From the NCBI RefSeq assembly GCF_012933445.1, contig NZ_JABBNC010000004.1:248001-312000 (forward strand): a stretch of 64,000 nt of DNA, written 5' to 3'. A program made the translations under genes and the position numbers. The notes below the pieces were generated by a model that made no database searches, had not been told where the DNA came from, and saw nothing but the letters and a program-made list of their open reading frames with translations. Position 1 is the first letter of the stretch. Every line of letters starts with the position of its first letter. Positions 1-64,000 of this stretch are shown one piece after another. Origin of the DNA: Actinoplanes sp. TBRC 11911 (GTDB lineage Bacteria > Actinomycetota > Actinomycetes > Mycobacteriales > Micromonosporaceae).

Positions 1-595
1 GCGAGCCGATCGCGTGGTGCAGGTAGCCGATCTGCTCCCGGCGCAGCAGCATCTCCTCGGGGCCCGGCGTCTTCTCGGTGACGAGCTCGTCGGCGCTGCT
101 GGTGGTGAAGCCCTGCAGCGACAGCACGGTGGCACGCTGCACGTCGGTGTCGGTCTGCTGCAGGTCGCCGGCGGTGGTGCCGAGCGCCTGGGCCAGCTCC
201 TCGGTGGTGGGCGTGCGGCCCAGCGTGGTGGTCAGCTGCTGGCGGGTGGTGTCGGTGGCGCGGGCCTTGGTACGCACCGAACGGGTCGCCCAGTCCAGGG
301 CGCGCAGCTCGTCCAGGATCGCACCACGGATCCGCGTGCTCGCGAACCGGTGGAACGGGATGCCACGGTCCGCGTCGAAACCGCGGGCGGCGGTGACCAG
401 CGCGTGCAGGCCGGCGCTGGTGAGGTCGTCGCGGTGGATGTGGTTCGGGATGCGGGTGAGCATGTCGCGCACCAGGTGACCGACGAGCGGCATGTGGGTG
501 CGGATCAGCTCTTCCTGCTGGGCGGCGGAAAGCACCGTCACGGCGGCGGCGGTGTCGGCAGCAAGGTCGGCAGCGGTCGTCACGGTGCTCGTCAT
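1..595 (-). CDS. FliA/WhiG-type RNA polymerase sigma factor (3' end cut by window edge)
   Basis: Partial gene running off the left edge; about 198 residues are visible. The reverse-strand translation starts MTSTVTTAADLAAD and contains sigma-70 region 2 (FDADRGIPFHRFASTRIRGA, then ILDELRALDW around residues 90-100) followed by region 3 (RSVRTKARAT, GRTPTTEELAQALG). ILDELR(S/A)LDW followed by RSVR is characteristic of the FliA/WhiG group, which directs flagellar or sporulation transcription. The ATG at 595 is preceded by a G-rich ribosome site about 7 bases upstream. Region 4 lies outside the window. FliA-type factors drive spore motility in Actinoplanes-like genera; whether this copy acts on flagella or sporulation cannot be decided here. 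Confidence 0.85.
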   Translation of the reverse strand, partial: MTSTVTTAADLAADTAAAVTVLSAAQQEELIRTHMPLVGHLVRDMLTRIPNHIHRDDLTSAGLHALVTAARGFDADRGIPFHRFASTRIRGAILDELRALDWATRSVRTKARATDTTRQQLTTTLGRTPTTEELAQALGTTAGDLQQTDTDVQRATVLSLQGFTTSSADELVTEKTPGPEEMLLRREQIGYLHHAIGS

Positions 596-790
596 GTGTT
601 TTCCCCCCGTTTGTTGTCGGCGAACCGCTGAGCGATTCACCGGCTGACGGAAGAAAGAATCGGGAGCCCGGGGTACGACTACCGGTCGTGTTCGGGTGCA
701 CGACGGTTGCGCCGGTTTTTTCTCGCCCCCTTCCATCGGCGGCGCGCGCCCCGGCTTGATGATTTGCTCGCGACTGGCACGGTGGAGCGC

Positions 791-1288
791 ATGGACCTGA
801 CCGGCGGCGGCACGATCACCCTCATCTCCGGGGTGGTGATCGCGCTGGGCATTCTCGGCGTGGTGATCCCGGTGCTGCCTGGCCTGCTGCTGAGCTGGCT
901 GGGTGTGCTGCTGTGGGCGGTTCTCGGCGACGCCGGCGGTGTGGTGCGCTGGACGGTGCTGGCGGTGGCCACGGTGGTGGCGCTGCTCGGCGCCACGGTG
1001 AAGTACGTGATGCCGGGCCGCCGCATGAAACGGATGGGCGTGCCGAACACGGCACTGCTGGCCGGCGCGGTCCTCGGCCTGATCGGCTTCTTCGTGGTGC
1101 CGGTGGTGGGCCTGGTGCTCGGCTTCGTCCTCGGCGTCTACATGGTGGAGCTCGCGCGGCTGGGCCCGCAGCGGGCGTGGCCGTCAACACGGGAGGCGTT
1201 GACGGCCGCCGGCATGGCGATGCTGATCGAGTTCACGACGGCGCTGGGGGTGGCCGTCGTCTGGGTGTTCGGCCTACTGGCGAGTTAG
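791..1288 (+). CDS. DUF456 family membrane protein
   Basis: A 165-residue hydrophobic protein starting at ATG 791, with a GGTGGAG-like ribosome site just upstream. Two glycine-rich hydrophobic blocks (residues about 8-60 and 85-115) with the motif VVIPVLPGLLLSWLG match the DUF456 pattern of internally duplicated membrane hairpins. A last hydrophobic segment ends the protein (FTTALGVAVVWVFGLLAS). Function is unknown for this family. The last 15 bases overlap the convergent DD-carboxypeptidase gene. A longer frame begins at 707, but it has no ribosome site and adds a basic leader atypical of the family. Confidence 0.8.
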   Translation: MDLTGGGTITLISGVVIALGILGVVIPVLPGLLLSWLGVLLWAVLGDAGGVVRWTVLAVATVVALLGATVKYVMPGRRMKRMGVPNTALLAGAVLGLIGFFVVPVVGLVLGFVLGVYMVELARLGPQRAWPSTREALTAAGMAMLIEFTTALGVAVVWVFGLLAS

Positions 1289-2551
1289 CCGTCGCGGGCG
1301 TTTGCGACGCCGCTGGGTCAGTAACAGCAGCAACGGGGTGCCCGCGAGCACCAGCGCGAACGCGCCGGCGGCCAGTACCGTCAGCGTCTGTGGTGCGGCT
1401 CGCACCGATTCCGGTGTCGCGCCCACCGCGTCCCGAGCCCGCGCCGCCCCGGGTGTGTCCGCCGGCTCCGGGGCCACGTCCCGCGGTTCGACCAGCTTGC
1501 CGACGCTCGCGTCCCGGGGGACCTGGAATCCCCAGTCGAGCAGGATGCCGCCGATGTCGTACACCCGCACCGTGGGCTGGACCTCGGCGCCGAGCACCGA
1601 GACGACCAGGCGGCGGCCGTTGCGCTGCGCCGCGCCCACGAAACTGTGCCGCGCCACCGTGGTGAATCCGGTCTTGCCGCCGAGCGCCCCCGGATACTTC
1701 AAGATCAGTTTGTTCTCGTTCTGGATCTGGAAGCCGCCCTTTTTCTGTTTCGGCTGCGCCGGCATCTGCGCGGTGCGGGTCAGCACGTACTTACGGAAGT
1801 CGGCGCTGGCGAAACACACCCGGGCGATCAGGGCCAGGTCGTACGCGCTGGTGAATTGGCCCTTGCCGTCCAGGCCGGACGGGGTGACCGCGTGGGTCTG
1901 AAAAGCACCGAGCCGTTGTGCGGTGGCATTCATCGCGGCGACCGTCTGCGCGACGCCGTCCGGGCCCCCGCCGGCGGCCAGCCGGGCCAGCGCGTTGGCC
2001 GCGTCATTCCCGGAGTTGAGCAGCAGCCCCAGCCATAACGTGGAAATCGAATACTTTCCGCCCGGCACGAGCCCGACGGCCGAACTGTTCGGCTCGATGT
2101 CGAGATCACTCGGGACGATGGTGACCTGCTTCGCCGGATCCAACTTGTCGATCACCGTGGCGGCCAGCAGGGTTTTCTGCACGCTCGCCGGGGTTTGATA
2201 CACGTGCGGTCCACAAGCGCCGAGCACCTCGCCGGTGTCCAGGTCGGCCACCAGCCACGTGGTCGCGGTGACCGCGGGCGGTGGCGGGGCGCCGGCCGGG
2301 ACGACGAGTCCGTGCGTGGCGAGCGCGTCGCCGCCGATCGCGCTGTTGACCGGGTCGTCCGGCGGCGGCACCGGACGTGGCGGGACACCGGTGGGTTTGG
2401 GCACCTTCGGCTTGGGACAGGGAATCTCGGCCGGCGCGGCTTTTCGCGCCGGCGCCGCGTCTGCCGCGGCGGGGACGGCCGCGGGGGAGGCGGCGGATAA
2501 CAGGACGGTGGCGAGCGCCGCGACAATGCGGCGCCGGGTGGACCGGATCAA
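1274..2551 (-). CDS. D-alanyl-D-alanine carboxypeptidase (peptidase S11), secreted and membrane-anchored
   Basis: A 425-residue penicillin-binding-protein-type serine peptidase that would trim the terminal D-Ala of peptidoglycan stem peptides outside the cell. A signal peptide covers about residues 1-32, followed by a proline-rich linker (44-66). The catalytic triad motifs are intact: SxxK as S123-VQ-K126, SGN at 180-182 and KTG at 293-295. A hydrophobic segment near residues 388-412 followed by RRRKRPRR anchors the C terminus with a basic cytoplasmic tail, the usual DacA/DacC topology. Its start overlaps the stop of the upstream small gene by four bases, so the two are probably co-translated. 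The gene converges on the DUF456 gene and overlaps it by 15 bases. Confidence 0.92.
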   Translation of the reverse strand: MIRSTRRRIVAALATVLLSAASPAAVPAAADAAPARKAAPAEIPCPKPKVPKPTGVPPRPVPPPDDPVNSAIGGDALATHGLVVPAGAPPPPAVTATTWLVADLDTGEVLGACGPHVYQTPASVQKTLLAATVIDKLDPAKQVTIVPSDLDIEPNSSAVGLVPGGKYSISTLWLGLLLNSGNDAANALARLAAGGGPDGVAQTVAAMNATAQRLGAFQTHAVTPSGLDGKGQFTSAYDLALIARVCFASADFRKYVLTRTAQMPAQPKQKKGGFQIQNENKLILKYPGALGGKTGFTTVARHSFVGAAQRNGRRLVVSVLGAEVQPTVRVYDIGGILLDWGFQVPRDASVGKLVEPRDVAPEPADTPGAARARDAVGATPESVRAAPQTLTVLAAGAFALVLAGTPLLLLLTQRRRKRPRRLTRQ

Positions 2552-2988
2552 GGCCAGGAGACTCCTGCGTCGAGTCGCTGATCGAGCAGCCGGGCGAGCG
2601 GGACGGTCTCGCCGTCCCCGCCGCCGGCGCCGATGATCAGCCGGGGCGTGCTGGGGGAGAGGTCTGCGCCCGTCAAACGAGCGCGCAGCGAGGCGGGCAC
2701 GGTGAGCACGTAGTACTCCCCGTCCTCACCGACGGCGACCGAACGGTTCGACTTCAGATACCAACCCCGGACGTGCGTCCGGTACGTGGCGCGGCCGTCG
2801 AACGCGCGGGCGCTCAGGGGATGCGGTGGGATGCCTCGCTCGATGGCGCGGCGGACGAAGCCGGCGAGCAGGTCGTGCGCCTCGCGGGCCTCGGCCGCCC
2901 GGTCCGCGTCGAGCGCCGCCGCGTGCCCGGCGATCGCCTGCCGGCGCCGCCGCGTCCACTCGGTCTGCTCGGTCCGCTTGTCGGCCAT
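2548..2988 (-). CDS. Hypothetical protein upstream of DD-carboxypeptidase
   Basis: A 146-residue soluble protein that I do not recognise. I chose the ATG at 2988 (MADKRTEQTEWTRRRRQ) because a frame open to 3042 has no better ribosome site. The N-terminal half is charged and helical (RRRRQAIAGHAAALDADRAA). The C-terminal half looks like beta structure (YRTHVRGWYLKSNRSVAVG, YYVLTVPASL). There is no signal peptide or membrane segment. The stop overlaps the start of the carboxypeptidase gene in an ATGA arrangement, which implies translational coupling; a link to cell-wall metabolism is inference from that position only. Confidence 0.65.
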   Translation of the reverse strand: MADKRTEQTEWTRRRRQAIAGHAAALDADRAAEAREAHDLLAGFVRRAIERGIPPHPLSARAFDGRATYRTHVRGWYLKSNRSVAVGEDGEYYVLTVPASLRARLTGADLSPSTPRLIIGAGGGDGETVPLARLLDQRLDAGVSWP

Positions 2989-3180
2989 GGATGCGACCCT
3001 AGGTGATCCGGCCGGGGCGCGGCCACCCCTTGAACTTTCCACCGATTCCGGGGAATGCCGGTGCCACCATTTGAATGGGGCGGAAAAAAGAATTGCGTTT
3101 TATCCGCCGATGTGTTGCGCGAGCAGCCGGTTACGAGCAACACTTGGGCGCGGCCGATTCGGATTGACTCGGGAGTCGTT

Positions 3181-3528
3181 ATGGCGCGGCAGGTAATCAC
3201 CACTCTGATCGACGATCTGGATGGAAAGAAGGCGGACCGCACGGTCGAGTTCAGCCTGGACGGCATCAACTACACGATCGACCTTTCCGAGGCCAATGCC
3301 GGAAAGTTGCGGAAGGCGCTCGATCCCTACATCTCCGCGGGCACCCGGTTGGGCCGCTCCGCGGTCGGCCGTATCCCGGCTCGCCGCGGCTTCGCGGGCC
3401 GAACGGCAAGCTCCCGCGACGAAAACCGCATGATCCGCGAGTGGGCTGTCGCAAACGGACACCAGATCTCGGAGCGCGGCCGCATTCCGCAGAGCGTGGC
3501 CGACGCGTACCGGGCAACCAAGCGCTGA
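3181..3528 (+). CDS. lsr2: Lsr2 family nucleoid-associated protein
   Basis: A 115-residue protein beginning MARQVITTLIDDLDGKKADR, the typical Lsr2 N-terminal dimerisation region (residues 1-60). The C-terminal DNA-binding domain carries IREWAVANGHQISERGRIP, including the R-G-R hook that inserts into the minor groove of AT-rich DNA. Lsr2 is the actinobacterial functional counterpart of H-NS: it bridges DNA and silences acquired genes. Length and motifs match the family, so I start at ATG 3181 rather than at the upstream frame opening at 3055. The gene is single, with a hairpin terminator following at 3552. Confidence 0.96.
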   Translation: MARQVITTLIDDLDGKKADRTVEFSLDGINYTIDLSEANAGKLRKALDPYISAGTRLGRSAVGRIPARRGFAGRTASSRDENRMIREWAVANGHQISERGRIPQSVADAYRATKR

Positions 3529-3551
3529 CGGCTGCCGCGCCACCCGCCAAG

Positions 3552-3582
3552 GACGCGGCGCATAAGGTGCCGCGTCGATTTT
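3552..3582 (+). terminator. Rho-independent-type terminator after lsr2
   Basis: A perfect 8-bp stem (GACGCGGC / GCCGCGTC, 3552-3559 with 3569-3576) with a 9-base loop, followed by GATTTT. It starts 24 bases after the lsr2 stop. A second G+C-rich hairpin with a 9-bp stem (3620-3628 with 3636-3644) follows without a T-tract and could serve the region from the other side. Confidence 0.7.
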
Positions 3583-3789
3583 CTGCCGCCATCGGCTAAC
3601 CGCCCGGCAGCCCAACCCCGCCCCGGCGTTTTCGGCGCCGGGGCGATTCGTGCGGCGGCCGGCGTCCACGCTGACGCAACAGTGCGAAGGCGCGGCAACA
3701 ATGCAGCGAGGCGCCGGCCGGATGCGAAACAGCAGCCAGGGATGCGAATGCGACCCGGTCGAAGACGCCCGGGCCGCTCGCGCTATTCG

Positions 3790-4671
3790 TCAGGAAACCC
3801 GGAGCCTGGGCAGTCGCGCGGCCACCGTTTCCAGCACCTTTTCGTCGCCCGCGTACCAGCTGGACTCGCGCGGCCAATGGGTGATCGCGTCGGTGAAACC
3901 CAGGGCACGGGCCCGCCCGACCGCGTCCTCGAAGGCATCGACGCTGCTCAACGAAAACTCCGGGCCGGAATCCAGGTTCAGATAGCGCGGGACGGCGTCG
4001 CGGGGACGGCCCGCGGCGTCGAGTGCCTCGTCGAAGCGGGACGACGCGTCGGCCACCGATTGCCACCACGCCTCTTGATCGTCGCTGAACATCGTCCCGG
4101 TCGTCGTCCACCCGTCGCCGTTCGCGGCGGCGTACCGCAAAGAGCGTGGGCCGTTCGCGGCGATGATGAACGGTGGCCGCGGCTGCTGCACCGCGCCGGG
4201 CAGGCTGCGCGCGTCGACGGCCGCGTAGTAGGAACCGCGCCACGTCGTCGACTCGCTCTTGAGGATCGTCTCGAGCAGGTCCACGAACTCGGTGAACCGG
4301 TCGACCCGCTCGCGTGGCGACAGCTCGCCGCCGCCGAGCACCGCCGAGTCGAAGCCCGCGCCGCCCGCTCCGAGGCCGAGCAGAAGCCGGCCCTCCGAGA
4401 TGTCGTCCAGCGCGGTCACCTCACGAGCGAAGTGCACCGGGTGCCGGAAGTTCGAACTGGCGACGAAGAACCCGAGCTTGATCCGCCGGGTCACCATCGC
4501 GGCCGCGGTCAGCGTGGGCACCGAGTCGAACCAGGGGCCCTCGATCAGGTCACGCCAGCCGAGATGGTCGTACGTCCACGCGTGGTCGAAGCCGTATTCC
4601 TCGGCGCGCTGCCAGCGACGCCCGGCGACGGACCACCGCTGGTCGGGAAGGATCACGATGCCAATACGCAC
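3790..4671 (-). CDS. LLM-class (luciferase-like) flavin-dependent oxidoreductase
   Basis: A 293-residue TIM-barrel protein of the bacterial luciferase/F420-dependent oxidoreductase superfamily. It starts MRIGIVILPDQRW. Family hallmarks are the HAWTYDHLGW strand-loop near residues 29-38, the RIKLGFFVASSNFRHPVHFA segment, and the GRLLLGLGAGG turn that contacts the cofactor phosphate. Whether it uses FMN or F420 cannot be told, although another gene in this window (fgd, 9062) shows that the host makes F420. The gene ends 13 bases before... its neighbour on the same strand is the MarR regulator, whose stop lies 12 bases upstream of this start, so the two probably form one transcript. Confidence 0.85.
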   Translation of the reverse strand: MRIGIVILPDQRWSVAGRRWQRAEEYGFDHAWTYDHLGWRDLIEGPWFDSVPTLTAAAMVTRRIKLGFFVASSNFRHPVHFAREVTALDDISEGRLLLGLGAGGAGFDSAVLGGGELSPRERVDRFTEFVDLLETILKSESTTWRGSYYAAVDARSLPGAVQQPRPPFIIAANGPRSLRYAAANGDGWTTTGTMFSDDQEAWWQSVADASSRFDEALDAAGRPRDAVPRYLNLDSGPEFSLSSVDAFEDAVGRARALGFTDAITHWPRESSWYAGDEKVLETVAARLPRLRVS

Positions 4672-4683
4672 CCGGTGACGGTA

Positions 4684-5145
4684 CTACGCCGTACGCAAGC
4701 CGCCGTTGGCCTCGTCATTCACCTCGGACGCGCTGGCGAAGGCCTGTAACGCGTCGACGAACCCCTGCCGGGCCGCCGGGGTCATCCGATCGAGCACCGT
4801 GGCGAGTGCCTCCCGGCGTCGTTCGCGCAGATCATCGAGCAGGCGACGGGCCGAGGTGGTGAGCACCAGACGCACCTCGCGGCGGTCGCGCGGATCGGGC
4901 ACGCGGCGCAGCAGACCGGTCGCTTCGAGGCGGTCGCAGAGCCGGCTCGCGGACGACGGCACCACGTCCAGCGCGTCGGCCAGCCGGCTCATGTTGGTGT
5001 GCCGGTTGGTCGCGATGATCGTGAGCACGCGCAGCTGCGCCGGGGGCACCGCGGGTGATTGGGCGAGCCGGGCGGTGTCGAGGACGGCCACCAGCGCATC
5101 GACCGTCGACTCGACAGCCGAAGCGACGTCGGTGACCCGCTCCAT
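4684..5145 (-). CDS. MarR family transcriptional regulator
   Basis: A winged-helix regulator of 153 residues if started at ATG 5145, which has an AAGGAA ribosome site 8 bases upstream. A GTG at 5193 would add 16 residues but lacks such a site. The recognition region reads NMSRLADALDVVPSSASRLC, followed by the wing DPRDRREVRLVLT, the classic MarR signature. MarR dimers usually repress neighbouring genes and are released by small phenolic or oxidised ligands. The adjacent downstream oxidoreductase (12-base gap) is the likely regulated partner; the ligand is unknown. Confidence 0.88.
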   Translation of the reverse strand: MERVTDVASAVESTVDALVAVLDTARLAQSPAVPPAQLRVLTIIATNRHTNMSRLADALDVVPSSASRLCDRLEATGLLRRVPDPRDRREVRLVLTTSARRLLDDLRERRREALATVLDRMTPAARQGFVDALQAFASASEVNDEANGGLRTA

Positions 5146-5221
5146 GTCGGATATTCCTTCTGCAGGACCTGCTCGATACTCCGCCGTAGCCACTACCCAC
5201 CGCGGGGGGAAACCATGCCGC

Positions 5222-6349
5222 TCATCGAAGCCAATCCAGGCAGACGATGACCGCGTCGTCCTCGAGATCGGCTCCGCCGTGGTATTCGCGTAGCCCTCTC
5301 ACCACCGTACCCACCGCCTCGGTCGGTGGCTGCAGCCGAGTCCCACGCAGGGCGGTGAGCAGGGCGGATACCCCGTACGGTGGGCGGCCGCCGGGCGCCG
5401 CGCCGTGCACGCCGTCACTGACCACGAGCAGCCGGTCACCGGCCTGGAGCTGGAATTTCTGGGTCTCGTACCGACTGTCACCGAACATGCCGAGCGGCAA
5501 CTGCTCGTCCAGCGTGACCGGCCGGATCTCGCCCTGGCGCGCGATCATGGCACGGGGAGAGCCCGCGTCGACCGCCTCCACGAAACCGTCCGACAGGTCG
5601 ATTTCGAGCAAAAGCGTTGCCACGTACGCCGTGCCGCCGTGCCGTGAGTAGACGGCGTCCGACGCCAGCTCCGCCTGTTCGACGATGCCGGCACCGGATC
5701 GGCGGGCGTTGCGCATCGCGTTGACGGCCACGGTGGTGAGCAGCGCCGCCTCGATGCCGTCGCCGTGCCCGTTCAGCACGGTCAGCGTGAGGCGATCACC
5801 GGTGACCGACCAGTCGTAGTGATCCCCGTACATCGCGTACGCCGGTTCGAGCGCCCCGGCCAGCCGGAACCGTTCGCCGCTGAGTGAACGCCCGGGCAGC
5901 AGGTCCCATTGGAGTTCGGCGGCCATGGTGAGCCGTTGCCGGCGCGTGACCTTGCGATAACGGTCGGTGTCGTTGGTGGCCGTACGCAGAGCCATCGCGA
6001 GCTCGTCGGCGATCTCGGTCAGTTCTTGTATGGCGGCTCGATCGGGCTCCGGTGTGGTTTCGACGCGCAGGACGCCGAGCCGGTCACCCCACACGGTCAG
6101 CGGCAGGAACACGCGACGGCCGTCCACGACGGGTTGCTGGCTGCCGAAGCAGCGGAGTTCCAGGGCGCCGCCGGCCGGACCGTCCGGGTCGACCACGGGC
6201 CAGAGGCCGGACATGGTGAGGTCGCCGAGCAGGATCTCGGCCCCGGTCGCGCCGTGGGTGTCGCGGAGGCGCGTCACGAGCGCCTCGGGGAGGCGATCGG
6301 GCGGTGTTAGCCGCAGGAGCGATCCGACGGATGCGGGGCGGTCGGACAC
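5222..6349 (-). CDS. SpoIIE-type PP2C serine phosphatase with N-terminal sensory region
   Basis: A 375-residue protein started at GTG 6349, which has a perfect AAGGAG site 5 bases upstream; an ATG at 6397 gives no such signal. Residues about 1-130 look like a small GAF-like sensory module; about 135-375 form the PP2C/SpoIIE domain (AELQWDLLPGR, YGDHYDW, LNGHGDGIEAA, LVVSDGV, LEDDAVIVCLDW). Such phosphatases act in RsbU-style partner switching by dephosphorylating an anti-sigma antagonist. An RsbW-type ATPase lies 81 bases upstream on the same strand. The metal-site motif normally written GD-V-x-GHG appears as TVLNGHG, without the usual aspartate, so activity may be altered. Confidence 0.82.
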   Translation of the reverse strand: MSDRPASVGSLLRLTPPDRLPEALVTRLRDTHGATGAEILLGDLTMSGLWPVVDPDGPAGGALELRCFGSQQPVVDGRRVFLPLTVWGDRLGVLRVETTPEPDRAAIQELTEIADELAMALRTATNDTDRYRKVTRRQRLTMAAELQWDLLPGRSLSGERFRLAGALEPAYAMYGDHYDWSVTGDRLTLTVLNGHGDGIEAALLTTVAVNAMRNARRSGAGIVEQAELASDAVYSRHGGTAYVATLLLEIDLSDGFVEAVDAGSPRAMIARQGEIRPVTLDEQLPLGMFGDSRYETQKFQLQAGDRLLVVSDGVHGAAPGGRPPYGVSALLTALRGTRLQPPTEAVGTVVRGLREYHGGADLEDDAVIVCLDWLR

Positions 6350-6430
6350 TCGATCTCCTTTCCGAGGAGGCAATAGTTGCTGAGGAGCAAGCATCATAGA
6401 AGCTGGCTCTCGCGACCGCGCAACAAGGTC

Positions 6431-6829
6431 CTATGCGAACGACTTCTCAAAATGGATCAAGCTGCCCTCGCGAGGCACGGAGTGCATCCGGACGTTCTCG
6501 CTCAGTGCTTTGATCAGGAACAAGCCGCGTCCGTGTTCGCTGCCGGCACCGGGCGGCGCCGCCGTGACCGACTCCGGGTCGAAGCCGGGACCGCTGTCCA
6601 GCACGTCGATGGCGCACCGATCGTCGCCGACGTCGAGGGTCACCTCAAAGGTCTCCGCACCGGTCGCGTGGCGGATCACGTTGGCGCACGCCTCGGTGAC
6701 GGCGATCTCCAAGTCCTCGCCGCTGGCACGGTCGACGCGGAGAACGGACAGAGCGCAGCGCAACAGCCGGCGGACGGCGGGAACGCTACCCGTTTCACGC
6801 GGCAGATCCAGCCGCACCGTCATACGCAT
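6431..6829 (-). CDS. RsbW-type ATP-binding protein (anti-sigma factor kinase family)
   Basis: A 132-residue GHKL ATPase fold: N box EACANVIRHA (about residues 46-55), G1 box DSGPGFD, G2 box GRGLFLIKAL. This is the HATPase_c_2 architecture of RsbW/SpoIIAB proteins, which bind a sigma factor and phosphorylate an STAS antagonist. Immediately downstream on the same strand is the SpoIIE-type phosphatase, the natural opposing enzyme. No STAS antagonist or partner sigma factor of the SigB/SigF type is seen next to them, so the remaining partners must be encoded elsewhere. Confidence 0.88.
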   Translation of the reverse strand: MRMTVRLDLPRETGSVPAVRRLLRCALSVLRVDRASGEDLEIAVTEACANVIRHATGAETFEVTLDVGDDRCAIDVLDSGPGFDPESVTAAPPGAGSEHGRGLFLIKALSENVRMHSVPREGSLIHFEKSFA

Positions 6830-7084
6830 GACTTGATTGGTTTCCCGTTCGGCGCGTTTGCTAATCGTCCCCGCGCCGCCTTCACCCTCCGCCCCGCCCC
6901 GGCTTCAGGGCGTTGGCGAGGTGGGACGTGTCACAGGAGCCCGCACGCCGAGGTGGGCGGGGCGGCATGAGTCCGGGAGCGGAGTTGTTCATCCGGGCGG
7001 GCCTTCAGAACGTGTTATCTGGCGACGGCCCTCGCGTCTCCTATCGCGGTGGCCGGGACGCGGCCGGGATTTCGAGGGGATCAC

Positions 7085-9052
7085 ATGGCGGACCAACCCG
7101 ACATCGCTACCGTCGTCGCGGCCCGGGCCGGTGACCCGGTCGCGATCGATCGCCTGGTCGCGGGCTATCTGCCGCTGGTCTACACGATCGTCGGGCGGGC
7201 GCTCGAAGGGCACGCGGACGTCGACGACGTGGTGCAGGACGTCATGCTGCGGGTGTTGCGCAACCTGGGTGACCTGCGCGAGCCGGAGGCGTTCCGGTCG
7301 TGGCTGGTCGCGATCACCGTGCGGCAGGTGCGCGAGGTGTTCCGGGCCCGGCGGGGCGCGCCCGACCCGCTGCTGCACGAGGACCTGCGCGACCCCGGCG
7401 CCGACTTCACCGACCTGGCGATCACCCGCCTCGAACTTTCCGGCCAGCGCCGGGAGACCGCCGAGGCAACCCGCTGGCTCGACGAGGAGAACCGCGAACT
7501 GCTCTCCCTCTGGTGGCTGGAAGCCTCCGGAGAGCTCACCCGCGACGAGATCGCCGAGGCCATCGGCGTCACCCGCCAGCACGCGGCGGTCCGTGTCCAG
7601 CGCATGAAGGGCCAGCTCGAGACGGCCCGGGTCGTGGTGCGCGCGCTGTTCGCCCAGCGCTCCTGCCCCGACCTCCGCGTGCTGACGAGCGAGTGGGACG
7701 GCCGCCCGGGCGCCCTGTGGCGCAAACGCATCGCCCGCCACACCCGCGAGTGCCCGCACTGCGCCGCGTCCTGGAACGGCCTGGTCGCCGCCGAGCACCT
7801 GCTCGCCGGCATGGCCCTGGTCCCGGTGCCCGCAAGCCTGGTCGCCAAGGTCGCCGCGGCAAAGCTGGCCGGCGGCGCGGCCGCCGCTACCCCTTACGCC
7901 GCAGGCGGTTCGCACGCGGCAGGCGTGACGGGCGCGCCGCACGCGGCTGGTGGGTTGGCCCCGCCGCACGCGGCGGGTGGAGTGGCCGCGCCGCACGCGG
8001 CCGGTGGGGTCGGGGCGGCGAAGGCGGCGCACGTCGCGGCGTTCAGCCTGTCGCGGAAGATCCTGACCGCCGCGCTCTCGACGACCGTCGTCGCCGGTGG
8101 GGCCGCCGCGGTGATCGTCTACCAGAAGCATGGCGACGCGCCGGTGGCGAGCGCGCCCGCGGCCGTGCTCGGCAGCGCCGCCACGCCGCCGGCGGCGTTC
8201 CCGAGCGTGACCGCCGCGAGCAGCAGCCCGTCGGCGTCGGCGACGCCGACGACCAAGCCAAGCGTGAAACCGACCACCAAAGCGCCGGCCCAGAAGCCCG
8301 TGGTGATCGTGGCCAAGGCCAGCAAGAAGAAAGGGGTCGGCGTCTGGAAGTTCGACGGCCTCAAGGCGGCGCTGCACGACGTGGGGGCCGGGTGGTACTA
8401 CAACTGGGCCGCGAACAACAACGACGTGCCGGGGCCGGCCGGAGTCGAGTTCGTGCCGATGATCTGGGGCAAGGACAACGTCACCGATGCCACGCTCAAG
8501 CAGGTGAAGTCGGAGGGCGACGAGCTGCTCGGCTTCAACGAGCCGGACATGGGCGGGCAGGCGAACATGAGCGTCGCGGACGCGCTCGCCGCCTGGCCCA
8601 AGTTGCAGGCCACCGGGATGCGGTTGGGGAGCCCGGCCGTCGCGTACGGGGGAGACAAGGCCGGCGGCTGGCTGGACCAGTTCATGGCGGGGGCGAAATC
8701 GAAGGGCTACCGCGTCGATTTCATCACCCTGCATTGGTACGGCTCGGACTTCAGCGCCGCCGCGGTCGGGCAGTTCCTCGGATACGTCGACGCGGTGCAC
8801 AAACGTTACGGCAAGCCGATCTGGATCACCGAGTTCGGGCTGATGAACTTCTCCGGATCGCCCAAATACCCGTCCGCCGCCCAGAAAGTGACCTTCATCA
8901 AGGGCAGCACCAAGGGGCTGGAGAGCCGTTCCTACGTCGAGCGGTACGCGTGGTTCGGCCTGCCGGCGGTCGGCGACAGTGTGGACTTCGGGCTTTACGA
9001 GGACGGGGACAGCCCGACGGAGGCCGGAAAGGCGTACAAGGCAGCGGGTTAA
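7085..9052 (+). CDS. ECF sigma factor fused to zinc anti-sigma motif, membrane segment and GH128-like glycosidase
   Basis: A 655-residue fusion with start ATG 7085 behind a GAGGGGA ribosome site. Residues about 10-85 are sigma region 2 (LPLVYTIVGRALEGHADVDD, VVQDVMLRVLRNL); about 145-195 are region 4 (LTRDEIAEAIGVTRQHAAVR). A ZAS zinc motif H-x3-C-x2-C follows at H219, C223, C226. Residues about 268-315 are an Ala/Gly/His repeat linker (units like PHAAGG). One membrane helix lies at about 326-347. An extracellular linker leads to an Asl1-like GH128 domain (417-655) with candidate catalytic E486 in GFNEPD and E583 in WITEFG. GH128 enzymes act on beta-1,3-glucan. Predicted topology puts the sigma inside and the hydrolase outside. 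It reads as a membrane-tethered sigma factor with its own anti-sigma and sensor. Confidence 0.88.
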   Translation: MADQPDIATVVAARAGDPVAIDRLVAGYLPLVYTIVGRALEGHADVDDVVQDVMLRVLRNLGDLREPEAFRSWLVAITVRQVREVFRARRGAPDPLLHEDLRDPGADFTDLAITRLELSGQRRETAEATRWLDEENRELLSLWWLEASGELTRDEIAEAIGVTRQHAAVRVQRMKGQLETARVVVRALFAQRSCPDLRVLTSEWDGRPGALWRKRIARHTRECPHCAASWNGLVAAEHLLAGMALVPVPASLVAKVAAAKLAGGAAAATPYAAGGSHAAGVTGAPHAAGGLAPPHAAGGVAAPHAAGGVGAAKAAHVAAFSLSRKILTAALSTTVVAGGAAAVIVYQKHGDAPVASAPAAVLGSAATPPAAFPSVTAASSSPSASATPTTKPSVKPTTKAPAQKPVVIVAKASKKKGVGVWKFDGLKAALHDVGAGWYYNWAANNNDVPGPAGVEFVPMIWGKDNVTDATLKQVKSEGDELLGFNEPDMGGQANMSVADALAAWPKLQATGMRLGSPAVAYGGDKAGGWLDQFMAGAKSKGYRVDFITLHWYGSDFSAAAVGQFLGYVDAVHKRYGKPIWITEFGLMNFSGSPKYPSAAQKVTFIKGSTKGLESRSYVERYAWFGLPAVGDSVDFGLYEDGDSPTEAGKAYKAAG

Positions 9053-9061
9053 GGTCAGGGA

Positions 9062-10066
9062 ATGATTCGCTTCGGCTACAAAGCGTCGGCGGAACAGTTC
9101 CCGCCCCCGCGCCTGCTCGAATACGGCGTGCTGGCGGAGAAACTGGGCTTCGACTCGGTCTTCGTCAGCGACCACCTCCAGCCGTGGCGGCACGACGACG
9201 GGCACGCGCCCGCCGCGCTGCCGTGGCTCGGCGCGCTGGCCGCGAAGACCGAGCGGATCCTGATCGGCACGAGCGTGCTCACCCCGACCTTCCGATACCA
9301 CCCCGCGCTGGTGGCGCAGGCGTTCGCCACGCTGGGCCTGATCGCGCCCGGCCGGGTGATCCTCGGGGTCGGCTCCGGCGAGTCGATGAACGAGGTACCG
9401 CTGGGCCTCGAGTGGCCGGACGGCAAGGAGCGTTTCGCTCGCCTCAAGGAGGCGGTGCAGCTGATCCAGAAGCTCTGGACCGAGGACCGGGTGACCTTCG
9501 AGGGGCAGTTCTATCGGACCGACCGGGCCACCATCTATGACAAGCCGGAGCAGCCTGTCCCGATCTACATCGGGGCCTCCGGTCCCGCGGCCACCCGGCT
9601 GGCCGGCCGCATCGCCGACGGCTTCATCACCACCAGCGGCAAGGGCCGCGAGCTCTACACCGACACGCTGCTCCCGGCCGTCCGCGAGGGTGCCGAGAAG
9701 GCCGGCCGCAAGGTCGACGAGCTGGACCTGATGATCGAGGTGAAGGTCTCCTTCGACGACGACATCGACCGGGCGCTCAACGACACCCACTACTGGGGTG
9801 CGCTGGCCCTGACGCCGGACGAGAAGACCGGGGTCGAGGACCCGATCGAGATGCAGCGCCGTGCCGACGCCCTCCCGGTGGAGCGCACGGCGACCCGCTT
9901 CATCTGTTCCTCGGACCCGGACGAGCACGCCCTGCGGGTGACCGAGTATCTCGACATGGGCTTCAAGCACCTGGTGTTTCATGCGCCCGGCCCCGACCAG
10001 GAGCGGTTCCTCACCACGTACGCGGAGCGGATCCTCCCGCGGCTGCGCGAGCGGGCCGCGTCGTGA
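9062..10066 (+). CDS. fgd: F420-dependent glucose-6-phosphate dehydrogenase
   Basis: A 334-residue TIM-barrel LLM-family enzyme oxidising glucose 6-phosphate to 6-phosphogluconolactone while reducing coenzyme F420. It matches the mycobacterial FGD pattern along its length: GYKASAEQFPPPRLLEY, VSDHLQPWRHDDGHAP, GTSVLTPTFRYHPA, LGVGSGESMNEV, TTSGKGRELYTDTLLPAVRE and HLVFHAPGPDQERFL. It supplies F420H2 to F420-dependent reductases. It starts 9 bases after the sigma-hydrolase stop and overlaps the next gene by four bases (GTGA), so it is translated together with the HAD gene. Confidence 0.93.
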   Translation: MIRFGYKASAEQFPPPRLLEYGVLAEKLGFDSVFVSDHLQPWRHDDGHAPAALPWLGALAAKTERILIGTSVLTPTFRYHPALVAQAFATLGLIAPGRVILGVGSGESMNEVPLGLEWPDGKERFARLKEAVQLIQKLWTEDRVTFEGQFYRTDRATIYDKPEQPVPIYIGASGPAATRLAGRIADGFITTSGKGRELYTDTLLPAVREGAEKAGRKVDELDLMIEVKVSFDDDIDRALNDTHYWGALALTPDEKTGVEDPIEMQRRADALPVERTATRFICSSDPDEHALRVTEYLDMGFKHLVFHAPGPDQERFLTTYAERILPRLRERAAS

Positions 10067-10734
10067 TCGAGGCGGTCGTCTTCGACCTGGACGGCGTGAT
10101 CATCGACAGCGAGGAGGTCTGGGAGGAGGTCCGCCGCGGGTACGTCGCGGAGTACGGCCGCGAGTTTCTCCCGGACACCCAGGACCGCATGATGGGCATG
10201 AGCACCGGCGAGTGGTCCACGCACCTCGCCGAGGAGGTCGGTGTGCCGCGCACGCCGGAGCAGGTCGCCGGCGACGTGCTCGCGCGGATGGCCGAGCGAT
10301 ACCGCGACGACCTGCCGCTGATCCCCGGCTCGGTCGAGGCGGTCCGGCGTCTGGGTGCCCGTTTCACCCTGGCGCTGGCGAGCTCGTCGGCGCGCATCCT
10401 GATCGACCAGGTGCTGGCCACGGCCGGGATGACCGACGCCTTCGCGGTGACGTTGTCGACCGAGGAGGTGCCGCGCGGCAAACCGGCGCCGGACGTCTAT
10501 CTGGCCGCCGCCGACAAGCTGGCCCTGAGCCCGCGGGTGTGTGCCGCGGTCGAGGACTCCAGCAACGGCCTGCGTTCGGCGGCCGCAGCCGGGATGGCGG
10601 TGATCGCTGTGCCGCATGGTGTCTACCCTCCGGCTCCGGACGCGCTGGCGGGGGCCAGCCTGGTGATCACGTCGCTGTCTGACTTGACGGTCACGGCCGT
10701 AGAAAGCCTGAGTAATCCGGCAGATCGAGGTTAG
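10063..10734 (+). CDS. HAD-superfamily sugar-phosphatase or beta-phosphoglucomutase-like protein
   Basis: A 223-residue HAD hydrolase starting at GTG 10063 inside the fgd stop. Motif I is VVFDLDGVIIDSEE (nucleophile and acid/base aspartates), motif II LALASSSAR, motif III lysine in RGKPAPDVYL, motif IV EDSSNGLRSA. The helical cap between motifs I and II places it in the beta-phosphoglucomutase/phosphoglycolate phosphatase subfamily. Coupling with fgd suggests a role in sugar-phosphate supply or clean-up, which is inference. It ends 44 bases inside the convergent monooxygenase gene (overlap 10691-10734). Confidence 0.85.
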   Translation: MIEAVVFDLDGVIIDSEEVWEEVRRGYVAEYGREFLPDTQDRMMGMSTGEWSTHLAEEVGVPRTPEQVAGDVLARMAERYRDDLPLIPGSVEAVRRLGARFTLALASSSARILIDQVLATAGMTDAFAVTLSTEEVPRGKPAPDVYLAAADKLALSPRVCAAVEDSSNGLRSAAAAGMAVIAVPHGVYPPAPDALAGASLVITSLSDLTVTAVESLSNPADRG

Positions 10735-11869
10735 TGCTGCGGTCGGCGGCGATCTTGAACGTCAGCTTCACCATCCACGCCTGATTGTTCATCCAGTTTC
10801 GTAAGGCGATGCCCCGCGCCGTGCGGGGCGCGAGGAAGCGCCCGGTGGTGTCGCCGCCCTTCTGTGTGCCCCGGGCGAATCTCCCGATCCGCTGCTCGTA
10901 GAGCGGGAAGGCCGCCCGGTGGTCACCCCGGGCGGCGGCGAGCTCGCCGGCCAGCGCGTACGCCGAGACGACCGCCGTCCCGTTGCCCTGCCCGCCGATC
11001 GTGGCCCCGCACGCCGCGTCGCCGACCAGTGCGACCCGGCCCCGCGTCCACGTCGGGTTGTCGACCCGGCAGATCTGGTCGAAATACACGTCGGGGGCGT
11101 CGTCGAGCAGCGCCAGCAGCCGGGGCGCCAGCCAGCCCATCCCGCCGAACGTCGAACGCAGCATCGCCTTCTGCTGCTCGGGATCACGCCGGTCGTAGCT
11201 CAGCGGCGGGGAGGCGAACGCGGCGAAGACACTGGCGTGCGCGGGATCGCGGTGGTCGCCGCCCACGCCGATCATCCGGCCCGGCGCGTTGTGCAGCAGC
11301 ATGTCGCGGGTCAGGCCCCACTCGTTCGGCACGTCCCACCCGGCCACGTAATAGCCCAGGTGTTTGACGAACCGCTCCTCCGGCCCGAACGTCAGCGCGC
11401 GCACCCTCGAATGCACCCCGTCGGCGCCCACCACCAGGTCGAAGGTGCGCTGCGTGCCGCTCGCGAAGGTGACCTCCACGCCCTGCGTCGTCTCGCGCAG
11501 CGCGCTGATGCTGTCGCCGAACAGATACTCCGTCCAGTCGGCGCCGGCCTCGCACAGGATCTCGGCCAGGTCGCCGCGCGGCAGCTCGAGGTCGCCCCCG
11601 GCCAGGCCGGCCGGCCACTCCATCAGCTTGGCGCCGCGCTCGTCGACGAAGCGAAACGCCGTCCCGCCCGTCTGCGCGGCTCGCATCCGGGGGAGGACGC
11701 CCATCTTCTCCAGCACGCCCATGTGCAGCGGCCCGCGGAAGTCGACAGCGGCGCCGCCCGTCCGCAACTTCGGCGCGATCTCCACGATCGTCGGCCGGAA
11801 ACCGTACCGGCCCAGCCAATATGCCAAGGCCGGCCCTGCGATGCTCGCCCCCGAGATGAGCACATCCAT
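10691..11869 (-). CDS. FAD-dependent monooxygenase (PHBH-like group A)
   Basis: A 392-residue flavoprotein. The ATG at 11869 has GGAGGA 7 bases upstream; an ATG at 11884 lies inside that signal and is less likely. The FAD-binding Rossmann motif is at the N terminus (VLISGASIAGPALAYWLGR), followed by the mid-protein GADGVHSRVR motif and the second ribityl-binding motif VALVGDAACG. Members hydroxylate aromatic or polyketide substrates with NAD(P)H and oxygen, and tetracycline-inactivating TetX enzymes belong to the same group. It is transcribed divergently from a TetR-family gene, with an operator-like dyad between them. Confidence 0.88.
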   Translation of the reverse strand: MDVLISGASIAGPALAYWLGRYGFRPTIVEIAPKLRTGGAAVDFRGPLHMGVLEKMGVLPRMRAAQTGGTAFRFVDERGAKLMEWPAGLAGGDLELPRGDLAEILCEAGADWTEYLFGDSISALRETTQGVEVTFASGTQRTFDLVVGADGVHSRVRALTFGPEERFVKHLGYYVAGWDVPNEWGLTRDMLLHNAPGRMIGVGGDHRDPAHASVFAAFASPPLSYDRRDPEQQKAMLRSTFGGMGWLAPRLLALLDDAPDVYFDQICRVDNPTWTRGRVALVGDAACGATIGGQGNGTAVVSAYALAGELAAARGDHRAAFPLYEQRIGRFARGTQKGGDTTGRFLAPRTARGIALRNWMNNQAWMVKLTFKIAADRSTNLDLPDYSGFLRP

Positions 11870-11884
11870 GACTGCGTCCTCCAT

Positions 11885-11934
11885 AAACTGTATCCACCGG
11901 ACTCGGTTATTTCTGTGTACGGTAGACGCTGTTT
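11885..11934. promoter_or_regulatory. Operator-like imperfect dyad between monooxygenase and TetR genes
   Basis: Two 20-base arms (11885-11904 and 11915-11934) separated by 10 bases are inverted copies matching at 14 of 20 positions; the shared core in both arms is TC-n-ACCG-n-AC. The dyad occupies most of the 80-base gap between the divergent starts at 11869 and 11950. The likely reading is a TetR operator controlling both genes. Confidence 0.5.
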
Positions 11935-11949
11935 GGAGGGGAGCGCAAG

Positions 11950-12615
11950 ATGACCGCTGATTTCTTCTGGGCCCCGCGGCCCAAGCCGACCCGCGGGCCG
12001 AAACCGGCCCTGACGCTGGACGAGATCGCCGACGCCGCGATCGCGGTGGCCGACGCCGAGGGCCTGGCCGCGGTCTCCATGCAGCGGGTCGCGGCCGACC
12101 TGGGCTATACGAAGATGTCGCTCTACCGCTATGTGCCGGGCAAGGCCGAGCTGGTCGCCGCGATGCTGGAACGCGCCATGAGCACCCCGCCGGCGCTGCC
12201 GCACGGCTGGCGGGCCGCCTTGACCACCTGGGCCGAGTCGATGCTGACCCGCCTCGCCGGCCATCCGTGGGCGCTGGAGGTGATGGCGCTCGGCGGCCGT
12301 CCGGTCGGTCCGACCGAGGTGGCCTGGCTGGAGAGCGCGCTGGCGGCGCTGCCCACCGGCCTGACCGGCGCCGAGCGGATGGACGTCGTCGCCACCCTGG
12401 CCTGGCACGTGCGTGGGACGGCGGCCGAGGCCGGCACGGGAGAGACCGAGTTCACCGCCTCGGTCGGCCGGATTCTGCGCGAGCACGCCGACCGCTATCC
12501 CAACGTCGCCAGCGCGTTCGCCGACGTCGCGTCACGGGGCGGCGCGGACCAGGCCTTCCATTTCGGACTTAACCGATTTTTCGACGGTGTGGAGGCGTAC
12601 CTGGAAAGGGTGTGA
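11950..12615 (+). CDS. TetR/AcrR family transcriptional regulator
   Basis: A 221-residue regulator with the N-terminal helix-turn-helix at about residues 24-70 (LTLDEIADAAIAVADAEGLA, VAADLGYTKMSLYRYVPGKA). The M-S/T-LYRYV-P-K pattern is the TetR recognition helix of the subgroup whose C-terminal ligand domain follows TetR itself. A strong GGAGGGG ribosome site precedes ATG 11950. Its position suggests that it represses the divergent FAD monooxygenase until an aromatic or antibiotic-like ligand binds. The symporter gene follows 53 bases downstream and may be read through. Confidence 0.9.
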   Translation: MTADFFWAPRPKPTRGPKPALTLDEIADAAIAVADAEGLAAVSMQRVAADLGYTKMSLYRYVPGKAELVAAMLERAMSTPPALPHGWRAALTTWAESMLTRLAGHPWALEVMALGGRPVGPTEVAWLESALAALPTGLTGAERMDVVATLAWHVRGTAAEAGTGETEFTASVGRILREHADRYPNVASAFADVASRGGADQAFHFGLNRFFDGVEAYLERV

Positions 12616-12668
12616 AAACTATTCACGCAGGGTAGGAGTCTCCCGCGATCAAAGTCTGGGAGGTTCCT

Positions 12669-14345
12669 GTGTATATGGCGGCGGCGGGCGGCGGGCTGCG
12701 GCTCGACCTCGACTTCTTCGACTACGTGATCCTCATCCTGTACTTCGCGACGGTCCTGGGGGTCGGGTTCGCCGCCCGACGATCGATCAAGACGAGTGCC
12801 GACTTCTTCCTGTCCGGGCGCTCGATGCCCGCCTGGGTCACCGGCCTCGCCTTCATCTCGGCCAACCTGGGCGCCCTGGAGATCCTCGGCATGGCCGCCA
12901 ACGGCGCGCAGTACGGCGTGCTGACCGTCCACTATTACTGGGTCGGCGCGGTCCCGGCGATGGTCTTCCTCGGCATCGTGATGATGCCCTTCTACTACGG
13001 CTCGAAGGTGCACAGCGTCCCGGAGTTCCTGCGCCGGCGCTTCAATCGCCCGACCCACCTGTTCAACGCGGTCAGCTTCGCGGTGGCCCAGGTGCTGATC
13101 GCCGGGGTCAACCTGTTCGCGCTGGCGCTGATCCTGGAGGCGCTGCTGGGCTGGCCGCTGTGGCTGGCCATCGTGGTGGGTGCGTCGATCGTGCTGATCT
13201 ACATCGGGGTCGGCGGGCTGTCCTCGGCGATCTACAACGAGGTGCTGCAGTTCTTCGTGATCGTCGCCGGTCTGCTGCCGATCACCATCGTGGGCCTGGT
13301 CCGGGTCGGCGGCATCGACGGGCTCTTCGACAAGGTGCGCAGCAGCTCGCTCGGCGACGCGGCGCTGCACGCCTGGTCGAACACCGGCTCGTCGTCCGAC
13401 AACCCGCTGGGCGCCAACTGGTTCGGCATCATCTTCGGTCTCGGGTTCGTGCTGTCGTTCGGCTACTGGACCACCAACTTCGCCGAGGTGCAGCGGGCGC
13501 TCTCCGCCAAGGACATGAACGCGGCGCGGCGCACGCCGATCATCGGCGCCTTCCCCAAGCTGTTCATCCCGCTCATCACGGTGATCCCCGGACTGATCGC
13601 GGTCGTCACCATCAGCGGGCTCGGTGCGCCCTCCGGCGATCTGACCTACAACAACGCGATCCCGCTGCTGATGCGCGAGCTGCTGCCCAACGGCGTCCTC
13701 GGGGTCGCGGTCACCGGTCTGCTGGCCTCCTTCATGGCGGGCATGGCGGCCAATGTGAGCGGATTCAACACCGTTTTCACGTACGACATCTGGCAGCCCT
13801 ACATCCGCAGGAATCGCAGCGACGGGTACTACCTGCGGATCGGCCGGTACGCGACGATCGCGGGCGTGGTGATCGGCATCGGCACCGCCTTCATCGCGTC
13901 CGGTTACAACAATATTCAGAACTATATTCAGGCTTTGTTCTCCTTGTTCAATGCGCCCCTTTTCGCCACCTTCATCGTCGGCATGTTCTGGAAGCGGATG
14001 TCCGCCTGGGCCGGCTTCTGGTCGCTGGTGCTGGGCTTCCTGGCGTCGCTGTCGCTGTACCTGCTCTACCTGGGCGACGTGGTCCACTTCAACTCGGACC
14101 TGGAGGAGAGCTTCTGGGGAGCGGGCGCCGCGTTCGTCGTGGCCGTGGTGGTCGCGTTCGCGGTCACGTTCTTCACCCCGCCCAAACCGGAGAACGAGCT
14201 GCAGGGCCTGGTCTACGGCATGGCCGGCAACAACACCTCCGGCGCGGTGATCCTGTCCAGCGAGAAGGTGTGGTGGCGCAACCCGATCGTGCTCGGCGGG
14301 CTCGCGGTGGCGCTGGCAATCGTCTTCTACATCCCGATCTGGTAA
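12669..14345 (+). CDS. Sodium:solute symporter (SSS/SLC5 family)
   Basis: A 558-residue membrane transporter with about 13-14 hydrophobic segments. GTG 12669 sits 5 bases after GGGAGG; an internal ATG two codons on is possible. SSS hallmarks are FFLSGRSMPAWVTGLAFISA near the N terminus, the GGLSSAIYNEVLQ segment and a late VSGFNTVFTYDIWQPYI helix. The family couples Na+ entry to uptake of sugars, amino acids or related solutes; the sequence does not tell me the substrate, although the SGR..W and FAEVQRAL motifs fit the SGLT-like sugar branch. A small two-helix protein gene follows 12 bases later, as is usual for accessory subunits. Confidence 0.9.
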   Translation: MYMAAAGGGLRLDLDFFDYVILILYFATVLGVGFAARRSIKTSADFFLSGRSMPAWVTGLAFISANLGALEILGMAANGAQYGVLTVHYYWVGAVPAMVFLGIVMMPFYYGSKVHSVPEFLRRRFNRPTHLFNAVSFAVAQVLIAGVNLFALALILEALLGWPLWLAIVVGASIVLIYIGVGGLSSAIYNEVLQFFVIVAGLLPITIVGLVRVGGIDGLFDKVRSSSLGDAALHAWSNTGSSSDNPLGANWFGIIFGLGFVLSFGYWTTNFAEVQRALSAKDMNAARRTPIIGAFPKLFIPLITVIPGLIAVVTISGLGAPSGDLTYNNAIPLLMRELLPNGVLGVAVTGLLASFMAGMAANVSGFNTVFTYDIWQPYIRRNRSDGYYLRIGRYATIAGVVIGIGTAFIASGYNNIQNYIQALFSLFNAPLFATFIVGMFWKRMSAWAGFWSLVLGFLASLSLYLLYLGDVVHFNSDLEESFWGAGAAFVVAVVVAFAVTFFTPPKPENELQGLVYGMAGNNTSGAVILSSEKVWWRNPIVLGGLAVALAIVFYIPIW

Positions 14346-14357
14346 GGAGGCCGGGAC

Positions 14358-14642
14358 ATGACATCGGACCGGTACGAGGACGCCGAGGGCACCAAGCGCG
14401 CGGCCCGGCTCTTCGACGTGCGGCGGGTGATCGGCGGACTCTTCGTCGTGTACGGGGTGATCGTCACGTTGCTGGGCATCTTCGACAGCCCGGCGGAGAT
14501 CAACAAAGCCGCCGGCGTACGCATCAACCTCTGGATGGGCTTGGGCATGCTCGTGGTCGGGCTGTTGATGCTGCTCTGGATGTGGCTGAGCCCCGCGGAG
14601 GCTCCGTCGAAGGCGGAGCCGGACGAGGAACGGGCCGAATGA
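14358..14642 (+). CDS. Small two-helix membrane protein coupled to the symporter
   Basis: A 94-residue protein starting at ATG 14358 after a GGAGG ribosome site. Two hydrophobic segments (about 26-45, IGGLFVVYGVIVTLLGIF, and 58-78, LWMGLGMLVVGLLMLLWMWL) flank a short loop, and a charged tail ends the protein (SKAEPDEERAE). It is 12 bases downstream of the sodium symporter, so the two are co-transcribed. Small membrane partners are common beside SSS transporters; I infer an accessory role and cannot name a family. Confidence 0.7.
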   Translation: MTSDRYEDAEGTKRAARLFDVRRVIGGLFVVYGVIVTLLGIFDSPAEINKAAGVRINLWMGLGMLVVGLLMLLWMWLSPAEAPSKAEPDEERAE

Positions 14643-14731
14643 TGGTGGGGACGGTGCCGTACCGGTGCTATCCGGTTGCACCGCCCCCGCATATCTTCCA
14701 GTGACCGGGCCATCCGACCGATACCCAGGGC

Positions 14732-14983
14732 ATGGAACCCGTAGCCCCGATCAGCTTCTTCGCCTCCAGCGGCAACCGAGCCCCCGGCTGGCAGCAACAG
14801 GTTCGCGTCGACTACGTCGTGAACAGGGTCATGCAGACCCACCGCGGGCAGCCTCCGCAACAGATCGCGCAGGCCATCCACGACCAGCTCCGCGCCGTCG
14901 GCGTGGTCCCCAACAAACGGCAGATCGCCCAGTACGCCTCGGCGATCTCCGCCCTCCCCGTCCTGCCGCCGAATAACGCATGA
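14732..14983 (+). CDS. Small hypothetical protein
   Basis: An 83-residue soluble protein (MEPVAPISFFASSGNRAPGW) that I do not recognise. It has an amphipathic middle (QQIAQAIHDQLRAVGVVPNK) that could form a small helical fold, and no membrane segment. The ribosome site is weak (AGGGC directly before ATG). A strong terminator follows the stop, which supports a real transcription unit. Confidence 0.5.
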   Translation: MEPVAPISFFASSGNRAPGWQQQVRVDYVVNRVMQTHRGQPPQQIAQAIHDQLRAVGVVPNKRQIAQYASAISALPVLPPNNA

Positions 14984-14986
14984 GGA

Positions 14987-15013
14987 ACGGCCCGGTCGCC
15001 AAGACCGGGCCGT
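14987..15013. terminator. Bidirectional terminator hairpin
   Basis: A perfect 11-bp stem (ACGGCCCGGTC, 14987-14997, with GACCGGGCCGT, 15003-15013) and a 5-base loop, lying exactly between the stops of two convergent genes (14983 and 15014). TTT follows on the plus strand. It would serve both directions. Confidence 0.75.
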
Positions 15014-16123
15014 TTACGCCACCGGGAAGCGCAGGATCCGGTCGTCGCCGTCGCTCGGGTCGCCCCGGCCGTCCTGGTTCGAGGTGCTCAGCCACAGCGC
15101 GCCGTCCGGCGCCACCTCGACCGTGCGCAGCCGCCCGTACTTCCCGGTGAACTCGGCCTTCGGCGCCCCGCCGTTCAGCGGCACGGTCCACAATCGTTCC
15201 CCGCGCAGCGCCGCGACGTAGAGCGTGTCCCCGGCGACCGCCGCACCCGACGGCGAGGCCTCGTCGGTTCCCCACTGCACGATCGGGTTCTCGAACCGCG
15301 AGTCGTTCGCCTTGCCCTCCACCTCGGGCCAGCCGTAGTTCTTGCCCGGCTTGATGACGTTGACCTCGTCCCACGTGTTCTGGCCGAACTCGATGCCGTA
15401 CATCGTGCCCTTCGCGTCCCAGGCCAGCCCCTGCACGTTGCGGTGACCCATCGACCAGACCGGCGAGCCCGCCCGCGGGTTGCCCGGCGCCGGCTTGCCG
15501 TCCCGCGTCAGTCGCAGGATCTTGCCGTTCACGTCGTCCGGGTCCTGCGACTCGCCGCCGTTGCTCGCGTCACCCGTCCCGGCGTACAGCATCTTGTCCG
15601 GCCCGAACGCGATCCGCCCGCCGTTGTGGATGCCCGCCTTGTCGATCCCGTCGAAGATCACCTCGGGCTGCCGGTCGGACAGCGTGAATCGGACGATCCG
15701 GTTGTCGTCGGGTGCGGTGTAATAGGCGTACAGGAAACGGTTTTGATCGTAGTCGGGGTCGACGGCCAGGCCGAGCAGCCCGCCCTCGCCGCCTGCGTCC
15801 ACGCCGGGCACCTGATAGACCTTCGCCGGGTCGCCGCCGCCCGCCGGAATTCGCAGGATGTCGGCCCGGTCGCGTTCGGCGATCAGCGCGCTGCCGTCCG
15901 GCAGGAACGCCATCCCCCACGGGACGTCCAGGCCGGTGGCGATCGTCTGTGGCGCGGTGAGGTCCGGCTTGGTTTTTCCCGGCCCGGCCGGGCTCGCCGC
16001 CGACGAAGGTGGCGCGAACGTAGCCTCGCCACGCGGTGACGCGTCGCTGTCGGGGGAGCAGGCGGTCAGCAGGGCGGCACCCGCCACCACGGACATCAGG
16101 CGCGTGTGTGATCGGGGACTCAT
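15014..16123 (-). CDS. Lipoprotein PQQ-dependent sugar dehydrogenase-like protein
   Basis: A 369-residue protein if started at ATG 16123 (MSPRSHTRLMSVVAGAALLT). A lipobox LLTAC-S places it on the outer face of the membrane as a lipoprotein. The mature region is a six-bladed beta-propeller of the soluble glucose/aldose dehydrogenase (YliI/Asd) family: GLDVPWGMAFLPDGSALIAE, GGEGGLLGLAVDPDY, IHNGGRIAFGPDKMLYAGTG and MGHRNVQGLAWD. These enzymes oxidise sugars with PQQ and Ca2+; substrate and cofactor are not certain from sequence. It is divergent from the secreted peptidase gene at 16239. Confidence 0.87.
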   Translation of the reverse strand: MSPRSHTRLMSVVAGAALLTACSPDSDASPRGEATFAPPSSAASPAGPGKTKPDLTAPQTIATGLDVPWGMAFLPDGSALIAERDRADILRIPAGGGDPAKVYQVPGVDAGGEGGLLGLAVDPDYDQNRFLYAYYTAPDDNRIVRFTLSDRQPEVIFDGIDKAGIHNGGRIAFGPDKMLYAGTGDASNGGESQDPDDVNGKILRLTRDGKPAPGNPRAGSPVWSMGHRNVQGLAWDAKGTMYGIEFGQNTWDEVNVIKPGKNYGWPEVEGKANDSRFENPIVQWGTDEASPSGAAVAGDTLYVAALRGERLWTVPLNGGAPKAEFTGKYGRLRTVEVAPDGALWLSTSNQDGRGDPSDGDDRILRFPVA

Positions 16124-16238
16124 GGCTCCACGGTGCCACGGCCCGGCGAACTTCACCCATTCGCCAGACCGCCGATCTTGATCCGTCCGAAGATGGTGGC
16201 CGCGCGGTGCCGCTGCCGGGCAGGGCGGAGAAGACGGC

Positions 16239-17699
16239 GTGGTGCGAGCGTTCCTCACGATCCTGCTGGCCCTCTACGGCGCGACACCGGGCCACGCGGC
16301 TCCCCCGCCGACGAAGATCAGTTGGGCGGCGTGTCCCGAGGACGAGCAGATGCAGTGCGGGACGATGAAGGTGCCGGCCGACTGGGCTGACCCGTACGGC
16401 GCGAGCATTTCGCTGACCATCGCGCGCCGGCTCGCCACCGATCCGGAGCACCGCATCGGCGCCCTGTTCGTCAACCCCGGTGGTCCCGGGGCGTCGGCGG
16501 TCGACTTCGCTTTCGACGCGCCCACGTTCTTCAGTGCGGCGGTGCGCGCTCGCTTCGACATCGTCGGGATGGACCCGCGTGGGGTGGGGCGCAGTTCGCC
16601 GGTGGTGTGCTCGCAGCGGTTGATCGATGCCGAGCCGTCGCCGCTCATCGACAGCGAGGACGCGTACGCGAAAACGATCGACTACAACCGCAAACTCGCC
16701 GCCGACTGCGCCGCCCGCACCGGACCGCACTTCGCGCACGTGGACAGCGCGAGCGTGGTACACGACATGGACGCGGTACGCGCCGCTCTAGGCGAAGAGA
16801 AGATCAACTTCTACGGCGCCTCGTACGGGACCCTGATCGGAGCCGAATACGCACAGACGTACCCGTCCCGCCTGCGCGCGCTGGTCCTGGACAGCGTGAT
16901 GGACCACAGCGTGGGCCTGGCCCGCTTCCTGCTCGACGCGACCGGGGCCGCGCAGGACGCGTTCAACCAGTTCGTCGACTGGTGCGCGCGCGACAAGAAA
17001 TGCGTGCTGCGCGGCCAGGACATCCGCGCGATCTGGGCGCGCCTCGCGGACCGGGCGCGCGCCGGGACGCTGACCGACCCGTACGATCCGGACTCGACGG
17101 TTTCGATGAACGACCTGATCGGGGCCGCGTTCGCCGCGTTCTACGACCCGCAGTGGTATTCGTTCGCCTACTACCTGCGCGACTCGGCCAAGCAGGCGCC
17201 GCCGGTTCCGGAAAGCCGCGCCTCCACGCCGCCGCTCTCGGACGACACCCCGAACAGTTTCCCGGCGATCTTCTGCGAGGACTGGTACCTGCCGATCACC
17301 GGCTATCCTGATCTGCGCCGCCGGCTGAACATCCTGGCCGAGCGCGCCCCGCAGATGCTCGCCTCGCCGCTCGCCCTGTCCGCCACGACGGGCTGCCTGG
17401 GCTGGCCGTCCGCCCCCGACAATCCACAGCGCCCGCTGATCCCGCCGCGCGGCATCGGGCCGATCCTGGTGGTCGCGGCCCGGCACGACCCGGCGACCGC
17501 GTACGGTTGGGCGGGGGAGGTGGCCCGCCAGCTCGGGCCGACCGCGCGGTTGCTTACGTATCGGGGCTGGGGTCATGTGGTGTACAAGCGGAGTCCGTGC
17601 GCCGCGGGCCTCGTCGACCGCTATTTGATTACGCTGACGACGCCCGCCGCCGGGTCTTCGTGTAAGGCCATCGAGCCGCAACCTTTCGGAGTCGGCTGA
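16239..17699 (+). CDS. Secreted alpha/beta hydrolase, tripeptidyl-aminopeptidase type
   Basis: A 486-residue protein with an N-terminal signal peptide (VRAFLTILLALYGATPGHAA) cleaved near residue 21. GTG 16239 has GGAGAAG upstream. The domain shows the alpha/beta-hydrolase oxyanion region LFVNPGGPGASAVDF, the strand DIVGMDPRGVGRSSPV, the nucleophile elbow YGASYGT and a late catalytic histidine in RGWGHVVYK. The C-terminal part (after about residue 380) matches the TAP-like domain of Streptomyces tripeptidyl aminopeptidases and the SlpD/SlpE proteases. It would release short peptides from extracellular protein. It is the last recognisable gene before the repeat-rich gap. Confidence 0.88.
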   Translation: MVRAFLTILLALYGATPGHAAPPPTKISWAACPEDEQMQCGTMKVPADWADPYGASISLTIARRLATDPEHRIGALFVNPGGPGASAVDFAFDAPTFFSAAVRARFDIVGMDPRGVGRSSPVVCSQRLIDAEPSPLIDSEDAYAKTIDYNRKLAADCAARTGPHFAHVDSASVVHDMDAVRAALGEEKINFYGASYGTLIGAEYAQTYPSRLRALVLDSVMDHSVGLARFLLDATGAAQDAFNQFVDWCARDKKCVLRGQDIRAIWARLADRARAGTLTDPYDPDSTVSMNDLIGAAFAAFYDPQWYSFAYYLRDSAKQAPPVPESRASTPPLSDDTPNSFPAIFCEDWYLPITGYPDLRRRLNILAERAPQMLASPLALSATTGCLGWPSAPDNPQRPLIPPRGIGPILVVAARHDPATAYGWAGEVARQLGPTARLLTYRGWGHVVYKRSPCAAGLVDRYLITLTTPAAGSSCKAIEPQPFGVG

Positions 17700-18079
17700 C
17701 CTGCCGCACGCCGGGCTCGCTGCTCCCGCTGATCTCACTGCCTTCGCTTCTGAGGTGATGGACGGTCATTCCGGCCGCCGCCGCTAGATGTCTCATGCCC
17801 TCCAATCTGCGGCCCGGCCGGCATGGGGAGTGCATGTTTGTCGCTGATTCGCCAAAGCCATCGAATGTACAAAGCGCCGCGCGCCGCCCCGACACGCCGA
17901 CTGGAAGCGCCAGTTTCAGCAGACGTTTCCGTCAATGCTGGGCGCGAGCCGCGCCCGAAGCACGGCGTGACGCCGTCACACCCCGCTGTCGCTCTTGACG
18001 AGTCCGGCGTCGACGGTCGCGGCGGCGCGTCGCGTCAGCAGAGTTTCCTGCTATCTGGGAAGCTGTGACCGCACTTTGG

Positions 18080-18481
18080 AACTGTTCAGCTGTTTCTCGC
18101 GCCGCTCACGCTCCGATGAGTTGACCTTGCGCGGCGGACCTGCGCGGGCCGTCGCTGTGGGGAGCCGGGACCTTCCGGTCGTGGCGGCTGCCCACACGGG
18201 GGTGGGGGTGGCTGCGGTGTGGGCAACGGCAACCTTCTCGGTGTGGCGGCTGCCCACACGGGGGTGGGGGTGGCTGCGGTGTGGGCAACCGCAACCTTCT
18301 CGGCGTCGCGACTGCCCACACGGGGGTGGGGGTGGCTGCGGTGTGGGCAACCGCAACCTCCTCGGCGTGGCGACTCCCCACGCCCGGGTGGGGCGGCCAC
18401 TGTGGGGAGCTGGGACCTGCCCGGACCTGGCGGCGTCGCCTCGCACGGGGACTCCCGGCCGACGGAACCAGCTGAACAGTT
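18080..18481. repeat. 62-bp hairpin repeat array bounded by 13-base inverted repeats
   Basis: Four repeat units start at 18181, 18243, 18305 and 18367 with an exact period of 62; the first three are nearly identical and the fourth is degenerate. Each of the first three contains GCCCACAC and its inverse GTGTGGGC around a G-rich loop (GGGGGTGGGGGTGG), so each can fold as a hairpin with possible quadruplex character. The array is bounded by AACTGTTCAGCTG at 18080-18092 and its exact inverse at 18469-18481, giving a 402-base unit with the look of a small non-autonomous element. Confidence 0.7.
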
Positions 18482-18501
18482 ACGCACTTTGGATTTCCGC
18501 A

Positions 18502-18548
18502 GACCTTGGAGACTTGTGGTCAATATGTGGGCACAAGTCTCCAAGGTC
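18502..18548. repeat. Palindromic element, copy 1
   Basis: A perfect 17-bp stem (18502-18518 with 18532-18548, beginning GACCTTGGAGACTTGTG) around a 13-base loop. The same stem with compensating base changes, and the same loop string TATGTGGGC, recurs at 36023-36079, and half of it at 35119-35138. Confidence 0.8.
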
Positions 18549-18748
18549 CGCAGCAAACGTTGAAAAGCCGCAGTATAAAAGCCGCATTAGGGGAACAAGC
18601 GCCGTCCATAGTGGAGCGGAATCCCAGATAGCGGACCAGGATCCAAGATGTGGACGCTGGTCCCGCTCCGCGGATGGTCGTCCCAAATGATGGGAGCTCC
18701 ACGTCGCTCAACGGCCGCAAAACCGCGACAGCCGCCGGTGGCGAGATG

Positions 18749-18884
18749 GGCCCGGGTTGAGAGGTCGGCCCGGGTTGAGAGGTCGGCCCGGGTTGAGAGG
18801 TCGGCCCGGGTTGAGAGGTCGGCCCGGGGTGGCGAGATTGGCCCGGGGTGGCGAGATTGGCCCGGGGTGGCGAGACCGCCGCGC
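18749..18884. repeat. 18-bp tandem repeats
   Basis: Four copies of an 18-base unit (CCCGGGTTGAGAGGTCGG) are followed by about three copies of a related unit built on GGCGAGATTGGCCCGGGGT. All copies share the GGCCCGGG core. They give short arginine/glycine-rich open frames that I do not regard as genes. Confidence 0.7.
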
Positions 18885-19180
18885 GCATCCGAGCAGGCCG
18901 CGGCGACGAAATGGTCGTGTGCTCGAAATGGCCGCGTGCGTCTACGTGCAGTGTGCGTAGAGATGGCCGCGTGCAGCGAGGCGCCACGGCGAACCCTGAC
19001 AGCCGGTGCGCGCGCCCTGCCTCCAAATTAGACAGCTGGGCGGCTGGATCTGGGCGGCGGGACCGGGGCGGCTGAACCTGGGCGGCTGAACCTGAACGCC
19101 GGGACCGGGCCGGCCGGACCTGGGCGGCCGGACCCGGGCGGCCGGACCGGAGCGGGCCGGCCGCGCCCTGCCGCCGCCCG

Positions 19181-19837
19181 TCAGGCGGCCGTTGTGGACC
19201 ACATCGCGGTGAAGGCGGCTGCCTCGCCCGTCAGCCAGCTCTCGATGTCGCCCGGCTTGGCCGCCGGGTTGATGCGGTGGGTCGCCCCGCGGCGGACGTC
19301 GACCAGGACCGGCTCCGCGTTCGGGAGGATCTGGTCCATGTGGCGGGCCATCAGGTGCAGGGTGGCGGTCACGGCCTCGGGCGTGGGCGGGGCCTCGTCG
19401 AAGTGCAGGCGGACGGCCTCGCGGCGGCCGTCGTCGTAGCGCAGGCCGAAGTGCGGGTTGACCTTTACCGCCAGCGGGCCGATCGACGCCAGGGCGTCGC
19501 GGGTCTGGGCCAAGCCGACCTGGGCCGGGTCGCCCAGGGACAGCAAGTATGCCTTCGCGCCGGCGCTGACCGACTCGTACAGCGGCTTCCAGCGGTCCTT
19601 GACCAGGTCGACCACGCCGTCCAGATAGCTGCCGCCGGTGCGGAAGGCGATGTCGGCCTTCAGCGCCTTGACGAGCTGGCTGTGCGGGTTGAAGCCGGAG
19701 CGGCGCTCGCGGGCGCGCCGCAGACCGCCCACGAAGGTCGCCTTGGCCGGGCCGGTGCGAGTCACGTAGCGGGTGAAGCCGAGCATGGTCGCGTAAGGGG
19801 GGATCACGGCCTCGAGCGGGGAGACGGGTGCGGTCAC
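19181..19837 (-). CDS. Conserved hypothetical protein
   Basis: A 218-residue soluble protein. GTG 19837 has GAGGAG 7 bases upstream and begins VTAPVSPLEAVIPPYATMLG; a longer frame opens at 19873 without a ribosome site. It has no signal peptide or membrane segment. Visible stretches include RRARERRSGFNPHSQLVKAL, KDRWKPLYESVSAGAKAYLL and VNPHFGLRYDDGRREAVRLH, a regular alpha/beta pattern with coding-like codon use. I do not recognise the family. It sits alone at the right edge of the repeat island. Confidence 0.65.
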   Translation of the reverse strand: MTAPVSPLEAVIPPYATMLGFTRYVTRTGPAKATFVGGLRRARERRSGFNPHSQLVKALKADIAFRTGGSYLDGVVDLVKDRWKPLYESVSAGAKAYLLSLGDPAQVGLAQTRDALASIGPLAVKVNPHFGLRYDDGRREAVRLHFDEAPPTPEAVTATLHLMARHMDQILPNAEPVLVDVRRGATHRINPAAKPGDIESWLTGEAAAFTAMWSTTAA

Positions 19838-19971
19838 GGTGAAACTCCTCACTGAGCCGCCGATCGTCGGCAAATACGCCGAAGATCAGCAGCTCACGAG
19901 CCCTTTTAGTACACACATTCTAATCGACGGGTACGACATCCCCAACAGTCGTCGTCGAACAAATGTTCGAA

Positions 19972-20805
19972 CTAGGAGCCATCGAAGTCCGTTCCTCGGG
20001 AGACCTTCTCCCACTCGGCGAGCTCGGCCCGCACCGAGTCCAGGTGACCTGCGAGGAAGTCCACCGCGTCGCCGCCCAGCGCCAGCCGCAGCGGGGGATT
20101 CGCGGCATTGAGCGCCATCCGGATCGCCTGCGCGGCCTTCGCCGGATCGCCCGGCTGAATGCCGTGACTGCCCCGCACCATCGCCCTGGTCGCGCCGACC
20201 TTTTCCGCGTACGCCGGGTTCTCCGTGGAGAAGTACGCCGCATCCTTGCCGAACAGGTTCGTGCGGAACGAGCCGGGCTCCACGATCAAAACCTTGACGC
20301 CGTACGGGGTAATCTCATCCGCCAGCGCCTCGGAGAGCTGCTCCAACGCGGCCTTGGTCGCGCTGTACGCGGAGAACCCGGCGAACGACAACTGCCCGCC
20401 GAAGCTGCTGATGTTCACGATCGACCCGCTGCCCCGCTCGCGCATCCCGGGCAGCAGCGCCCTCGTTAATCGCGCCGGCCCGAAGACGTGCACCTCGAAC
20501 AGGTCGCGCAGTTCGTCCTCGGTGGTCTCCTCGAATGCCCCCACCTGCGTACGGCCGGCGCTGTTCACCAGGACGTCCACCCGGCCGTAGCGAGCCAGGA
20601 CGTCGGCCGCCACCTCGTCGATGCGCTTGCTGTCGGTCATGTCGAGCCGGATCGCCTCCACCCGGTCGGGGTGTGCCGCGACCAGGTCGTCCAGGGCCGA
20701 GGTGCGTCGGGCGGTGCCGATCACCGTGTCGCCGGCGGCGATCGCGTCCGCCGCGATGGCCCGGCCGAAGCCGCTGCTCGCGCCCGTGATAAGCCAGATA
20801 TTCAT
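19972..20805 (-). CDS. Short-chain dehydrogenase/reductase
   Basis: A 277-residue classical SDR started at ATG 20805 (AAGGTGG upstream). The dinucleotide motif TGASSGFG is at residues 7-14, the NSAG motif near 85, and catalytic Ser, Tyr-x3-Lys in the stretch ISSFGG...YSATKAALE. An arginine in GTARRTS after strand 2 favours NADP(H). The substrate is unknown. It diverges from a LysR regulator 62 bases away, the usual arrangement for a LysR-controlled enzyme gene. Confidence 0.9.
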   Translation of the reverse strand: MNIWLITGASSGFGRAIAADAIAAGDTVIGTARRTSALDDLVAAHPDRVEAIRLDMTDSKRIDEVAADVLARYGRVDVLVNSAGRTQVGAFEETTEDELRDLFEVHVFGPARLTRALLPGMRERGSGSIVNISSFGGQLSFAGFSAYSATKAALEQLSEALADEITPYGVKVLIVEPGSFRTNLFGKDAAYFSTENPAYAEKVGATRAMVRGSHGIQPGDPAKAAQAIRMALNAANPPLRLALGGDAVDFLAGHLDSVRAELAEWEKVSRGTDFDGS

Positions 20806-20854
20806 ACAGTCCACCTTGCTCCGGTACGGGCGTGGGCGTCCAAGACATGGTGTG

Positions 20855-20869
20855 ATAGCCAAGAGTTAT
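20855..20869. promoter_or_regulatory. Candidate LysR box (T-N11-A)
   Basis: ATA-N9-TAT (20855-20869) fits the T-N11-A dyad bound by LysR proteins and lies in the gap between the divergent SDR and LysR genes, touching the LysR start codon. The motif is short, so chance occurrence is possible. Confidence 0.3.
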
Positions 20870-21764
20870 GGATGTCCATGGGCGTGATCTGCGGTACTTC
20901 GCTGTCGTCGCCGAGGAGCTGAGCTTCACCGCGGCCGCCAAGCGCCTGTTCGTCTCGCAGCCCGCGTTGAGCAAGCAGGTCCGCATGCTGGAGAAACAGC
21001 TGGGCGCGGAGCTGTTCCGGCGCGATCGGCGGACCGTGCGGCTGACCGCGGTGGGCGAGGCGCTCCTGCCGCACGCGCGAGCGCTCATCGCCGCGTGGGA
21101 GGAAGCGGTCGCGGCGGTCGAGGACGCGAAGGCCGACGAGCGGCACACCCTGGTGATCGGCATGTCCACCAGCCCGAGCCGCGGGATCCTGCCCGCCCTG
21201 CGCGCCCGCCTTATGACGAAATTTCCGGAAACGAACCCGGTGCTGCGGCAGGTGAGCTGGACCGACCCCACGGCCGGCCTTGCGGACGGCGCGAGCGATG
21301 TCGCTTTCGTCTGGCTGCCACTGCCGGACCAGGAGCGTTATCGGTACGTCGTCGTGGCCCGCGAGGAGCGATGCGTCGCTCTCCCAGCAAAACACCATTT
21401 ATCCGGAAAAAGGGATGTCACCATCGACGAGCTGCGCGACGAGCAATTCCTGGCGTTACCCCCAGAAGCCGGCCCCGTACGGGACTACTGGCTGGCCACC
21501 GACACGCGCGACGGGCGGGAGCCACGGATCGGCGGCGTGATCGCGAGCTCGGAGGAGACGTACGAAGCGGTGGCGAACGGCGCGGGCGTGGCCCTCCTCG
21601 CCGCCGGCAACGCCGAGCTCGTGGCCCGCGACGGCGTGGTCACGGTCCCGGTCCGCGACCTCGCGCCCTGCGAACTGGCCTTGGCCGCTCGCCGCGACGA
21701 CGAGCGGCCGTTGGTTCGTGCGTACCTGACTGCCGCGACTCAGGACGAACGACGACGGCGCTGA
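20868..21764 (+). CDS. LysR family transcriptional regulator
   Basis: A 298-residue regulator. The N-terminal winged helix covers residues about 6-65 (LRYFAVVAEELSFTAAAKRL, FVSQPALSKQVRMLEKQLGA, LFRRDRRTVRLT). The C-terminal two-lobed effector domain starts near residue 92 (TLVIGMSTSPSRGILPALRA). It is divergent from the SDR gene, which it probably controls. Its last 25 bases overlap the convergent membrane-protein gene at 21740. Confidence 0.93.
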   Translation: MDVHGRDLRYFAVVAEELSFTAAAKRLFVSQPALSKQVRMLEKQLGAELFRRDRRTVRLTAVGEALLPHARALIAAWEEAVAAVEDAKADERHTLVIGMSTSPSRGILPALRARLMTKFPETNPVLRQVSWTDPTAGLADGASDVAFVWLPLPDQERYRYVVVAREERCVALPAKHHLSGKRDVTIDELRDEQFLALPPEAGPVRDYWLATDTRDGREPRIGGVIASSEETYEAVANGAGVALLAAGNAELVARDGVVTVPVRDLAPCELALAARRDDERPLVRAYLTAATQDERRRR

Positions 21765-22510
21765 CGCTCGACCACGTCCTCGAGGTCCGGATCCCAGGCC
21801 ACCGCGTTCCAGTCGATGTCCGCCGCGTCGGCCAGGGCGTGCACCCGGGCCGGCGCTGCCGATTCGAGGCCGGCCAGCAGGCGGTGGATGCGCGCCCACG
21901 TGTGCAGCACCCCGCCGATCAGCCCCAACGCGGCGACGCAGCGCAGCACGGCGACCGCGATGATCGCACGGCGATTGTTCAACCCCGCGTCGACCTGGAC
22001 GAAGATGACGCCGAAAAGCGCGAGCACGTAAACCCGGTAGCCCCAATGCGCGGCGTACTGGCGGCCGTCCCCGCCAAAGGCGTCGACCAGCTGGCGGGTC
22101 GACCGCCGCCAGATGTTGCTGGCCACGATCAAGCCGATGATCGCGAACAGGAAGATCTGCGAGCCCACCTGGCTCAGGGCGACGGGCACGAGATTCAGCT
22201 GGAGCACCGCGTAGATCACCGAGGTGACCGCCATGAGCGCGCTCAGGCCGATAAGGAAGCCGGCGGCCACGATCCACCCGGTGGGTAGCACGACCGCCGC
22301 CGGGACCGACGCATAAGGCAGCGGCGGGTTTTCGGCCAGCGGATACGGGGGCTGTGTTTCCGAGACAGGCAAAGTGCCGGCCGGCGGAGCCCAGGCCTCC
22401 GGAACCGAAGCCGGCGCGGCGATGGCGGGCACCGAAGACGACGGCGCCGGCCCGCACACGTGTCCCTGTCCGGGATGGTCGAGCGCGGTCCCGCATGACG
22501 TGCACTGCAT
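21740..22510 (-). CDS. Zinc-ribbon plus multi-pass membrane protein
   Basis: A 256-residue protein. The N terminus (MQCTSCGTALDHPGQGHVCG) carries a C-x2-C ... C mini zinc ribbon, then a proline/alanine-rich linker to about residue 75. Four or five hydrophobic segments follow (for example GWIVAAGFLIGLSALMAV and IFLFAIIGLIVASNIW), and a charged cytoplasmic tail with DIDWNAVAWDPDLEDVVERQ ends the protein. The architecture resembles DUF4328-type actinobacterial membrane proteins, but I am not certain of that family. The function is unknown. Confidence 0.7.
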   Translation of the reverse strand: MQCTSCGTALDHPGQGHVCGPAPSSSVPAIAAPASVPEAWAPPAGTLPVSETQPPYPLAENPPLPYASVPAAVVLPTGWIVAAGFLIGLSALMAVTSVIYAVLQLNLVPVALSQVGSQIFLFAIIGLIVASNIWRRSTRQLVDAFGGDGRQYAAHWGYRVYVLALFGVIFVQVDAGLNNRRAIIAVAVLRCVAALGLIGGVLHTWARIHRLLAGLESAAPARVHALADAADIDWNAVAWDPDLEDVVERQRRRRSS

Positions 22511-22581
22511 TGGTGTTGCCTCCCCGTGACGTACCGGCGGAGATTAGCAGCGCACGACGGGACCGCGCTTATCGATTTCGT

Positions 22582-24354
22582 CTACTTCGGATGAACGACA
22601 GCCGCCGCGCCGCCGCCGCGCCGCACCGGCTCGGCCGACGCGATCAACCCGCCGTGACGGGTGAACTCCATCGCGGTCGCCGCGCCCAGCTCGGCCATGT
22701 CCGGCCCGAACGTGTGGCCCAGCGCGGACAACGCCGGCCCGTACGTCGTCCGGAACGCCGGCTCCGCCTGGATGCCCGCCGTGTTGCGCTGCGAGGCCCG
22801 CGGTGCGGCCATCGCCTCCGGCAGGGTCATGCCCAGCATCAGGCGGTTCACCAGGATCTGCAGCACGGTCGTGATGATCGAGGCGCCGCCGGGCGAACCG
22901 AGGGCCAGCAACGGCTTGCCGTCCTTGAGCACGATGGTCGGCGCCATCGAGCTGCGCGGCCGCTTGCCGGGGCCGGGCAGGTTCGGGTCGGGTGCGGTGC
23001 CCTGGGTGGGGGTGAAGTTGAAGTCGGTCAGCTCGTTGTTCAGCATGAAGCCGCGTCCCGGCACGACGATGCCGTTGCCGCCGAACTGCTCCAGCGTGAA
23101 GGTCCATTCGACGACGTTGCCCCAGCGGTCGCTCACCGTGATGTTGGTCGTGCTCAAACCGCTGTCCGGGGTCAGCGTGGCGGTCGCCGGCGTGCACCCC
23201 GAGGCGTTGATGTCGCCCGGCGCGACCGGCTTCACCATGGCCACGGCCGGCGAGATGTGGCAGGCGCGCTGAGCGGCCCACCGGTCCGAGGTGAGCTTGC
23301 GCAAGACATCATTTCCCGTGTACGCCCCGACGTAGCGACCCCGGTCGGCAAACGCGAGCGCCGACGCCTCGAGATACGTGTGCAGCACCTGGGTGACGTT
23401 CTTCGGGTCGGCCTTCTCGATGATGTTCAGGGCCTCGCTGACCGCCGTGCCACCGCTGGACGGCGTGGACATGCCGTAGACGTCGAGGCCGCGGAAGTCC
23501 GAGACGGTCGGCGCGGGCCGCCGGATCTGATAGGCGGCGAGGTCCTTCATGGTGAGCACGCCGGGGCGGATCGGGTACGCCCACGTGCCGACGGGGTTCG
23601 CCGAGATCGGCGGGTGCTGCACGGTCTTGACCAGGTCGGCGCCGATCGGGCCGTGGTAGAAGGCGCCGATGCCCTTCGCCGCGATCTGCCGGTACGTGTC
23701 GGCCAGGTCGGGGTTGCGCTGCGTCGAGCCGAGCGCGGGCGGGGCGCCGCCGGGCAGGTACAACGCCTTCGTCGAGTCGAACTGACCGAACGCGGCGAGG
23801 TTGTCGTTGATCTGCTGCCGGAACTGGGCGTCGACCGGGAAGCCGCGGTCGGCCACCTTGGCCGCCGGCCCCAGCAGGCTGGCCAGTGAGCGCGTGCCCC
23901 ACTGCCGTAACGCGGTGTCCCAGGTGGCGAGCGCGCCGGGCACGCCGGTGGACAGGCCGCTGACCCGGGCCTCCTGGAAGTCGTAGGGCAGGCCGTCCGC
24001 GGGGTCGATGAAGTACGTGGGCGTCATCGTGGCGGGGCCGGTCTCGCGGCCGTCGATGGTGGAGACGCGATGCCGCTTGGCGTCGTAGTAGACGAGGAAG
24101 CCGCCGCTGGCCGGGCCGGCGACGAAGGGCTCGGTGACGCCGAGGGTGACCGCGGCCGCCACCGCGGCGTCGATGGCGTTGCCCCCGTGGCGCAGCACGT
24201 CGAGCCCGGCCGCGGTGGCGGTCGCGTCCACGGTGGCGATCCCGCCGCCGGACCCGTAGGCGGTCGGCCCGAGCGTCGGCGTGGAAGCCGACACGGGGGC
24301 CGCGATGAGTGTCGAGGACAGGGAAACCGCTGCTAGAACCGGCAAGATCCGCAT
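22582..24354 (-). CDS. ggt: Gamma-glutamyltransferase (glutathione hydrolase)
   Basis: A 590-residue secreted Ntn-hydrolase with a signal peptide at residues 1-23. It cleaves gamma-glutamyl bonds, as in glutathione, outside the cell. The precursor self-cleaves before the catalytic threonine, here T402 in the LSTTNITVSD stretch. The large-subunit motif HGGNAIDAAVAAAVTLGVTE and the substrate motif DGRETGP are present, and the oxyanion-loop GSPGG lies in the small subunit (ALGSPGGASI). The ABC transporter pair is on the same strand upstream of it... in transcription order, ABC genes first, with a 52-base gap, so ggt could be the last gene of that unit. Confidence 0.93.
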   Translation of the reverse strand: MRILPVLAAVSLSSTLIAAPVSASTPTLGPTAYGSGGGIATVDATATAAGLDVLRHGGNAIDAAVAAAVTLGVTEPFVAGPASGGFLVYYDAKRHRVSTIDGRETGPATMTPTYFIDPADGLPYDFQEARVSGLSTGVPGALATWDTALRQWGTRSLASLLGPAAKVADRGFPVDAQFRQQINDNLAAFGQFDSTKALYLPGGAPPALGSTQRNPDLADTYRQIAAKGIGAFYHGPIGADLVKTVQHPPISANPVGTWAYPIRPGVLTMKDLAAYQIRRPAPTVSDFRGLDVYGMSTPSSGGTAVSEALNIIEKADPKNVTQVLHTYLEASALAFADRGRYVGAYTGNDVLRKLTSDRWAAQRACHISPAVAMVKPVAPGDINASGCTPATATLTPDSGLSTTNITVSDRWGNVVEWTFTLEQFGGNGIVVPGRGFMLNNELTDFNFTPTQGTAPDPNLPGPGKRPRSSMAPTIVLKDGKPLLALGSPGGASIITTVLQILVNRLMLGMTLPEAMAAPRASQRNTAGIQAEPAFRTTYGPALSALGHTFGPDMAELGAATAMEFTRHGGLIASAEPVRRGGGAAAVVHPK

Positions 24355-24406
24355 CGATCCTCCGAAGTGGGCATAGTTAAATGTCTATCTCTGCCTACCA
24401 GAAGAA

Positions 24407-26326
24407 TCAGGCGTGCGCGGCCCAAGTCTCGAACATCGCCGCATAGCGACCGCCCAGCGCCAGAAGTTCCGCGTGCGAGCCGGATTCCTGGATGCCCCGG
24501 TCGTCGACCACGATGATTCGGTCGGCGCGCATCGCGGTGGACAACCGGTGCGCGACCAGGATCGCCGACCGGCCCTCGAGCAGCGCGTCCAGCGCCGCCT
24601 CCACGCGCAGCTCGGAGGCCAGGTCGAGATTGGAGGTGGCCTCGTCGAGCACCACCACCCGCGGCTCGGCCAGGAACGCGCGGGCCAGCGCGAGCAGCTG
24701 CCGTTCGCCGGACGAGACCGACTGGCCGCGCTCGTGCAGCAGCGTGTCCAGCCCCTCGGGCGAGCGTTCCACCAGCTCGCGCAGCCCGACCTCGTCGATG
24801 GCGGCCCACACCTCGGCGTCGGTGGCGTCCGGGCGGGCGAAGGCGATGTTGTCGCGGAACGTGCCGGCGAACAGGAACGGCTCCTGCGGGACGACCCCGA
24901 TCTGCCGGCGAAGTGATGCCAGGGTCACGTCCCTCAGGTCGTACCCGTCAATTCGGATTTGTCCAGATTGCGGATCGTAGAAGCGTGTCACCAGCTTGGC
25001 CAGCGTGGACTTCCCGGCCCCGGTCGGTCCGACGCAGGCGACGGTCTCACCGGGGGCGATCCGCAACGAAATATCCGTCAAAACCGGTCGGTCGGGCAAA
25101 TATCCGAAGCTCACGTGGTCGAAGACGATCTCGCCCTGCACCGGCGGCAACGTCACCGCGACCGGCGACTCGCGCACCGACGACGGCGTGTCCAGCAATC
25201 CGCGGATCTTCCCGATCGCGGCCTTGGCCTGCTGATACTGCGTGTAGAGCGTGACCAGCTGCTGCACCGGCGCGAAGAACGCGTTGATGTAGAGCACGAA
25301 CGCGGTCAGCACCCCGATGGTCAGCTCACCCTTGAGTACCAGCCGCCCGCCGATCAGCAGCAACACGGCCATCGCGATGAGCCCGATCACCGACGTGCCC
25401 GGACCGTAGATCGCGTTGATCCGGCCGGTCCAGTTGTTCGCGTCCTTGTACGCCCCGACCACCTCGCGGTGCGCGATGACGTTGCGTTCCTGCCGGTTGT
25501 GCGCGGTTACCGTGCGTACGCCGTTGAGGCTCTCGCCGAGGTCGGCGTACATCGCGGCGATCGTGTCCCGCTGCAGGTTGTAGCCCTTGTCGGAGACGTT
25601 GCGGAACCAGAGCGACACGGCCGCGAGCGGCGGGATGACCAGCAGCAGCGTGATCAGCGCCAGCTCCACGTTGTAGTGGAACAGCACCACGGTGACCACG
25701 ACCATGGTCAGCGCCTGGATGAGGAACTGGGCGAACCCGTCCTGCAGCAGGCTCTGGATCGACTCCACGTCGGAGGTCATCCGGGTCATGGTGACCCCGG
25801 CCTTCTCCTTCGTGTAGTAGTCCAGGCTCATTCGCTGCAGGTGCGCGAAGATGCGGACCCGCAGGTCACGCGTGACCTGCGCGGACAGCGCGCCGCCGTT
25901 GCGGATCCGGACGCGGGTGGCCAGACCGGTGAACACCACGGCGGCGAGGAACGCCACGGTCGCGACGACCAGCGTGCGCACGTCGCGCTTGGCGATGCCG
26001 TCGTCGATGCCGATCTGGACCAGGTACGGCCCGGCCTGCAGCAACAGCGTCTCGACGATGATCGCCAGCAACGCGGAGACCAGCAGGGCGGGCCGGCCGA
26101 GCAGGATCCGGCCGATCGAGACCCGCGGGCCGGAGTCGCCGATCGGGTCGAAGGGTGCGTCCGGGTCGCCGTGCTCCGGTTCGATCGCCTCGAGCTGGTG
26201 CACGCGGTCGACCAGGTCGTCCGGGATGCCGCTGAACGGCAACCCGTTGCCGCTCTTGCCGGCCGCGCCGACCGACGGCCGGCCGTTGACCTGGAAGCCG
26301 CCGAAGCCACCACCGAACATGCTCAT
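24407..26326 (-). CDS. ABC exporter half-transporter, subunit 2 (degenerate signature, catalytic Glu present)
   Basis: A 639-residue fused membrane and ATP-binding protein of the MDR/lipid exporter type. Six membrane helices lie in residues about 75-360 (ALLVSALLAIIVETLLLQAG and so on). The ATPase has Walker A GPTGAGKST near 434, Walker B VVVLDEATSNLD near 560 with the catalytic glutamate, and a non-canonical signature SSGERQ in place of LSGGQ near 537. The glycine-rich N terminus (MSMFGGGFGGFQVNGRPSVG) is unusual. The start overlaps the stop of the partner gene by four bases, so the two form a heterodimer. Confidence 0.92.
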   Translation of the reverse strand: MSMFGGGFGGFQVNGRPSVGAAGKSGNGLPFSGIPDDLVDRVHQLEAIEPEHGDPDAPFDPIGDSGPRVSIGRILLGRPALLVSALLAIIVETLLLQAGPYLVQIGIDDGIAKRDVRTLVVATVAFLAAVVFTGLATRVRIRNGGALSAQVTRDLRVRIFAHLQRMSLDYYTKEKAGVTMTRMTSDVESIQSLLQDGFAQFLIQALTMVVVTVVLFHYNVELALITLLLVIPPLAAVSLWFRNVSDKGYNLQRDTIAAMYADLGESLNGVRTVTAHNRQERNVIAHREVVGAYKDANNWTGRINAIYGPGTSVIGLIAMAVLLLIGGRLVLKGELTIGVLTAFVLYINAFFAPVQQLVTLYTQYQQAKAAIGKIRGLLDTPSSVRESPVAVTLPPVQGEIVFDHVSFGYLPDRPVLTDISLRIAPGETVACVGPTGAGKSTLAKLVTRFYDPQSGQIRIDGYDLRDVTLASLRRQIGVVPQEPFLFAGTFRDNIAFARPDATDAEVWAAIDEVGLRELVERSPEGLDTLLHERGQSVSSGERQLLALARAFLAEPRVVVLDEATSNLDLASELRVEAALDALLEGRSAILVAHRLSTAMRADRIIVVDDRGIQESGSHAELLALGGRYAAMFETWAAHA

Positions 26327-28119
26327 CGTGCGACCTCCTGTCCGATATCGAGCGAGTCGATCTCCTCGGCCTCTTGCGAGGCCAGGACCTGCGCGTACCG
26401 CGGTTCGGTAGCGAGCAGGCCCTCGTGCGTGCCGTCGGCGATGACCTTGCCGTGTTCCATCAGCACGACCCGGTCGGCCAGGCTGATCGTGGACAGGCGG
26501 TGGGCCACGATCATGGTGGTACGCCCGCGCATCTGGTCCCGCAGCGAGGAGTGGATGCGCTGCTCCACCGTCACGTCGATGGCGCTGGTCGCGTCGTCGA
26601 GGATCAGCAGCGGCGGGTTGACCAGCAGCGCCCGGGCGATCGCGACGCGCTGCCGCTGGCCGCCGGACAGCGTGTAACCGCGCTCGCCGACCACCGTCTC
26701 GTAGCCCTCGGGCAGGTGCCTGATGAACTGGTCGGCCCCCGCGGCCACGGCGGCCGCCTCCACCTGCTGCCGGGTAGCCTCGGGACGCCCGTACGCGATG
26801 TTGTCGTGAATGGAAAGCGAGAAGAGGAAGGGCTCGTCCGGCACGATGCCGACCTGGTCGCGCAGGGAGGCGAGCCGCAGGTTGCGGACGTCGTGGCCGT
26901 CGATCGCCACCCGGCCGCCGGTCACGTCGTAGAACCGCGCGGCGAGCCGGCCGAGCGTGGACTTGCCGGAGCCGGTGCCGCCCACCACGGCCACCGTCTC
27001 ACCGGGCCGGATGTGCAGGTCAAGGCCGTTCAGGGCGACGGTCCCGTTGGGGTACGCGAAGGTGACGTTCTCGAACGCGAGGTCGCCGCGCAACGGCACG
27101 TCGATCGCGTCCGGCGCGTCCACCACGTCGTTCGGGGTGTCGAGGATCTCGTAGATCCGCTTGGCCGACGCCGAGGCCCGCTGGCCCAGGTTGATCATCA
27201 AGCCGAGCAGGCGGAACGGGGGCTGCAGCATCAGCACGTACGAGTTGAAGGCGACGATGGTGCCGACGGTGGTGTGTCCGTTGATCACCATGTACCCGCC
27301 GATCAGCAGCACCAACGCTAGTCCGAGGCGGGGCAGGTTCTCCAGCAGCGGCGTCCACTTGCCGCGGATCTTGGCGTCCTGCTGGTACGCCCACTGGACC
27401 TTGTCGGCGCTCTCGGCGAGCGAGCGCAGTTGCCGCCCCTCGGCCGCGAACGACTTCACGATGCGGACGCCCTGGATGTTCTCGTCGGTGACCATGGCGA
27501 CGCCGGCCAGCCGCGACTGGATCATCCAGGAGATCGGGAAGATCGACTTGCGCATGGTGATGCCGAGCAGCGCGACCAGCGGCATGGTGGCCATCGCGAC
27601 CAGGGCCAGCGGCACGTTGATCGAGAGCATCAAGACGAACGCGACCACCGCGATCAGGCACTGCACCAGGATCGACGGGCCGAACGTCAGGTACATCTGC
27701 ACGGATCGGATGTCCGAGGCGGACCGGGACATCAGCTCGCCGGACTGGATGCGGTCGTAGAAGCCGAACGGCATCCGGGCCAGGTGCGCGTACATGATGT
27801 TGCGCAGGTCGTACTCGAGCTCGTACGCCGTCCGCAGCAGATAGAACCGCGCGATGAAGTTGACCACGCCTTGGGCCAGGGCGAAACCCACGATCAACCA
27901 GACGTACGTGCTCAGGTTCGCGGTGTGGGCGTCGATGGCACGGTCGATGCCGACCCGGACGAGGTTGGGGATCTGCACCTGGATGACCAGGCCCGCGAAG
28001 GACAGGACGAGGGACGTTATCAGCAGCCCACGATGGGCCTTGACCAGCGGCAACGCGCGGCGAAGCCAGCTCTTGCGGGCATCCGGGTCGATGGACGCCT
28101 TAGGGGCGCGGCGACTCAA
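26323..28119 (-). CDS. ABC exporter half-transporter, subunit 1 (canonical signature, Asp replaces catalytic Glu)
   Basis: A 598-residue exporter subunit starting at TTG 28119 with AAGGAGG 5 bases upstream. The membrane domain covers residues about 30-330. The ATPase shows Walker A GGTGSGKST near 385, intact LSGGQRQRVAIARAL, and Walker B LLILDDATSAID near 506, where the usual catalytic glutamate is aspartate. Together with the partner's altered signature this gives one canonical and one degenerate ATP site, as in heterodimeric exporters such as LmrCD and TM287/288. The cargo (drug, lipid or siderophore-like) is unknown. A palindrome with DtxR/IdeR resemblance lies 18 bases before the start. 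Confidence 0.92.
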   Translation of the reverse strand: MSRRAPKASIDPDARKSWLRRALPLVKAHRGLLITSLVLSFAGLVIQVQIPNLVRVGIDRAIDAHTANLSTYVWLIVGFALAQGVVNFIARFYLLRTAYELEYDLRNIMYAHLARMPFGFYDRIQSGELMSRSASDIRSVQMYLTFGPSILVQCLIAVVAFVLMLSINVPLALVAMATMPLVALLGITMRKSIFPISWMIQSRLAGVAMVTDENIQGVRIVKSFAAEGRQLRSLAESADKVQWAYQQDAKIRGKWTPLLENLPRLGLALVLLIGGYMVINGHTTVGTIVAFNSYVLMLQPPFRLLGLMINLGQRASASAKRIYEILDTPNDVVDAPDAIDVPLRGDLAFENVTFAYPNGTVALNGLDLHIRPGETVAVVGGTGSGKSTLGRLAARFYDVTGGRVAIDGHDVRNLRLASLRDQVGIVPDEPFLFSLSIHDNIAYGRPEATRQQVEAAAVAAGADQFIRHLPEGYETVVGERGYTLSGGQRQRVAIARALLVNPPLLILDDATSAIDVTVEQRIHSSLRDQMRGRTTMIVAHRLSTISLADRVVLMEHGKVIADGTHEGLLATEPRYAQVLASQEAEEIDSLDIGQEVAR

Positions 28120-28136
28120 AAGCGCCTCCTTGGGTA

Positions 28137-28151
28137 GTTAGCCAGGCTAAC
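28137..28151. promoter_or_regulatory. Palindrome upstream of the ABC exporter operon
   Basis: GTTAGCC-A-GGCTAAC is a perfect 7-bp dyad with a 1-base spacer, 18 bases upstream of the TTG start of the exporter. The right half (AGGCTAAC) matches half of the DtxR/IdeR iron-box consensus; the left half fits it poorly. It is more safely called an operator for an unknown repressor. Confidence 0.45.
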
Positions 28152-28227
28152 GATACTCGGCAACTATCGGTTCGGCTTACGTGATGAGGGACACCCTCCG
28201 GCGCGCGTACCGTCTAAGTTGGACCGC

Positions 28228-29700
28228 GTGATCCCGCGACGGTCGTTCGCCTGGAAGCCGGTGACGGCGGTCGCTGTCCTGGTCGTCCTCCTGCTGCTCC
28301 CGCTCTCGTCGCGGTACGACTACCACCGCGACGAGCTGTATTTCCGGATCCTCGGGCGGCACCTCCAATGGGGGTACGTGGATCAGCCGCCGCTGGTGCC
28401 CCTGCTGAGCAGGATGAGCATCGCGGTGTTCGGCGACTCGCTGTGGGCGATCCGGGTGCCCGGCGCGCTGCTGCTCGCCGCGATGGCGTTCCTGACCGCG
28501 TTGATCGCCCGCGAGGTGGGTGGCGCGGCGGTCGGCCAGACCCTCGCCGCGTCCGCCGTGTTCGGGACGTTTCCGCTGGTCGGCGGCCACGTGGGAAACA
28601 CGCAGCTGCCCGACCTGCTGGCCTGGCTCGGCGTGCTGTATTTCCTGCTGCGGGTGCTGTTGCGCGGGTCGGAGCGCTCGTGGCTCGGGGTGGGGGTGGT
28701 GACCGGGCTCGCGCTCTACGCCAAGTTGCTGATCCCGCTGCTGCTGATCTGCCTGTTGCTCGCTCTGCTGGTGGTCGGGCCGCGGCGGGTGCTGCTGAGC
28801 CGGTGGCTGCTGGCGGGCGCCGGGCTGGCCGTGCTGATCGGCCTGCCGAACATCCTCTACCAGGTGTTCAACGACTTTCCGCAGGCACACATGGCGGACG
28901 CCATCGCCGCGGACAAGGGGACCGATTCGCGGATTCAGCTGCTGCCGTTCCAGCTCATCCTGATCGGGCTCGCGCTCGTGCCGGTGTGGGTGGCCGGGTT
29001 CGTCACGCTGGTGCGCGATCCGCGGTTGCGAGCGGCGCGGAGCATCGCCGTGGCGTACCCGATCATGGTGGTCCTGGTGTTTGTGACCGCCGGCCAGCCG
29101 TACTACCCGATCGGGCTGGTCCTCGGGTTGTTCGCGATCGGGGCGGTGCCGGTGGAGCGGTGGATGGCGGGGCGTGCGGGCCGTCGTGTGCTGCTCGGCG
29201 TCGCGGTCGGCGTCAACCTGGTCATCTCGGTCGTGTTCGCGTTGCCGGTGCTGCCGGTCTCGCAGGTCGGTTTCATCGCGGCGGTGAACTCGACGGTCGC
29301 GGATCAGATCGGCTGGAATGTGTACGTGCGGCAGGTCGCCGCGGTGTACACCGCCCTGCCGGCCGACGAGCAACAACGGGCCGTGCTGTTCACCTCCAAC
29401 TACGGCGAGGCGGGCGCGCTCGATCGCTACGGCGCCGCGTACCGGTTGCCGGCCGTTTACAGCGGACACAACGAGCTGTGGAACTACGGGCCGCCGCCGG
29501 ATTCCCGTACGGTCGCGATCGTGGTTTCGCAGGCGCCCGCGGCCGAGGTGAACGCGACGCTGGGGCGGTGTGATCTCAAGGCGCAGCTCGACAACGGCCT
29601 GGGCATCGAGAACGAGGAGCCGGACGGCGCGATCTACGTCTGCCGCAACCTGCCGGCCCCGTGGCACACGTTGTGGCCCGGCTTGCAGCACTACGACTGA
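28228..29700 (+). CDS. GT39-like membrane glycosyltransferase (ArnT/PMT family)
   Basis: A 490-residue polytopic protein. The first extracytoplasmic loop contains SSRYDYHRDELYFRILGRHL and GYVDQPPLVPLL, the acidic-loop pattern of dolichyl- or polyprenyl-phosphate sugar transferases (PF13231/PMT_2). About ten hydrophobic helices follow, and a C-terminal extracytoplasmic domain starts near residue 350 (QIGWNVYVRQVAAVYTALPA). It would transfer a sugar from a lipid carrier to a wall or protein acceptor. No good ribosome site is visible; GTG 28228 or TTG 28219 may start it. Confidence 0.82.
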   Translation: MIPRRSFAWKPVTAVAVLVVLLLLPLSSRYDYHRDELYFRILGRHLQWGYVDQPPLVPLLSRMSIAVFGDSLWAIRVPGALLLAAMAFLTALIAREVGGAAVGQTLAASAVFGTFPLVGGHVGNTQLPDLLAWLGVLYFLLRVLLRGSERSWLGVGVVTGLALYAKLLIPLLLICLLLALLVVGPRRVLLSRWLLAGAGLAVLIGLPNILYQVFNDFPQAHMADAIAADKGTDSRIQLLPFQLILIGLALVPVWVAGFVTLVRDPRLRAARSIAVAYPIMVVLVFVTAGQPYYPIGLVLGLFAIGAVPVERWMAGRAGRRVLLGVAVGVNLVISVVFALPVLPVSQVGFIAAVNSTVADQIGWNVYVRQVAAVYTALPADEQQRAVLFTSNYGEAGALDRYGAAYRLPAVYSGHNELWNYGPPPDSRTVAIVVSQAPAAEVNATLGRCDLKAQLDNGLGIENEEPDGAIYVCRNLPAPWHTLWPGLQHYD

Positions 29701-29719
29701 GCCGGAGCATGATCACGAA

Positions 29720-30064
29720 ATGATCGCGGAACTCGACGTGCTCTCGGCGCTGGCCGACCCGACCCGCTGGCGGATGCTCAACGAGATCGCCGAACGGGGC
29801 CCGACGACCGCGACCGTGCTCGCGACCGGCCTGCCGGTGAGCCGCCAGGCCGTGGTCAAACACCTCGGGGTGCTGGAACGCGCCGGTCTCGTGACGAGCC
29901 GGCGCGCGGGCCGGGAGATGCGCTATTCGGTACGCGCCGAGCAACTCGACGCCACCGCCCGGTGGATGGCGGAGGCGGCCAACCGCTGGGACGTCCGGCT
30001 GGCGGCGCTCGCGGCCCTAGCGCCGCCGGGGGATTTTCCGGGTTTCGGGCGGGGAATCTCTTAG
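29720..30064 (+). CDS. ArsR-type winged-helix regulator
   Basis: A 114-residue HTH_5/HTH_20 protein: LDVLSALADPTRWRMLNEIA, then VLATGLPVSRQAVVKHLGVL (recognition helix) and LVTSRRAGREMRYSVRAEQL (wing). It has no cysteine metal site, so metal sensing is unlikely; the pattern fits the subgroup found next to SRPBCC/AHSA1 proteins, but no such gene is adjacent. ATG 29720 lies 20 bases after the upstream stop, with GGAG a little far away at 11 bases. Confidence 0.85.
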   Translation: MIAELDVLSALADPTRWRMLNEIAERGPTTATVLATGLPVSRQAVVKHLGVLERAGLVTSRRAGREMRYSVRAEQLDATARWMAEAANRWDVRLAALAALAPPGDFPGFGRGIS

Positions 30065-30128
30065 GTGCGAAACGGTAGCGACGATGCTCTCGGTGTAACC
30101 AGCACCGACGCGTCGGGGGGCGTTCGTC

Positions 30129-31100
<972 letters not shown>

Positions 31101-31113
31101 AATCGGGGCCGCG

Positions 31114-31791
31114 ATGAACGAGACCGCGGCACACCCGCCCATCCGCACCTTCCACCCTCGCCGCGGCCGGATGAGCTCCCGGCACGCCGACGCGCACGCG
31201 GCGCTCTGGCCGGCGTTCGGCCTGCCGGTGACCGACGGTGACCGTACGCCGCTGGACCTCGCCACGCTCTTCGGCCGGTCGGCGGCGGTGGTGCTGGAGA
31301 TCGGTTTCGGGATGGGTGATGCCACCGCGGCCGCCGCGCGGGCCGATCCCGGACGCGACTATCTGGCCGTCGAGGTGCACACGCCGGGCATCGGCAATCT
31401 GCTCGCGCTGATCGGTGAGCAGGGCTTGGCCAACGTACGCGTCGGGCACGGCGACGCCATGGAACTGGTGCACCGGCTGGCCCCGCACACGCTCGACGCC
31501 GTGCACGTGTTCTTCCCGGACCCGTGGCCGAAAGCCCGTCACCACAAGCGCCGCCTGATCAATCCGGGCAACGTCGCGCTGCTGCGGGAGCGGCTGCGGC
31601 CGGGTGGACTGCTGCACTGCGCCACGGACTGGCCGGAGTACGCCGCCGCGATGATCGAGACGCTGGACGCCGATCCCGGGCTGGCGGCGGCGGGGGAGGA
31701 CCGGACCGGTCGCCCGGAGACGAAGTTCGAACGGCGGGGCCTCGACGCCGGCCGGCCGATCAGCGATCTGCGATATCGACGCGTACGTTAG
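31114..31791 (+). CDS. trmB: tRNA (guanine-N7-)-methyltransferase
   Basis: A 225-residue SAM-dependent enzyme that methylates G46 of tRNA. The SAM-binding motif is VVLEIGFGMGDATAAAA, followed by YLAVEVHTPGIGNLL, the signature VHVFFPDPWPKARHHKRRLI, and a C-terminal TKFERRG motif that contacts tRNA. Motifs and length match TrmB. ATG 31114 follows the propeller gene closely. The stop comes 56 bases before the sensor-kinase start. Confidence 0.95.
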   Translation: MNETAAHPPIRTFHPRRGRMSSRHADAHAALWPAFGLPVTDGDRTPLDLATLFGRSAAVVLEIGFGMGDATAAAARADPGRDYLAVEVHTPGIGNLLALIGEQGLANVRVGHGDAMELVHRLAPHTLDAVHVFFPDPWPKARHHKRRLINPGNVALLRERLRPGGLLHCATDWPEYAAAMIETLDADPGLAAAGEDRTGRPETKFERRGLDAGRPISDLRYRRVR

Positions 31792-31847
31792 CAATTCTCC
31801 GGTTTTCCCTGATCAGCCCCTTTACGCTGGGTGTCTAGGAGGGGGCC

Positions 31848-33947
31848 ATGCGGCGAGATGCCGGACGATCGGGGGGAAGCCGGTTGGCCGGGCCGCCCGG
31901 CGGCCTGCCGGGGCTGCTGGACGCCGGCCCGGAGCGGGATCGCGGCGTCCTCACCAGCGGTGCCGCCGACCAGCTCGCCGCCCTCGTGGCCCGGGCCGCG
32001 AACGCCCCGGTCGGACTGATCTACTTCGTGCAGGGCGATCACCTGCGGCTCTACGGCGGGTGGGGGCTGTCCGTCGCGTGGGACGCGGTCGCCAACACCG
32101 AAAACGAACGTTCGCTCGCCGGCGTGGTGATCGACATCGACGGGCCGCTGGTCATCGACGACGTGCGCACCGACGAGCGGGTGCCTGCCGGGTCACCGAT
32201 CCTGACTGACGGCATCGCAGGGGCATACATCGGACATCCCGTACGCGATCGGACCGGCACCATCCTCGGCATCTGCTGTGCCTTCGACCGTCAGCCCCGT
32301 GCCTGGACGCCCGAGGACGTGACCTCGGTGGCGGAGGCCGCGCAGGTGGCCACGCTGCTGATCACCGAACAGTTGTCCCGGTACGAGATCGACCAGCAGC
32401 GGCGCTTCCTCGACGCGGTGCTGGACAGCCTGCACGACGGGGTGACCGCGTGCGACGCCGAGGGGCGCGTCGTCTTCGTCAACGAACGGATGCGGCGTCT
32501 GTGGGGCGAGTCGTTCCCGGAGGGGCTGGCCGACGGCGCCGGGAACCCGCTGAGCCGCGACGACATGGCCCTGTTTCGGGCGCTGCGCGGTGACGACCTG
32601 CGCGACGAGGAGGTGGTGCTGCGCAGCGGACCGGCCCGGCACACCCGCCACTACCTGGTGGACGCGCACCCGATCGTCGGTCCCGGCGGCAGCACCGCCG
32701 GCGCGGTCCAGGCCGTGCAGGACGTGACCCGGCGCCGTCGCGTGGAACGGTTCCGCACCTGTGAGCTGGCCGTCACGAAAGCGCTGGCCGACGCGGCAAA
32801 CATCGCCGAAGCCGGGCCGCTGGTGCTGGAGGCGGTGGTCAGCACGCTCGACTGGGTGCACGCCGAGCTGTGGCTGGTGGACGAGACGTCGAGCGTGATC
32901 CGCTCGGCCGCGCGGTGGAGCGCACCGGGCTGGCAGAGCGACATCGACGTCCCGGCCGAGCTGCCGTTCGGCCAGGGCCTGGCGGGTCGCGCCTGGCAGG
33001 CCGGCAAGCCGCTGTGGATCCGCGACGTGGGCCGCCCGCAGAGCCTGATCTCGCCGGAGACCGCGGCCACCTCCCGGCTGCACGCGGCTCTGGCCATCCC
33101 GATCCGCGAGGGTTTCGAGTCGCTCGGCGTGCTCACCGCCTTCACCGACACGGTCGAGGAGCCGGAGGACGAGCTGCTCGCGCTGATGTCCGGGATCGCC
33201 GCCCACATCGGACAGTTCGTGGAACGGCGCGTGGTCGAGGACCTGCAGCGGCAGCTCAACCGCAGCAAGAACGAGTATCTGGCGTTGATCGGGCACGAGC
33301 TGCGTACCCCGCTCACGTCGATCAGCGCGTACACCGAACTGCTGCGCGAGGCGGACGAGGTCACCCTGGTTACCGACGGCCCGCGGCTGCTCGAGGTGAT
33401 CGAACGCAACACGTCGCAGCTCCGGCACATCATCAACGAGCTGCTGGAACTCTCGGCGCTGGACGCCGGCCACGCCGACGTGCAACTGATGCCGATGGAC
33501 CTGGCCGAGGTGGTGCGCGACTCGCTGGCCAAGGCGCGCGAGGCGGTCAACGGTGCGCCGCTGCTCATCGAGGACGAACTGCCCGACGAGCTGGTGCTGC
33601 ACGGCGACCGCAAGCGGCTCCGGCAGGTGGTGGACAACCTGCTCGGCAACGCGGTCAAGTACAGCCCGGACGGCGGGCGCATCGCGGTCACCCTGCGGGT
33701 CAGCGGCCGGGCCGCGGAGCTGGCGGTCTCCGACTCCGGGGCGGACGTGCCGGCCGACGAGCGGGAGATGATGTTCACCGGCCTGTACCGGACCAGCCGG
33801 GCGCGGGACGCGGCGATCCCGGGCACCGGTCTCGGGCTGACGCTGAGCCGTGCCGTGGTCACCCGCCATCACGGCAGCATCGAACTCGTCGAGCAGAAGG
33901 AACAGGGGTCGACGGTCGTGGTGCGGTTGCCGATGGACGCCCGTTGA
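31848..33947 (+). CDS. Soluble sensor histidine kinase with GAF-PAS-GAF input
   Basis: A 699-residue kinase without membrane segments. Domains: GAF (about 30-175), PAS (about 185-300, LDAVLDSLHDGVTACDAEGR), second GAF (about 310-460), HisKA with phospho-acceptor H483 in LIGHELRTPLTSISAYTELL, and HATPase (N box DNLLGNAVKYSPDGG, then DSGADVPADE and GTGLGLTLSRAVV). It would sense a cytoplasmic signal (light, redox or a small ligand) and phosphorylate a response regulator. No response regulator lies next to it, so the partner is elsewhere. AGGAGGGGG precedes the ATG. Confidence 0.93.
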   Translation: MRRDAGRSGGSRLAGPPGGLPGLLDAGPERDRGVLTSGAADQLAALVARAANAPVGLIYFVQGDHLRLYGGWGLSVAWDAVANTENERSLAGVVIDIDGPLVIDDVRTDERVPAGSPILTDGIAGAYIGHPVRDRTGTILGICCAFDRQPRAWTPEDVTSVAEAAQVATLLITEQLSRYEIDQQRRFLDAVLDSLHDGVTACDAEGRVVFVNERMRRLWGESFPEGLADGAGNPLSRDDMALFRALRGDDLRDEEVVLRSGPARHTRHYLVDAHPIVGPGGSTAGAVQAVQDVTRRRRVERFRTCELAVTKALADAANIAEAGPLVLEAVVSTLDWVHAELWLVDETSSVIRSAARWSAPGWQSDIDVPAELPFGQGLAGRAWQAGKPLWIRDVGRPQSLISPETAATSRLHAALAIPIREGFESLGVLTAFTDTVEEPEDELLALMSGIAAHIGQFVERRVVEDLQRQLNRSKNEYLALIGHELRTPLTSISAYTELLREADEVTLVTDGPRLLEVIERNTSQLRHIINELLELSALDAGHADVQLMPMDLAEVVRDSLAKAREAVNGAPLLIEDELPDELVLHGDRKRLRQVVDNLLGNAVKYSPDGGRIAVTLRVSGRAAELAVSDSGADVPADEREMMFTGLYRTSRARDAAIPGTGLGLTLSRAVVTRHHGSIELVEQKEQGSTVVVRLPMDAR

Positions 33948-33994
33948 CGGTGTGACCCTGTTCACGGTGGCGTCTCCGGAGCAGGATGACCTGC

Positions 33995-34123
33995 ATGACC
34001 ACGTTCTATGCGTCGCCGCTCGACGCGGCGAATGCTCCCGCTGAACAACTGGCCTACGTGCACCAGACCCGCCTGCAGGGCGGCGACGCCAGCTCCGACT
34101 CGTACTGTTTCCCGTCGGCGTGA
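33995..34123 (+). pseudogene. N-terminal remnant of a selenium-binding protein (SBP56/methanethiol oxidase)
   Basis: A 42-codon frame, MTTFYASPLDAANAPAEQL followed by AYV, resembles the N terminus of bacterial SBP56/methanethiol oxidase proteins (TFY-SP-AA-APPE-LAYV), which are normally around 450-470 residues. After about 22 residues the similarity is lost and the frame stops, in GTGA overlap with the next start. Family assignment is from memory of the N-terminal pattern. The following membrane-protein family is, as I recall, often found next to SBP56 genes, which supports an internal deletion. It may still be translated as a coupling leader. Confidence 0.5.
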
Positions 34124-34767
34124 CCGGCGGACAGCTCGCCGCACTCGCGGCGCTCGGCGCGTTCCACGGGCTCAACCCGGCGATGGGCTGGCTGTTCTCG
34201 GTGGCCCGCGGCATGCAGGAACGCTCCCGCAGGGTGCTGCTGATGTCGCTGCCCCCGATCGCGGCCGGCCACCTGGCGTCGGTCGCGATCGTGGCGGCCA
34301 TCGTCTCGGCGACCGAGTCGGTGCTGGCCGCGAACGTGGTCGGCATCGCCGGCGGGTTGCTCCTGGTCGGGTTCGGGCTGTGGCGGCTGCTGTCCGAGCG
34401 GCACTTCCGCTGGGCCGGGATGCGGCTGTCGACCGCCCAGTTGGCGGGCTGGTCGTTCCTGATGTCCTCGGCGCACGGTGCCGGGCTGATGCTGTTGCCG
34501 GTGCTGGCGACCACGACGGTCGCCACCCACATGGACCATTCGATGCCCGGGGCGCCGCTGGCCGGAACCCCGGTCGCGGCCCTGACCGGGCTGTCCGCGG
34601 CGGGGGTGCACACGCTCGCGATGTTCACGGTGATGGCGGGTTGCGCGGTGATCGTCTACGAGTTCGTCGGGGTGCGGTTTCTGCGGCGGAGCTGGTTCAA
34701 CATGGACAAGCTCTGGGCCGGGGTGATGGTGGGGGCGGGGGCGTTGACGATCGCCTTCAGCGCGTAG
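34120..34767 (+). CDS. Multi-pass membrane protein (SBP56-neighbour type)
   Basis: A 215-residue protein with about six hydrophobic helices (LAALAALGAFHGLNPAMGWL, PIAAGHLASVAIVAAIVSAT, VVGIAGGLLLVGFGLWRLL). The HGLNPAMGW motif and the late segment MLLPVLATTTVATHMDHSM contain conserved-looking histidines and methionines that might handle metal or sulfur compounds, which is inference only. It begins at GTG 34120 overlapping the SBP56 remnant's stop. There is no further gene in the operon. Confidence 0.75.
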   Translation: MTGGQLAALAALGAFHGLNPAMGWLFSVARGMQERSRRVLLMSLPPIAAGHLASVAIVAAIVSATESVLAANVVGIAGGLLLVGFGLWRLLSERHFRWAGMRLSTAQLAGWSFLMSSAHGAGLMLLPVLATTTVATHMDHSMPGAPLAGTPVAALTGLSAAGVHTLAMFTVMAGCAVIVYEFVGVRFLRRSWFNMDKLWAGVMVGAGALTIAFSA

Positions 34768-34948
34768 ATCCACCGGCGGGTGCCCCCACTGGCGGTCGGA
34801 AAAGCCACGAACCTGGCGAATCACATCAGCCAGCCGGGCCAGGTCGGCGTGGGCCCGCTCCAGCGCGCGGTGCGTGGCGCGCCTGCCGTGGCCTGCGCGG
34901 TTGTGACACGTTGGCGGTCCCCAGCCCATCGCAGCCGCCGGCCACACC

Positions 34949-35139
34949 CGTGACGCGCACACGCCCGCTTTCGCCGCCGCACAAATCCGATATTTCCGGC
35001 GTGTGGACTGAGCGGTTTTCCGTGGCAGCCACGCCACGCAGCCCTCTCAACATCAAGCGCCGTCTTATTGCCTTTGTCCGGTTGGGAAGCCCTAGTGCGG
35101 GGCTGCGCGGTTCGACTTTTCGCGACCTTGGAGAGTTAT
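34949..35139 (+). repeat. 190-base direct repeat, left copy (truncated element)
   Basis: This copy runs from CGTGACGCGCACACGCCC to GAGAGTTAT and is over 90 percent identical by eye to 35854-36043. It contains the left terminal inverted repeat (34981-34998) and half of the palindrome (35119-35138), then stops matching where TTGCGCCC begins. It looks like the left half of the 384-base element described at 35886. Confidence 0.85.
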
Positions 35140-35191
35140 TTGCGCCCTGAACAGCGAAGGAGCTGGTTGATGTAGCTCTGGTGTTGGTGCT

Positions 35192-35844
35192 GTGCGGGAG
35201 ATGAGGGATGTTGGCCCCTCGGAGCCGCCCGTTCGGGGGGAGGCTTCAAACCACCACATGCTGCGTTGGCTGAAGACCGTCGTGGTGAGCGATGTGGAAA
35301 AGGCACACGTGATGTGTCAGGTGGGGATCAGGAAGACGATCGTTGTTGAGGTGTCGTTATCCAATGAAGTGGCATCAAAACCGGGGGTCGTAACTTCTTC
35401 CGGGATGAGTCTGGCGGGTGCCCGATTTCTTGGCCAGGCGGTGTCCGGCATGCATGGCGACGTGAGCCTGGTCTGCTGCTCTCGTATGGAACTGGGGAAG
35501 GCGTGTCCGGATACTGACGTCGCTGCTGGTGGGCGGGGGTCGATAGGGAGTGTCTCAAGCGGCTGGTAACCGTGAGGGATTGAGTACCGTGGCTGGGCAC
35601 GCTGGCGGACCGACTCGTAGTAGTGATGAAGGCCGTTGTAATGGCGGTTGAGCGAAGGGGTCGGGTCGTCCGTGGTCTTTTCGTGTGGCCAACCGATGTT
35701 CTCGGGATGAGCTGCGGGGAGGGGCAGAAGTCGGCGGGAGGCGGTAGCTAGGTCTCTTGCTGATCAGGGCGACAGGAGCCGTATGACGGGAGACTGTCAC
35801 GTACGGATCTGTGAGGGCCGGAGGGTGAGATTCCCTCCGGCTAC
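35192..35844 (+). mobile_element. ORF-less, degenerate group II intron
   Basis: The 5' end GTGCGGGAG fits the group II GUGYG start. Internal hallmarks include GGAACTGGGGAAGGCGTGTC, GTCGATAGGGAGTGTCTCAA (domain I, similar in style to the lactococcal LtrB intron), GAGCGAAGGGGTCGG (domain III/IV) and domain V at 35776-35809 (GAGCCGTATGACGGGAGACT then GTCACGTACGGATC). A 9-bp domain VI stem (35817-35825 with 35833-35841) follows, ending near CTAC 35844. No reverse transcriptase is encoded. The third domain V pair is G-A instead of G-U, and domain VI shows no bulged branch-point A, so splicing is doubtful. Exact ends are estimates. Confidence 0.8.
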
Positions 35845-35853
35845 TCGGCGGCT

Positions 35854-36043
35854 CGTGACGCGCACACGCCCTCTTTCGCCGCCGCACAAATCCGATATTT
35901 CCGGCGTGCGGACTGAGCGGTTCTCCGTGGCAGCCACGACACGCAGCCCTCTCAACATCAAGCGCCGTCTTATCGCCTTTGTCCGGTTGGGAAGCCCTAG
36001 TTCGGGCTGCGCGGTTCGACTTTTCGCGACCTTGGAGAGTTAT
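35854..36043 (+). repeat. 190-base direct repeat, right copy
   Basis: The second copy of the repeat at 34949-35139, beginning 10 bases after the estimated intron end. It continues without a break into the loop and right half of the palindrome and the right half of the terminal-inverted-repeat element, so this is the complete copy. Confidence 0.85.
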
Positions 36044-36269
36044 GGCTCGTATGTGGGCGTAACTCTCCAAGGTCGCGAATTCAGCGGAAAAACGCTAGTC
36101 ACAAAGGCCGTAGAGGTGGACAAAAACACTGTCCTCTTCGGACGATCGTCCATGATGCGGACACTTTTGGTCGGATAGTGAGACGGCGATGCGAGCGCGG
36201 CGCATCCGTCGCGACGAACGTCTGGCGAGGATGTGAGCCGGCCTCGTACATCGGAAATATCGGATTTGT
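35886..36269. mobile_element. 384-base element with perfect 18-bp terminal inverted repeats (MITE-like)
   Basis: ACAAATCCGATATTTCCG at 35886-35903 is repeated exactly inverted at 36252-36269. The interior has no gene and contains the palindrome at 36023-36079. Size, terminal inverted repeats and lack of a transposase fit a MITE-like non-autonomous element. I cannot see a clear target-site duplication. A half copy lies at 34949-35139. Confidence 0.65.
36023..36079. repeat. Palindromic element, copy 2
   Basis: A perfect 20-bp stem (TTCGCGACCTTGGAGAGTTA, 36023-36042, with its inverse at 36060-36079) and a 17-base loop holding TATGTGGGC. It has the same core stem and loop string as 18502-18548, and sits inside the MITE-like element. 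No T-tract follows. Confidence 0.85.
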
Positions 36270-36300
36270 CCGGCGAGGGAAGACGGCATGATCATCTTTG

Positions 36301-36408
36301 GCGTTGGCGTTGGCGTTGGCGTTGGCGTTGGCGTTGGCGTTGGCGTTGGCGTTGGCGTTGGCGTTGGCGTTGGCGTGGGCGTGGGCGTGGGCGTGGGCGT
36401 GGGCGTGG
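36301..36408 (+). repeat. Hexanucleotide tandem repeat (GCGTTG)12 (GCGTGG)6
   Basis: Eighteen perfect 6-base units: 12 of GCGTTG (36301-36372) and then 6 of GCGTGG (36373-36408). They begin 31 bases after the right terminal repeat of the MITE-like element and end 71 bases before the DNA glycosylase start. The repeat is in frame with that gene and would encode Gly-Val repeats if an ATG at 36288 were used, which I doubt. Confidence 0.9.
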
Positions 36409-36479
36409 GCGGTTGGTGTTGGGGTGGGCCTGGTGGGTGGCGGCGCGAAAGTGTCGTACCCCGCTGGCAGCATCGGGGC

Positions 36480-37325
36480 ATGGAGAACACCGTGTTGCGC
36501 GAAGTGGTTGGGCCCTGGTCGCTGGCGACCAGTCGGGCCTTTTGGGAAGGGTTTGCGCCGGCCGCGCTGGGGGATCAACGGGACGCTGAGCTGCGTACGG
36601 TCTTTCGGGTTGATGCCGACTGGTCGCGGGCCGCTGTGGCGGTCCGGCAGGAGGGGGCGAGGGCGCGGATCACGGTGAGCGGGGACGGGGATCTCGATGC
36701 CGCGGCCGCGCAGACCGCCCGGTTTCTGTCGCTTGACGTCGATGCCCGCGGGTGGGCGGCCGTCGGGGCGCGCGATCCGGTGATCGGCGGGGCGCAGGCG
36801 GAGCTGCCGGGGTTGCGGCCGTGCGGGTTCCACTCGCCGTATGAGGCGGCGGTCTGGGCGGTGCTGTGCCAGCGCATCCGGATCACGCAGGCCGCGCGGC
36901 TCCGCGAGGGGCTGATGGCCGACGGCGTGCTGCCCGAGCCGGCGCGGCTGCGGGGCGCCGAGCTGGATCTCCCCGGTCGCAAGCCTGAATTCCTGCGGGC
37001 GGTTGCCGATGCGGCGCTCGACGGGGTGCTCGACGGCGAGAGCCTGCGCTGGCTCGACCCCGATGCGGCGGTCGAGCGGGTGCGAACGGTGAAGGGGCTC
37101 GGGCCGTTCGCCGCCGAGCTGGTTGTGCTGCGCGGGGCCAACCACCCGGACGGGTTGCCGCAGCACGAGCGCCGGCTCGATGCCGAGGTCGCCGAGCGTT
37201 ATGGCGGTGGGACCACGCTCGGTGACGTTGCCGAGGCGTGGCGGCCCTTCCGTACATGGGCGGCCGTCCATCTGCGGATCCTGCGGGAACGCCGCACCGG
37301 GGAGATCGGCGGGCCGGCGTCGTGA
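36480..37325 (+). CDS. AlkA-like DNA-3-methyladenine glycosylase family protein
   Basis: A 281-residue HhH-GPD superfamily protein started at ATG 36480. The N-terminal part (residues 1-95) is the AlkA-like beta domain; the helical domain has PYEAAVWAVLCQRIRITQAA, then the hairpin-helix-hairpin VRTVKGLGPFAAELVVLRGA and the catalytic-aspartate region. In AlkA the catalytic Asp follows about 20 residues after the hairpin; here the segment reads HPDGLPQHERRLDAEVAERY, with D146-like candidates, so activity is plausible but not certain. An upstream in-frame ATG at 36288 would add a 64-residue Val-Gly tract. Confidence 0.82.
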   Translation: MENTVLREVVGPWSLATSRAFWEGFAPAALGDQRDAELRTVFRVDADWSRAAVAVRQEGARARITVSGDGDLDAAAAQTARFLSLDVDARGWAAVGARDPVIGGAQAELPGLRPCGFHSPYEAAVWAVLCQRIRITQAARLREGLMADGVLPEPARLRGAELDLPGRKPEFLRAVADAALDGVLDGESLRWLDPDAAVERVRTVKGLGPFAAELVVLRGANHPDGLPQHERRLDAEVAERYGGGTTLGDVAEAWRPFRTWAAVHLRILRERRTGEIGGPAS

Positions 37326-37417
37326 CGGTGGGACGGGGGCCTGTAATCGGGCGCACATGAACCGCCGATCTTGCCGGGCCGTTTGGTTAGCAACGAACGC
37401 TGCCGGGGGGTTTAGCG

Positions 37418-38197
37418 ATGAATTTTGTTCTGGTACACGGTGGATGGCTGGGCGGTTGGTCCTGGGATCGCGTCGCGTCGGATCTGCGCGAGCGCGGCCA
37501 CCAGGTGTTCGCTCCGACCTTGACGGGTTCGAGTCTCACCGAGATCGGTGACCGGCTGGTCGAGGCGATCCGGCGGGCGGGCCTGCGCGACCTGGTGCTG
37601 GTGGGGCACAGTGACGGCGGGCCGGTGATCCAGTACACGGCGGACCGGCTGGCGAACATCACACAGCGGGTCGTCTTCGTGGACGCCTGGGTGCTGCACG
37701 ACGGCGAGGCGATCCACGACGTGCTGCCCGATCCGCTGGTCGAGCACAATCTCGCCGCGGCCGAGGTCAGTGACTCTGTGCCGATGGAGCCCGCGGTGTG
37801 GACGGGCTACTACACGAACGGCGGCACCGACGAGGACGAAGTGGACCGGCTGGTGCCGATGCCGATCGGCTGGCTGACCGAGCCGATCACGCTGCCGTGC
37901 TTCTGGAACAGCGCGTTCCTCTCGGGGTACGTGCATCTGAGCGACGACCGTTCCGGGCCGTTGCATCTGTTCCGCGAGATGGCGCGCCGGCTGGGCAGCC
38001 CGCGCACGGTCGAGTCCGTCGGCCCGCACGAGGCGATGCTGACCCACCCGCGCGAGCTGGCCGACGCGCTGCTGGACGCGGCGGGCCTGGTCCCCGCCAC
38101 GGCCACGATGAGGCACGCGCCCACGAGCGCCGCCGCGACACGGGCGGCACATGAGACCGCCGCCGCGCGGGTGGGGGTCATGCCTGAGACTGTCTGA
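37418..38197 (+). CDS. Alpha/beta hydrolase (AB_hydrolase_6 type)
   Basis: A 259-residue hydrolase: MNFVLVHGGWLGGWSWDRVA (oxyanion HGG-W), nucleophile elbow LVGHSDGGPV with Ser near residue 67, acid in VVFVDAWVLHDGE, and a catalytic histidine in SVGPHEAMLTHP. The HGGWxGGW start is typical of the salicylate esterase/EstC-like group. The substrate is unknown. A long alanine-rich C-terminal tail follows the domain. Its stop is one base before the next hydrolase start, so the pair is co-translated. Confidence 0.87.
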   Translation: MNFVLVHGGWLGGWSWDRVASDLRERGHQVFAPTLTGSSLTEIGDRLVEAIRRAGLRDLVLVGHSDGGPVIQYTADRLANITQRVVFVDAWVLHDGEAIHDVLPDPLVEHNLAAAEVSDSVPMEPAVWTGYYTNGGTDEDEVDRLVPMPIGWLTEPITLPCFWNSAFLSGYVHLSDDRSGPLHLFREMARRLGSPRTVESVGPHEAMLTHPRELADALLDAAGLVPATATMRHAPTSAAATRAAHETAAARVGVMPETV

Positions 38198-38198
38198 C

Positions 38199-38942
38199 AT
38201 GGCTCTGCTGCGGTGCTCCTTCTGGTCCGACGTGCTGGAACTCGGCACCTCGATGACGGTGCTGTTACCCGAGGCGAGTGACGCCCCGCCGCCCGTGCTC
38301 TACCTGCTGCACGGGCTGAGCGACGACGACACCGCCTGGACGCGGTTCACGTCGATCGAGCGGTACGCGGAGGAGAAGGGCCTTGCCGTGGTCATGCCGC
38401 AGGTGCACCGCAGCTTCTACGCGAACGAGACGTACGGGCTGAAGTTCTGGGACTTTCTGGCCGACGAGCTGCCCGCGACGGTGGGCCGGTTCTTCCGGGT
38501 GTCCGAGCGGCGGGCGGATACCTACGTGGCGGGGCTGTCCATGGGCGGCTACGGGGCGTTCAAGTGGGCGCTGCGCCGTCCGGAGCGCTTCGCCGCGGCG
38601 GCCAGCCTGTCGGGGGTGCTCGACGCGGCGTACGCGCAAGAATTTGATCTGCGCCCGCACATGCGTGAGGTGGCCGCCCGGGTCTTCGCCGGGCGGACGG
38701 TGGCGGGCAGCGACGAAGACCTGCTGCACCTGGTCGAGACCGCGGACCCGGCGACGCTGCCGCGGCTGATGCTGCGCTGCGGCACCGAGGATCACCTGCT
38801 CGCGCAGAGCGAGCGGTTCGTGACGGCGTGCGCGAAGAACGGGGTCGCGCTGGATTCGGGATTCGGGCCGGGCGACCACCGATGGGCGTACTGGGACGCT
38901 CAGATCCAGACGGTCCTGGAATGGATGCGGCCCGGCGCCTGA
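38199..38942 (+). CDS. Esterase D/FrmB-like alpha/beta hydrolase (PF00756)
   Basis: A 247-residue esterase starting one base after the upstream hydrolase. Motifs: VLYLLHGLSDDDTAWTRFTS (oxyanion), YVAGLSMGGYGAFKWALRRP (nucleophile Ser in G-L-S-M-G-G), CGTEDHLL (acid) and GPGDHRWAYWDAQ (histidine). This is the S-formylglutathione hydrolase/antigen-85-like esterase family; the lack of a signal peptide suggests a cytosolic acyl or formyl ester substrate. Its stop codon TGA lies in the loop of a perfect 13-bp hairpin. Confidence 0.9.
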   Translation: MALLRCSFWSDVLELGTSMTVLLPEASDAPPPVLYLLHGLSDDDTAWTRFTSIERYAEEKGLAVVMPQVHRSFYANETYGLKFWDFLADELPATVGRFFRVSERRADTYVAGLSMGGYGAFKWALRRPERFAAAASLSGVLDAAYAQEFDLRPHMREVAARVFAGRTVAGSDEDLLHLVETADPATLPRLMLRCGTEDHLLAQSERFVTACAKNGVALDSGFGPGDHRWAYWDAQIQTVLEWMRPGA

Positions 38943-38955
38943 GGCGCCGGGCCGC
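38927..38955. terminator. 13-bp hairpin with the esterase stop codon as its loop
   Basis: GCGGCCCGGCGCC (38927-38939) and its exact inverse (38943-38955) enclose only TGA, the stop codon of the esterase. No T-tract follows. It lies between convergent genes and could act as a terminator or 3'-end stabiliser for either strand. Confidence 0.6.
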
Positions 38956-38970
38956 ACAAACGAGAAATTC

Positions 38971-39876
38971 TTACTCGCCGTCCCGGGACTGTTCGGCCAG
39001 GAATCGCTCCAGCTCCGCGCCGAGCTCGTCGGCGGTCGGCAGCGGCCGGTCGTTGTCGGCCAGCAGGTTGCCCTCGCGACCGCGCAGGAAGGCGTCGTAC
39101 TGCGCCTCCAGCGAGGCGACCAGACGGCTGGCCTGCTCGTCGTCCTCGACCTGCTTGTCGATCTCGTCGCGGATCAGCCCGGCCGCGTCGCGCAGCTCGC
39201 CGGTCGGCAGCGCGAGCCCGCTGGATGACGACACCGAGTCGAGCAGCAGCTCGGCGGCGGCGGGGTAGTTGGTCTGGGCCAGATAGTGCGGCACGTGCGC
39301 CGAATATCCGACGGCGTCGCGACCGGACTCGCCCAGCCGGAACTCCAGCAGATTTCCGACACTGGCCGGCACCTGCACCCGCTGCAGCCACGGCTCGAAG
39401 TCGTCGATCAGCTTCTTGTCGGTGGCGTGCTTGGTGAGGCCGACCGGACGGGTGTGCGGCACCGCCATCGGGATCGCGTTGAGGCCGATCGTGAGGCGGA
39501 CGTCGAACCGCTCGATCAGTCCCTTGAGAGCGGCGATGAACCGTTCCCATTGAAGATCCGGTTCCGGGCCGGCGAGCAGCAGGAACTCGGTGCCGAGCTG
39601 ATCCTGCACGAGGTGCAGCTCGAGGCTCGGCTGGTCATAGGACTCCCAGTGGTCCTCCACGAAGATCATCGTGGGGCGGCGCGACCGGTAGTCGAGAAGC
39701 TGGTCCAGGTCAAAGGTGGCGACGACCCGGCTGTCCAGGTGGTCCAGAAGATTCTGGCGGGAGAGCTGGATCGCGCTGCCCGCGTCGACGAACCCGGTGA
39801 GCGCCTGGACGAGCACCGGCTTGTCCAAGACCGGCAGATCGTCGGCCAACTCGTAGAGCTCGTGTGGGTCGAGCAC
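38971..39876 (-). CDS. PAC2 family protein
   Basis: A 301-residue protein. GTG 39876 has AGGAGG 8 bases upstream (VLDPHELYELADDLPVLDKP); a frame open to 39921 starts without one. The PAC2 pattern is clear: VLVQALTGFVDAGSAIQLSR near the N terminus, then LELHLVQDQLGTEFLLLAGP, and GLNAIPMAVPHTRPVGLTKH. PAC2 proteins are related to proteasome assembly chaperone 2 and are widespread in proteasome-bearing actinobacteria; their biochemical role is unknown. A charged coiled C-terminal tail ends the protein. Confidence 0.88.
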   Translation of the reverse strand: MLDPHELYELADDLPVLDKPVLVQALTGFVDAGSAIQLSRQNLLDHLDSRVVATFDLDQLLDYRSRRPTMIFVEDHWESYDQPSLELHLVQDQLGTEFLLLAGPEPDLQWERFIAALKGLIERFDVRLTIGLNAIPMAVPHTRPVGLTKHATDKKLIDDFEPWLQRVQVPASVGNLLEFRLGESGRDAVGYSAHVPHYLAQTNYPAAAELLLDSVSSSSGLALPTGELRDAAGLIRDEIDKQVEDDEQASRLVASLEAQYDAFLRGREGNLLADNDRPLPTADELGAELERFLAEQSRDGE

Positions 39877-40112
39877 GTGGAGGACCTCCTGTGCAAAAAA
39901 ACGGGTAACCCGTGCCAACAACGGCTGTCCGCCATTAATTCCGCGGAACGGCTGATCATGCCAAACCGCTGTCGAAGCGATGCGGTGACCTTCGTCCCGT
40001 GATTCAAGTCATGCCGGATTCGAGGGAACAAGGTCGTTAACAGGGGTCGCGTGCACGTGCATATGCAAGGCACAATGCAACCAAGAACCCTCCTTCCCCC
40101 CAGGAGCGATCT
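39877..40112. other. Divergent intergenic region with several palindromes
   Basis: This 236-base gap separates the divergent PAC2 and EcsC genes. It contains ACGGGT-A-ACCCGT and TTCCGCGGAA palindromes close to the PAC2 start and a GTGCACGTGCATATGCA run nearer to EcsC. These are plausible regulatory sites for the two promoters, but no regulator can be named. Confidence 0.4.
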
Positions 40113-40805
40113 GTGAGCAACCCTGAAGTCCTCGCGGAGCATGGCCACGAGACCGAGGCGCCACCCGGCTCTCTCTGGTCGCGCATGAAGGCCGATCCGC
40201 AGTACGCACCCGAGCACCTCGCCCTTGAGGCCGTGCGCAAGCTCGGTCCGGAAGCCGCGGTGTGGGCCGAGCGGATGCGTGAAGGCCAGCCCGACCTCAC
40301 CCCCGACGCGCTGGCCGAGCTCGCGGTTCAGCGCTTCACCACGCTAGCTCGGATCTCCGGCGCGGTGTCCGGGGCGACCGGGCTGCCCGGAGCCGTTCTC
40401 GACGTCGGGGTGCTCGCCTGGAACCAGAGCCGCATGGTGCTGCACATCGCGGCGGCGTACGGGCAGGATCCGAGCCAGAACGAGCGGGCCACCGAGCTGC
40501 TGGTCCTCCAGCGGGTGCACAAGGTCACCGACTCGGCCCGCACCGCCCTGGGGGTGGCGTCCGGCCGGGAGCGGGCCAGCCGCCTGTTCGACAGCTCGCA
40601 CAGCCGCCCGCTGTCCGGTCAGATGCTGCGCCTCGGGGTGAAACTCGCCCACATGGCCGGTGTCCGGGCCGCGAAGCGCATGTTCGCCAAGATCGTCCCT
40701 GGGGCCGTGGTCGTGCTCGGCACCTGGGTCAACTCCGCCGCCACCAAGGATCTGGCCTCGCGCAGCCGGGCGCTGTACCGCCCGCGGTACGCCACCGCCG
40801 CTTAA
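40113..40805 (+). CDS. EcsC family protein
   Basis: A 230-residue protein starting at GTG 40113, with AGGAG 6 bases upstream. The EcsC-domain features include FTTLARISGAVSGATGLPGA, VLAWNQSRMVLHIAAAYGQD and a glycine-rich helical C terminus (LAHMAGVRAAKRMFAKIVPG). In Bacillus EcsC accompanies the EcsAB exporter, but in actinobacteria the domain is found in stand-alone proteins of unknown function. It has moderately hydrophobic helices but no clear membrane anchor. Confidence 0.85.
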   Translation: MSNPEVLAEHGHETEAPPGSLWSRMKADPQYAPEHLALEAVRKLGPEAAVWAERMREGQPDLTPDALAELAVQRFTTLARISGAVSGATGLPGAVLDVGVLAWNQSRMVLHIAAAYGQDPSQNERATELLVLQRVHKVTDSARTALGVASGRERASRLFDSSHSRPLSGQMLRLGVKLAHMAGVRAAKRMFAKIVPGAVVVLGTWVNSAATKDLASRSRALYRPRYATAA

Positions 40806-40836
40806 GAGATTCGGCGCGCGCGCCGATCGGTAGTAC

Positions 40837-41421
40837 GTGCGAGGTCGTTGGCTGGGCACCCTGCTGCTCGCGCCGCTGCTGCTGGGCGGCTGCGGCTCGA
40901 CGGGCACGACGTCCGCGACCGCCTCACCCGCGCCCAGCGGCTCGCCCTGGGTGATCGTCGCCAACGGCAAGGCCACCCCGTCCGCCGGGCCCACCGGATT
41001 CACCGGCACGCCCAGCCCGTTCCCGAGCGGTTTCCTGCCGCTGCCCCCGACCATGCCGCCGGCCGCCGCCGCGACGCCGACCGCCTCCTGCGTCGGCAAG
41101 GTCCACGGCCAGATCAACGGCGCCTCCGCCGTGACGTCCGCCACCGCCGCGAACGTGACCTGGTACAACCCGGGCGGCAACGACATCACCGAGTACCGGG
41201 TCACCGCGATCGCGCAGAACCTCGCGACCGGTGAGCAGCGTGACGTCGGCTGGACGGTGATCACCCCGAGCGCGACCTGCGGTTTCATGACGGCGACCGT
41301 GAGCGGCCTGGATCGCAAGACCTACTACGTCTTCTCGGTCGACGCGGTCCGCACCCGCATCGGCCGGGACAGCACGATCGCCGAGACCATCGCCCGGACG
41401 CTCCCTATCCAGACGGGGTGA
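40837..41421 (+). CDS. Lipoprotein with fibronectin-III-like domain
   Basis: A 194-residue protein: signal peptide and lipobox VRGRWLGTLLLAPLLLGGC (cysteine at residue 19), then a serine/threonine/proline-rich linker (20-85) and a beta-sandwich domain (ASAVTSATAANVTWYNPGGN, EYRVTAIAQNLATGEQ, VSGLDRKTYYVFSVDAVRT) with the FnIII spacing of W, Y and G. Two cysteines (near residues 88 and 148) could pair. It would sit on the outer face of the membrane as a binding or adhesion module. Its 3' end overlaps the convergent epimerase by 17 bases. Confidence 0.75.
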   Translation: MRGRWLGTLLLAPLLLGGCGSTGTTSATASPAPSGSPWVIVANGKATPSAGPTGFTGTPSPFPSGFLPLPPTMPPAAAATPTASCVGKVHGQINGASAVTSATAANVTWYNPGGNDITEYRVTAIAQNLATGEQRDVGWTVITPSATCGFMTATVSGLDRKTYYVFSVDAVRTRIGRDSTIAETIARTLPIQTG

Positions 41422-42256
41422 GCGTGTAGCGCGGCTTCCACCCCTGCGCCTTCGCCCGCGAGATGTCCAGCACCATGCCCTCGGTGACCTGGTCGATCGT
41501 GTACCGGGTGAGGACTGGCGACGGGCGCAGACCGGCCACCGCGGCCAGGGCGCGCACCGCCGCGACCGGCACGTGCCGCACCGGCACGCCGAGCACCGAC
41601 GAAACGATCTCATCCCGCCGGTACGCCACGCCGTCGGTGATGTTGTACGCGCCGGCCGGCCAGCCCGGCGCCGTCAGGCACGCGTCGGCCAGGTTGCGCA
41701 CGTCGGTCAGGCTCAGCGTCACGTCCGGTCCGGGCAGCCACGCGCGGCCGCCCCGGACGATTCGCCGCAATCGGGGCATCAGGTGCGGATCGGCGTCGCC
41801 GTAGACCGCGCGAGGCCGCAGCACCACCGCTCCTGCCGCGAGCGCCAGCTTCTCGCCGGCTGCTTTCGTACGCCCGTACGCCGTACGCTGCGCCTGAATC
41901 GGATGGTCCTCGGTGAGCGCCGCCGCGTAGGGCCCGGGACGGTAGACGCTGGCGCTGCTGACCCAGACCACCGGCCGTCCCGCCGCCGCGTCCAGCAATC
42001 GCCGCGCGCCGTCGACGTTCACCGCCCGGAAGGCGTCCTCGGCACCGCGCCGCGGATCGCCGACCGCAGCGGCCAGATGCACGACGACATCCGCGCCGGC
42101 CAGATCCGGGGTCTCGGTCGCGGCGTCCCAGCGGACGTGCCGCCCGACCGGCCCCGGGCGCCGCCCGACGCAGAGCACCTCGGCCCCCGACGCGGCCGCG
42201 AGCCGGGCCACCTCGCCGCCGCAGAACCCGCTGGCCCCGGTGACCGCGATCCGCAT
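41405..42256 (-). CDS. NAD-dependent epimerase/dehydratase (extended SDR)
   Basis: A 283-residue protein started at ATG 42256 (GGAGG upstream). The NAD motif is MRIAVTGASGFCGGEVARLA, with D in GADVVVHLAAA. The catalytic triad is formed by Ser in VWVSSASVYRPG and Y-x3-K in TAYGRTKAAGE, followed by LRPRAVYGDADP. It resembles the 3-beta-HSD/NAD-sugar epimerase branch; the substrate is not evident. A frame open as far as 43771 on this strand is only a shadow of the antiporter gene. Confidence 0.88.
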   Translation of the reverse strand: MRIAVTGASGFCGGEVARLAAASGAEVLCVGRRPGPVGRHVRWDAATETPDLAGADVVVHLAAAVGDPRRGAEDAFRAVNVDGARRLLDAAAGRPVVWVSSASVYRPGPYAAALTEDHPIQAQRTAYGRTKAAGEKLALAAGAVVLRPRAVYGDADPHLMPRLRRIVRGGRAWLPGPDVTLSLTDVRNLADACLTAPGWPAGAYNITDGVAYRRDEIVSSVLGVPVRHVPVAAVRALAAVAGLRPSPVLTRYTIDQVTEGMVLDISRAKAQGWKPRYTLTPSG

Positions 42257-42304
42257 ATCGCCTCCGTGGGTCGTCTCGTCCGAGACATTATCTAAGCTTC
42301 CGGC

Positions 42305-43879
42305 ATGGAGAGCATCGTCGACGTGGTCGCGCTGGTGGCGATCTCGGTCGTCGGCGCGGCTCTGGCCCGCCGTCTCGGATTCGTCGCGCCGCTGGTGCTG
42401 CTCGTGGCCGGCCTCGGGCTGTCCTACGTTCCGGGCCTGCCCGAGGTGCACGTCGAGCCGGAACTCGTGCTGATCGGCATCCTGCCGCCGCTGCTGTACG
42501 TGGCCGCGCTGCAGACCTCGGTGCCCGCCTTCCGCCGGGCGCTGCGCCCGATCCTGATGCTGGCGATCGGCCTGGTGCTGGTCACCGCGTTCGTGATCGG
42601 CATCGTCGTGCACCTGTTGTTGCCGGCCGTGCCGTTCGCCGCCTGCGTGGCGCTCGGCGCGATCGTCGCCCCGCCGGACGCCGTGTCCGCGACCGCTATC
42701 GCGCGCCGGGTCGGGCTGCCGCGCCGGACCGTGACCATTCTGGAGGGTGAGAGCCTGCTGAACGACGCGACCGCGCTGGTGCTGGTGCGGTTGTCGGTCG
42801 CGGCTCTGGCCGGTAGTGCGGTCGGGCTCGGGCCGATCGCGGGCGAGGTGGCGCTCAAGGCGGGCGGCGGGGTGGTGATCGGGCTGGCCGCCGCGTGGGG
42901 GGCCGCCAAGCTGCACCGGCGGATCGAGGACTCGCTGCTCGACGACGCGGTCTCGCTGCTGACCCCGTTCGTGGTGGTGATCGTGGCGGAGGAGTTGCGG
43001 GCCTCGAGCGTGGTGGCCGTGGTGATCACCGGGCTCTACCTGGGGCACCGCTTCGCGTACCTGTTGTCGGCCACCTCGCGGCTGCAGATGGAGGCGGTCT
43101 GGCGGCTGACCAACTTCCTGCTCGAAGGCGTCGTCTTCCTGCTCGTCGGCCTGCAACTGCGCTCGCTCGTGGAGCACATCGGGGTCGCCCGCAGCACCAC
43201 CATCGCGGTGAGCGCGGCCGTCGTCGGCACGCTGATCCTGCTCCGCTTCGCCTGGATGTACCCCGCGACGTACTCGTTCTATCTGTTCCCCCGGGTCCGG
43301 GCCCGGGAGGCGCCGCCGCCGATCACCGTGCCGACCGTGATCGCCTGGGCCGGCATGCGCGGCGTGGTCACGCTCGCGGCCGCGCAGACGTTGCCGGTGC
43401 CGGGGGAGAACGGGGTACCGGACTATCCTCGGAACCTGTTCATCTTCGTCGCGTTCGCGGTGATCGTGGTGACGCTGCTGCTGCAGGGCACCACGCTGCC
43501 GTGGGTGGCGGTGCGGTTGCGCGTGCAGGCGAACACCACGACCGAGGACGCGCTGGCCGAGGCCGGTGTGCAATATCAGGCCGGCCGCGCGGCGCTGGAG
43601 GCGCTCGAGGCGAACGCGGACGGCGCTCCGCCGACCGTTGTCGATCGACTGCGGGCCCTGGTCGACAGCCGGTCCAACAACGCGTGGGAACGGCTGGGCA
43701 ACCAGCAGCAGGAGACACCCTCGGCGGCGTACGGTCGGCTGCGACGCGAGATGATCAACGCGGAACGGCACGTCTTCAAGATCGCCCGCAACGAGGGGCG
43801 GATCCCCGAAGAGGTGCTCACCCGCGCCCAGCGTGATCTGGACCTGGAAGAGTCCCAGCTGCGACGGAGTGACGATTGA
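42305..43879 (+). CDS. Na+/H+ antiporter (CPA1 family)
   Basis: A 524-residue cation:proton antiporter with about 11-12 hydrophobic segments in residues 1-395. The transport-site helix reads ALGAIVAPPDAVSATAIARR, with the conserved aspartate, and the ILEGESLLNDATALVLVRLS helix is typical of CPA1 (NhaP/Nha1-like Na+/H+ exchangers). A cytoplasmic helical tail (396-524) follows, including ALVDSRSNNAWERL. Bacterial CPA1 members with this tail export Na+ for pH and salt control. The stop overlaps the next gene's TTG start. Confidence 0.9.
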   Translation: MESIVDVVALVAISVVGAALARRLGFVAPLVLLVAGLGLSYVPGLPEVHVEPELVLIGILPPLLYVAALQTSVPAFRRALRPILMLAIGLVLVTAFVIGIVVHLLLPAVPFAACVALGAIVAPPDAVSATAIARRVGLPRRTVTILEGESLLNDATALVLVRLSVAALAGSAVGLGPIAGEVALKAGGGVVIGLAAAWGAAKLHRRIEDSLLDDAVSLLTPFVVVIVAEELRASSVVAVVITGLYLGHRFAYLLSATSRLQMEAVWRLTNFLLEGVVFLLVGLQLRSLVEHIGVARSTTIAVSAAVVGTLILLRFAWMYPATYSFYLFPRVRAREAPPPITVPTVIAWAGMRGVVTLAAAQTLPVPGENGVPDYPRNLFIFVAFAVIVVTLLLQGTTLPWVAVRLRVQANTTTEDALAEAGVQYQAGRAALEALEANADGAPPTVVDRLRALVDSRSNNAWERLGNQQQETPSAAYGRLRREMINAERHVFKIARNEGRIPEEVLTRAQRDLDLEESQLRRSDD

Positions 43880-44139
43880 CCTGCGATCACCTCAAGGAGG
43901 CCGGCGACGTCCGGCCGCTGACGGCGTACGAGGACGGCTGCCCCGAGTGCGCCCACGAGGGCCTGCGCGACTGGGTGCACCTGAGGGTGTGCCTGAGCTG
44001 TGGGCAAGTGGCCTGCTGCGACTCGTCGCCGCGCCGGCACATGTCGGCCCACCACCAGAGCACCGGGCATCCGGTGATGCGCTCCTACGAGCCCGGCGAG
44101 AACTGGCGCTGGTGTTTCACCGATGAACTTCTAGGCTGA
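43876..44139 (+). CDS. UBP-type zinc finger protein coupled to the antiporter
   Basis: An 87-residue protein starting at TTG 43876, overlapping the antiporter's stop by four bases. Cysteine/histidine spacing (C..H, CPEC, VCLSCGQVACCDSS, HMSAHHQSTGHP, then W-W-C) is the ZnF-UBP fold, which in eukaryotes binds ubiquitin C termini. In many actinobacteria this domain is fused to, or encoded beside, an Na+/H+ antiporter; here it is a separate coupled gene. The partner it recognises in bacteria is unknown. Confidence 0.88.
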   Translation: MTCDHLKEAGDVRPLTAYEDGCPECAHEGLRDWVHLRVCLSCGQVACCDSSPRRHMSAHHQSTGHPVMRSYEPGENWRWCFTDELLG

Positions 44140-44145
44140 CCTTTC

Positions 44146-45069
44146 ATGCGGACTCTCTTCGTGGGTGCCGGGGCGACCGGCGGATACTTCGGCGGCCGGC
44201 TGGCGTCCGGAGGCAAGGACGTGACCTTCCTGGTCCGCCCGGGCCGGGCCGCCACGTTGCGCGAGCGCGGGTTACGGATCAAGTCGCCGGGATCCGAGAC
44301 CGTGGTGCAGCCGCGGCTGATCACCGCCGACCGGGTGGACGGGCCGTACGACCTGGTGGTCATCGCCGTGAAGAGCTATTTCCTCGAGCAGGCGATGATC
44401 GACCTGGCGCCGGCGGTCGGACCGTCGACCGTGGTGGTGCCGCTGCTCAACGGCATGCGGCACGTCGAGGAACTGGTGGGCGCGTTCGGACCGGAACGTG
44501 CGTGGGGCGGCCTGTGCTTCGTGCAGGCCACCCTGAACGCCGACGGCGACGTCGTCCGCACCGGGGCCATGCACCGCCTCGGCTACGGGCCGCTGGACGG
44601 CTCGGCGGATCCGCGACTGCCCGCGGTGACCGAGGCGCTGACCGGCGAGGAGTTCGACTCCCACCCGTCTCGCACGATCGTGCAGGACATGTGGGAGAAA
44701 TGGCAGTACCTGGCGAGCATGGCGGCCATCACCACGCTGATGGGCGGCACGACCGCGGAGGTCAACGCGGTGCCCGGCGGTGCCGAGTTCTCCGCCCGGG
44801 TGGTGGCCGAGGCGCTCGCCGTGCTCACCGCGGCCGGGCACGATCCGCGGCCCGGCGCGCTGACGCTGCTCCACGACGACACGCACACCACGACACGGCA
44901 GGTGTCGACGTCGATGTACCGCGACATGGTGGCCGGCCTGCCGGTGGAGGCCGAGGCCGTGCTCGGCGACTTCGTCAACGAGGCCGGCAAGGCGGGCGTG
45001 CCGGCCCCGATGTTCGCCGCCGCCTACGCGCACATGCGTGTCTACGCCGCGCGGCGCTCGGCCGGATAG
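44146..45069 (+). CDS. 2-dehydropantoate 2-reductase (ketopantoate reductase) family protein
   Basis: A 307-residue NADPH-dependent reductase. The Rossmann motif is MRTLFVGAGATGGYFGGRLA, then VVIAVKSYFLEQAMIDLAP and LLNGMRHVEELVGAF. A catalytic lysine is expected in the EKWQYLASMAAITTLMGG helix and an acid in VEAEAVLGDFVNEA. This fold reduces ketopantoate in the vitamin B5 pathway, but actinobacteria often carry several paralogues with other 2-oxoacid substrates, so panE is not assigned. It starts 6 bases after the UBP zinc-finger gene. Confidence 0.87.
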   Translation: MRTLFVGAGATGGYFGGRLASGGKDVTFLVRPGRAATLRERGLRIKSPGSETVVQPRLITADRVDGPYDLVVIAVKSYFLEQAMIDLAPAVGPSTVVVPLLNGMRHVEELVGAFGPERAWGGLCFVQATLNADGDVVRTGAMHRLGYGPLDGSADPRLPAVTEALTGEEFDSHPSRTIVQDMWEKWQYLASMAAITTLMGGTTAEVNAVPGGAEFSARVVAEALAVLTAAGHDPRPGALTLLHDDTHTTTRQVSTSMYRDMVAGLPVEAEAVLGDFVNEAGKAGVPAPMFAAAYAHMRVYAARRSAG

Positions 45070-45301
45070 CGCCGGTACGCACCCGCATGTTGCGGTGAAG
45101 CTCACCGTGCGTCACCCGTTCGGGGTCCGAAAGTGATCGGCGGGGCGCCTCTATGCTCGGTCCCGGGCGCGGGAACCGTGGTCCGCGCGGGCGTCAGCAG
45201 GCCGGTCGGCCAGAATGAAGCTGCGGCCGCCGCACAGGATTACACCGGCGGCCGGGTGGGCAATGAGGCCGCGCCGACGGTTGAGGGGCAGGAGCGAAAA
45301 T

Positions 45302-47413
45302 ATGCAGGTTTGGCCTGGTCATAGGTACCCGCTGGGTGCCACGTACGACGGCACGGGCACGAACTTCGCGATCTTCTCCGAAGGGGCCGAGGCGGTCGAG
45401 CTGTGCCTGTTCGATCCGTCCGGAAACGAACGCAAGGTCCAGCTGCACGAACAGGACGCCTTCGTCTGGCACGCCTACCTGCCCGGTGTCGAGCCGGGGC
45501 AGCGGTACGGCTACCGGGTGTACGGCCCGTACGATCCGTCCCGCGGGCTTCGCTACAACCCGCACAAACTGCTTCTCGACCCGTACGCCCGGGCGGTGGA
45601 CGCGGACGTGCAGTGGCATCCGTCGCTCTACGCCTACGACTTCGACAACCCGGATCAGATGTCCGACCTCGACTCCGCGCCGTACATGGCCAAGGGCGTC
45701 GTGGTGAACCCGTACTTCGACTGGGGCAACGACCGGCGCCCGGACATCCCGTACCACCACTCGGTGATCTACGAGACGCACGTCAAGGGCCTCACCGAGC
45801 GCCACCCGGACGTCCCGAAGGACATGCGCGGCAGCTACTCGGCGCTCGGCCATCCGGCGATCATCGAGCACCTCAAGAGCCTGGGCGTCACCGCTGTCGA
45901 GCTGATGCCGGTGCACCAGTTCGTGCACGACAACCGGCTGCACGACCTGGGCCTGCACAACTACTGGGGCTACAACACGCTCGGCTTCTTCGCGCCGTAC
46001 CAGGGCTATTCGTCGACCGGGACGCTGGGCCAGCAGACCCAGGAGTTCCGCGGCATGGTCAAGGCGCTGCACAAGGCCGGCATGGAGGTGATCCTCGACG
46101 TCGTCTACAACCACACCGCCGAGGGCAACCACCTGGGCCCGACGCTCTCGCTGAAGGGCATCGACAACCGCACGTACTACCGGCTGGTGGACGATCAACC
46201 GCAGTTCTACATGGACTACACCGGTACGGGTAACAGCCTCAACGTGCGCAGCCCCCAGAGCCTCCAGCTGATCATGGACTCGTTGCGGTACTGGGTCACC
46301 GAGATGCACGTCGACGGCTTCCGGTTCGACCTGGCCTCGACGCTGGCCCGGGAGTTCTACGACGTGGACCGGCTGTCCACCTTCTTCGAGGTGGTCCAGC
46401 AGGACCCGGTGGTCGGCCAGGTGAAGCTGATCGCCGAGCCGTGGGACGTCGGCCCCGGCGGCTACCAGGTGGGCAACTTCCCGCCGAACTGGACCGAGTG
46501 GAACGGGAAATACCGCGACACGGTCCGCGACTTCTGGCGCGGCGAGCCGGCCACCCTGGCCGAGTTCGCGTCGCGGATCACCGGTTCCGCGGACCTGTAC
46601 CAGGACGACGGCCGCAAGCCGTTCCACTCGATCAACTTCGTGACGGCGCACGACGGGTTCACGCTGGGCGACCTGGTCGCCTACAACGACAAGCACAACG
46701 AGGCCAACGGCGAGGACAACCGCGACGGCGAGAGCCACAACCGGTCGTGGAACTGCGGCATCGAGGGTCCCACCGACGACCCCGCGGTGCTGGCGTTGCG
46801 GGCCAAGCAGCGGCGCAACTTCATGGCCACGCTGATGCTCAGCCAGGGCGTGCCGATGATCTCGCACGGCGACGAGCTGGGCCGCACCCAGCAGGGCAAC
46901 AACAACGCGTACTGCCAGGACAACGAGGTGTCCTGGGTGGACTGGGCCGACGCGGACGAGCAGCTGCTCGAGTTCACCCGCAAACTGACCGCGTTCCGGC
47001 ACCGCCACCAGGTGTTCCAGCGGCGCCGGTTCTTCACCGGGCTGCCGGTGACCGCGCGCGGCGGCGGTGACCCGCTGCCCGACCTGGAGTGGTTCACCCC
47101 GGACGGCCGGCAGATGGCCGGCGACGACTGGGGCAACGACTTCGGCCGGGCGGTCGCGCTGTTCGTCAACGGGGAGGGCATCCGGGAGCGCGGCCAGTAC
47201 GGGCAGCGGCACGTGGACAGCTCGTTCCTGCTGTTCTTCAACGCGCACGACGCGCCCATCGAGTTCGCCACGCCTTCCGCCGAGTACGGCGAGAAGTGGG
47301 AAAAGATCATCGAGACGGCCGAGCCGTCCCCGGACCGGCCGGTCGTCGTCGAGGCCGGCAGCAAGGTCTGGGTCCCGGACCGGTCACTCATCGTGCTGGA
47401 CAGGACGGTCTGA
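45302..47413 (+). CDS. glgX: Glycogen debranching enzyme GlgX/TreX type
   Basis: A 703-residue GH13 isoamylase-type enzyme starting at ATG 45302 behind GGAG; it hydrolyses alpha-1,6 branches of glycogen or limit dextrins to give linear maltodextrins. An N-terminal CBM48-like domain covers residues about 1-110, followed by the GH13 barrel: nucleophile Asp near 343 in VDGFRFDLAS, acid Glu near 378 in LIAEPWDVGP, and stabilising Asp near 450 in FVTAHDGFTLGDL. It is the first gene of the glgX-treY-treZ operon and supplies the linear substrate for the next two enzymes. The treY start follows directly after its stop. Confidence 0.95.
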   Translation: MQVWPGHRYPLGATYDGTGTNFAIFSEGAEAVELCLFDPSGNERKVQLHEQDAFVWHAYLPGVEPGQRYGYRVYGPYDPSRGLRYNPHKLLLDPYARAVDADVQWHPSLYAYDFDNPDQMSDLDSAPYMAKGVVVNPYFDWGNDRRPDIPYHHSVIYETHVKGLTERHPDVPKDMRGSYSALGHPAIIEHLKSLGVTAVELMPVHQFVHDNRLHDLGLHNYWGYNTLGFFAPYQGYSSTGTLGQQTQEFRGMVKALHKAGMEVILDVVYNHTAEGNHLGPTLSLKGIDNRTYYRLVDDQPQFYMDYTGTGNSLNVRSPQSLQLIMDSLRYWVTEMHVDGFRFDLASTLAREFYDVDRLSTFFEVVQQDPVVGQVKLIAEPWDVGPGGYQVGNFPPNWTEWNGKYRDTVRDFWRGEPATLAEFASRITGSADLYQDDGRKPFHSINFVTAHDGFTLGDLVAYNDKHNEANGEDNRDGESHNRSWNCGIEGPTDDPAVLALRAKQRRNFMATLMLSQGVPMISHGDELGRTQQGNNNAYCQDNEVSWVDWADADEQLLEFTRKLTAFRHRHQVFQRRRFFTGLPVTARGGGDPLPDLEWFTPDGRQMAGDDWGNDFGRAVALFVNGEGIRERGQYGQRHVDSSFLLFFNAHDAPIEFATPSAEYGEKWEKIIETAEPSPDRPVVVEAGSKVWVPDRSLIVLDRTV

Positions 47414-49681
47414 ATGCCCCCTTCTGGAACCTACCGAGTCCAGGTAAGCCCGAATTTCCCGTTGACCGCCACCGCCGAGCTCGCTGACTACTTGGCTGAC
47501 CTCGGCGTGAGCCATCTCTACTCGGCTCCGCTGCTCACCGCGACTCCAGGTTCCTCGCACGGCTACGACGTCGTGGACCACACCCGGGTCAATCCCGAGC
47601 TGGGCGGCGCCGACGGCCTGCGCACGCTGTCGGGCGCCCTGCAGGCCGCCGGGCTCGGCCTGGTCGTCGACATCGTCCCCAACCACGCCGGCGTCGCGGT
47701 GCCATCCGCCAATCCGACGTGGTGGGACGTGCTGAAAAACGGTCAGAAATCTGAATTCTCCGATTTCTACGACATCGACTGGTCGCGCGGCCGGCTGCTG
47801 ATCCCGGTGCTCGCCGACTCCCCGGACGCTCTCGACGATCTCCGGGTCGAGGACGGTGAGCTGCACTACTACGACAAGCGGTACCCGATCGCGGACGGGA
47901 CCGGCGAGGGCACCGCGCGCGAGGTGCACGACCGCCAGCACTACGAACTGGTGAACTGGACCCGCGGCGACGGCGAGCTCAACTACCGCCGGTTCTTCTC
48001 GATCACCGACCTGGCCGGGCTGCGCGTCGAGGACCCGGTGGTCTTCGACGCCACGCACGCGGAGATCCTGCGCTGGTATCGCGAGGGCATCGCGGACGGG
48101 ATCCGCGTCGATCATCCGGACGGGCTGCGCGACCCACAGGCGTACCTGGAACGCCTTCGCCAGGCCGCACCGAACGCCTGGCTGGTGGTGGAGAAGATCC
48201 TGGAGCCGGGCGAGGAGCTGCCGGAGTGGCCGGTCGACGGCACCACCGGCTACGACGCGCTCGCGCAGGTGTGCGGGGTCTTCGTCGACACCACCACCGA
48301 GCGGTTCTTCGACACACTGGACCACCACCTCACCGGCACCGAGGTCTCCTGGCAGAACCTCGTGCACGCGGCCAAGTTCGCGATGGCGCGCACCAGCTTC
48401 GCGGCCGAGCTGGCCCGGCTCTCGCGCCTGGTGCCCGAGCTCGACGACGCCCCACGCGCGCTCGCCGAACTGGCCGCCTGCTTCCCGGTCTACCGCACGT
48501 ACCTGCCGGACGGCTCGCGACACCTGGCGAAGGCACGCGCCGAGGCCGGTCGCCGCAACCCCCAGCTCATCCCGGTGCTCGACCGCCTCACCGCCCGGCT
48601 GCGCCTGCCCGGCGACGAGCTGGCCGTACGCTTCCAGCAGTTCACCGGCGCGGTGATGGCCAAGGGGGTGGAGGACACCGCGTTCTATCGCTGGACCAGG
48701 TTCACCGCGCGTAACGAGGTCGGCAACGATCCCACCGACTTCGGCGTCACCCCCGACGACTTCCACGAGGCCGCCACCGCCCGGGTCCGCAGCTGGCCGC
48801 AGTCGATGACGACGCTGTCCACCCACGACACCAAGCGCAGCGAGGACGTGCGGGCGCGGCTCGCGGTCCTCGCCGAGGTGCCCGGCGACTGGACCGAGGT
48901 GGTGCGCCGCTGGATCCGGGTCGCGCCGCTGTCCGATCCGGCGCTGGCCCACCTCGTCTGGCAGGCCGCGGTGGGTGCCTGGCCGATCTCGCGGGACAGA
49001 CTTCAGGCGTACGCGCAAAAGGCCGCCAGGGAAGCGGGCACCGCGACCACCTGGATCCGGCCGGACGAGCGCTTCGAGACGCAGCTGCGCGAGATGGTCG
49101 ACCGGATCTACGACGACCCGGCGCTGCATCGGGAGATCGCCGACTTCACCGCGTCGATCACGCCGCCCGGCTGGTCGAACTCGCTCGGCCAGAAGCTGGT
49201 GCAGCTCTGCATGCCCGGGGTGCCCGACGTGTACCAAGGCACCGAGCTGTGGGACCACTCGCTGGTCGACCCGGACAACCGCCGACCAATCGATTTCCCG
49301 GTACGCCGTGAGTTGCTCGCCAGAATCGACGACGGCTGGCAGCCGCCGGTGGACGAGAGCGGCGCGGCGAAGTTGCTGGTGGTCAGCCGCACGCTCCGGC
49401 TGCGCAGGCAGCGGCCCGAACTGTTCGGCGGATACCGTCCGGTGTTCGCCGAGGGACGCGTCGGCGAGCACCTGCTGGCCTTCGACCGGGGCGGGATCGT
49501 GGCGGTGGCGACCCGGCTGCCGGTGGGATTGTCACGGCGCGGCGGCTGGGCGGACACGGTGCTGTCACTCGACGGTCACAGTTGGACGGAAGTGTTCACG
49601 AACACGAGCTACGGCGGGAACCGCATCGCGGCCGGTGAACTGCTCAGCACGTACCCGGTGGCGCTGCTGGTGAAAGAGTGA
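47414..49681 (+). CDS. treY: Malto-oligosyltrehalose synthase
   Basis: A 755-residue GH13 enzyme that isomerises the reducing-end glucose of maltodextrins from alpha-1,4 to alpha,alpha-1,1 linkage. The family start PPSGTYRVQVSPNFPLTATA is present, with FDIVPNHAGVAV-type early Asp/His residues, nucleophile GIRVDHPDGLRDP near 231, acid LVVEKILEPGEELP near 259 and a late TLSTHDTKRSEDVRARLAVL motif. It starts immediately after the glgX stop and overlaps treZ by four bases, which fixes an operon. Confidence 0.96.
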   Translation: MPPSGTYRVQVSPNFPLTATAELADYLADLGVSHLYSAPLLTATPGSSHGYDVVDHTRVNPELGGADGLRTLSGALQAAGLGLVVDIVPNHAGVAVPSANPTWWDVLKNGQKSEFSDFYDIDWSRGRLLIPVLADSPDALDDLRVEDGELHYYDKRYPIADGTGEGTAREVHDRQHYELVNWTRGDGELNYRRFFSITDLAGLRVEDPVVFDATHAEILRWYREGIADGIRVDHPDGLRDPQAYLERLRQAAPNAWLVVEKILEPGEELPEWPVDGTTGYDALAQVCGVFVDTTTERFFDTLDHHLTGTEVSWQNLVHAAKFAMARTSFAAELARLSRLVPELDDAPRALAELAACFPVYRTYLPDGSRHLAKARAEAGRRNPQLIPVLDRLTARLRLPGDELAVRFQQFTGAVMAKGVEDTAFYRWTRFTARNEVGNDPTDFGVTPDDFHEAATARVRSWPQSMTTLSTHDTKRSEDVRARLAVLAEVPGDWTEVVRRWIRVAPLSDPALAHLVWQAAVGAWPISRDRLQAYAQKAAREAGTATTWIRPDERFETQLREMVDRIYDDPALHREIADFTASITPPGWSNSLGQKLVQLCMPGVPDVYQGTELWDHSLVDPDNRRPIDFPVRRELLARIDDGWQPPVDESGAAKLLVVSRTLRLRRQRPELFGGYRPVFAEGRVGEHLLAFDRGGIVAVATRLPVGLSRRGGWADTVLSLDGHSWTEVFTNTSYGGNRIAAGELLSTYPVALLVKE

Positions 49682-51417
49682 TGACGACCTTCTCGGTGTG
49701 GGCTCCCTCGGTCTCCCCGGTCCGGCTGTGGCTGTCCGGGGACATTTTGGACATGGAACGCGGCGACGACGGCTGGTGGCGCCTCGACGTGCCGTCCGCC
49801 GGGCCGGGCACCGACTACGCGTACGTCTTGCCGTCTTTTGAACGGCCGCTGCCGGATCCGCGTTCGCGCTGGCAGCCTCAGGGGGTGCACGAGGCCAGCC
49901 GGGTGTACGACCAGAGCGCCTTCCCGTGGACGGACCAGGCGTGGACCGGTCGTCAGCTGCCCGGGGCGATCCTCTACGAGCTGCACATCGGCACGTTCAC
50001 GCCGGCCGGCACCTTCGACGCCGCGATCGAGCGTCTCGACCACCTCGTCTCGCTCGGTGTCGACATGGTCGAGCTGCTGCCGGTCAACTCGTTCAACGGC
50101 ACGTACAACTGGGGTTACGACGGGGTGGCGTGGTTCGCGCCGCACGAGGCGTACGGCGGGCCGGACGCTCTGAAGCGGTTCGTCGACGCGGCCCACGCTC
50201 GCGGGCTGGGCGTGCTGCTCGACGTCGTCTACAACCACTTCGGGCCCAGCGGTGCCTATGCGCCGTCGTTCGGTCCGTACCTGCACGTGGCGGCGTCGAA
50301 CCCGTGGGGTGCCGCGATCAATCTGGACGGTCCGCAGTCGGACGAGGTGCGCGAATACATCATCGACAACGCGCTGATGTGGCTGGGCGACTATCATGTC
50401 GACGGGCTGCGGCTCGATGCCGTGCACGCGTTCGTCGACCGGAACGCGATCACGTTGCTCGAGCAGCTCGCCGTGGAAGTTTCGTCGCTGTCGGCGCACG
50501 TGGGGCGGCCGCTCACGCTGATCGCCGAGTCCGACCTCAACGATGCCCGGCTGATCACGCCGCGCGAGGCCGGCGGGTACGGGCTGCAGGCGCAGTGGGA
50601 CGACGACGTGCACCACGCGTTGCACACCTTGTTGACGGGGGAGCGGCAGGGGTACTACGGCGACTTCGGGTCGCTTTCCTGCCTGGCCACCGTCCTCGAA
50701 GGGGCGTTCTACCACGCGGACACGTGGTCCAGCTTCCGGCAGCGGCGGCACGGCCGGCCGGTCAACCGGTCGCTGATCCCGGGGCACCGTTTCGTGGCGT
50801 ACCTGCAGGACCACGACCAGATCGGCAATCGCGCGGCCGGTGATCGGCTGTCCGCGCTGATCTCGCCCGGACTGCTCAAGGTCGGCGCGACGCTGCTGCT
50901 CACGTCGCCGTTCACGCCGATGCTGTTCATGGGCGAGGAGTGGGCCGCGTCGACGCCGTGGCAGTTCTTCACCAGTCATCCCGAGCCTTCGCTGGCGGCG
51001 GCCGTGCGCGACGGGCGGCGGCGCGAGTTCGGCGAGCACGGGTGGGACACGGCGGACGTGCCCGACCCGCAGGATCCGGCCACGTTCGAGCGGTCCAAGC
51101 TGGACTGGGAGGAACCGGACAAGGCCGGCCACGCCGAGATCCTCGACCTCTACCGGCGGTTGATCGCGCTGCGCAAGAGCCGCGCGGACCTGTCCGACCC
51201 GTGGCTGTCCAAGGTCGAGGTCTGGCACGGCGACCGGTACGTGGTGATGCGCCGCGGCTCGTGCGCGGTTGCCGCGAACCTGTCGGCCTCGCCGCAGACC
51301 GTGAGCCTGCGCGAGGCGCCGCGCTCGGTTCTGCTGGCGACATCGGACGGGGTCGCGCTGCAGCGCGACCGCATCACCCTCCCAGCGGAAACGGCCGCGG
51401 TGGTGGCCTACCGCTGA
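49678..51417 (+). CDS. treZ: Malto-oligosyltrehalose trehalohydrolase
   Basis: A 579-residue GH13 enzyme that releases trehalose from maltooligosyl trehalose. N-terminal beta domain at residues 1-100, then LPGAILYELHIGTFTPAGTF, with nucleophile Asp near 246 in VDGLRLDAVHAF, acid Glu near 283 in LIAESDLNDAR and late Asp in AYLQDHDQIGNRA. GTG 49678 (or ATG 49681) overlaps the treY stop. With glgX and treY it forms the TreYZ route from glycogen to trehalose, used for osmotic and desiccation protection, notably in spores. Confidence 0.95.
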   Translation: MMTTFSVWAPSVSPVRLWLSGDILDMERGDDGWWRLDVPSAGPGTDYAYVLPSFERPLPDPRSRWQPQGVHEASRVYDQSAFPWTDQAWTGRQLPGAILYELHIGTFTPAGTFDAAIERLDHLVSLGVDMVELLPVNSFNGTYNWGYDGVAWFAPHEAYGGPDALKRFVDAAHARGLGVLLDVVYNHFGPSGAYAPSFGPYLHVAASNPWGAAINLDGPQSDEVREYIIDNALMWLGDYHVDGLRLDAVHAFVDRNAITLLEQLAVEVSSLSAHVGRPLTLIAESDLNDARLITPREAGGYGLQAQWDDDVHHALHTLLTGERQGYYGDFGSLSCLATVLEGAFYHADTWSSFRQRRHGRPVNRSLIPGHRFVAYLQDHDQIGNRAAGDRLSALISPGLLKVGATLLLTSPFTPMLFMGEEWAASTPWQFFTSHPEPSLAAAVRDGRRREFGEHGWDTADVPDPQDPATFERSKLDWEEPDKAGHAEILDLYRRLIALRKSRADLSDPWLSKVEVWHGDRYVVMRRGSCAVAANLSASPQTVSLREAPRSVLLATSDGVALQRDRITLPAETAAVVAYR

Positions 51418-51611
51418 GATTTCGAGGCGGACCAGGGCGTTCGCGGTGGGCGGGAAACGTGGAGGAAGGTGGCACCCGAGCGGTCCGCGGCGACGTGAGT
51501 CCCCACAGTGGGGGGTCGCTACTCCGGGCGATGTCGATCGGTCGCATCCGTGCGGCACCATGACTGCCTCAGGTACTTTCAGGCGGCTCGCGGCGGCTAC
51601 AGAGGAGTGCG

Positions 51612-52715
51612 ATGCCCGGATCGGAGACGACCGGCCGGTTCACCTGGCCGGTGCGGCGGCGGATGCCCGGTCCGGAGGGGACCCCGGAGGACATCGCGGT
51701 GCAGGACGTCGCCGAGCGGGAGGCGGCCGACCAGCGGTTACCGCCGCCCGAGCCGGAACCGCTGGTGGATCCGCCGCCACGGTTCAACGTGGCCGCGTTC
51801 CGGCTGGCGGCGCTCGGGCTGGCGCTGGTCCTCGCGCTCGGTCTGGCCGTCGTCCGGGTGCTCGGTGGCGGGCCGCCGTCGGTCGCCGATCTGCGCGCGC
51901 AGGCCGGTGTGGACAACTGGACCGTGCTGCCGATCGGGGTCAAGGACGACCAGCCGGGCACCGCGTTCCACGAGAAGGACGGGCGCTGGACCGGCTTCGA
52001 CATCGAAATCGCGTACATGATCGCGGAAGATCTTGGTTTTCGTCGCGAGGACGTCCGGTTCTACGGGATGGAGAGCGAGGACCGCGCCCGGATGCAGGCA
52101 ACCGACGCCAAGGGAAATCGGGTGCCGGTCAAATTGGTCATCGCCAGTTACAGCATCACCGCGTCGCGCGAGGCGATGCCGGGCGTGCTCTTCTCGGATC
52201 CGTATCTCTACACCGAACAATCGGTGCTGACCCTGCACAGTGACAATCATCGACCGGTATCCCGGCTGGAGGAACTCAAGGGCGAGACGCTGTGCACACT
52301 TTCCGCGTCGACCAGCTTGCAAGCCCTGATCGACCAGGGTGTCACCGTCAAGTCGCGCAACCGGATCAGCGAATGCATCGACGATCTGCGTCACCACAGA
52401 GTCAACGCGATCTCGACCGACGCCGCGATCCTCGCCGGCTATAAGGCGAAATATCCGAAAGATTTCGATCACTGGGATCTCGGACTTGATCAGACCGAGG
52501 CATACGGCGTGAACGTGGGTGACAACGATGCCCTCAGGAAGCTCGTCAATCTCACGCTTTATCGGTCTTATGCGGATCCTAAGGACAGCCGTTGGGAGCA
52601 GGCGTACGCCGAGAACTTTCAGACCGAGGTGGACGAGAACGGCCGGACGCCCATCGCCGTCGCCTCACAGCCGCGGGTCACTCGTCCGGACGTACGGGAA
52701 ATGCCGTGGGAATGA
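51612..52715 (+). CDS. Membrane-anchored amino-acid-type solute-binding protein
   Basis: A 367-residue protein: cytoplasmic N-terminal tail of about 60 residues rich in P and E (PEGTPEDIAVQDVAEREAAD), a single membrane helix (61-84) and an extracellular periplasmic-binding fold of SBP_bac_3 type (GRWTGFDIEIAYMIAEDLGF, LVIASYSITASREAMPGVLF, SDPYLYTEQSVLTLHSDN, LKGETLCTLSASTSLQALID). It binds a small amino-acid-like ligand but has a transmembrane anchor rather than a lipobox and no ABC partner. Its layout recalls mycobacterial GlnH, which signals through GlnX to PknG. GAGGAG precedes ATG 51612. Confidence 0.85.
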   Translation: MPGSETTGRFTWPVRRRMPGPEGTPEDIAVQDVAEREAADQRLPPPEPEPLVDPPPRFNVAAFRLAALGLALVLALGLAVVRVLGGGPPSVADLRAQAGVDNWTVLPIGVKDDQPGTAFHEKDGRWTGFDIEIAYMIAEDLGFRREDVRFYGMESEDRARMQATDAKGNRVPVKLVIASYSITASREAMPGVLFSDPYLYTEQSVLTLHSDNHRPVSRLEELKGETLCTLSASTSLQALIDQGVTVKSRNRISECIDDLRHHRVNAISTDAAILAGYKAKYPKDFDHWDLGLDQTEAYGVNVGDNDALRKLVNLTLYRSYADPKDSRWEQAYAENFQTEVDENGRTPIAVASQPRVTRPDVREMPWE

Positions 52716-53731
52716 CGGAGAACGGGATCTATGTCAAGGGTGGGCCGATCCCGCCCCGGCGGCGGCGGGCCCAGCTGAACTGGCTGCTCACCGTGCTGCC
52801 CGCGTTCCCGCTGGTGCTGCTCGTGCTGCGGCTGTGGTGGCTGAGCCGGCAGGACCTGCCGACGATGCTGCTGCTGGTGCAGTACATCAGCCCGCTCGGC
52901 ATGATCAGCGCGTTGTTCATCACGCTCATCTGGAGCATCCCGGCGGTGATCCTGGTGCTCCGGCTGCTCGGCGGGATCCTGCTGGTCAGCGCCCCGGACG
53001 ACGCCGGCCGATCGCTGCTCGCGGTGACCGCGCTGCGGATGCCGGACTGGGTGGTGCTGATCGCCGCGATGCTGGCCGCGTTCACCTGGCAGCTGCGCCT
53101 GCTGCCGCTGCTCGCGATGCTGATCGTGGCGATCCTCGGGCTGACCGCCGCGCAGCGGTTCCGCGGCGAACGCTGGCTGACGCTGTGGATCACGATCTGC
53201 GTTCCGGTGCTGGCCGGGACGCTGGTGCTGATCTTCGTGTGGCCGGGCATCGTGCAGGCGCTGCGCATCGGCGAGATCTCCACCGCGCTACTGCTCGGCG
53301 TGCCACCGCTGCTCGGACCGCTGCTCACCGGGCCGGTGCCGGCCCGCACCGCCCGGCTCGTCACACATTGGCCGGCGGTCGGGGCGGCCCTGATCGCGCC
53401 GCTGGTGATCGGCGTCGTCTTCCTGCGTGCGCCGGTCCTGCCGGACAGCGCGGTCGAGGTGGGCAACCCGGTGCACGTCGTGCGCGGCCAGCTCATCGCC
53501 GTCGACGACACCTCCACGACCGTGCTCGAGGACGGCGGGCTGGTCACCTTCATCCCCAATGACCAGGTGCGATCCAAGACCCTCTGCCCGGTGCCGGCGC
53601 GGCCGCCGGACAGCGCCGTGACCGTACGCGGCTGGTCCGTCGTCGACTCGGCACTCTCCTGGATCGCGCCGACACGCCAGGTGACCGAAGTCGATCCACG
53701 ATGTCTTGGACGTCCGCTGAAGGCCAGCTGA
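52712..53731 (+). CDS. Polytopic membrane protein coupled to the binding protein
   Basis: A 339-residue protein starting at ATG 52712, in ATGA overlap with the binding-protein stop. About eight hydrophobic segments lie in residues 20-265 (LNWLLTVLPAFPLVLLVLRL, PAVILVLRLLGGILLVSAPD, WVVLIAAMLAAFTWQLRL). The C-terminal about 75 residues form a soluble extracytoplasmic or cytoplasmic beta domain (VVRGQLIAVDDTSTTVLEDG). I do not recognise a family; position suggests a signal transducer like GlnX, but it is longer and has more helices than expected for that four-helix protein. Confidence 0.75.
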   Translation: MTENGIYVKGGPIPPRRRRAQLNWLLTVLPAFPLVLLVLRLWWLSRQDLPTMLLLVQYISPLGMISALFITLIWSIPAVILVLRLLGGILLVSAPDDAGRSLLAVTALRMPDWVVLIAAMLAAFTWQLRLLPLLAMLIVAILGLTAAQRFRGERWLTLWITICVPVLAGTLVLIFVWPGIVQALRIGEISTALLLGVPPLLGPLLTGPVPARTARLVTHWPAVGAALIAPLVIGVVFLRAPVLPDSAVEVGNPVHVVRGQLIAVDDTSTTVLEDGGLVTFIPNDQVRSKTLCPVPARPPDSAVTVRGWSVVDSALSWIAPTRQVTEVDPRCLGRPLKAS

Positions 53732-53801
53732 GAACCGATTTTCACGACGCGCCGCCGACCACGTGCAGACAGGCTCGCGGTGATCTGGGAAGCTACCCGC
53801 C

Positions 53802-54524
53802 ATGACCTTGCACCTGCGGTGGGCGGCCGGCACCGATCAAGGACATGTCCGCAGCAACAATGAGGACTGCTACTACGCCGGTGACCGCCTGCTCGTCGTC
53901 GCGGACGGGATGGGCGGCATGGCTGCCGGTGACCTCGCCAGCCGTATCGCGATCGACGCCATGACCTCTCTCGACGTGCCGATCGAGAACGACCAGCAGA
54001 TGGACGCGCTGCACCAGGCGCTCGAGGTGGCGAACGGACATATCGCCGACCAAGTCGTCGCCGACCAGTCGTTGCAGGGCATGGGCACCACGCTGACCGC
54101 CGTCATCTTCTCCGGCACCCAGGCGGCCATGGCGCACGTCGGCGACTCCCGGGCGTATCTGATGCGCGACGGCCGGCTGAACCAGCTGACCAAGGACGAC
54201 ACGTACGTCCAGATGCTCATCGACCAGGGGCTGCTGCGCCCGGACGAGGCGGCCGGGCATCCGCGCCGGTCGGTGGTCACCCGGGTGCTGCAGGGCGAAC
54301 CGGTCAGCCCGGCCTACGTCATCGTCCAGCCCGAGCCCGGTGACCGCTGGCTGCTCTGCAGCGACGGGCTCACCGCGGTGGTCAGCAACGAGACGATCGA
54401 GCAGGAGCTGCTCGCCGCGGCCGACCCGAAATCGTGCACCGAACGCCTCATCGACCTGGCGCTGCGCGGCGGGGGCCCGGACAACGTGACGGTGATTGTC
54501 GCCGATGTGACAGCAAGTGAGTAA
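53802..54524 (+). CDS. PP2C-type serine/threonine protein phosphatase
   Basis: A 240-residue soluble PPM phosphatase with a full catalytic motif set: GTDQGHVRSNNEDCYYAGDR, LLVVADGMGGMAAGDLASR, MAHVGDSRAYLMRDGRL, and LCSDGLTAVVSNE...GGPDNVTVIVADV. All metal-binding aspartates (D in NNED, DG, SDG, DN) are present, as in PstP/PPM phosphatases that reverse Ser/Thr kinase action. It lies 70 bases after the binding-protein/membrane-protein pair and may share their transcript. It lacks the transmembrane tail of PstP. Confidence 0.92.
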   Translation: MTLHLRWAAGTDQGHVRSNNEDCYYAGDRLLVVADGMGGMAAGDLASRIAIDAMTSLDVPIENDQQMDALHQALEVANGHIADQVVADQSLQGMGTTLTAVIFSGTQAAMAHVGDSRAYLMRDGRLNQLTKDDTYVQMLIDQGLLRPDEAAGHPRRSVVTRVLQGEPVSPAYVIVQPEPGDRWLLCSDGLTAVVSNETIEQELLAAADPKSCTERLIDLALRGGGPDNVTVIVADVTASE

Positions 54525-54575
54525 GCGGGCCGTCGGCGCTGCGGTAGGTTACTTCGGTCGCGGATCTAGGGGTGG

Positions 54576-54594
54576 CCCGCGGCTGACACGCGGG
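54576..54594 (+). promoter_or_regulatory. Hairpin over the start of the GGDEF-EAL gene
   Basis: CCCGCG (54576-54581) and CGCGGG (54589-54594) form a 6-bp stem with a 7-base loop that ends on the first base of the GTG start codon. If folded in mRNA it would cover the ribosome site. It is short, so chance occurrence is possible. Confidence 0.35.
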
Positions 54595-56741
54595 TGGTGA
54601 TCATGACGGCGCTGGTCCCGGGGGACACCGGACCACTCATCGCCGGGACGGCCGCGGCCGCGATCTGTTTCGTGGCGGCGCGCGGGCGCGCGGGGATACC
54701 GCGCCGGTGGCGGCTGTTCGCCGGCGCCGGCCTGGCCGGATGGGCCGTGGCGCACCTCGCGCTGCCCGCCGCCGTCCTGCTCGTGCTGCCCGCCTGCCTG
54801 CTGCTGGCGCTGCTGCAGGTCCCGTACGCGAGGCTGCGCTCGGTGCCGAACTCGCCGCTGCGCGACCAGGTCGCGCTGGTCATCGACAGTGTGCTGATCG
54901 CCGGGTCGCTGCTGGCGTTGCTGTGCACGGTGCTGCCCGAGCGGGTGCTGCGTCCCGGGCTGGCCGCCGCGTACCCGATCGCCGACCTGGTCCTGCTCAC
55001 CATGGTCGTTCTCCTGCTGCTGACCCGGCCGGACGCGCCGGTGGCCCGGGTGCCGCTGCGGCTGGGCGGGCTGGCGGTGCTGTCCTTCGGCGTGGCCGAC
55101 ACGCTGCGGTTGTTCGAGCTGCCCGGCGCGTGGGCCGGTTACCTGCTGGGGCCGCTGTTTCTGGCGCTCGCGGCGCTGAGCCGGCCCGGGGTCGCCGGCG
55201 AGACCGAGGTGCCGGCCGAACGGGACTGGCTGCACCTGCTGCTGCCGTACGTGCCGGTGACCGCCACCGGGGTGGTCATCGCGATCTCCACCGGGCCGGG
55301 GCGCCACCCGCTCTCGCCCTTCGAGGCGTACCTGGGATGGCTCGGTCTTGGTCTGGTGGTGGCCCGGCAGATGTTCACCATCGTGGACAACACGGTGCTG
55401 CTCGACCGGGTGTCGGAAGGGCAACGGCGGCTGCACCATCAGGCATACCATGATCCGCTGACCGGGCTGGCGAACCGGGCGTTGTTCCGCGAGCGGCTGG
55501 TCGCGGCGATCGAGGCGCAGCGGCCGGTCGCGGTCCTGTTCGCCGACCTCGACGACTTCAAACTGATCAACGACAGCTACGGGCACGCGATGGGCGACCG
55601 GGTGCTGCACGCGATCGCGGACCGGCTGCGCGGCTGCGTCGCCCCCGACGACATGGTGGCCCGGCTCGGCGGCGACGAGTTCGCGGTGGTGCTCGACCAC
55701 CGCCCCGGCGACGCGGAACCGGTCGGGCTGCGGATGCTGGCCGCGCTGGGCAAGCCGTTCCTGATCGACGGGCACAGCATCCGGGTGGGCGCCAGCATCG
55801 GCCTGGTGGTGCCCGAGCCCGGCGAGCAGCTCTCGGCCGACGCGTTGCTGCGCCGGGCGGATGCCGCCATGTACGCCGGGAAGAGGCGCGGCAAGGGTGC
55901 GATGGCTCGCTATGCGGGCGGCAACGACGGCGACTCGAACGCGGATCTGCCACATCTGCTGGCCCAGGCGCTGTCCGGCGGCGGTGACCCGCGGGCGGCC
56001 GGCTTCGAGGTGCACTACCAGCCGATCGTGCGGTTGTCGGACGGGCAGACGACGGCGGTCGAGGCGCTGGCCCGGTGGACGTCGCCGGTGGCCGGGCCGG
56101 TCCATCCGGACGTGTTCGTGACGGTGGCCGAGCGAAGTGGCCTGGTCGGGGCGATCGACGACTTCGTGCTGGATCAAGCGTGCGCGGATGCGGGGGCGCT
56201 GGCCGCCGGGTACGGGCGGCCGATCGACGTGCACGTCAACGTGTCGGCGGCCCGGCTGGGTCAGGACGGCCTGTTCGAGGGCATCAGCGCGGCGCTGACC
56301 CGGCACGGCGTGCCCGCCTCCCGGCTGGTCGTGGAGATCACCGAGACCCGGCGGATTCCCGATCTGACCGGTGCGGCCGAGGTGGCGGGCCGGTTGCGCT
56401 CCTTGGGCGTACGGGTGGCGCTGGACGACTTCGGGAGCGGATTCAACGCGCTGGTCCAGTTGCATTCGCTGCCGGTCGACATCGTGAAGCTCGACGCGAA
56501 GCTGACCGACGTGGACGTGGCACCGGAGCGGGCGGCGGCGTTGTGCCGCTCGGTGCTGGCCATCTGCGAGGACTTGAACATCACGGTGGTGGCCGAGGGC
56601 ATCGAGACGGCGACCCGGGCGGCGGCGATGGCGGAGGTGGGGTGCCCGCTGGGGCAGGGTTATCTGTTCGGCCAGCCCGGCCCGTTGCCGCCGTTCGTCC
56701 CGCCGCAGCCGACCGATCTCGACTCGGTGCACACCGGATGA
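54594..56741 (+). CDS. Membrane GGDEF-EAL cyclic-di-GMP enzyme
   Basis: A 715-residue protein. About 8 hydrophobic segments cover residues 1-250 (a membrane sensor module of MASE-like type, uncertain class). The GGDEF domain (about 285-440) has intact RLGGDEFAVVLDH near 358. The EAL domain (about 460-700) has VEALARW near 489, VVEITETRRIP, LDDFGSGFNALVQLHSLPVD and VVAEGIETATRAAAMAEVG; the catalytic metal residues (E, D-D, E) appear present. It could both make and degrade c-di-GMP; which prevails is unknown. GTG 54594, or ATG at 54603, starts it. Confidence 0.92.
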   Translation: MVIMTALVPGDTGPLIAGTAAAAICFVAARGRAGIPRRWRLFAGAGLAGWAVAHLALPAAVLLVLPACLLLALLQVPYARLRSVPNSPLRDQVALVIDSVLIAGSLLALLCTVLPERVLRPGLAAAYPIADLVLLTMVVLLLLTRPDAPVARVPLRLGGLAVLSFGVADTLRLFELPGAWAGYLLGPLFLALAALSRPGVAGETEVPAERDWLHLLLPYVPVTATGVVIAISTGPGRHPLSPFEAYLGWLGLGLVVARQMFTIVDNTVLLDRVSEGQRRLHHQAYHDPLTGLANRALFRERLVAAIEAQRPVAVLFADLDDFKLINDSYGHAMGDRVLHAIADRLRGCVAPDDMVARLGGDEFAVVLDHRPGDAEPVGLRMLAALGKPFLIDGHSIRVGASIGLVVPEPGEQLSADALLRRADAAMYAGKRRGKGAMARYAGGNDGDSNADLPHLLAQALSGGGDPRAAGFEVHYQPIVRLSDGQTTAVEALARWTSPVAGPVHPDVFVTVAERSGLVGAIDDFVLDQACADAGALAAGYGRPIDVHVNVSAARLGQDGLFEGISAALTRHGVPASRLVVEITETRRIPDLTGAAEVAGRLRSLGVRVALDDFGSGFNALVQLHSLPVDIVKLDAKLTDVDVAPERAAALCRSVLAICEDLNITVVAEGIETATRAAAMAEVGCPLGQGYLFGQPGPLPPFVPPQPTDLDSVHTG

Positions 56742-59270
56742 TCAGCTTTTGCCGCGCGGGTTGGTGCGGCGGGTGGGCACGGCGGTGGCCGGGTCCTCGG
56801 GCCAGGGGTGCCGGGGGTAGCGGCCGCGGAGTTCGGCGCGGACCTGCGGGTAGCCCTGCTGCCAGAACGACGCCAGGTCGCTGGTGACCGCCACCGGCCG
56901 GCCGGCCGGGGAGAGCAGGTGCAGCCGGACCGGGGTCTTTCCGCCGGCCAGCCGCGGCGCGTCCCGCCAGCCGAAGGCCTCCTGCACCTTCACGGCCAGC
57001 ACCGGCGCGGCCGGGTCCGAATAGTCCACCCGGACCCGTGAGCCGCTCGGTACCGGCAGCCGTTCCGGCGCGACCTCGTCGAGGCGGCCGGCCACCGACC
57101 ACGGCAGCAGACGGCGCAGGCCGCTCGCCACGTCGGCCTTGGCCAGGTCGGCGCGGCGGCGGGCGTGGCCCAGGTCGAGCCAGTCGTCGATGCGGTCCAG
57201 CAGCGCCGTGTCGGACATGTCGGGCCAGGGGTCGCCGAGGGCCGCGTGCGCGAACGCCAGCCGCTGCCGCAACTCGGTCGCCGTCCGGCTCCACGTGAGC
57301 AGGTCGAGCCCTTCCCGCCGCAGCCCGTCGCGCAGCGCGGCCCGGACCTGCCGCGGGTCGGGGTCGGTCAGCCGGCGCTCGGTCAGCGTGATCGCCCCGA
57401 GCCGGCTCACCGAGCGGGCGACGACGTCACCGTCCATCCAGGCGATCTCGGTGCCGTCGGTGAACAGCGTCGCGGCCACCTCCCGGGCGGTGGCCTCGTC
57501 GAGCGGCGCGGCGGCCCGGATGCGGGCGGTGCGCGCCCCGGCGGCCCGGTCGGCGTCCGCGATGGCCAGCCACTCGACCCCGGCGAGCCCGGTGCCGGCC
57601 GGCAGCTCGGCGGCCGTTCCGCCCGCCATGAGGTATTCGCGCGCACCGGCCGCGCGGGCGCGCGCGACCCGCTCGGGATAGGCGAGCCCGACGACCAGCC
57701 CGGCCGCGAGGTCGTCGGCAGGCCGGGCAGGTCGTTGGTCGCCGTGGCCGCGCGCGCTCCGCGGCGGTTCCCCGTCCGAGCCGTCGTCCGCCGCCTCGAG
57801 CAGGCCGCGGGAGAGTGCCGCCGTCAGGCGGCGGACCTCGGAGCGCCACGCGGGGTCGCTGCGTGCGCGGCGCCACGCGGCGACCACATCATCGGAGGCG
57901 GCGGTGTCGGCGTCGAGCAACGCGACGATCTCGGCGGCCCGGCGGTCGCCGACCAGGGGTGCGCCGTCGAGCAGCGCCCGGGCCAGGCGCGGATGCAGAC
58001 CCGCGTCGGCCAGGACCCGCCCGCGCGGCGTCACCCGGCCGTCGGCGGACAGCGCGCCCAGGTCGCGCAGCGTGGCCGTCGCCGTCTGCAGCGCGCCGGC
58101 CGGCGGCGGGTCGGGCAGGGCCAGGCCGGTGCCGTCCGGATGGCCCCACAACGCCAGGTCGAGCACGAAGCCGGTCAGGTCGGCGGCGGCGATCTCCGGC
58201 TCGGGCTGGGCCGCCAGCCGATCATGCTGGGCCTGCGACCAGCACCGATAGACGCGGCCCGGCGCCTCACGGCCGGCCCGGCCCGCGCGCTGCACCGCCG
58301 CGGCGCGCGACACCGGCACCGTGACCAGGGCGCCCAGGCCGCGGGCGAAATCCATCCGGGGCACCCGGCTCAGCCCGGCGTCGACCACCGCGCGCACGCC
58401 CGGCACGGTGAGGCTGCTCTCCGCCACCGACGTCGACAGCACCACCCGGCGGCGCGGCCCGGCCCGCAGCGCGGCGTCCTGAATGGACCCTGGCTGACGG
58501 CCGTGCAAGCGCAGCACCTCGGCGTCGACCCCGCCGAGCAGGGTCGCGACCGCGTCGATCTCGCGCGCGCCGGGCAGGAACACCAGCACGTCGCCGTCGC
58601 CGTCGGCCAGCGCCCGCCGGGTCGTCGCCGCCACGTGGTCGAGCAGGCGCGGATCGACGCGCAGGCCCAGCGGCGGCGTGATCGGGCCGGTGGGTGGAGC
58701 CCAGTGCACCTCGACCGGGAACATCCGGGCCTCGGCGGTCACGACCGCGCCGCCGACGATGCTCGCGAGCCGCTGCGCGTCGGCCGTCGCGGACGTGGCC
58801 AGCAGCCCGAGATCCGGCCGCAGCGTGGCGCGCACCTCGGTCAGGAAGGCGAGGGCCAGGTCGGTGTCCAGGTGTCGCTCGTGGCACTCGTCGAGGACGA
58901 CCATAGGCGTACCGGCAAGCTCGGGGTCTCTCTGCAGACGCCGCACCAGGACGCCGGTGGTGACCACCTCGACCACCGTCTCGCGGGAGACCTGGCGGTC
59001 GCCGCGCACCGTGTAGCCCACCCGGGCGCCGACGCGCTCGCCCAGCAGGGCGGCCATCCGCCGGGCCGCCGCCCGGGCCGCGATCCGGCGGGGCTCGGCG
59101 ACCACGACACGACCGCCCGCGCCGGCCAGCGCGAGCGGCACCAGCGTGGTCTTTCCGGTGCCCGGCGGCGCGACCAGCACCGATGAACCGGCCTCGGCCA
59201 GCGCGGCCCGGACCCGGGGCAGCACGGGCCGGATCGGCAGGTCGGGCAACGCGTCGTCGGCGATCAGCAC
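56742..59270 (-). CDS. hrpB: ATP-dependent RNA helicase HrpB
   Basis: An 842-residue DEAH-box helicase. GTG 59270 has AGGA 9 bases upstream; a frame open to 59948 is not supported. Walker A is APPGTGKTTLVPLALAGAGG near 35-45, the DEAH-like box VVLDECHERHLD near 125, followed by SATADAQRL, the helicase C domain and the HrpB C-terminal domain (DLASFWQQGYPQVRAELRGR, YPRHPWPEDP). HrpB is involved in RNA processing or decay in bacteria. Its 3' end meets the GGDEF-EAL gene stop directly. Confidence 0.93.
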   Translation of the reverse strand: MLIADDALPDLPIRPVLPRVRAALAEAGSSVLVAPPGTGKTTLVPLALAGAGGRVVVAEPRRIAARAAARRMAALLGERVGARVGYTVRGDRQVSRETVVEVVTTGVLVRRLQRDPELAGTPMVVLDECHERHLDTDLALAFLTEVRATLRPDLGLLATSATADAQRLASIVGGAVVTAEARMFPVEVHWAPPTGPITPPLGLRVDPRLLDHVAATTRRALADGDGDVLVFLPGAREIDAVATLLGGVDAEVLRLHGRQPGSIQDAALRAGPRRRVVLSTSVAESSLTVPGVRAVVDAGLSRVPRMDFARGLGALVTVPVSRAAAVQRAGRAGREAPGRVYRCWSQAQHDRLAAQPEPEIAAADLTGFVLDLALWGHPDGTGLALPDPPPAGALQTATATLRDLGALSADGRVTPRGRVLADAGLHPRLARALLDGAPLVGDRRAAEIVALLDADTAASDDVVAAWRRARSDPAWRSEVRRLTAALSRGLLEAADDGSDGEPPRSARGHGDQRPARPADDLAAGLVVGLAYPERVARARAAGAREYLMAGGTAAELPAGTGLAGVEWLAIADADRAAGARTARIRAAAPLDEATAREVAATLFTDGTEIAWMDGDVVARSVSRLGAITLTERRLTDPDPRQVRAALRDGLRREGLDLLTWSRTATELRQRLAFAHAALGDPWPDMSDTALLDRIDDWLDLGHARRRADLAKADVASGLRRLLPWSVAGRLDEVAPERLPVPSGSRVRVDYSDPAAPVLAVKVQEAFGWRDAPRLAGGKTPVRLHLLSPAGRPVAVTSDLASFWQQGYPQVRAELRGRYPRHPWPEDPATAVPTRRTNPRGKS

Positions 59271-59381
59271 GGGACCAATCCTGCCGGGTTTTTGTCGGAC
59301 CCCCGTGGCAGGGTGTCGGAAAACGTCGCCACCGCCGGTGACGGCCTGCTTGACTGATCGATACCAGGAAGGAGAGCCGGC

Positions 59382-59888
59382 ATGGACGCCGTCGAGACCT
59401 TCAACAGCCTTCCCGCGGTACGCCTCGAGGAAGATCTCCTGGCCTGTTGCGCGGCACCGAGCTGGGGTGCCGAGATCGTCGCGAAACGCCCGTACCGCGA
59501 GAGATCCGGGATCGTCACCGCCGCCGACCACGCCGCGCGACGCCTGAGCTGGCCCGACGTGCTGACCGCATTGTCCGCGCATCCGCGGATCGGGGAGCGC
59601 GCGACCGGCGGCTCGACCGAGGCCGGCTGGTCGCGGGGCGAGCAGTCCACGGCGGCCGGCACGGCGGACGACGCGAGCCGGGCCGCGCTGGTCGAGGTCA
59701 ACCGGGCGTACGAGGAGAAGTTCGGTCACGTGTTTTTGATCTTCGCGAGCGGGCGGACGCAGGCGGAGATCCTCGCGGCGGCGCGGGCGCGGCTCGGCAA
59801 CGACGAGGCGGCCGAGCGGGCGATCGTGGCGGGCGAACTTCGCAAGATCGCGCTGCGGCGGCTGGAACGGGTGCTCGATGCCCTCTGA
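59382..59888 (+). CDS. uraD: OHCU decarboxylase
   Basis: A 168-residue enzyme of purine breakdown that decarboxylates 2-oxo-4-hydroxy-4-carboxy-5-ureidoimidazoline to S-allantoin. It starts MDAVETFNSLPAVRLEEDLL, with catalytic HPRIGERAT (His), the SRGEQSTAA loop, and FGHVFLIFASG. It opens the uraD-uraH-uricase-deaminase operon, and its stop overlaps the uraH start by 11 bases. Confidence 0.94.
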   Translation: MDAVETFNSLPAVRLEEDLLACCAAPSWGAEIVAKRPYRERSGIVTAADHAARRLSWPDVLTALSAHPRIGERATGGSTEAGWSRGEQSTAAGTADDASRAALVEVNRAYEEKFGHVFLIFASGRTQAEILAAARARLGNDEAAERAIVAGELRKIALRRLERVLDAL

Positions 59889-60240
59889 CAGCGGCACCGA
59901 GGCCGAGTTCCACGCGCGGATCTCCACGCACATCCTCGACACGGTCAAGGGCGAGCCGGCGCGTGACGTCTACGTGCGGCTGGAGCGGCGCGACTCGGGC
60001 GGCTGGCGCATGATCGCCGAGGGCCGCACCGACCAGGACGGCCGCCTGCGCTATCGGGTGCCGCTGCACGAGTGGCAGGCCGGCGGTTATCGGCTCTTCT
60101 TCTACGTGGAGCCCTATCTGGGCGACGACGCCTTCTTCCCGGAGGTCACGGTCGCCTTCCACGTGCACGACCCGGAACGGCACTACCACGTACCGCTGCT
60201 GCTCAGCCGGTACGGCTACACGACCTATCGAGGGAGCTGA
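59878..60240 (+). CDS. uraH: 5-hydroxyisourate hydrolase (transthyretin-like)
   Basis: A 120-residue transthyretin-fold enzyme hydrolysing 5-hydroxyisourate, the uricase product, to OHCU. Motifs: HARISTHILDTVKGEPARDV (N-terminal catalytic His), RTDQDGRLRY, and the C-terminal HYHVPLLLSRYGYTTYRGS tetrapeptide signature YRGS. The start lies inside uraD (overlap 59878-59888) and the stop is 5 bases before the uricase start. Confidence 0.95.
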   Translation: MPSDSGTEAEFHARISTHILDTVKGEPARDVYVRLERRDSGGWRMIAEGRTDQDGRLRYRVPLHEWQAGGYRLFFYVEPYLGDDAFFPEVTVAFHVHDPERHYHVPLLLSRYGYTTYRGS

Positions 60241-60245
60241 CGAGC

Positions 60246-61106
60246 GTGTCGATCGTGCTGGGACCGAACCGCTACGGCAAGGCGGAGACTCGGCTGCTGC
60301 GGGTGTCGCGCGACGGTGAGACGCGCCGGCTCGCCGATTTCAACGTCAGCGTGGCGCTCTCCGGCGACCTCGCCGCCACCCACCTCACCGGCGACAACGC
60401 CGGCGTGCTGCCCACCGACACCATGAAGAACACGGTGTACGCCTTCGCGAAGCAGCACGGGGTCGGCGAGCCCGAGGAGTTCGCGCTGCTGCTGGCCCGG
60501 CACTTCGTGGACAGTCAGCCACAGGTGCGGGCCGCCACGGTGGGCGTCGAGTCGTACGGCTGGGATCGCCTCGGACCTTATTCGTTCCAGCGTTCGGGTG
60601 CGCAGACGCGGACCGCGACGGTCACCGTCACCGCGGAGGAGATGCAGGTCGTCTCCGGGGTGACCGGCCTGGTCCTGCTGAACGCGACCGCGTCGGAGTT
60701 CCACGGCTTCGTCCGCGACGAATACACGACGCTCCCGGAGACCGACGACCGCATTCTGGCCACCGCTGTCGACGCGCGCTGGCGGCATCTGGGCGCCGAC
60801 GACGACTGGGGCAAGTCGTTCACCGCCGCGGTGGACGCGCTGGTCGCGGCATTCGTGAATACGTACAGCTATTCGCTTCAGCAGACGCTGATGTCGATGG
60901 GCTCACGGGTGTTGCAGACCCGGCCGGAGATCGCCGAGATCCGGCTCGCCCTGCCGAACAAGCATCACTACCTCGTCGACCTGTCGCCGTTCGATCTGGA
61001 CAACGACAATGAGGTCTTCATCGTGGGCGACCGTCCGTACGGGTTGATCGAGGGCACGGTGACCCGCGACGACGTACCACCACCGCTGACGGAGTGGTAT
61101 CTGTGA
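60246..61106 (+). CDS. pucL: Urate oxidase (uricase)
   Basis: A 286-residue cofactor-free oxidase converting urate to 5-hydroxyisourate and H2O2. GTG 60246 (GGGAG upstream) begins VSIVLGPNRYGKAETRLLRV. Uricase signatures include the lysine in NRYGKAE, DNAGVLPTDTMKNTVYAFAK (catalytic Thr), and LPNKHHYLVDLSPFDLDNDN near the C terminus with the conserved histidine. Its stop overlaps the deaminase start (GTGA). Confidence 0.96.
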   Translation: MSIVLGPNRYGKAETRLLRVSRDGETRRLADFNVSVALSGDLAATHLTGDNAGVLPTDTMKNTVYAFAKQHGVGEPEEFALLLARHFVDSQPQVRAATVGVESYGWDRLGPYSFQRSGAQTRTATVTVTAEEMQVVSGVTGLVLLNATASEFHGFVRDEYTTLPETDDRILATAVDARWRHLGADDDWGKSFTAAVDALVAAFVNTYSYSLQQTLMSMGSRVLQTRPEIAEIRLALPNKHHYLVDLSPFDLDNDNEVFIVGDRPYGLIEGTVTRDDVPPPLTEWYL

Positions 61107-62452
61107 TCCTCATCGAGAACGCCGCGGTCGCCACCGCCGACCCGGACGACACGTATTACGGCGACGGCCACGTCGTGGTGGGCGACGACGGGCGCATCGT
61201 CGCGGTCGGTCCGGGGCACGCGGGCCGCTATCCGGGCTCGGTGCGGCGGATCGACGGCACCGGCTGCCTGGTCACGCCCGGTCTGATCAACACGCATCAC
61301 CACCTCTATCAGTGGGTGACCCGGGGGCTCGCGCTGGACAAGACGTTGTTCGGCTGGCTCACCGAGCTGTACCCGATCTGGGGCCGGCTGGACGCCGAGA
61401 TCGTCGGGGCCGCGGCCGGTGCCGGGCTCGGCTGGCTGGCGCTCTCCGGCTGCACGACCAGCATGGATCATCACTACGTCTTCCCGCGCGACGGCGGCGA
61501 CGTGCTGGCGGCCGAGATCGAGGCGGCCCGCACGATCGGGGTGCGGTTCCACCCGGCGCGCGGCTCGATGGATCTCGGCCGGCGCGACGGCGGCCTCCCG
61601 CCGGACAATGTGGTCGAGGAGACCGACGAGGCCCTGGCCGCGACCGAGGCCGCGATCGACCGCTGGCACGACCCGTCGCCGGCGAGCATGCTGCGCGTCG
61701 CGGTGGCGCCCTGCTCGCCGTTCTCGGTGACGTCGAAGCTGATGAGCGAGGCCGCGGCGCTGGCCCGCCGTAAAGGCGTGCGATTACACACGCATCTCGC
61801 CGAGACCGACGACGAGGAGGGCTTCTGCCTGCAGCGGTTCGGCTGCACCCCGATCGAGTACGCGGAACGCGTCGGCTGGCTCGGCGCGGACGTCTGGCTG
61901 GCGCACGGCGTGCACCTGTCCGACTCGGCGATCGCCCGGCTGGCGGCGACCGGCACCGGCGTGGCGCACTGCCCGAGTTCGAACGCGCGGCTGGGCACCG
62001 GCTCGGCCCGGGTGCGTGAGCTGCTCGATCAGGGTGTGCCGGTGGGCCTGGGGGTGGACGGTCCGGCCTCGCAGGAGGTGTCCCAGCTGGGCGCCGAGCT
62101 GCGGCAGGCGCTGTATACGGCGCGCCAGCGCGGCGGTCCGGGCACGATGAGCGCGGCCGGGGCGCTGCGGTTGGGGACCATCGGGGGCGCGCGATGCCTG
62201 GGTCGCGCGGACGAGATCGGCTCGCTGCAGACCGGCAAGCTCGGTGACCTGGTCATGTGGCGGCTGGACGGGCTGGCCCACGACGGCATCGACGACAGGC
62301 TCGCGGCGCTGGTGTTCGGGCCGCCGACCACCGTCGAGCTGTCGCTGGTCGGTGGGGTGCCGATCGTTCAGCACGGTGAGCTGGTCAATGCCGATGAGGA
62401 AGCGCTGGCCCGGCAGGCCCGCCGGGCGCATCGCCGTCTGCTCAGGCGCTAG
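61103..62452 (+). CDS. 8-oxoguanine deaminase-like amidohydrolase
   Basis: A 449-residue metal-dependent amidohydrolase. GTG 61103, with GGAG 8 bases upstream, overlaps the uricase stop. It has INTHHHLYQWVTRGLALDKT (H-x-H metal site), CTTSMDHHYVFPRDGGDVLA, VRLHTHLAETDDEEGF (His and Glu), WLAHGVHLSDS and GVDGPASQEVSQL (catalytic Asp). This pattern is the 8-oxoguanine deaminase/atrazine-chlorohydrolase-like branch. Placement after uricase fits: deamination of 8-oxoguanine gives urate, which feeds the same pathway. The stop lies in a 20-bp tandem repeat. Confidence 0.88.
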   Translation: MILIENAAVATADPDDTYYGDGHVVVGDDGRIVAVGPGHAGRYPGSVRRIDGTGCLVTPGLINTHHHLYQWVTRGLALDKTLFGWLTELYPIWGRLDAEIVGAAAGAGLGWLALSGCTTSMDHHYVFPRDGGDVLAAEIEAARTIGVRFHPARGSMDLGRRDGGLPPDNVVEETDEALAATEAAIDRWHDPSPASMLRVAVAPCSPFSVTSKLMSEAAALARRKGVRLHTHLAETDDEEGFCLQRFGCTPIEYAERVGWLGADVWLAHGVHLSDSAIARLAATGTGVAHCPSSNARLGTGSARVRELLDQGVPVGLGVDGPASQEVSQLGAELRQALYTARQRGGPGTMSAAGALRLGTIGGARCLGRADEIGSLQTGKLGDLVMWRLDGLAHDGIDDRLAALVFGPPTTVELSLVGGVPIVQHGELVNADEEALARQARRAHRRLLRR

Positions 62453-62522
62453 GAAGCCCCATCAAGCGCTAGGAAGTCCCGTCAGGCGCTAGGACGTCCC
62501 GTCAGGCGCTCGGGAAGTCCCA
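62442..62522. repeat. 20-bp tandem repeat at convergent gene ends
   Basis: Four units start at 62442, 62462, 62482 and 62502, each beginning TCA(A/G)GCGCT and ending in a G/C-rich AAGTCCC-type string; the last has one extra base. The first holds the stop codon of the deaminase and the last the stop of the NTF2-like gene on the opposite strand. Confidence 0.85.
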
Positions 62523-62915
62523 GCCGAGCTGCAGGAACATGCCTAAGCGGTCGGAGACGGCGCGGATCTCGGCGATCTTGCCGTCGCGCACCTCGAAGAT
62601 CCAGATCTGCTCGACCTCGAAGGTGCGGCCGGTCGGCTCGGGCATCCGCGGGTGGGCGCCGGTGTGCCGCCCCCGCACGACCAGCCGGGCCACGACCGTG
62701 TCGCCCTCCGCGATGAGTTGCCGCGGTTCCATCGAGCCCTCGCCGAACGCCGCGAGCTGCTGCCGGAAGCCCTCGAACGCCGCGCCCGGTTCGTCCGCCT
62801 CGCCGTAGATCACCTTGTTGTGGTCGATGACATCGGCGGCCATGTAGTCGGGCCAGTCCGCGAAGCGGCGCTCGTTGACCGCGGCGAAGAAGCCCTCGAC
62901 GACCTTCTTGTTCAT
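62502..62915 (-). CDS. NTF2-like/SnoaL-type protein
   Basis: A 137-residue cone-shaped alpha+beta protein beginning MNKKVVEGFFAAVNERRFAD from ATG 62915; GTG 62936 would place the operator inside the gene and I think it less likely. Family pattern: FAAVNERRFADWPDYMAADV, VVARLVVRGRHTGAHPRMPE, and GRTFEVEQIWIFEVRDGKIA. Members include polyketide cyclases, ester cyclases and many proteins of unknown function. It diverges from a TetR regulator across two matching palindromes, which suggests that it is the controlled gene. Confidence 0.85.
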   Translation of the reverse strand: MNKKVVEGFFAAVNERRFADWPDYMAADVIDHNKVIYGEADEPGAAFEGFRQQLAAFGEGSMEPRQLIAEGDTVVARLVVRGRHTGAHPRMPEPTGRTFEVEQIWIFEVRDGKIAEIRAVSDRLGMFLQLGWDFPSA

Positions 62916-62916
62916 T

Positions 62917-62929
62917 CTTACATCGTAAG
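62917..62929. promoter_or_regulatory. TetR operator candidate 1
   Basis: CTTAC-ATC-GTAAG, a perfect 5-bp dyad with a 3-base spacer, lies two bases from the NTF2-like start. It matches the second palindrome at 62951 in all outer positions but one. Confidence 0.6.
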
Positions 62930-62950
62930 TTTCCACGGCATGAGCGTATA

Positions 62951-62963
62951 TTTACGCCGTAAG
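62951..62963. promoter_or_regulatory. TetR operator candidate 2
   Basis: TTTAC-GCC-GTAAG, a dyad of the same design as the one at 62917, with centres 34 bases apart (about three helical turns). It lies 18 bases before the TetR start, so both promoters would be covered. Confidence 0.6.
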
Positions 62964-62981
62964 AATCGTCAAGGGGGTTGT

Positions 62982-63632
62982 GTGGCCGCGAAGCGAACCC
63001 GCGGGGTCCGGGCCGGGCTCACCCGCGATCAGGTCCTGGACGCCGCTCTCGCGCTCGCCGACCGGGAGGGACTCGCCGGATTGACCATGCGGCGGCTCGG
63101 CGCGGAGCTCGGTGTCGAGGCGATGACGCTTTATCACTATGTGCCGAACAAAACGGCACTTGTCGATGGCCTGGTCGAGCGGATCTTCACCACCGCATAC
63201 AGCATCGGTGGCACCTGGCGGGAGGCGCTTTCCTCGTACGCCGAACGGCTGCGCTCGACGCTGCTGGAGCATCCCGCGGTGTTGCCGGTGATCGTCCGCC
63301 CGGTCGTGACGCAGGCCACTCTGGACGCCGTGGAGGAGATGCTGCGGCTCCTGGTCGACGCCGGGTTCCCGCTGGGTCGTGCTCTCGACTCGCTGAACGC
63401 CCTGACGTTGTTCGTCATCGGCCACACGTCGGCCGAGGTCGCGATCGGTCCGGACAGCTCGCCGGAGGTGGATCCGGATCGACATCCGCTGATGGTCGCG
63501 GCCGTCCGGTCGGGGGCGGGAGCCGACGACTACGACCGGTTCCGGTACGCGGTGGCGGCCATGCTGACCGGCTTCGACGAGTTATCCACAGGCGGCGACG
63601 GTCGCCGGGACGGAACCCGCCCGCTCCACTAG
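62982..63632 (+). CDS. TetR family transcriptional regulator
   Basis: A 216-residue TetR protein beginning at GTG 62982, with AAGGGGG 4 bases upstream. The helix-turn-helix covers residues about 13-60 (LTRDQVLDAALALADREGLA, LGAELGVEAMTLYHYVPNKT). The C-terminal ligand domain includes VLPVIVRPVVTQATLDAVEE. The divergent NTF2-like gene and the two dyads between them identify its likely target and suggest autoregulation; the ligand is unknown. Malate synthase follows 33 bases after its stop. Confidence 0.92.
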   Translation: MAAKRTRGVRAGLTRDQVLDAALALADREGLAGLTMRRLGAELGVEAMTLYHYVPNKTALVDGLVERIFTTAYSIGGTWREALSSYAERLRSTLLEHPAVLPVIVRPVVTQATLDAVEEMLRLLVDAGFPLGRALDSLNALTLFVIGHTSAEVAIGPDSSPEVDPDRHPLMVAAVRSGAGADDYDRFRYAVAAMLTGFDELSTGGDGRRDGTRPLH

Positions 63633-63665
63633 GTTGAGGGAAGCCGAACCGATTGGAGCGTCGCG

Positions 63666-64000
63666 ATGACCGAGATCCTGTCCGACGAGGCCGTGGCATT
63701 CGTCGCCGACTTGAACAGGCGATTCCGGCCGCGGCGCAACGAGCTTCTCCGGGCCCGCACGGCCCGCCGCGAGGCGATCGCCGCCGGCGGCACGCTCGGC
63801 TTCCTGAGCGAGACGGCCGAGATCCGCGCCGCCGAGTGGTCCGCGCCACCCGCCCCCGCCGACCTGCGCGACCGGCGCGTCGAGATCACCGGCCCCACCG
63901 AGCGCAAGATGACGATCAACGCGCTCAACTCGGGCGCCAAGGTGTGGCTGGCCGACCTGGAGGACGCGAACACCCCGCACTGGTCGAACGTGGTGGACGG
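63666..64000 (+). CDS. aceB: Malate synthase A (5' part, cut by window edge)
   Basis: Only the first about 111 codons are in the window. The sequence has the malate-synthase A N terminus ([40 protein letters not shown]) and the strongly conserved [20 protein letters not shown]. The enzyme condenses glyoxylate with acetyl-CoA. Because urate is degraded through allantoin to ureidoglycolate and glyoxylate, its placement beside the urate genes fits use of purine-derived glyoxylate. Confidence 0.93.

Follow-up and report, generated by a model that had tools for sequence, protein, structure and literature searches.

The open reading frame at 7085..9052 on the plus strand of the window (the whole stretch of 64,000 nucleotides that was analysed) appears to hold an ECF sigma factor, a zinc anti-sigma segment, a membrane helix and a glycosidase in one polypeptide, which raises the question of whether this chain is genuine and, if so, what it would sense and which genes it would switch on. 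The order of its domains, their conservation, a promoter motif and the genes downstream of that motif can all be read directly from the DNA. As an explanation we favour, as moderately probable, a one-polypeptide transmembrane sensor of beta-1,3-glucan that frees its own sigma domain by proteolysis; if true, this would show that bacteria can detect fungi or callose with a single protein.

Domain architecture of the fusion

The frame runs from an ATG at 7085 to a stop at 9052 and encodes 655 amino acids, and its start codon is backed by the orthologues, whose alignment runs from M-x-x-Q on. A long antisense frame on the minus strand (6989-9982) was attributed to the high GC content of the DNA, as an artefact of composition. 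The initial annotation had read the N-terminal part as a complete ECF sigma factor, and this held: region 2 (residues 24-90, 7154..7354) matches Pfam Sigma70_r2 (E 1.3e-12), and the ECF superfamily model TIGR02937 covers residues 20-180 above its cut-off (E 2.9e-19, NCBIfam search), so that the protein has regions 2 and 4 only, as an ECF sigma factor should. Because Pfam region 4 by itself fell below its cut-off on the fusion (E 0.16), the assignment of region 4 (residues about 120-188, 7442..7648) rests on the TIGR02937 span and the model helices.

Behind the sigma domain lies the zinc anti-sigma (ZAS) segment (residues about 195-247, 7667..7825), a helical stretch in which the motif H219-x3-C223-x2-C226 was found where it had first been annotated, with its zinc ligands encoded at 7739-7741, 7751-7753 and 7760-7762. 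Since the Pfam domain zf-HC2 had no match on the fusion at E up to 1 (and matched one of 32 sampled sigma paralogues, nearly all from the window's genus, at E up to 0.01), the identification of this segment rests on the motif, its position and its conservation: H219, C223 and C226 are invariant in all 24 orthologues of the genus and in all 19 aligned fusions, a set of rows drawn from Actinoplanes-type and outside lineages, and the same columns also hold H/C/C in the 32 aligned paralogues. A Pfam search of the fusion at E up to 1 gave no RsgI-type anti-sigma domain, and its sigma and anti-sigma parts lie in a single chain.

An Ala/Gly/His-rich linker (residues 257-313, 7853..8023) of low model confidence and varying length, which we expect to be cytoplasmic, leads into a membrane helix (residues 314-346, 8024..8122), and both features stand as originally described, the helix being present in the model with a hydropathy peak at 326-344. 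Arg-Lys at the inner side of this helix leads us to expect an N-in, C-out topology, which would place the following Pro/Ser/Thr/Lys-rich linker (residues 347-411, 8123..8317; model confidence mostly low) outside the cell. In the full-length AlphaFold2 model (mean pLDDT 66, pTM 0.43), the GH128 domain, in which most blocks exceed 80-90, and the helices round the zinc motif are confident, and helix 314-346 lies between two low-confidence stretches. Two aspects of the modelling count against our preferred explanation: region 2 is poor in the full-length model, and the models of the fusion show no defined cis arrangement of sigma and anti-sigma parts. A fold search with the sigma/anti-sigma model matched ECF sigma factors and their complexes weakly (best E 3.0e-4, TM-score 0.28 by query).

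Conservation and spread

An assembly or sequencing error joining two genes was ruled out, as the fusion is intact and without a stop in all 24 genomes of the window's genus (the window's own included) among the 40 searched, and was found at nine loci outside the genus besides. The remaining 16 of the 40 genomes came from other families of the order; none had the whole fusion among the matches listed, which counts against our explanation, and in one of them (G035) GH128 occurs as a frame by itself. The outside loci came from a scan of named genomes with the fusion alignment, the best 80 loci of which were examined: 42 bear the GH128 fusion, 33 of them in Actinoplanes-type genera, which places the window's organism in the Actinoplanes group, and the other nine in two Cellulomonas, two Micromonospora, two Planotetraspora, an Actinacidiphila, a Trebonia and a Frankia MAG. 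An Actinotalea locus is a further candidate that is cut by the end of its contig. The Frankia MAG (L232) has a tandem pair of sigma-GH128 fusions (2722-4911 and 5075-7120), next to which lies a thaumatin-like gene in divergent orientation.

Large parts of the sigma domain are invariant among the 24 orthologues of the genus, and the Ala/Gly/His and outer linkers are variable. Loss of key residues in homologues would have spoken against a working protein, and here sigma, zinc-ligand and GH residues were all kept.

The GH128 outer domain

The outer domain (residues 412-655, 8318..9049) had been annotated as GH128-type with both candidate catalytic glutamates, an assignment that could be both confirmed and narrowed to subgroup I by its fold and these two residues. 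A Pfam search matched PF11790 (Glyco_hydro_cc) to residues 435-651 (E 2.2e-52), and the nearest structure, that of the subgroup I endo-beta-1,3-glucanase AmGH128_I (6UAQ), is 59% identical (E 1.2e-91 by sequence) and superimposes with a TM-score of 0.96, normalised by the 241-residue target. The candidate glutamates E486 (8540-8542) and E583 (8831-8833), which from the GH128 family we take to be the acid/base and the nucleophile, align by sequence with the residues mutated in structure entries E102A and E199A/E199Q, and are invariant in all 24 orthologues of the genus and all 19 aligned fusions. AmGH128_I thus has the same fold and the same two glutamates, but is known here as a solved enzyme domain, whereas in the window its counterpart is joined to a sigma factor as the outer part.

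An outer enzyme fold need not be an active enzyme, and the domain could be a catalytically idle, lectin-like receptor that binds beta-1,3-glucan uncut, with signalling otherwise the same. The GH10 domain of Clostridium thermocellum RsgI6 sets such a precedent, with binding kept and very low activity reported (PMC4711584), and structures of GH128 subgroup VII bear the title of oligosaccharide-binding proteins. However, the nearest structure belongs to subgroup I and not to subgroup VII, and both glutamates are kept in every aligned fusion, so we consider an idle domain unlikely and regard the outer part as a probable beta-1,3-glucanase.

A promoter-like motif shared with glucanase genes

Aligned upstream regions of the orthologues revealed the motif TGTTATC, 15-16 bases, CGTCTCC, which was present with at most two mismatches within 250 nt in 23 of the 24 (17 of them exact), compared with 2 of 1200 base-shuffled upstream controls. 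In the one orthologue without it (L025, genome G021), an exact core site lies 1.37 kb upstream, and the interval holds no clear gene. In the window, the motif takes the form of a predicted ECF-type promoter, TGTTATC-N15-CGTCTCC, at 7013..7041 on the plus strand (-35 at 7013-7019, -10 at 7035-7041), 43 nt 5' of the ATG, and the fusion gene is predicted to be autoregulated through it.

The core pattern TGTTATC-N15-17-GTCTCC has 108 sites, spread over 64 of the 67 genomes searched in the genus, against two for the reversed pattern. Fusion genes lie downstream of 58 of these sites, 57 of them adjacent and the remaining one being the G021 site at 1.37 kb, whose connection to the gene is unproven; among the later 73 loci there were 38 such self loci, all with both the sigma and the GH128 parts. 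The other sites precede AfsR-type regulators with BTAD and AAA domains (23), GH16 genes with a ricin-type lectin (10), DUF1996 genes (9), a GH64 gene with CBM6 and an alginate-lyase-like gene (one each), and six have no assigned gene. The one GH16 protein tested (L074) matches beta-1,3-glucanases and laminarinases of solved structure; its gene lies between two others, at 1612-2361 and 3892-5139, which encode a GH16-like protein carrying CBM5/12 and a GH46 protein. At another locus (L185), the motif is directed towards a Ser/Thr kinase-type gene from a position immediately beyond the gene's 3' end, and the frame at L174 is alike by eye.

At the DUF1996 sites, the -35 and -10 elements are kept while the nine spacers differ, a sign of selection. 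The GH16 sites have almost the same spacer throughout, and most AfsR-type sites share a different one, which points to few inherited events and weighs against our explanation, as does the finding that none of nine stand-alone GH128 genes of the genus has a motif site at fewer than three mismatches in 250 nt. In the genome that contains the window, exact sites lie before just two genes, the fusion gene and an AfsR-type gene, again a point against our explanation, and the four DUF1996 and two GH16 genes there lack a site at fewer than three mismatches. The direct response in this strain may therefore be small and pass through the AfsR-type regulator. A shorter pattern, TGTTATC-N15-17-CGTC, gave five sites there against one in the control, the three extra ones with no convincing downstream gene, and allowing two mismatches gave 34 sites against six for the reversed control, too noisy for assignment.

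The motif in other lineages

Among the best 80 loci, 41 of the 42 GH128 fusion genes and 29 of 37 Streptomyces-type relatives are preceded within 300 nt by a copy of the motif that has at most two mismatches. Because these relatives include proteins with a CAP outer domain, the motif follows the sigma lineage and not the ligand. A set of 20 genomes from outside the genus contained 16 sites of the exact core (control, none), of which 13 are self sites, a proportion that does not favour our explanation, one (L284) lies before another sigma frame, and two (L293 and L294) before other genes.

In the nine fusion-bearing genomes outside the genus, GTTATC-N15-16-GTCTCC was found at nine sites in seven genomes (reversed control, none): four at the fusion gene, two before other frames, one before a GH128 protein lacking a sigma part in a Micromonospora, and, in Trebonia, one before a GH64 gene and one before a thaumatin-like gene. 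The sole site found in each of the two Cellulomonas and two Planotetraspora genomes is the gene's own, which also counts against our explanation. A thaumatin-like gene stands divergent to the fusion at four of the nine outside loci (Trebonia, both Planotetraspora and the Frankia MAG; L271 is the fourth of the loci with this neighbour), and a motif faces it, with one, two and one mismatches, in the three loci tested. Thaumatin-like proteins bind or cut beta-1,3-glucan. The initial annotation had guessed at sensing of this polymer, and a promoter motif common to beta-1,3-glucanase and thaumatin-like genes lends the guess independent support at the level of sequence, suggesting beta-1,3-glucan as the likely ligand.

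Gene neighbourhood and the source of the glycan

In the genus, the fusion is syntenic with genes for a MarR regulator (30 of 33 loci), a SpoIIE-type phosphatase (33 of 33), a HATPase (31 of 33) and a luciferase-like protein (33 of 33). In the window, the phosphatase gene (5222-6397) and the HATPase gene (6431-6829), which we take to be RsbW-like, both lie on the minus strand, divergent to the fusion. These neighbours, together with the AfsR-type regulator under the motif and the control of development by the ECF52 protein SCO4117 (PMC5826349), would suit a protein that senses an internal or self-made glycan, such as a polymer of its own wall, sporangium or spore matrix, and serves development in place of responding to foreign glucan. 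But the synteny is absent from all 10 loci examined outside the genus, and being conserved within the genus only, it was set aside as a functional link; enzymes of the sporangium matrix in A. missouriensis are reported as GH5 (PMC12691653), and the other motif genes include beta-1,3-glucanases and thaumatin-like proteins. A developmental role thus seems somewhat less likely even than an idle GH128 domain, and a foreign beta-1,3-glucan remains the signal we favour.

Which sigma factor reads the motif

That the sigma domain of the fusion reads the motif is our inference, and with many ECF paralogues in the genus the motif might belong to a different ECF sigma factor, the fusion being one target among others. 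One locus in genome G016 (L082) bears on this: a motif is followed by an alginate-lyase-like gene and then directly by a sigma paralogue (58% identity) from outside the sample of 32, and because this paralogue sits behind a motif-bearing gene, the motif may serve other sigma factors. This locus (G016:C1:4244500-4252500, 5850-3536 on the minus strand) may hold a further sensor that differs in its outer part but shares the promoter. Yet the motif precedes 41 of the 42 fusions, as against none of the 32 sampled paralogues at fewer than three mismatches in 250 nt (the starts of L122 and L123 are uncertain), and ECF factors are usually autoregulated. We therefore regard control by a different sigma factor as improbable. 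A cell-surface glucanase with a vestigial sigma domain, for which we found no supporting point, is most improbable of all, as the sigma part is better conserved than the linkers and many of its columns are invariant across genera.

Proposed mechanism

In the mechanism that we propose for a one-chain glucan sensor, the ZAS segment would keep regions 2 and 4 inactive in cis at rest, and the single helix would hold them at the membrane. The outer GH128 domain would bind, and probably cleave, beta-1,3-glucan, whether of fungal or oomycete origin or from plant callose. Once this ligand, the presumed signal, is engaged, the chain would be cut within the membrane helix or close to it and the anti-sigma part trimmed, so that the sigma domain would be freed by proteolysis. 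It would then act on TGTTATC-N15/16-CGTCTCC promoters, namely those of its own gene, as amplification, and of the AfsR-type regulator, as well as, in some members of the genus and certain lineages beyond it, those of secreted GH16, GH64 and GH128 enzymes, DUF1996 proteins and thaumatin-like proteins. More tentatively, and with slightly less than an even chance in our estimation, one gene may hold a complete self-amplifying glucan response, with an active GH128 sensor, its own sigma output and an anti-fungal or glucan-harvesting regulon (GH16, GH64, GH128, DUF1996, thaumatin-like and AfsR-type genes). The motif and its glucanase and thaumatin-like genes supply a testable ligand, beta-1,3-glucan, testable promoters and a simple reporter system.

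Relation to known systems

The initial annotation had named ECF52 and ECF53 as groups with such extensions, and the available text of two sources bears this out: ECF52/ECF53 proteins combine an ECF sigma factor, a zinc-finger anti-sigma domain and a transmembrane part in one chain (PMC8999054), and some have predicted glycosyl-hydrolase catalytic and carbohydrate-binding domains, which are without experimental test (PMC10766802). The fusion, with its C-terminal zinc anti-sigma segment, membrane helix and carbohydrate-related extension, has this architecture, and because glycosyl-hydrolase domains are reported in some members (PMC10766802), the combination of sigma, anti-sigma and GH parts is already known. 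What we found here is the GH128 subgroup I identity of the outer domain, the promoter and the predicted glucan regulon, none of which appeared among the matches listed in the literature searched, as far as the text of those sources was available. Within the same limits, "sigma factor" and "GH128" occurred together only for a lignocellulose consortium, and ECF53 was named only in PMC8999054 and PMC10766802.

For IutY, release by proteolysis has been described, and the same has been proposed for ECF48, ECF52 and ECF53 (PMC8999054, PMC5826349). IutY of Pseudomonas putida (ECF243) resembles the fusion in holding sigma and anti-sigma in one membrane protein, which is activated by regulated proteolysis, but differs in serving iron-siderophore cell-surface signalling, and no enzyme domain is described for it in the available text (PMC8999054). 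In the studied ECF52 protein SCO4117, the outer part is a carbohydrate-binding module in place of an enzyme fold, and the reported motif is CSGYN-17-SRHA (PMC5826349), as opposed to TGTTATC-N15/16-CGTCTCC for the fusion. The nearest working analogy is SigI6/RsgI6 of C. thermocellum, which likewise has an outer GH fold as polysaccharide sensor and an autoregulated sigma factor, with a regulon rich in enzymes for the sensed polymer (a GH10 sensor paired with xylanase promoters; PMC4711584). In contrast to the fusion, however, that system consists of two proteins, belongs to another sigma family, has an RsgI anti-sigma and pairs GH10 with xylan, not GH128 with beta-1,3-glucan.

A family with exchanged outer domains

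The wider family swaps its outer domain (GH128, CAP, AbfB, beta-helix, GH99, DUF4185 or Lcl_C) on a common sigma/anti-sigma chassis. Domain models in the outer parts of the 32 sampled paralogues comprised 15 beta-helix, six AbfB, four Lcl_C, two DUF4185 and one GH99, and the Streptomyces-type relatives (L242-L279 without L271), with the same sigma/ZAS/membrane chassis, bear CAP in 26 of 35 cases and AbfB in five of 35, these five (L249, L260, L266, L274 and L278) all being without the motif. One-chain sigma/anti-sigma sensors with carbohydrate-related outer domains are thus widespread in the Actinobacteria sampled and, if our explanation of the fusion is right, would form a modular sensor with an exchangeable outer domain. 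In genome G022, two fused sigma paralogues stand as a tandem pair (L118, 991-3312 and 3465-5948).
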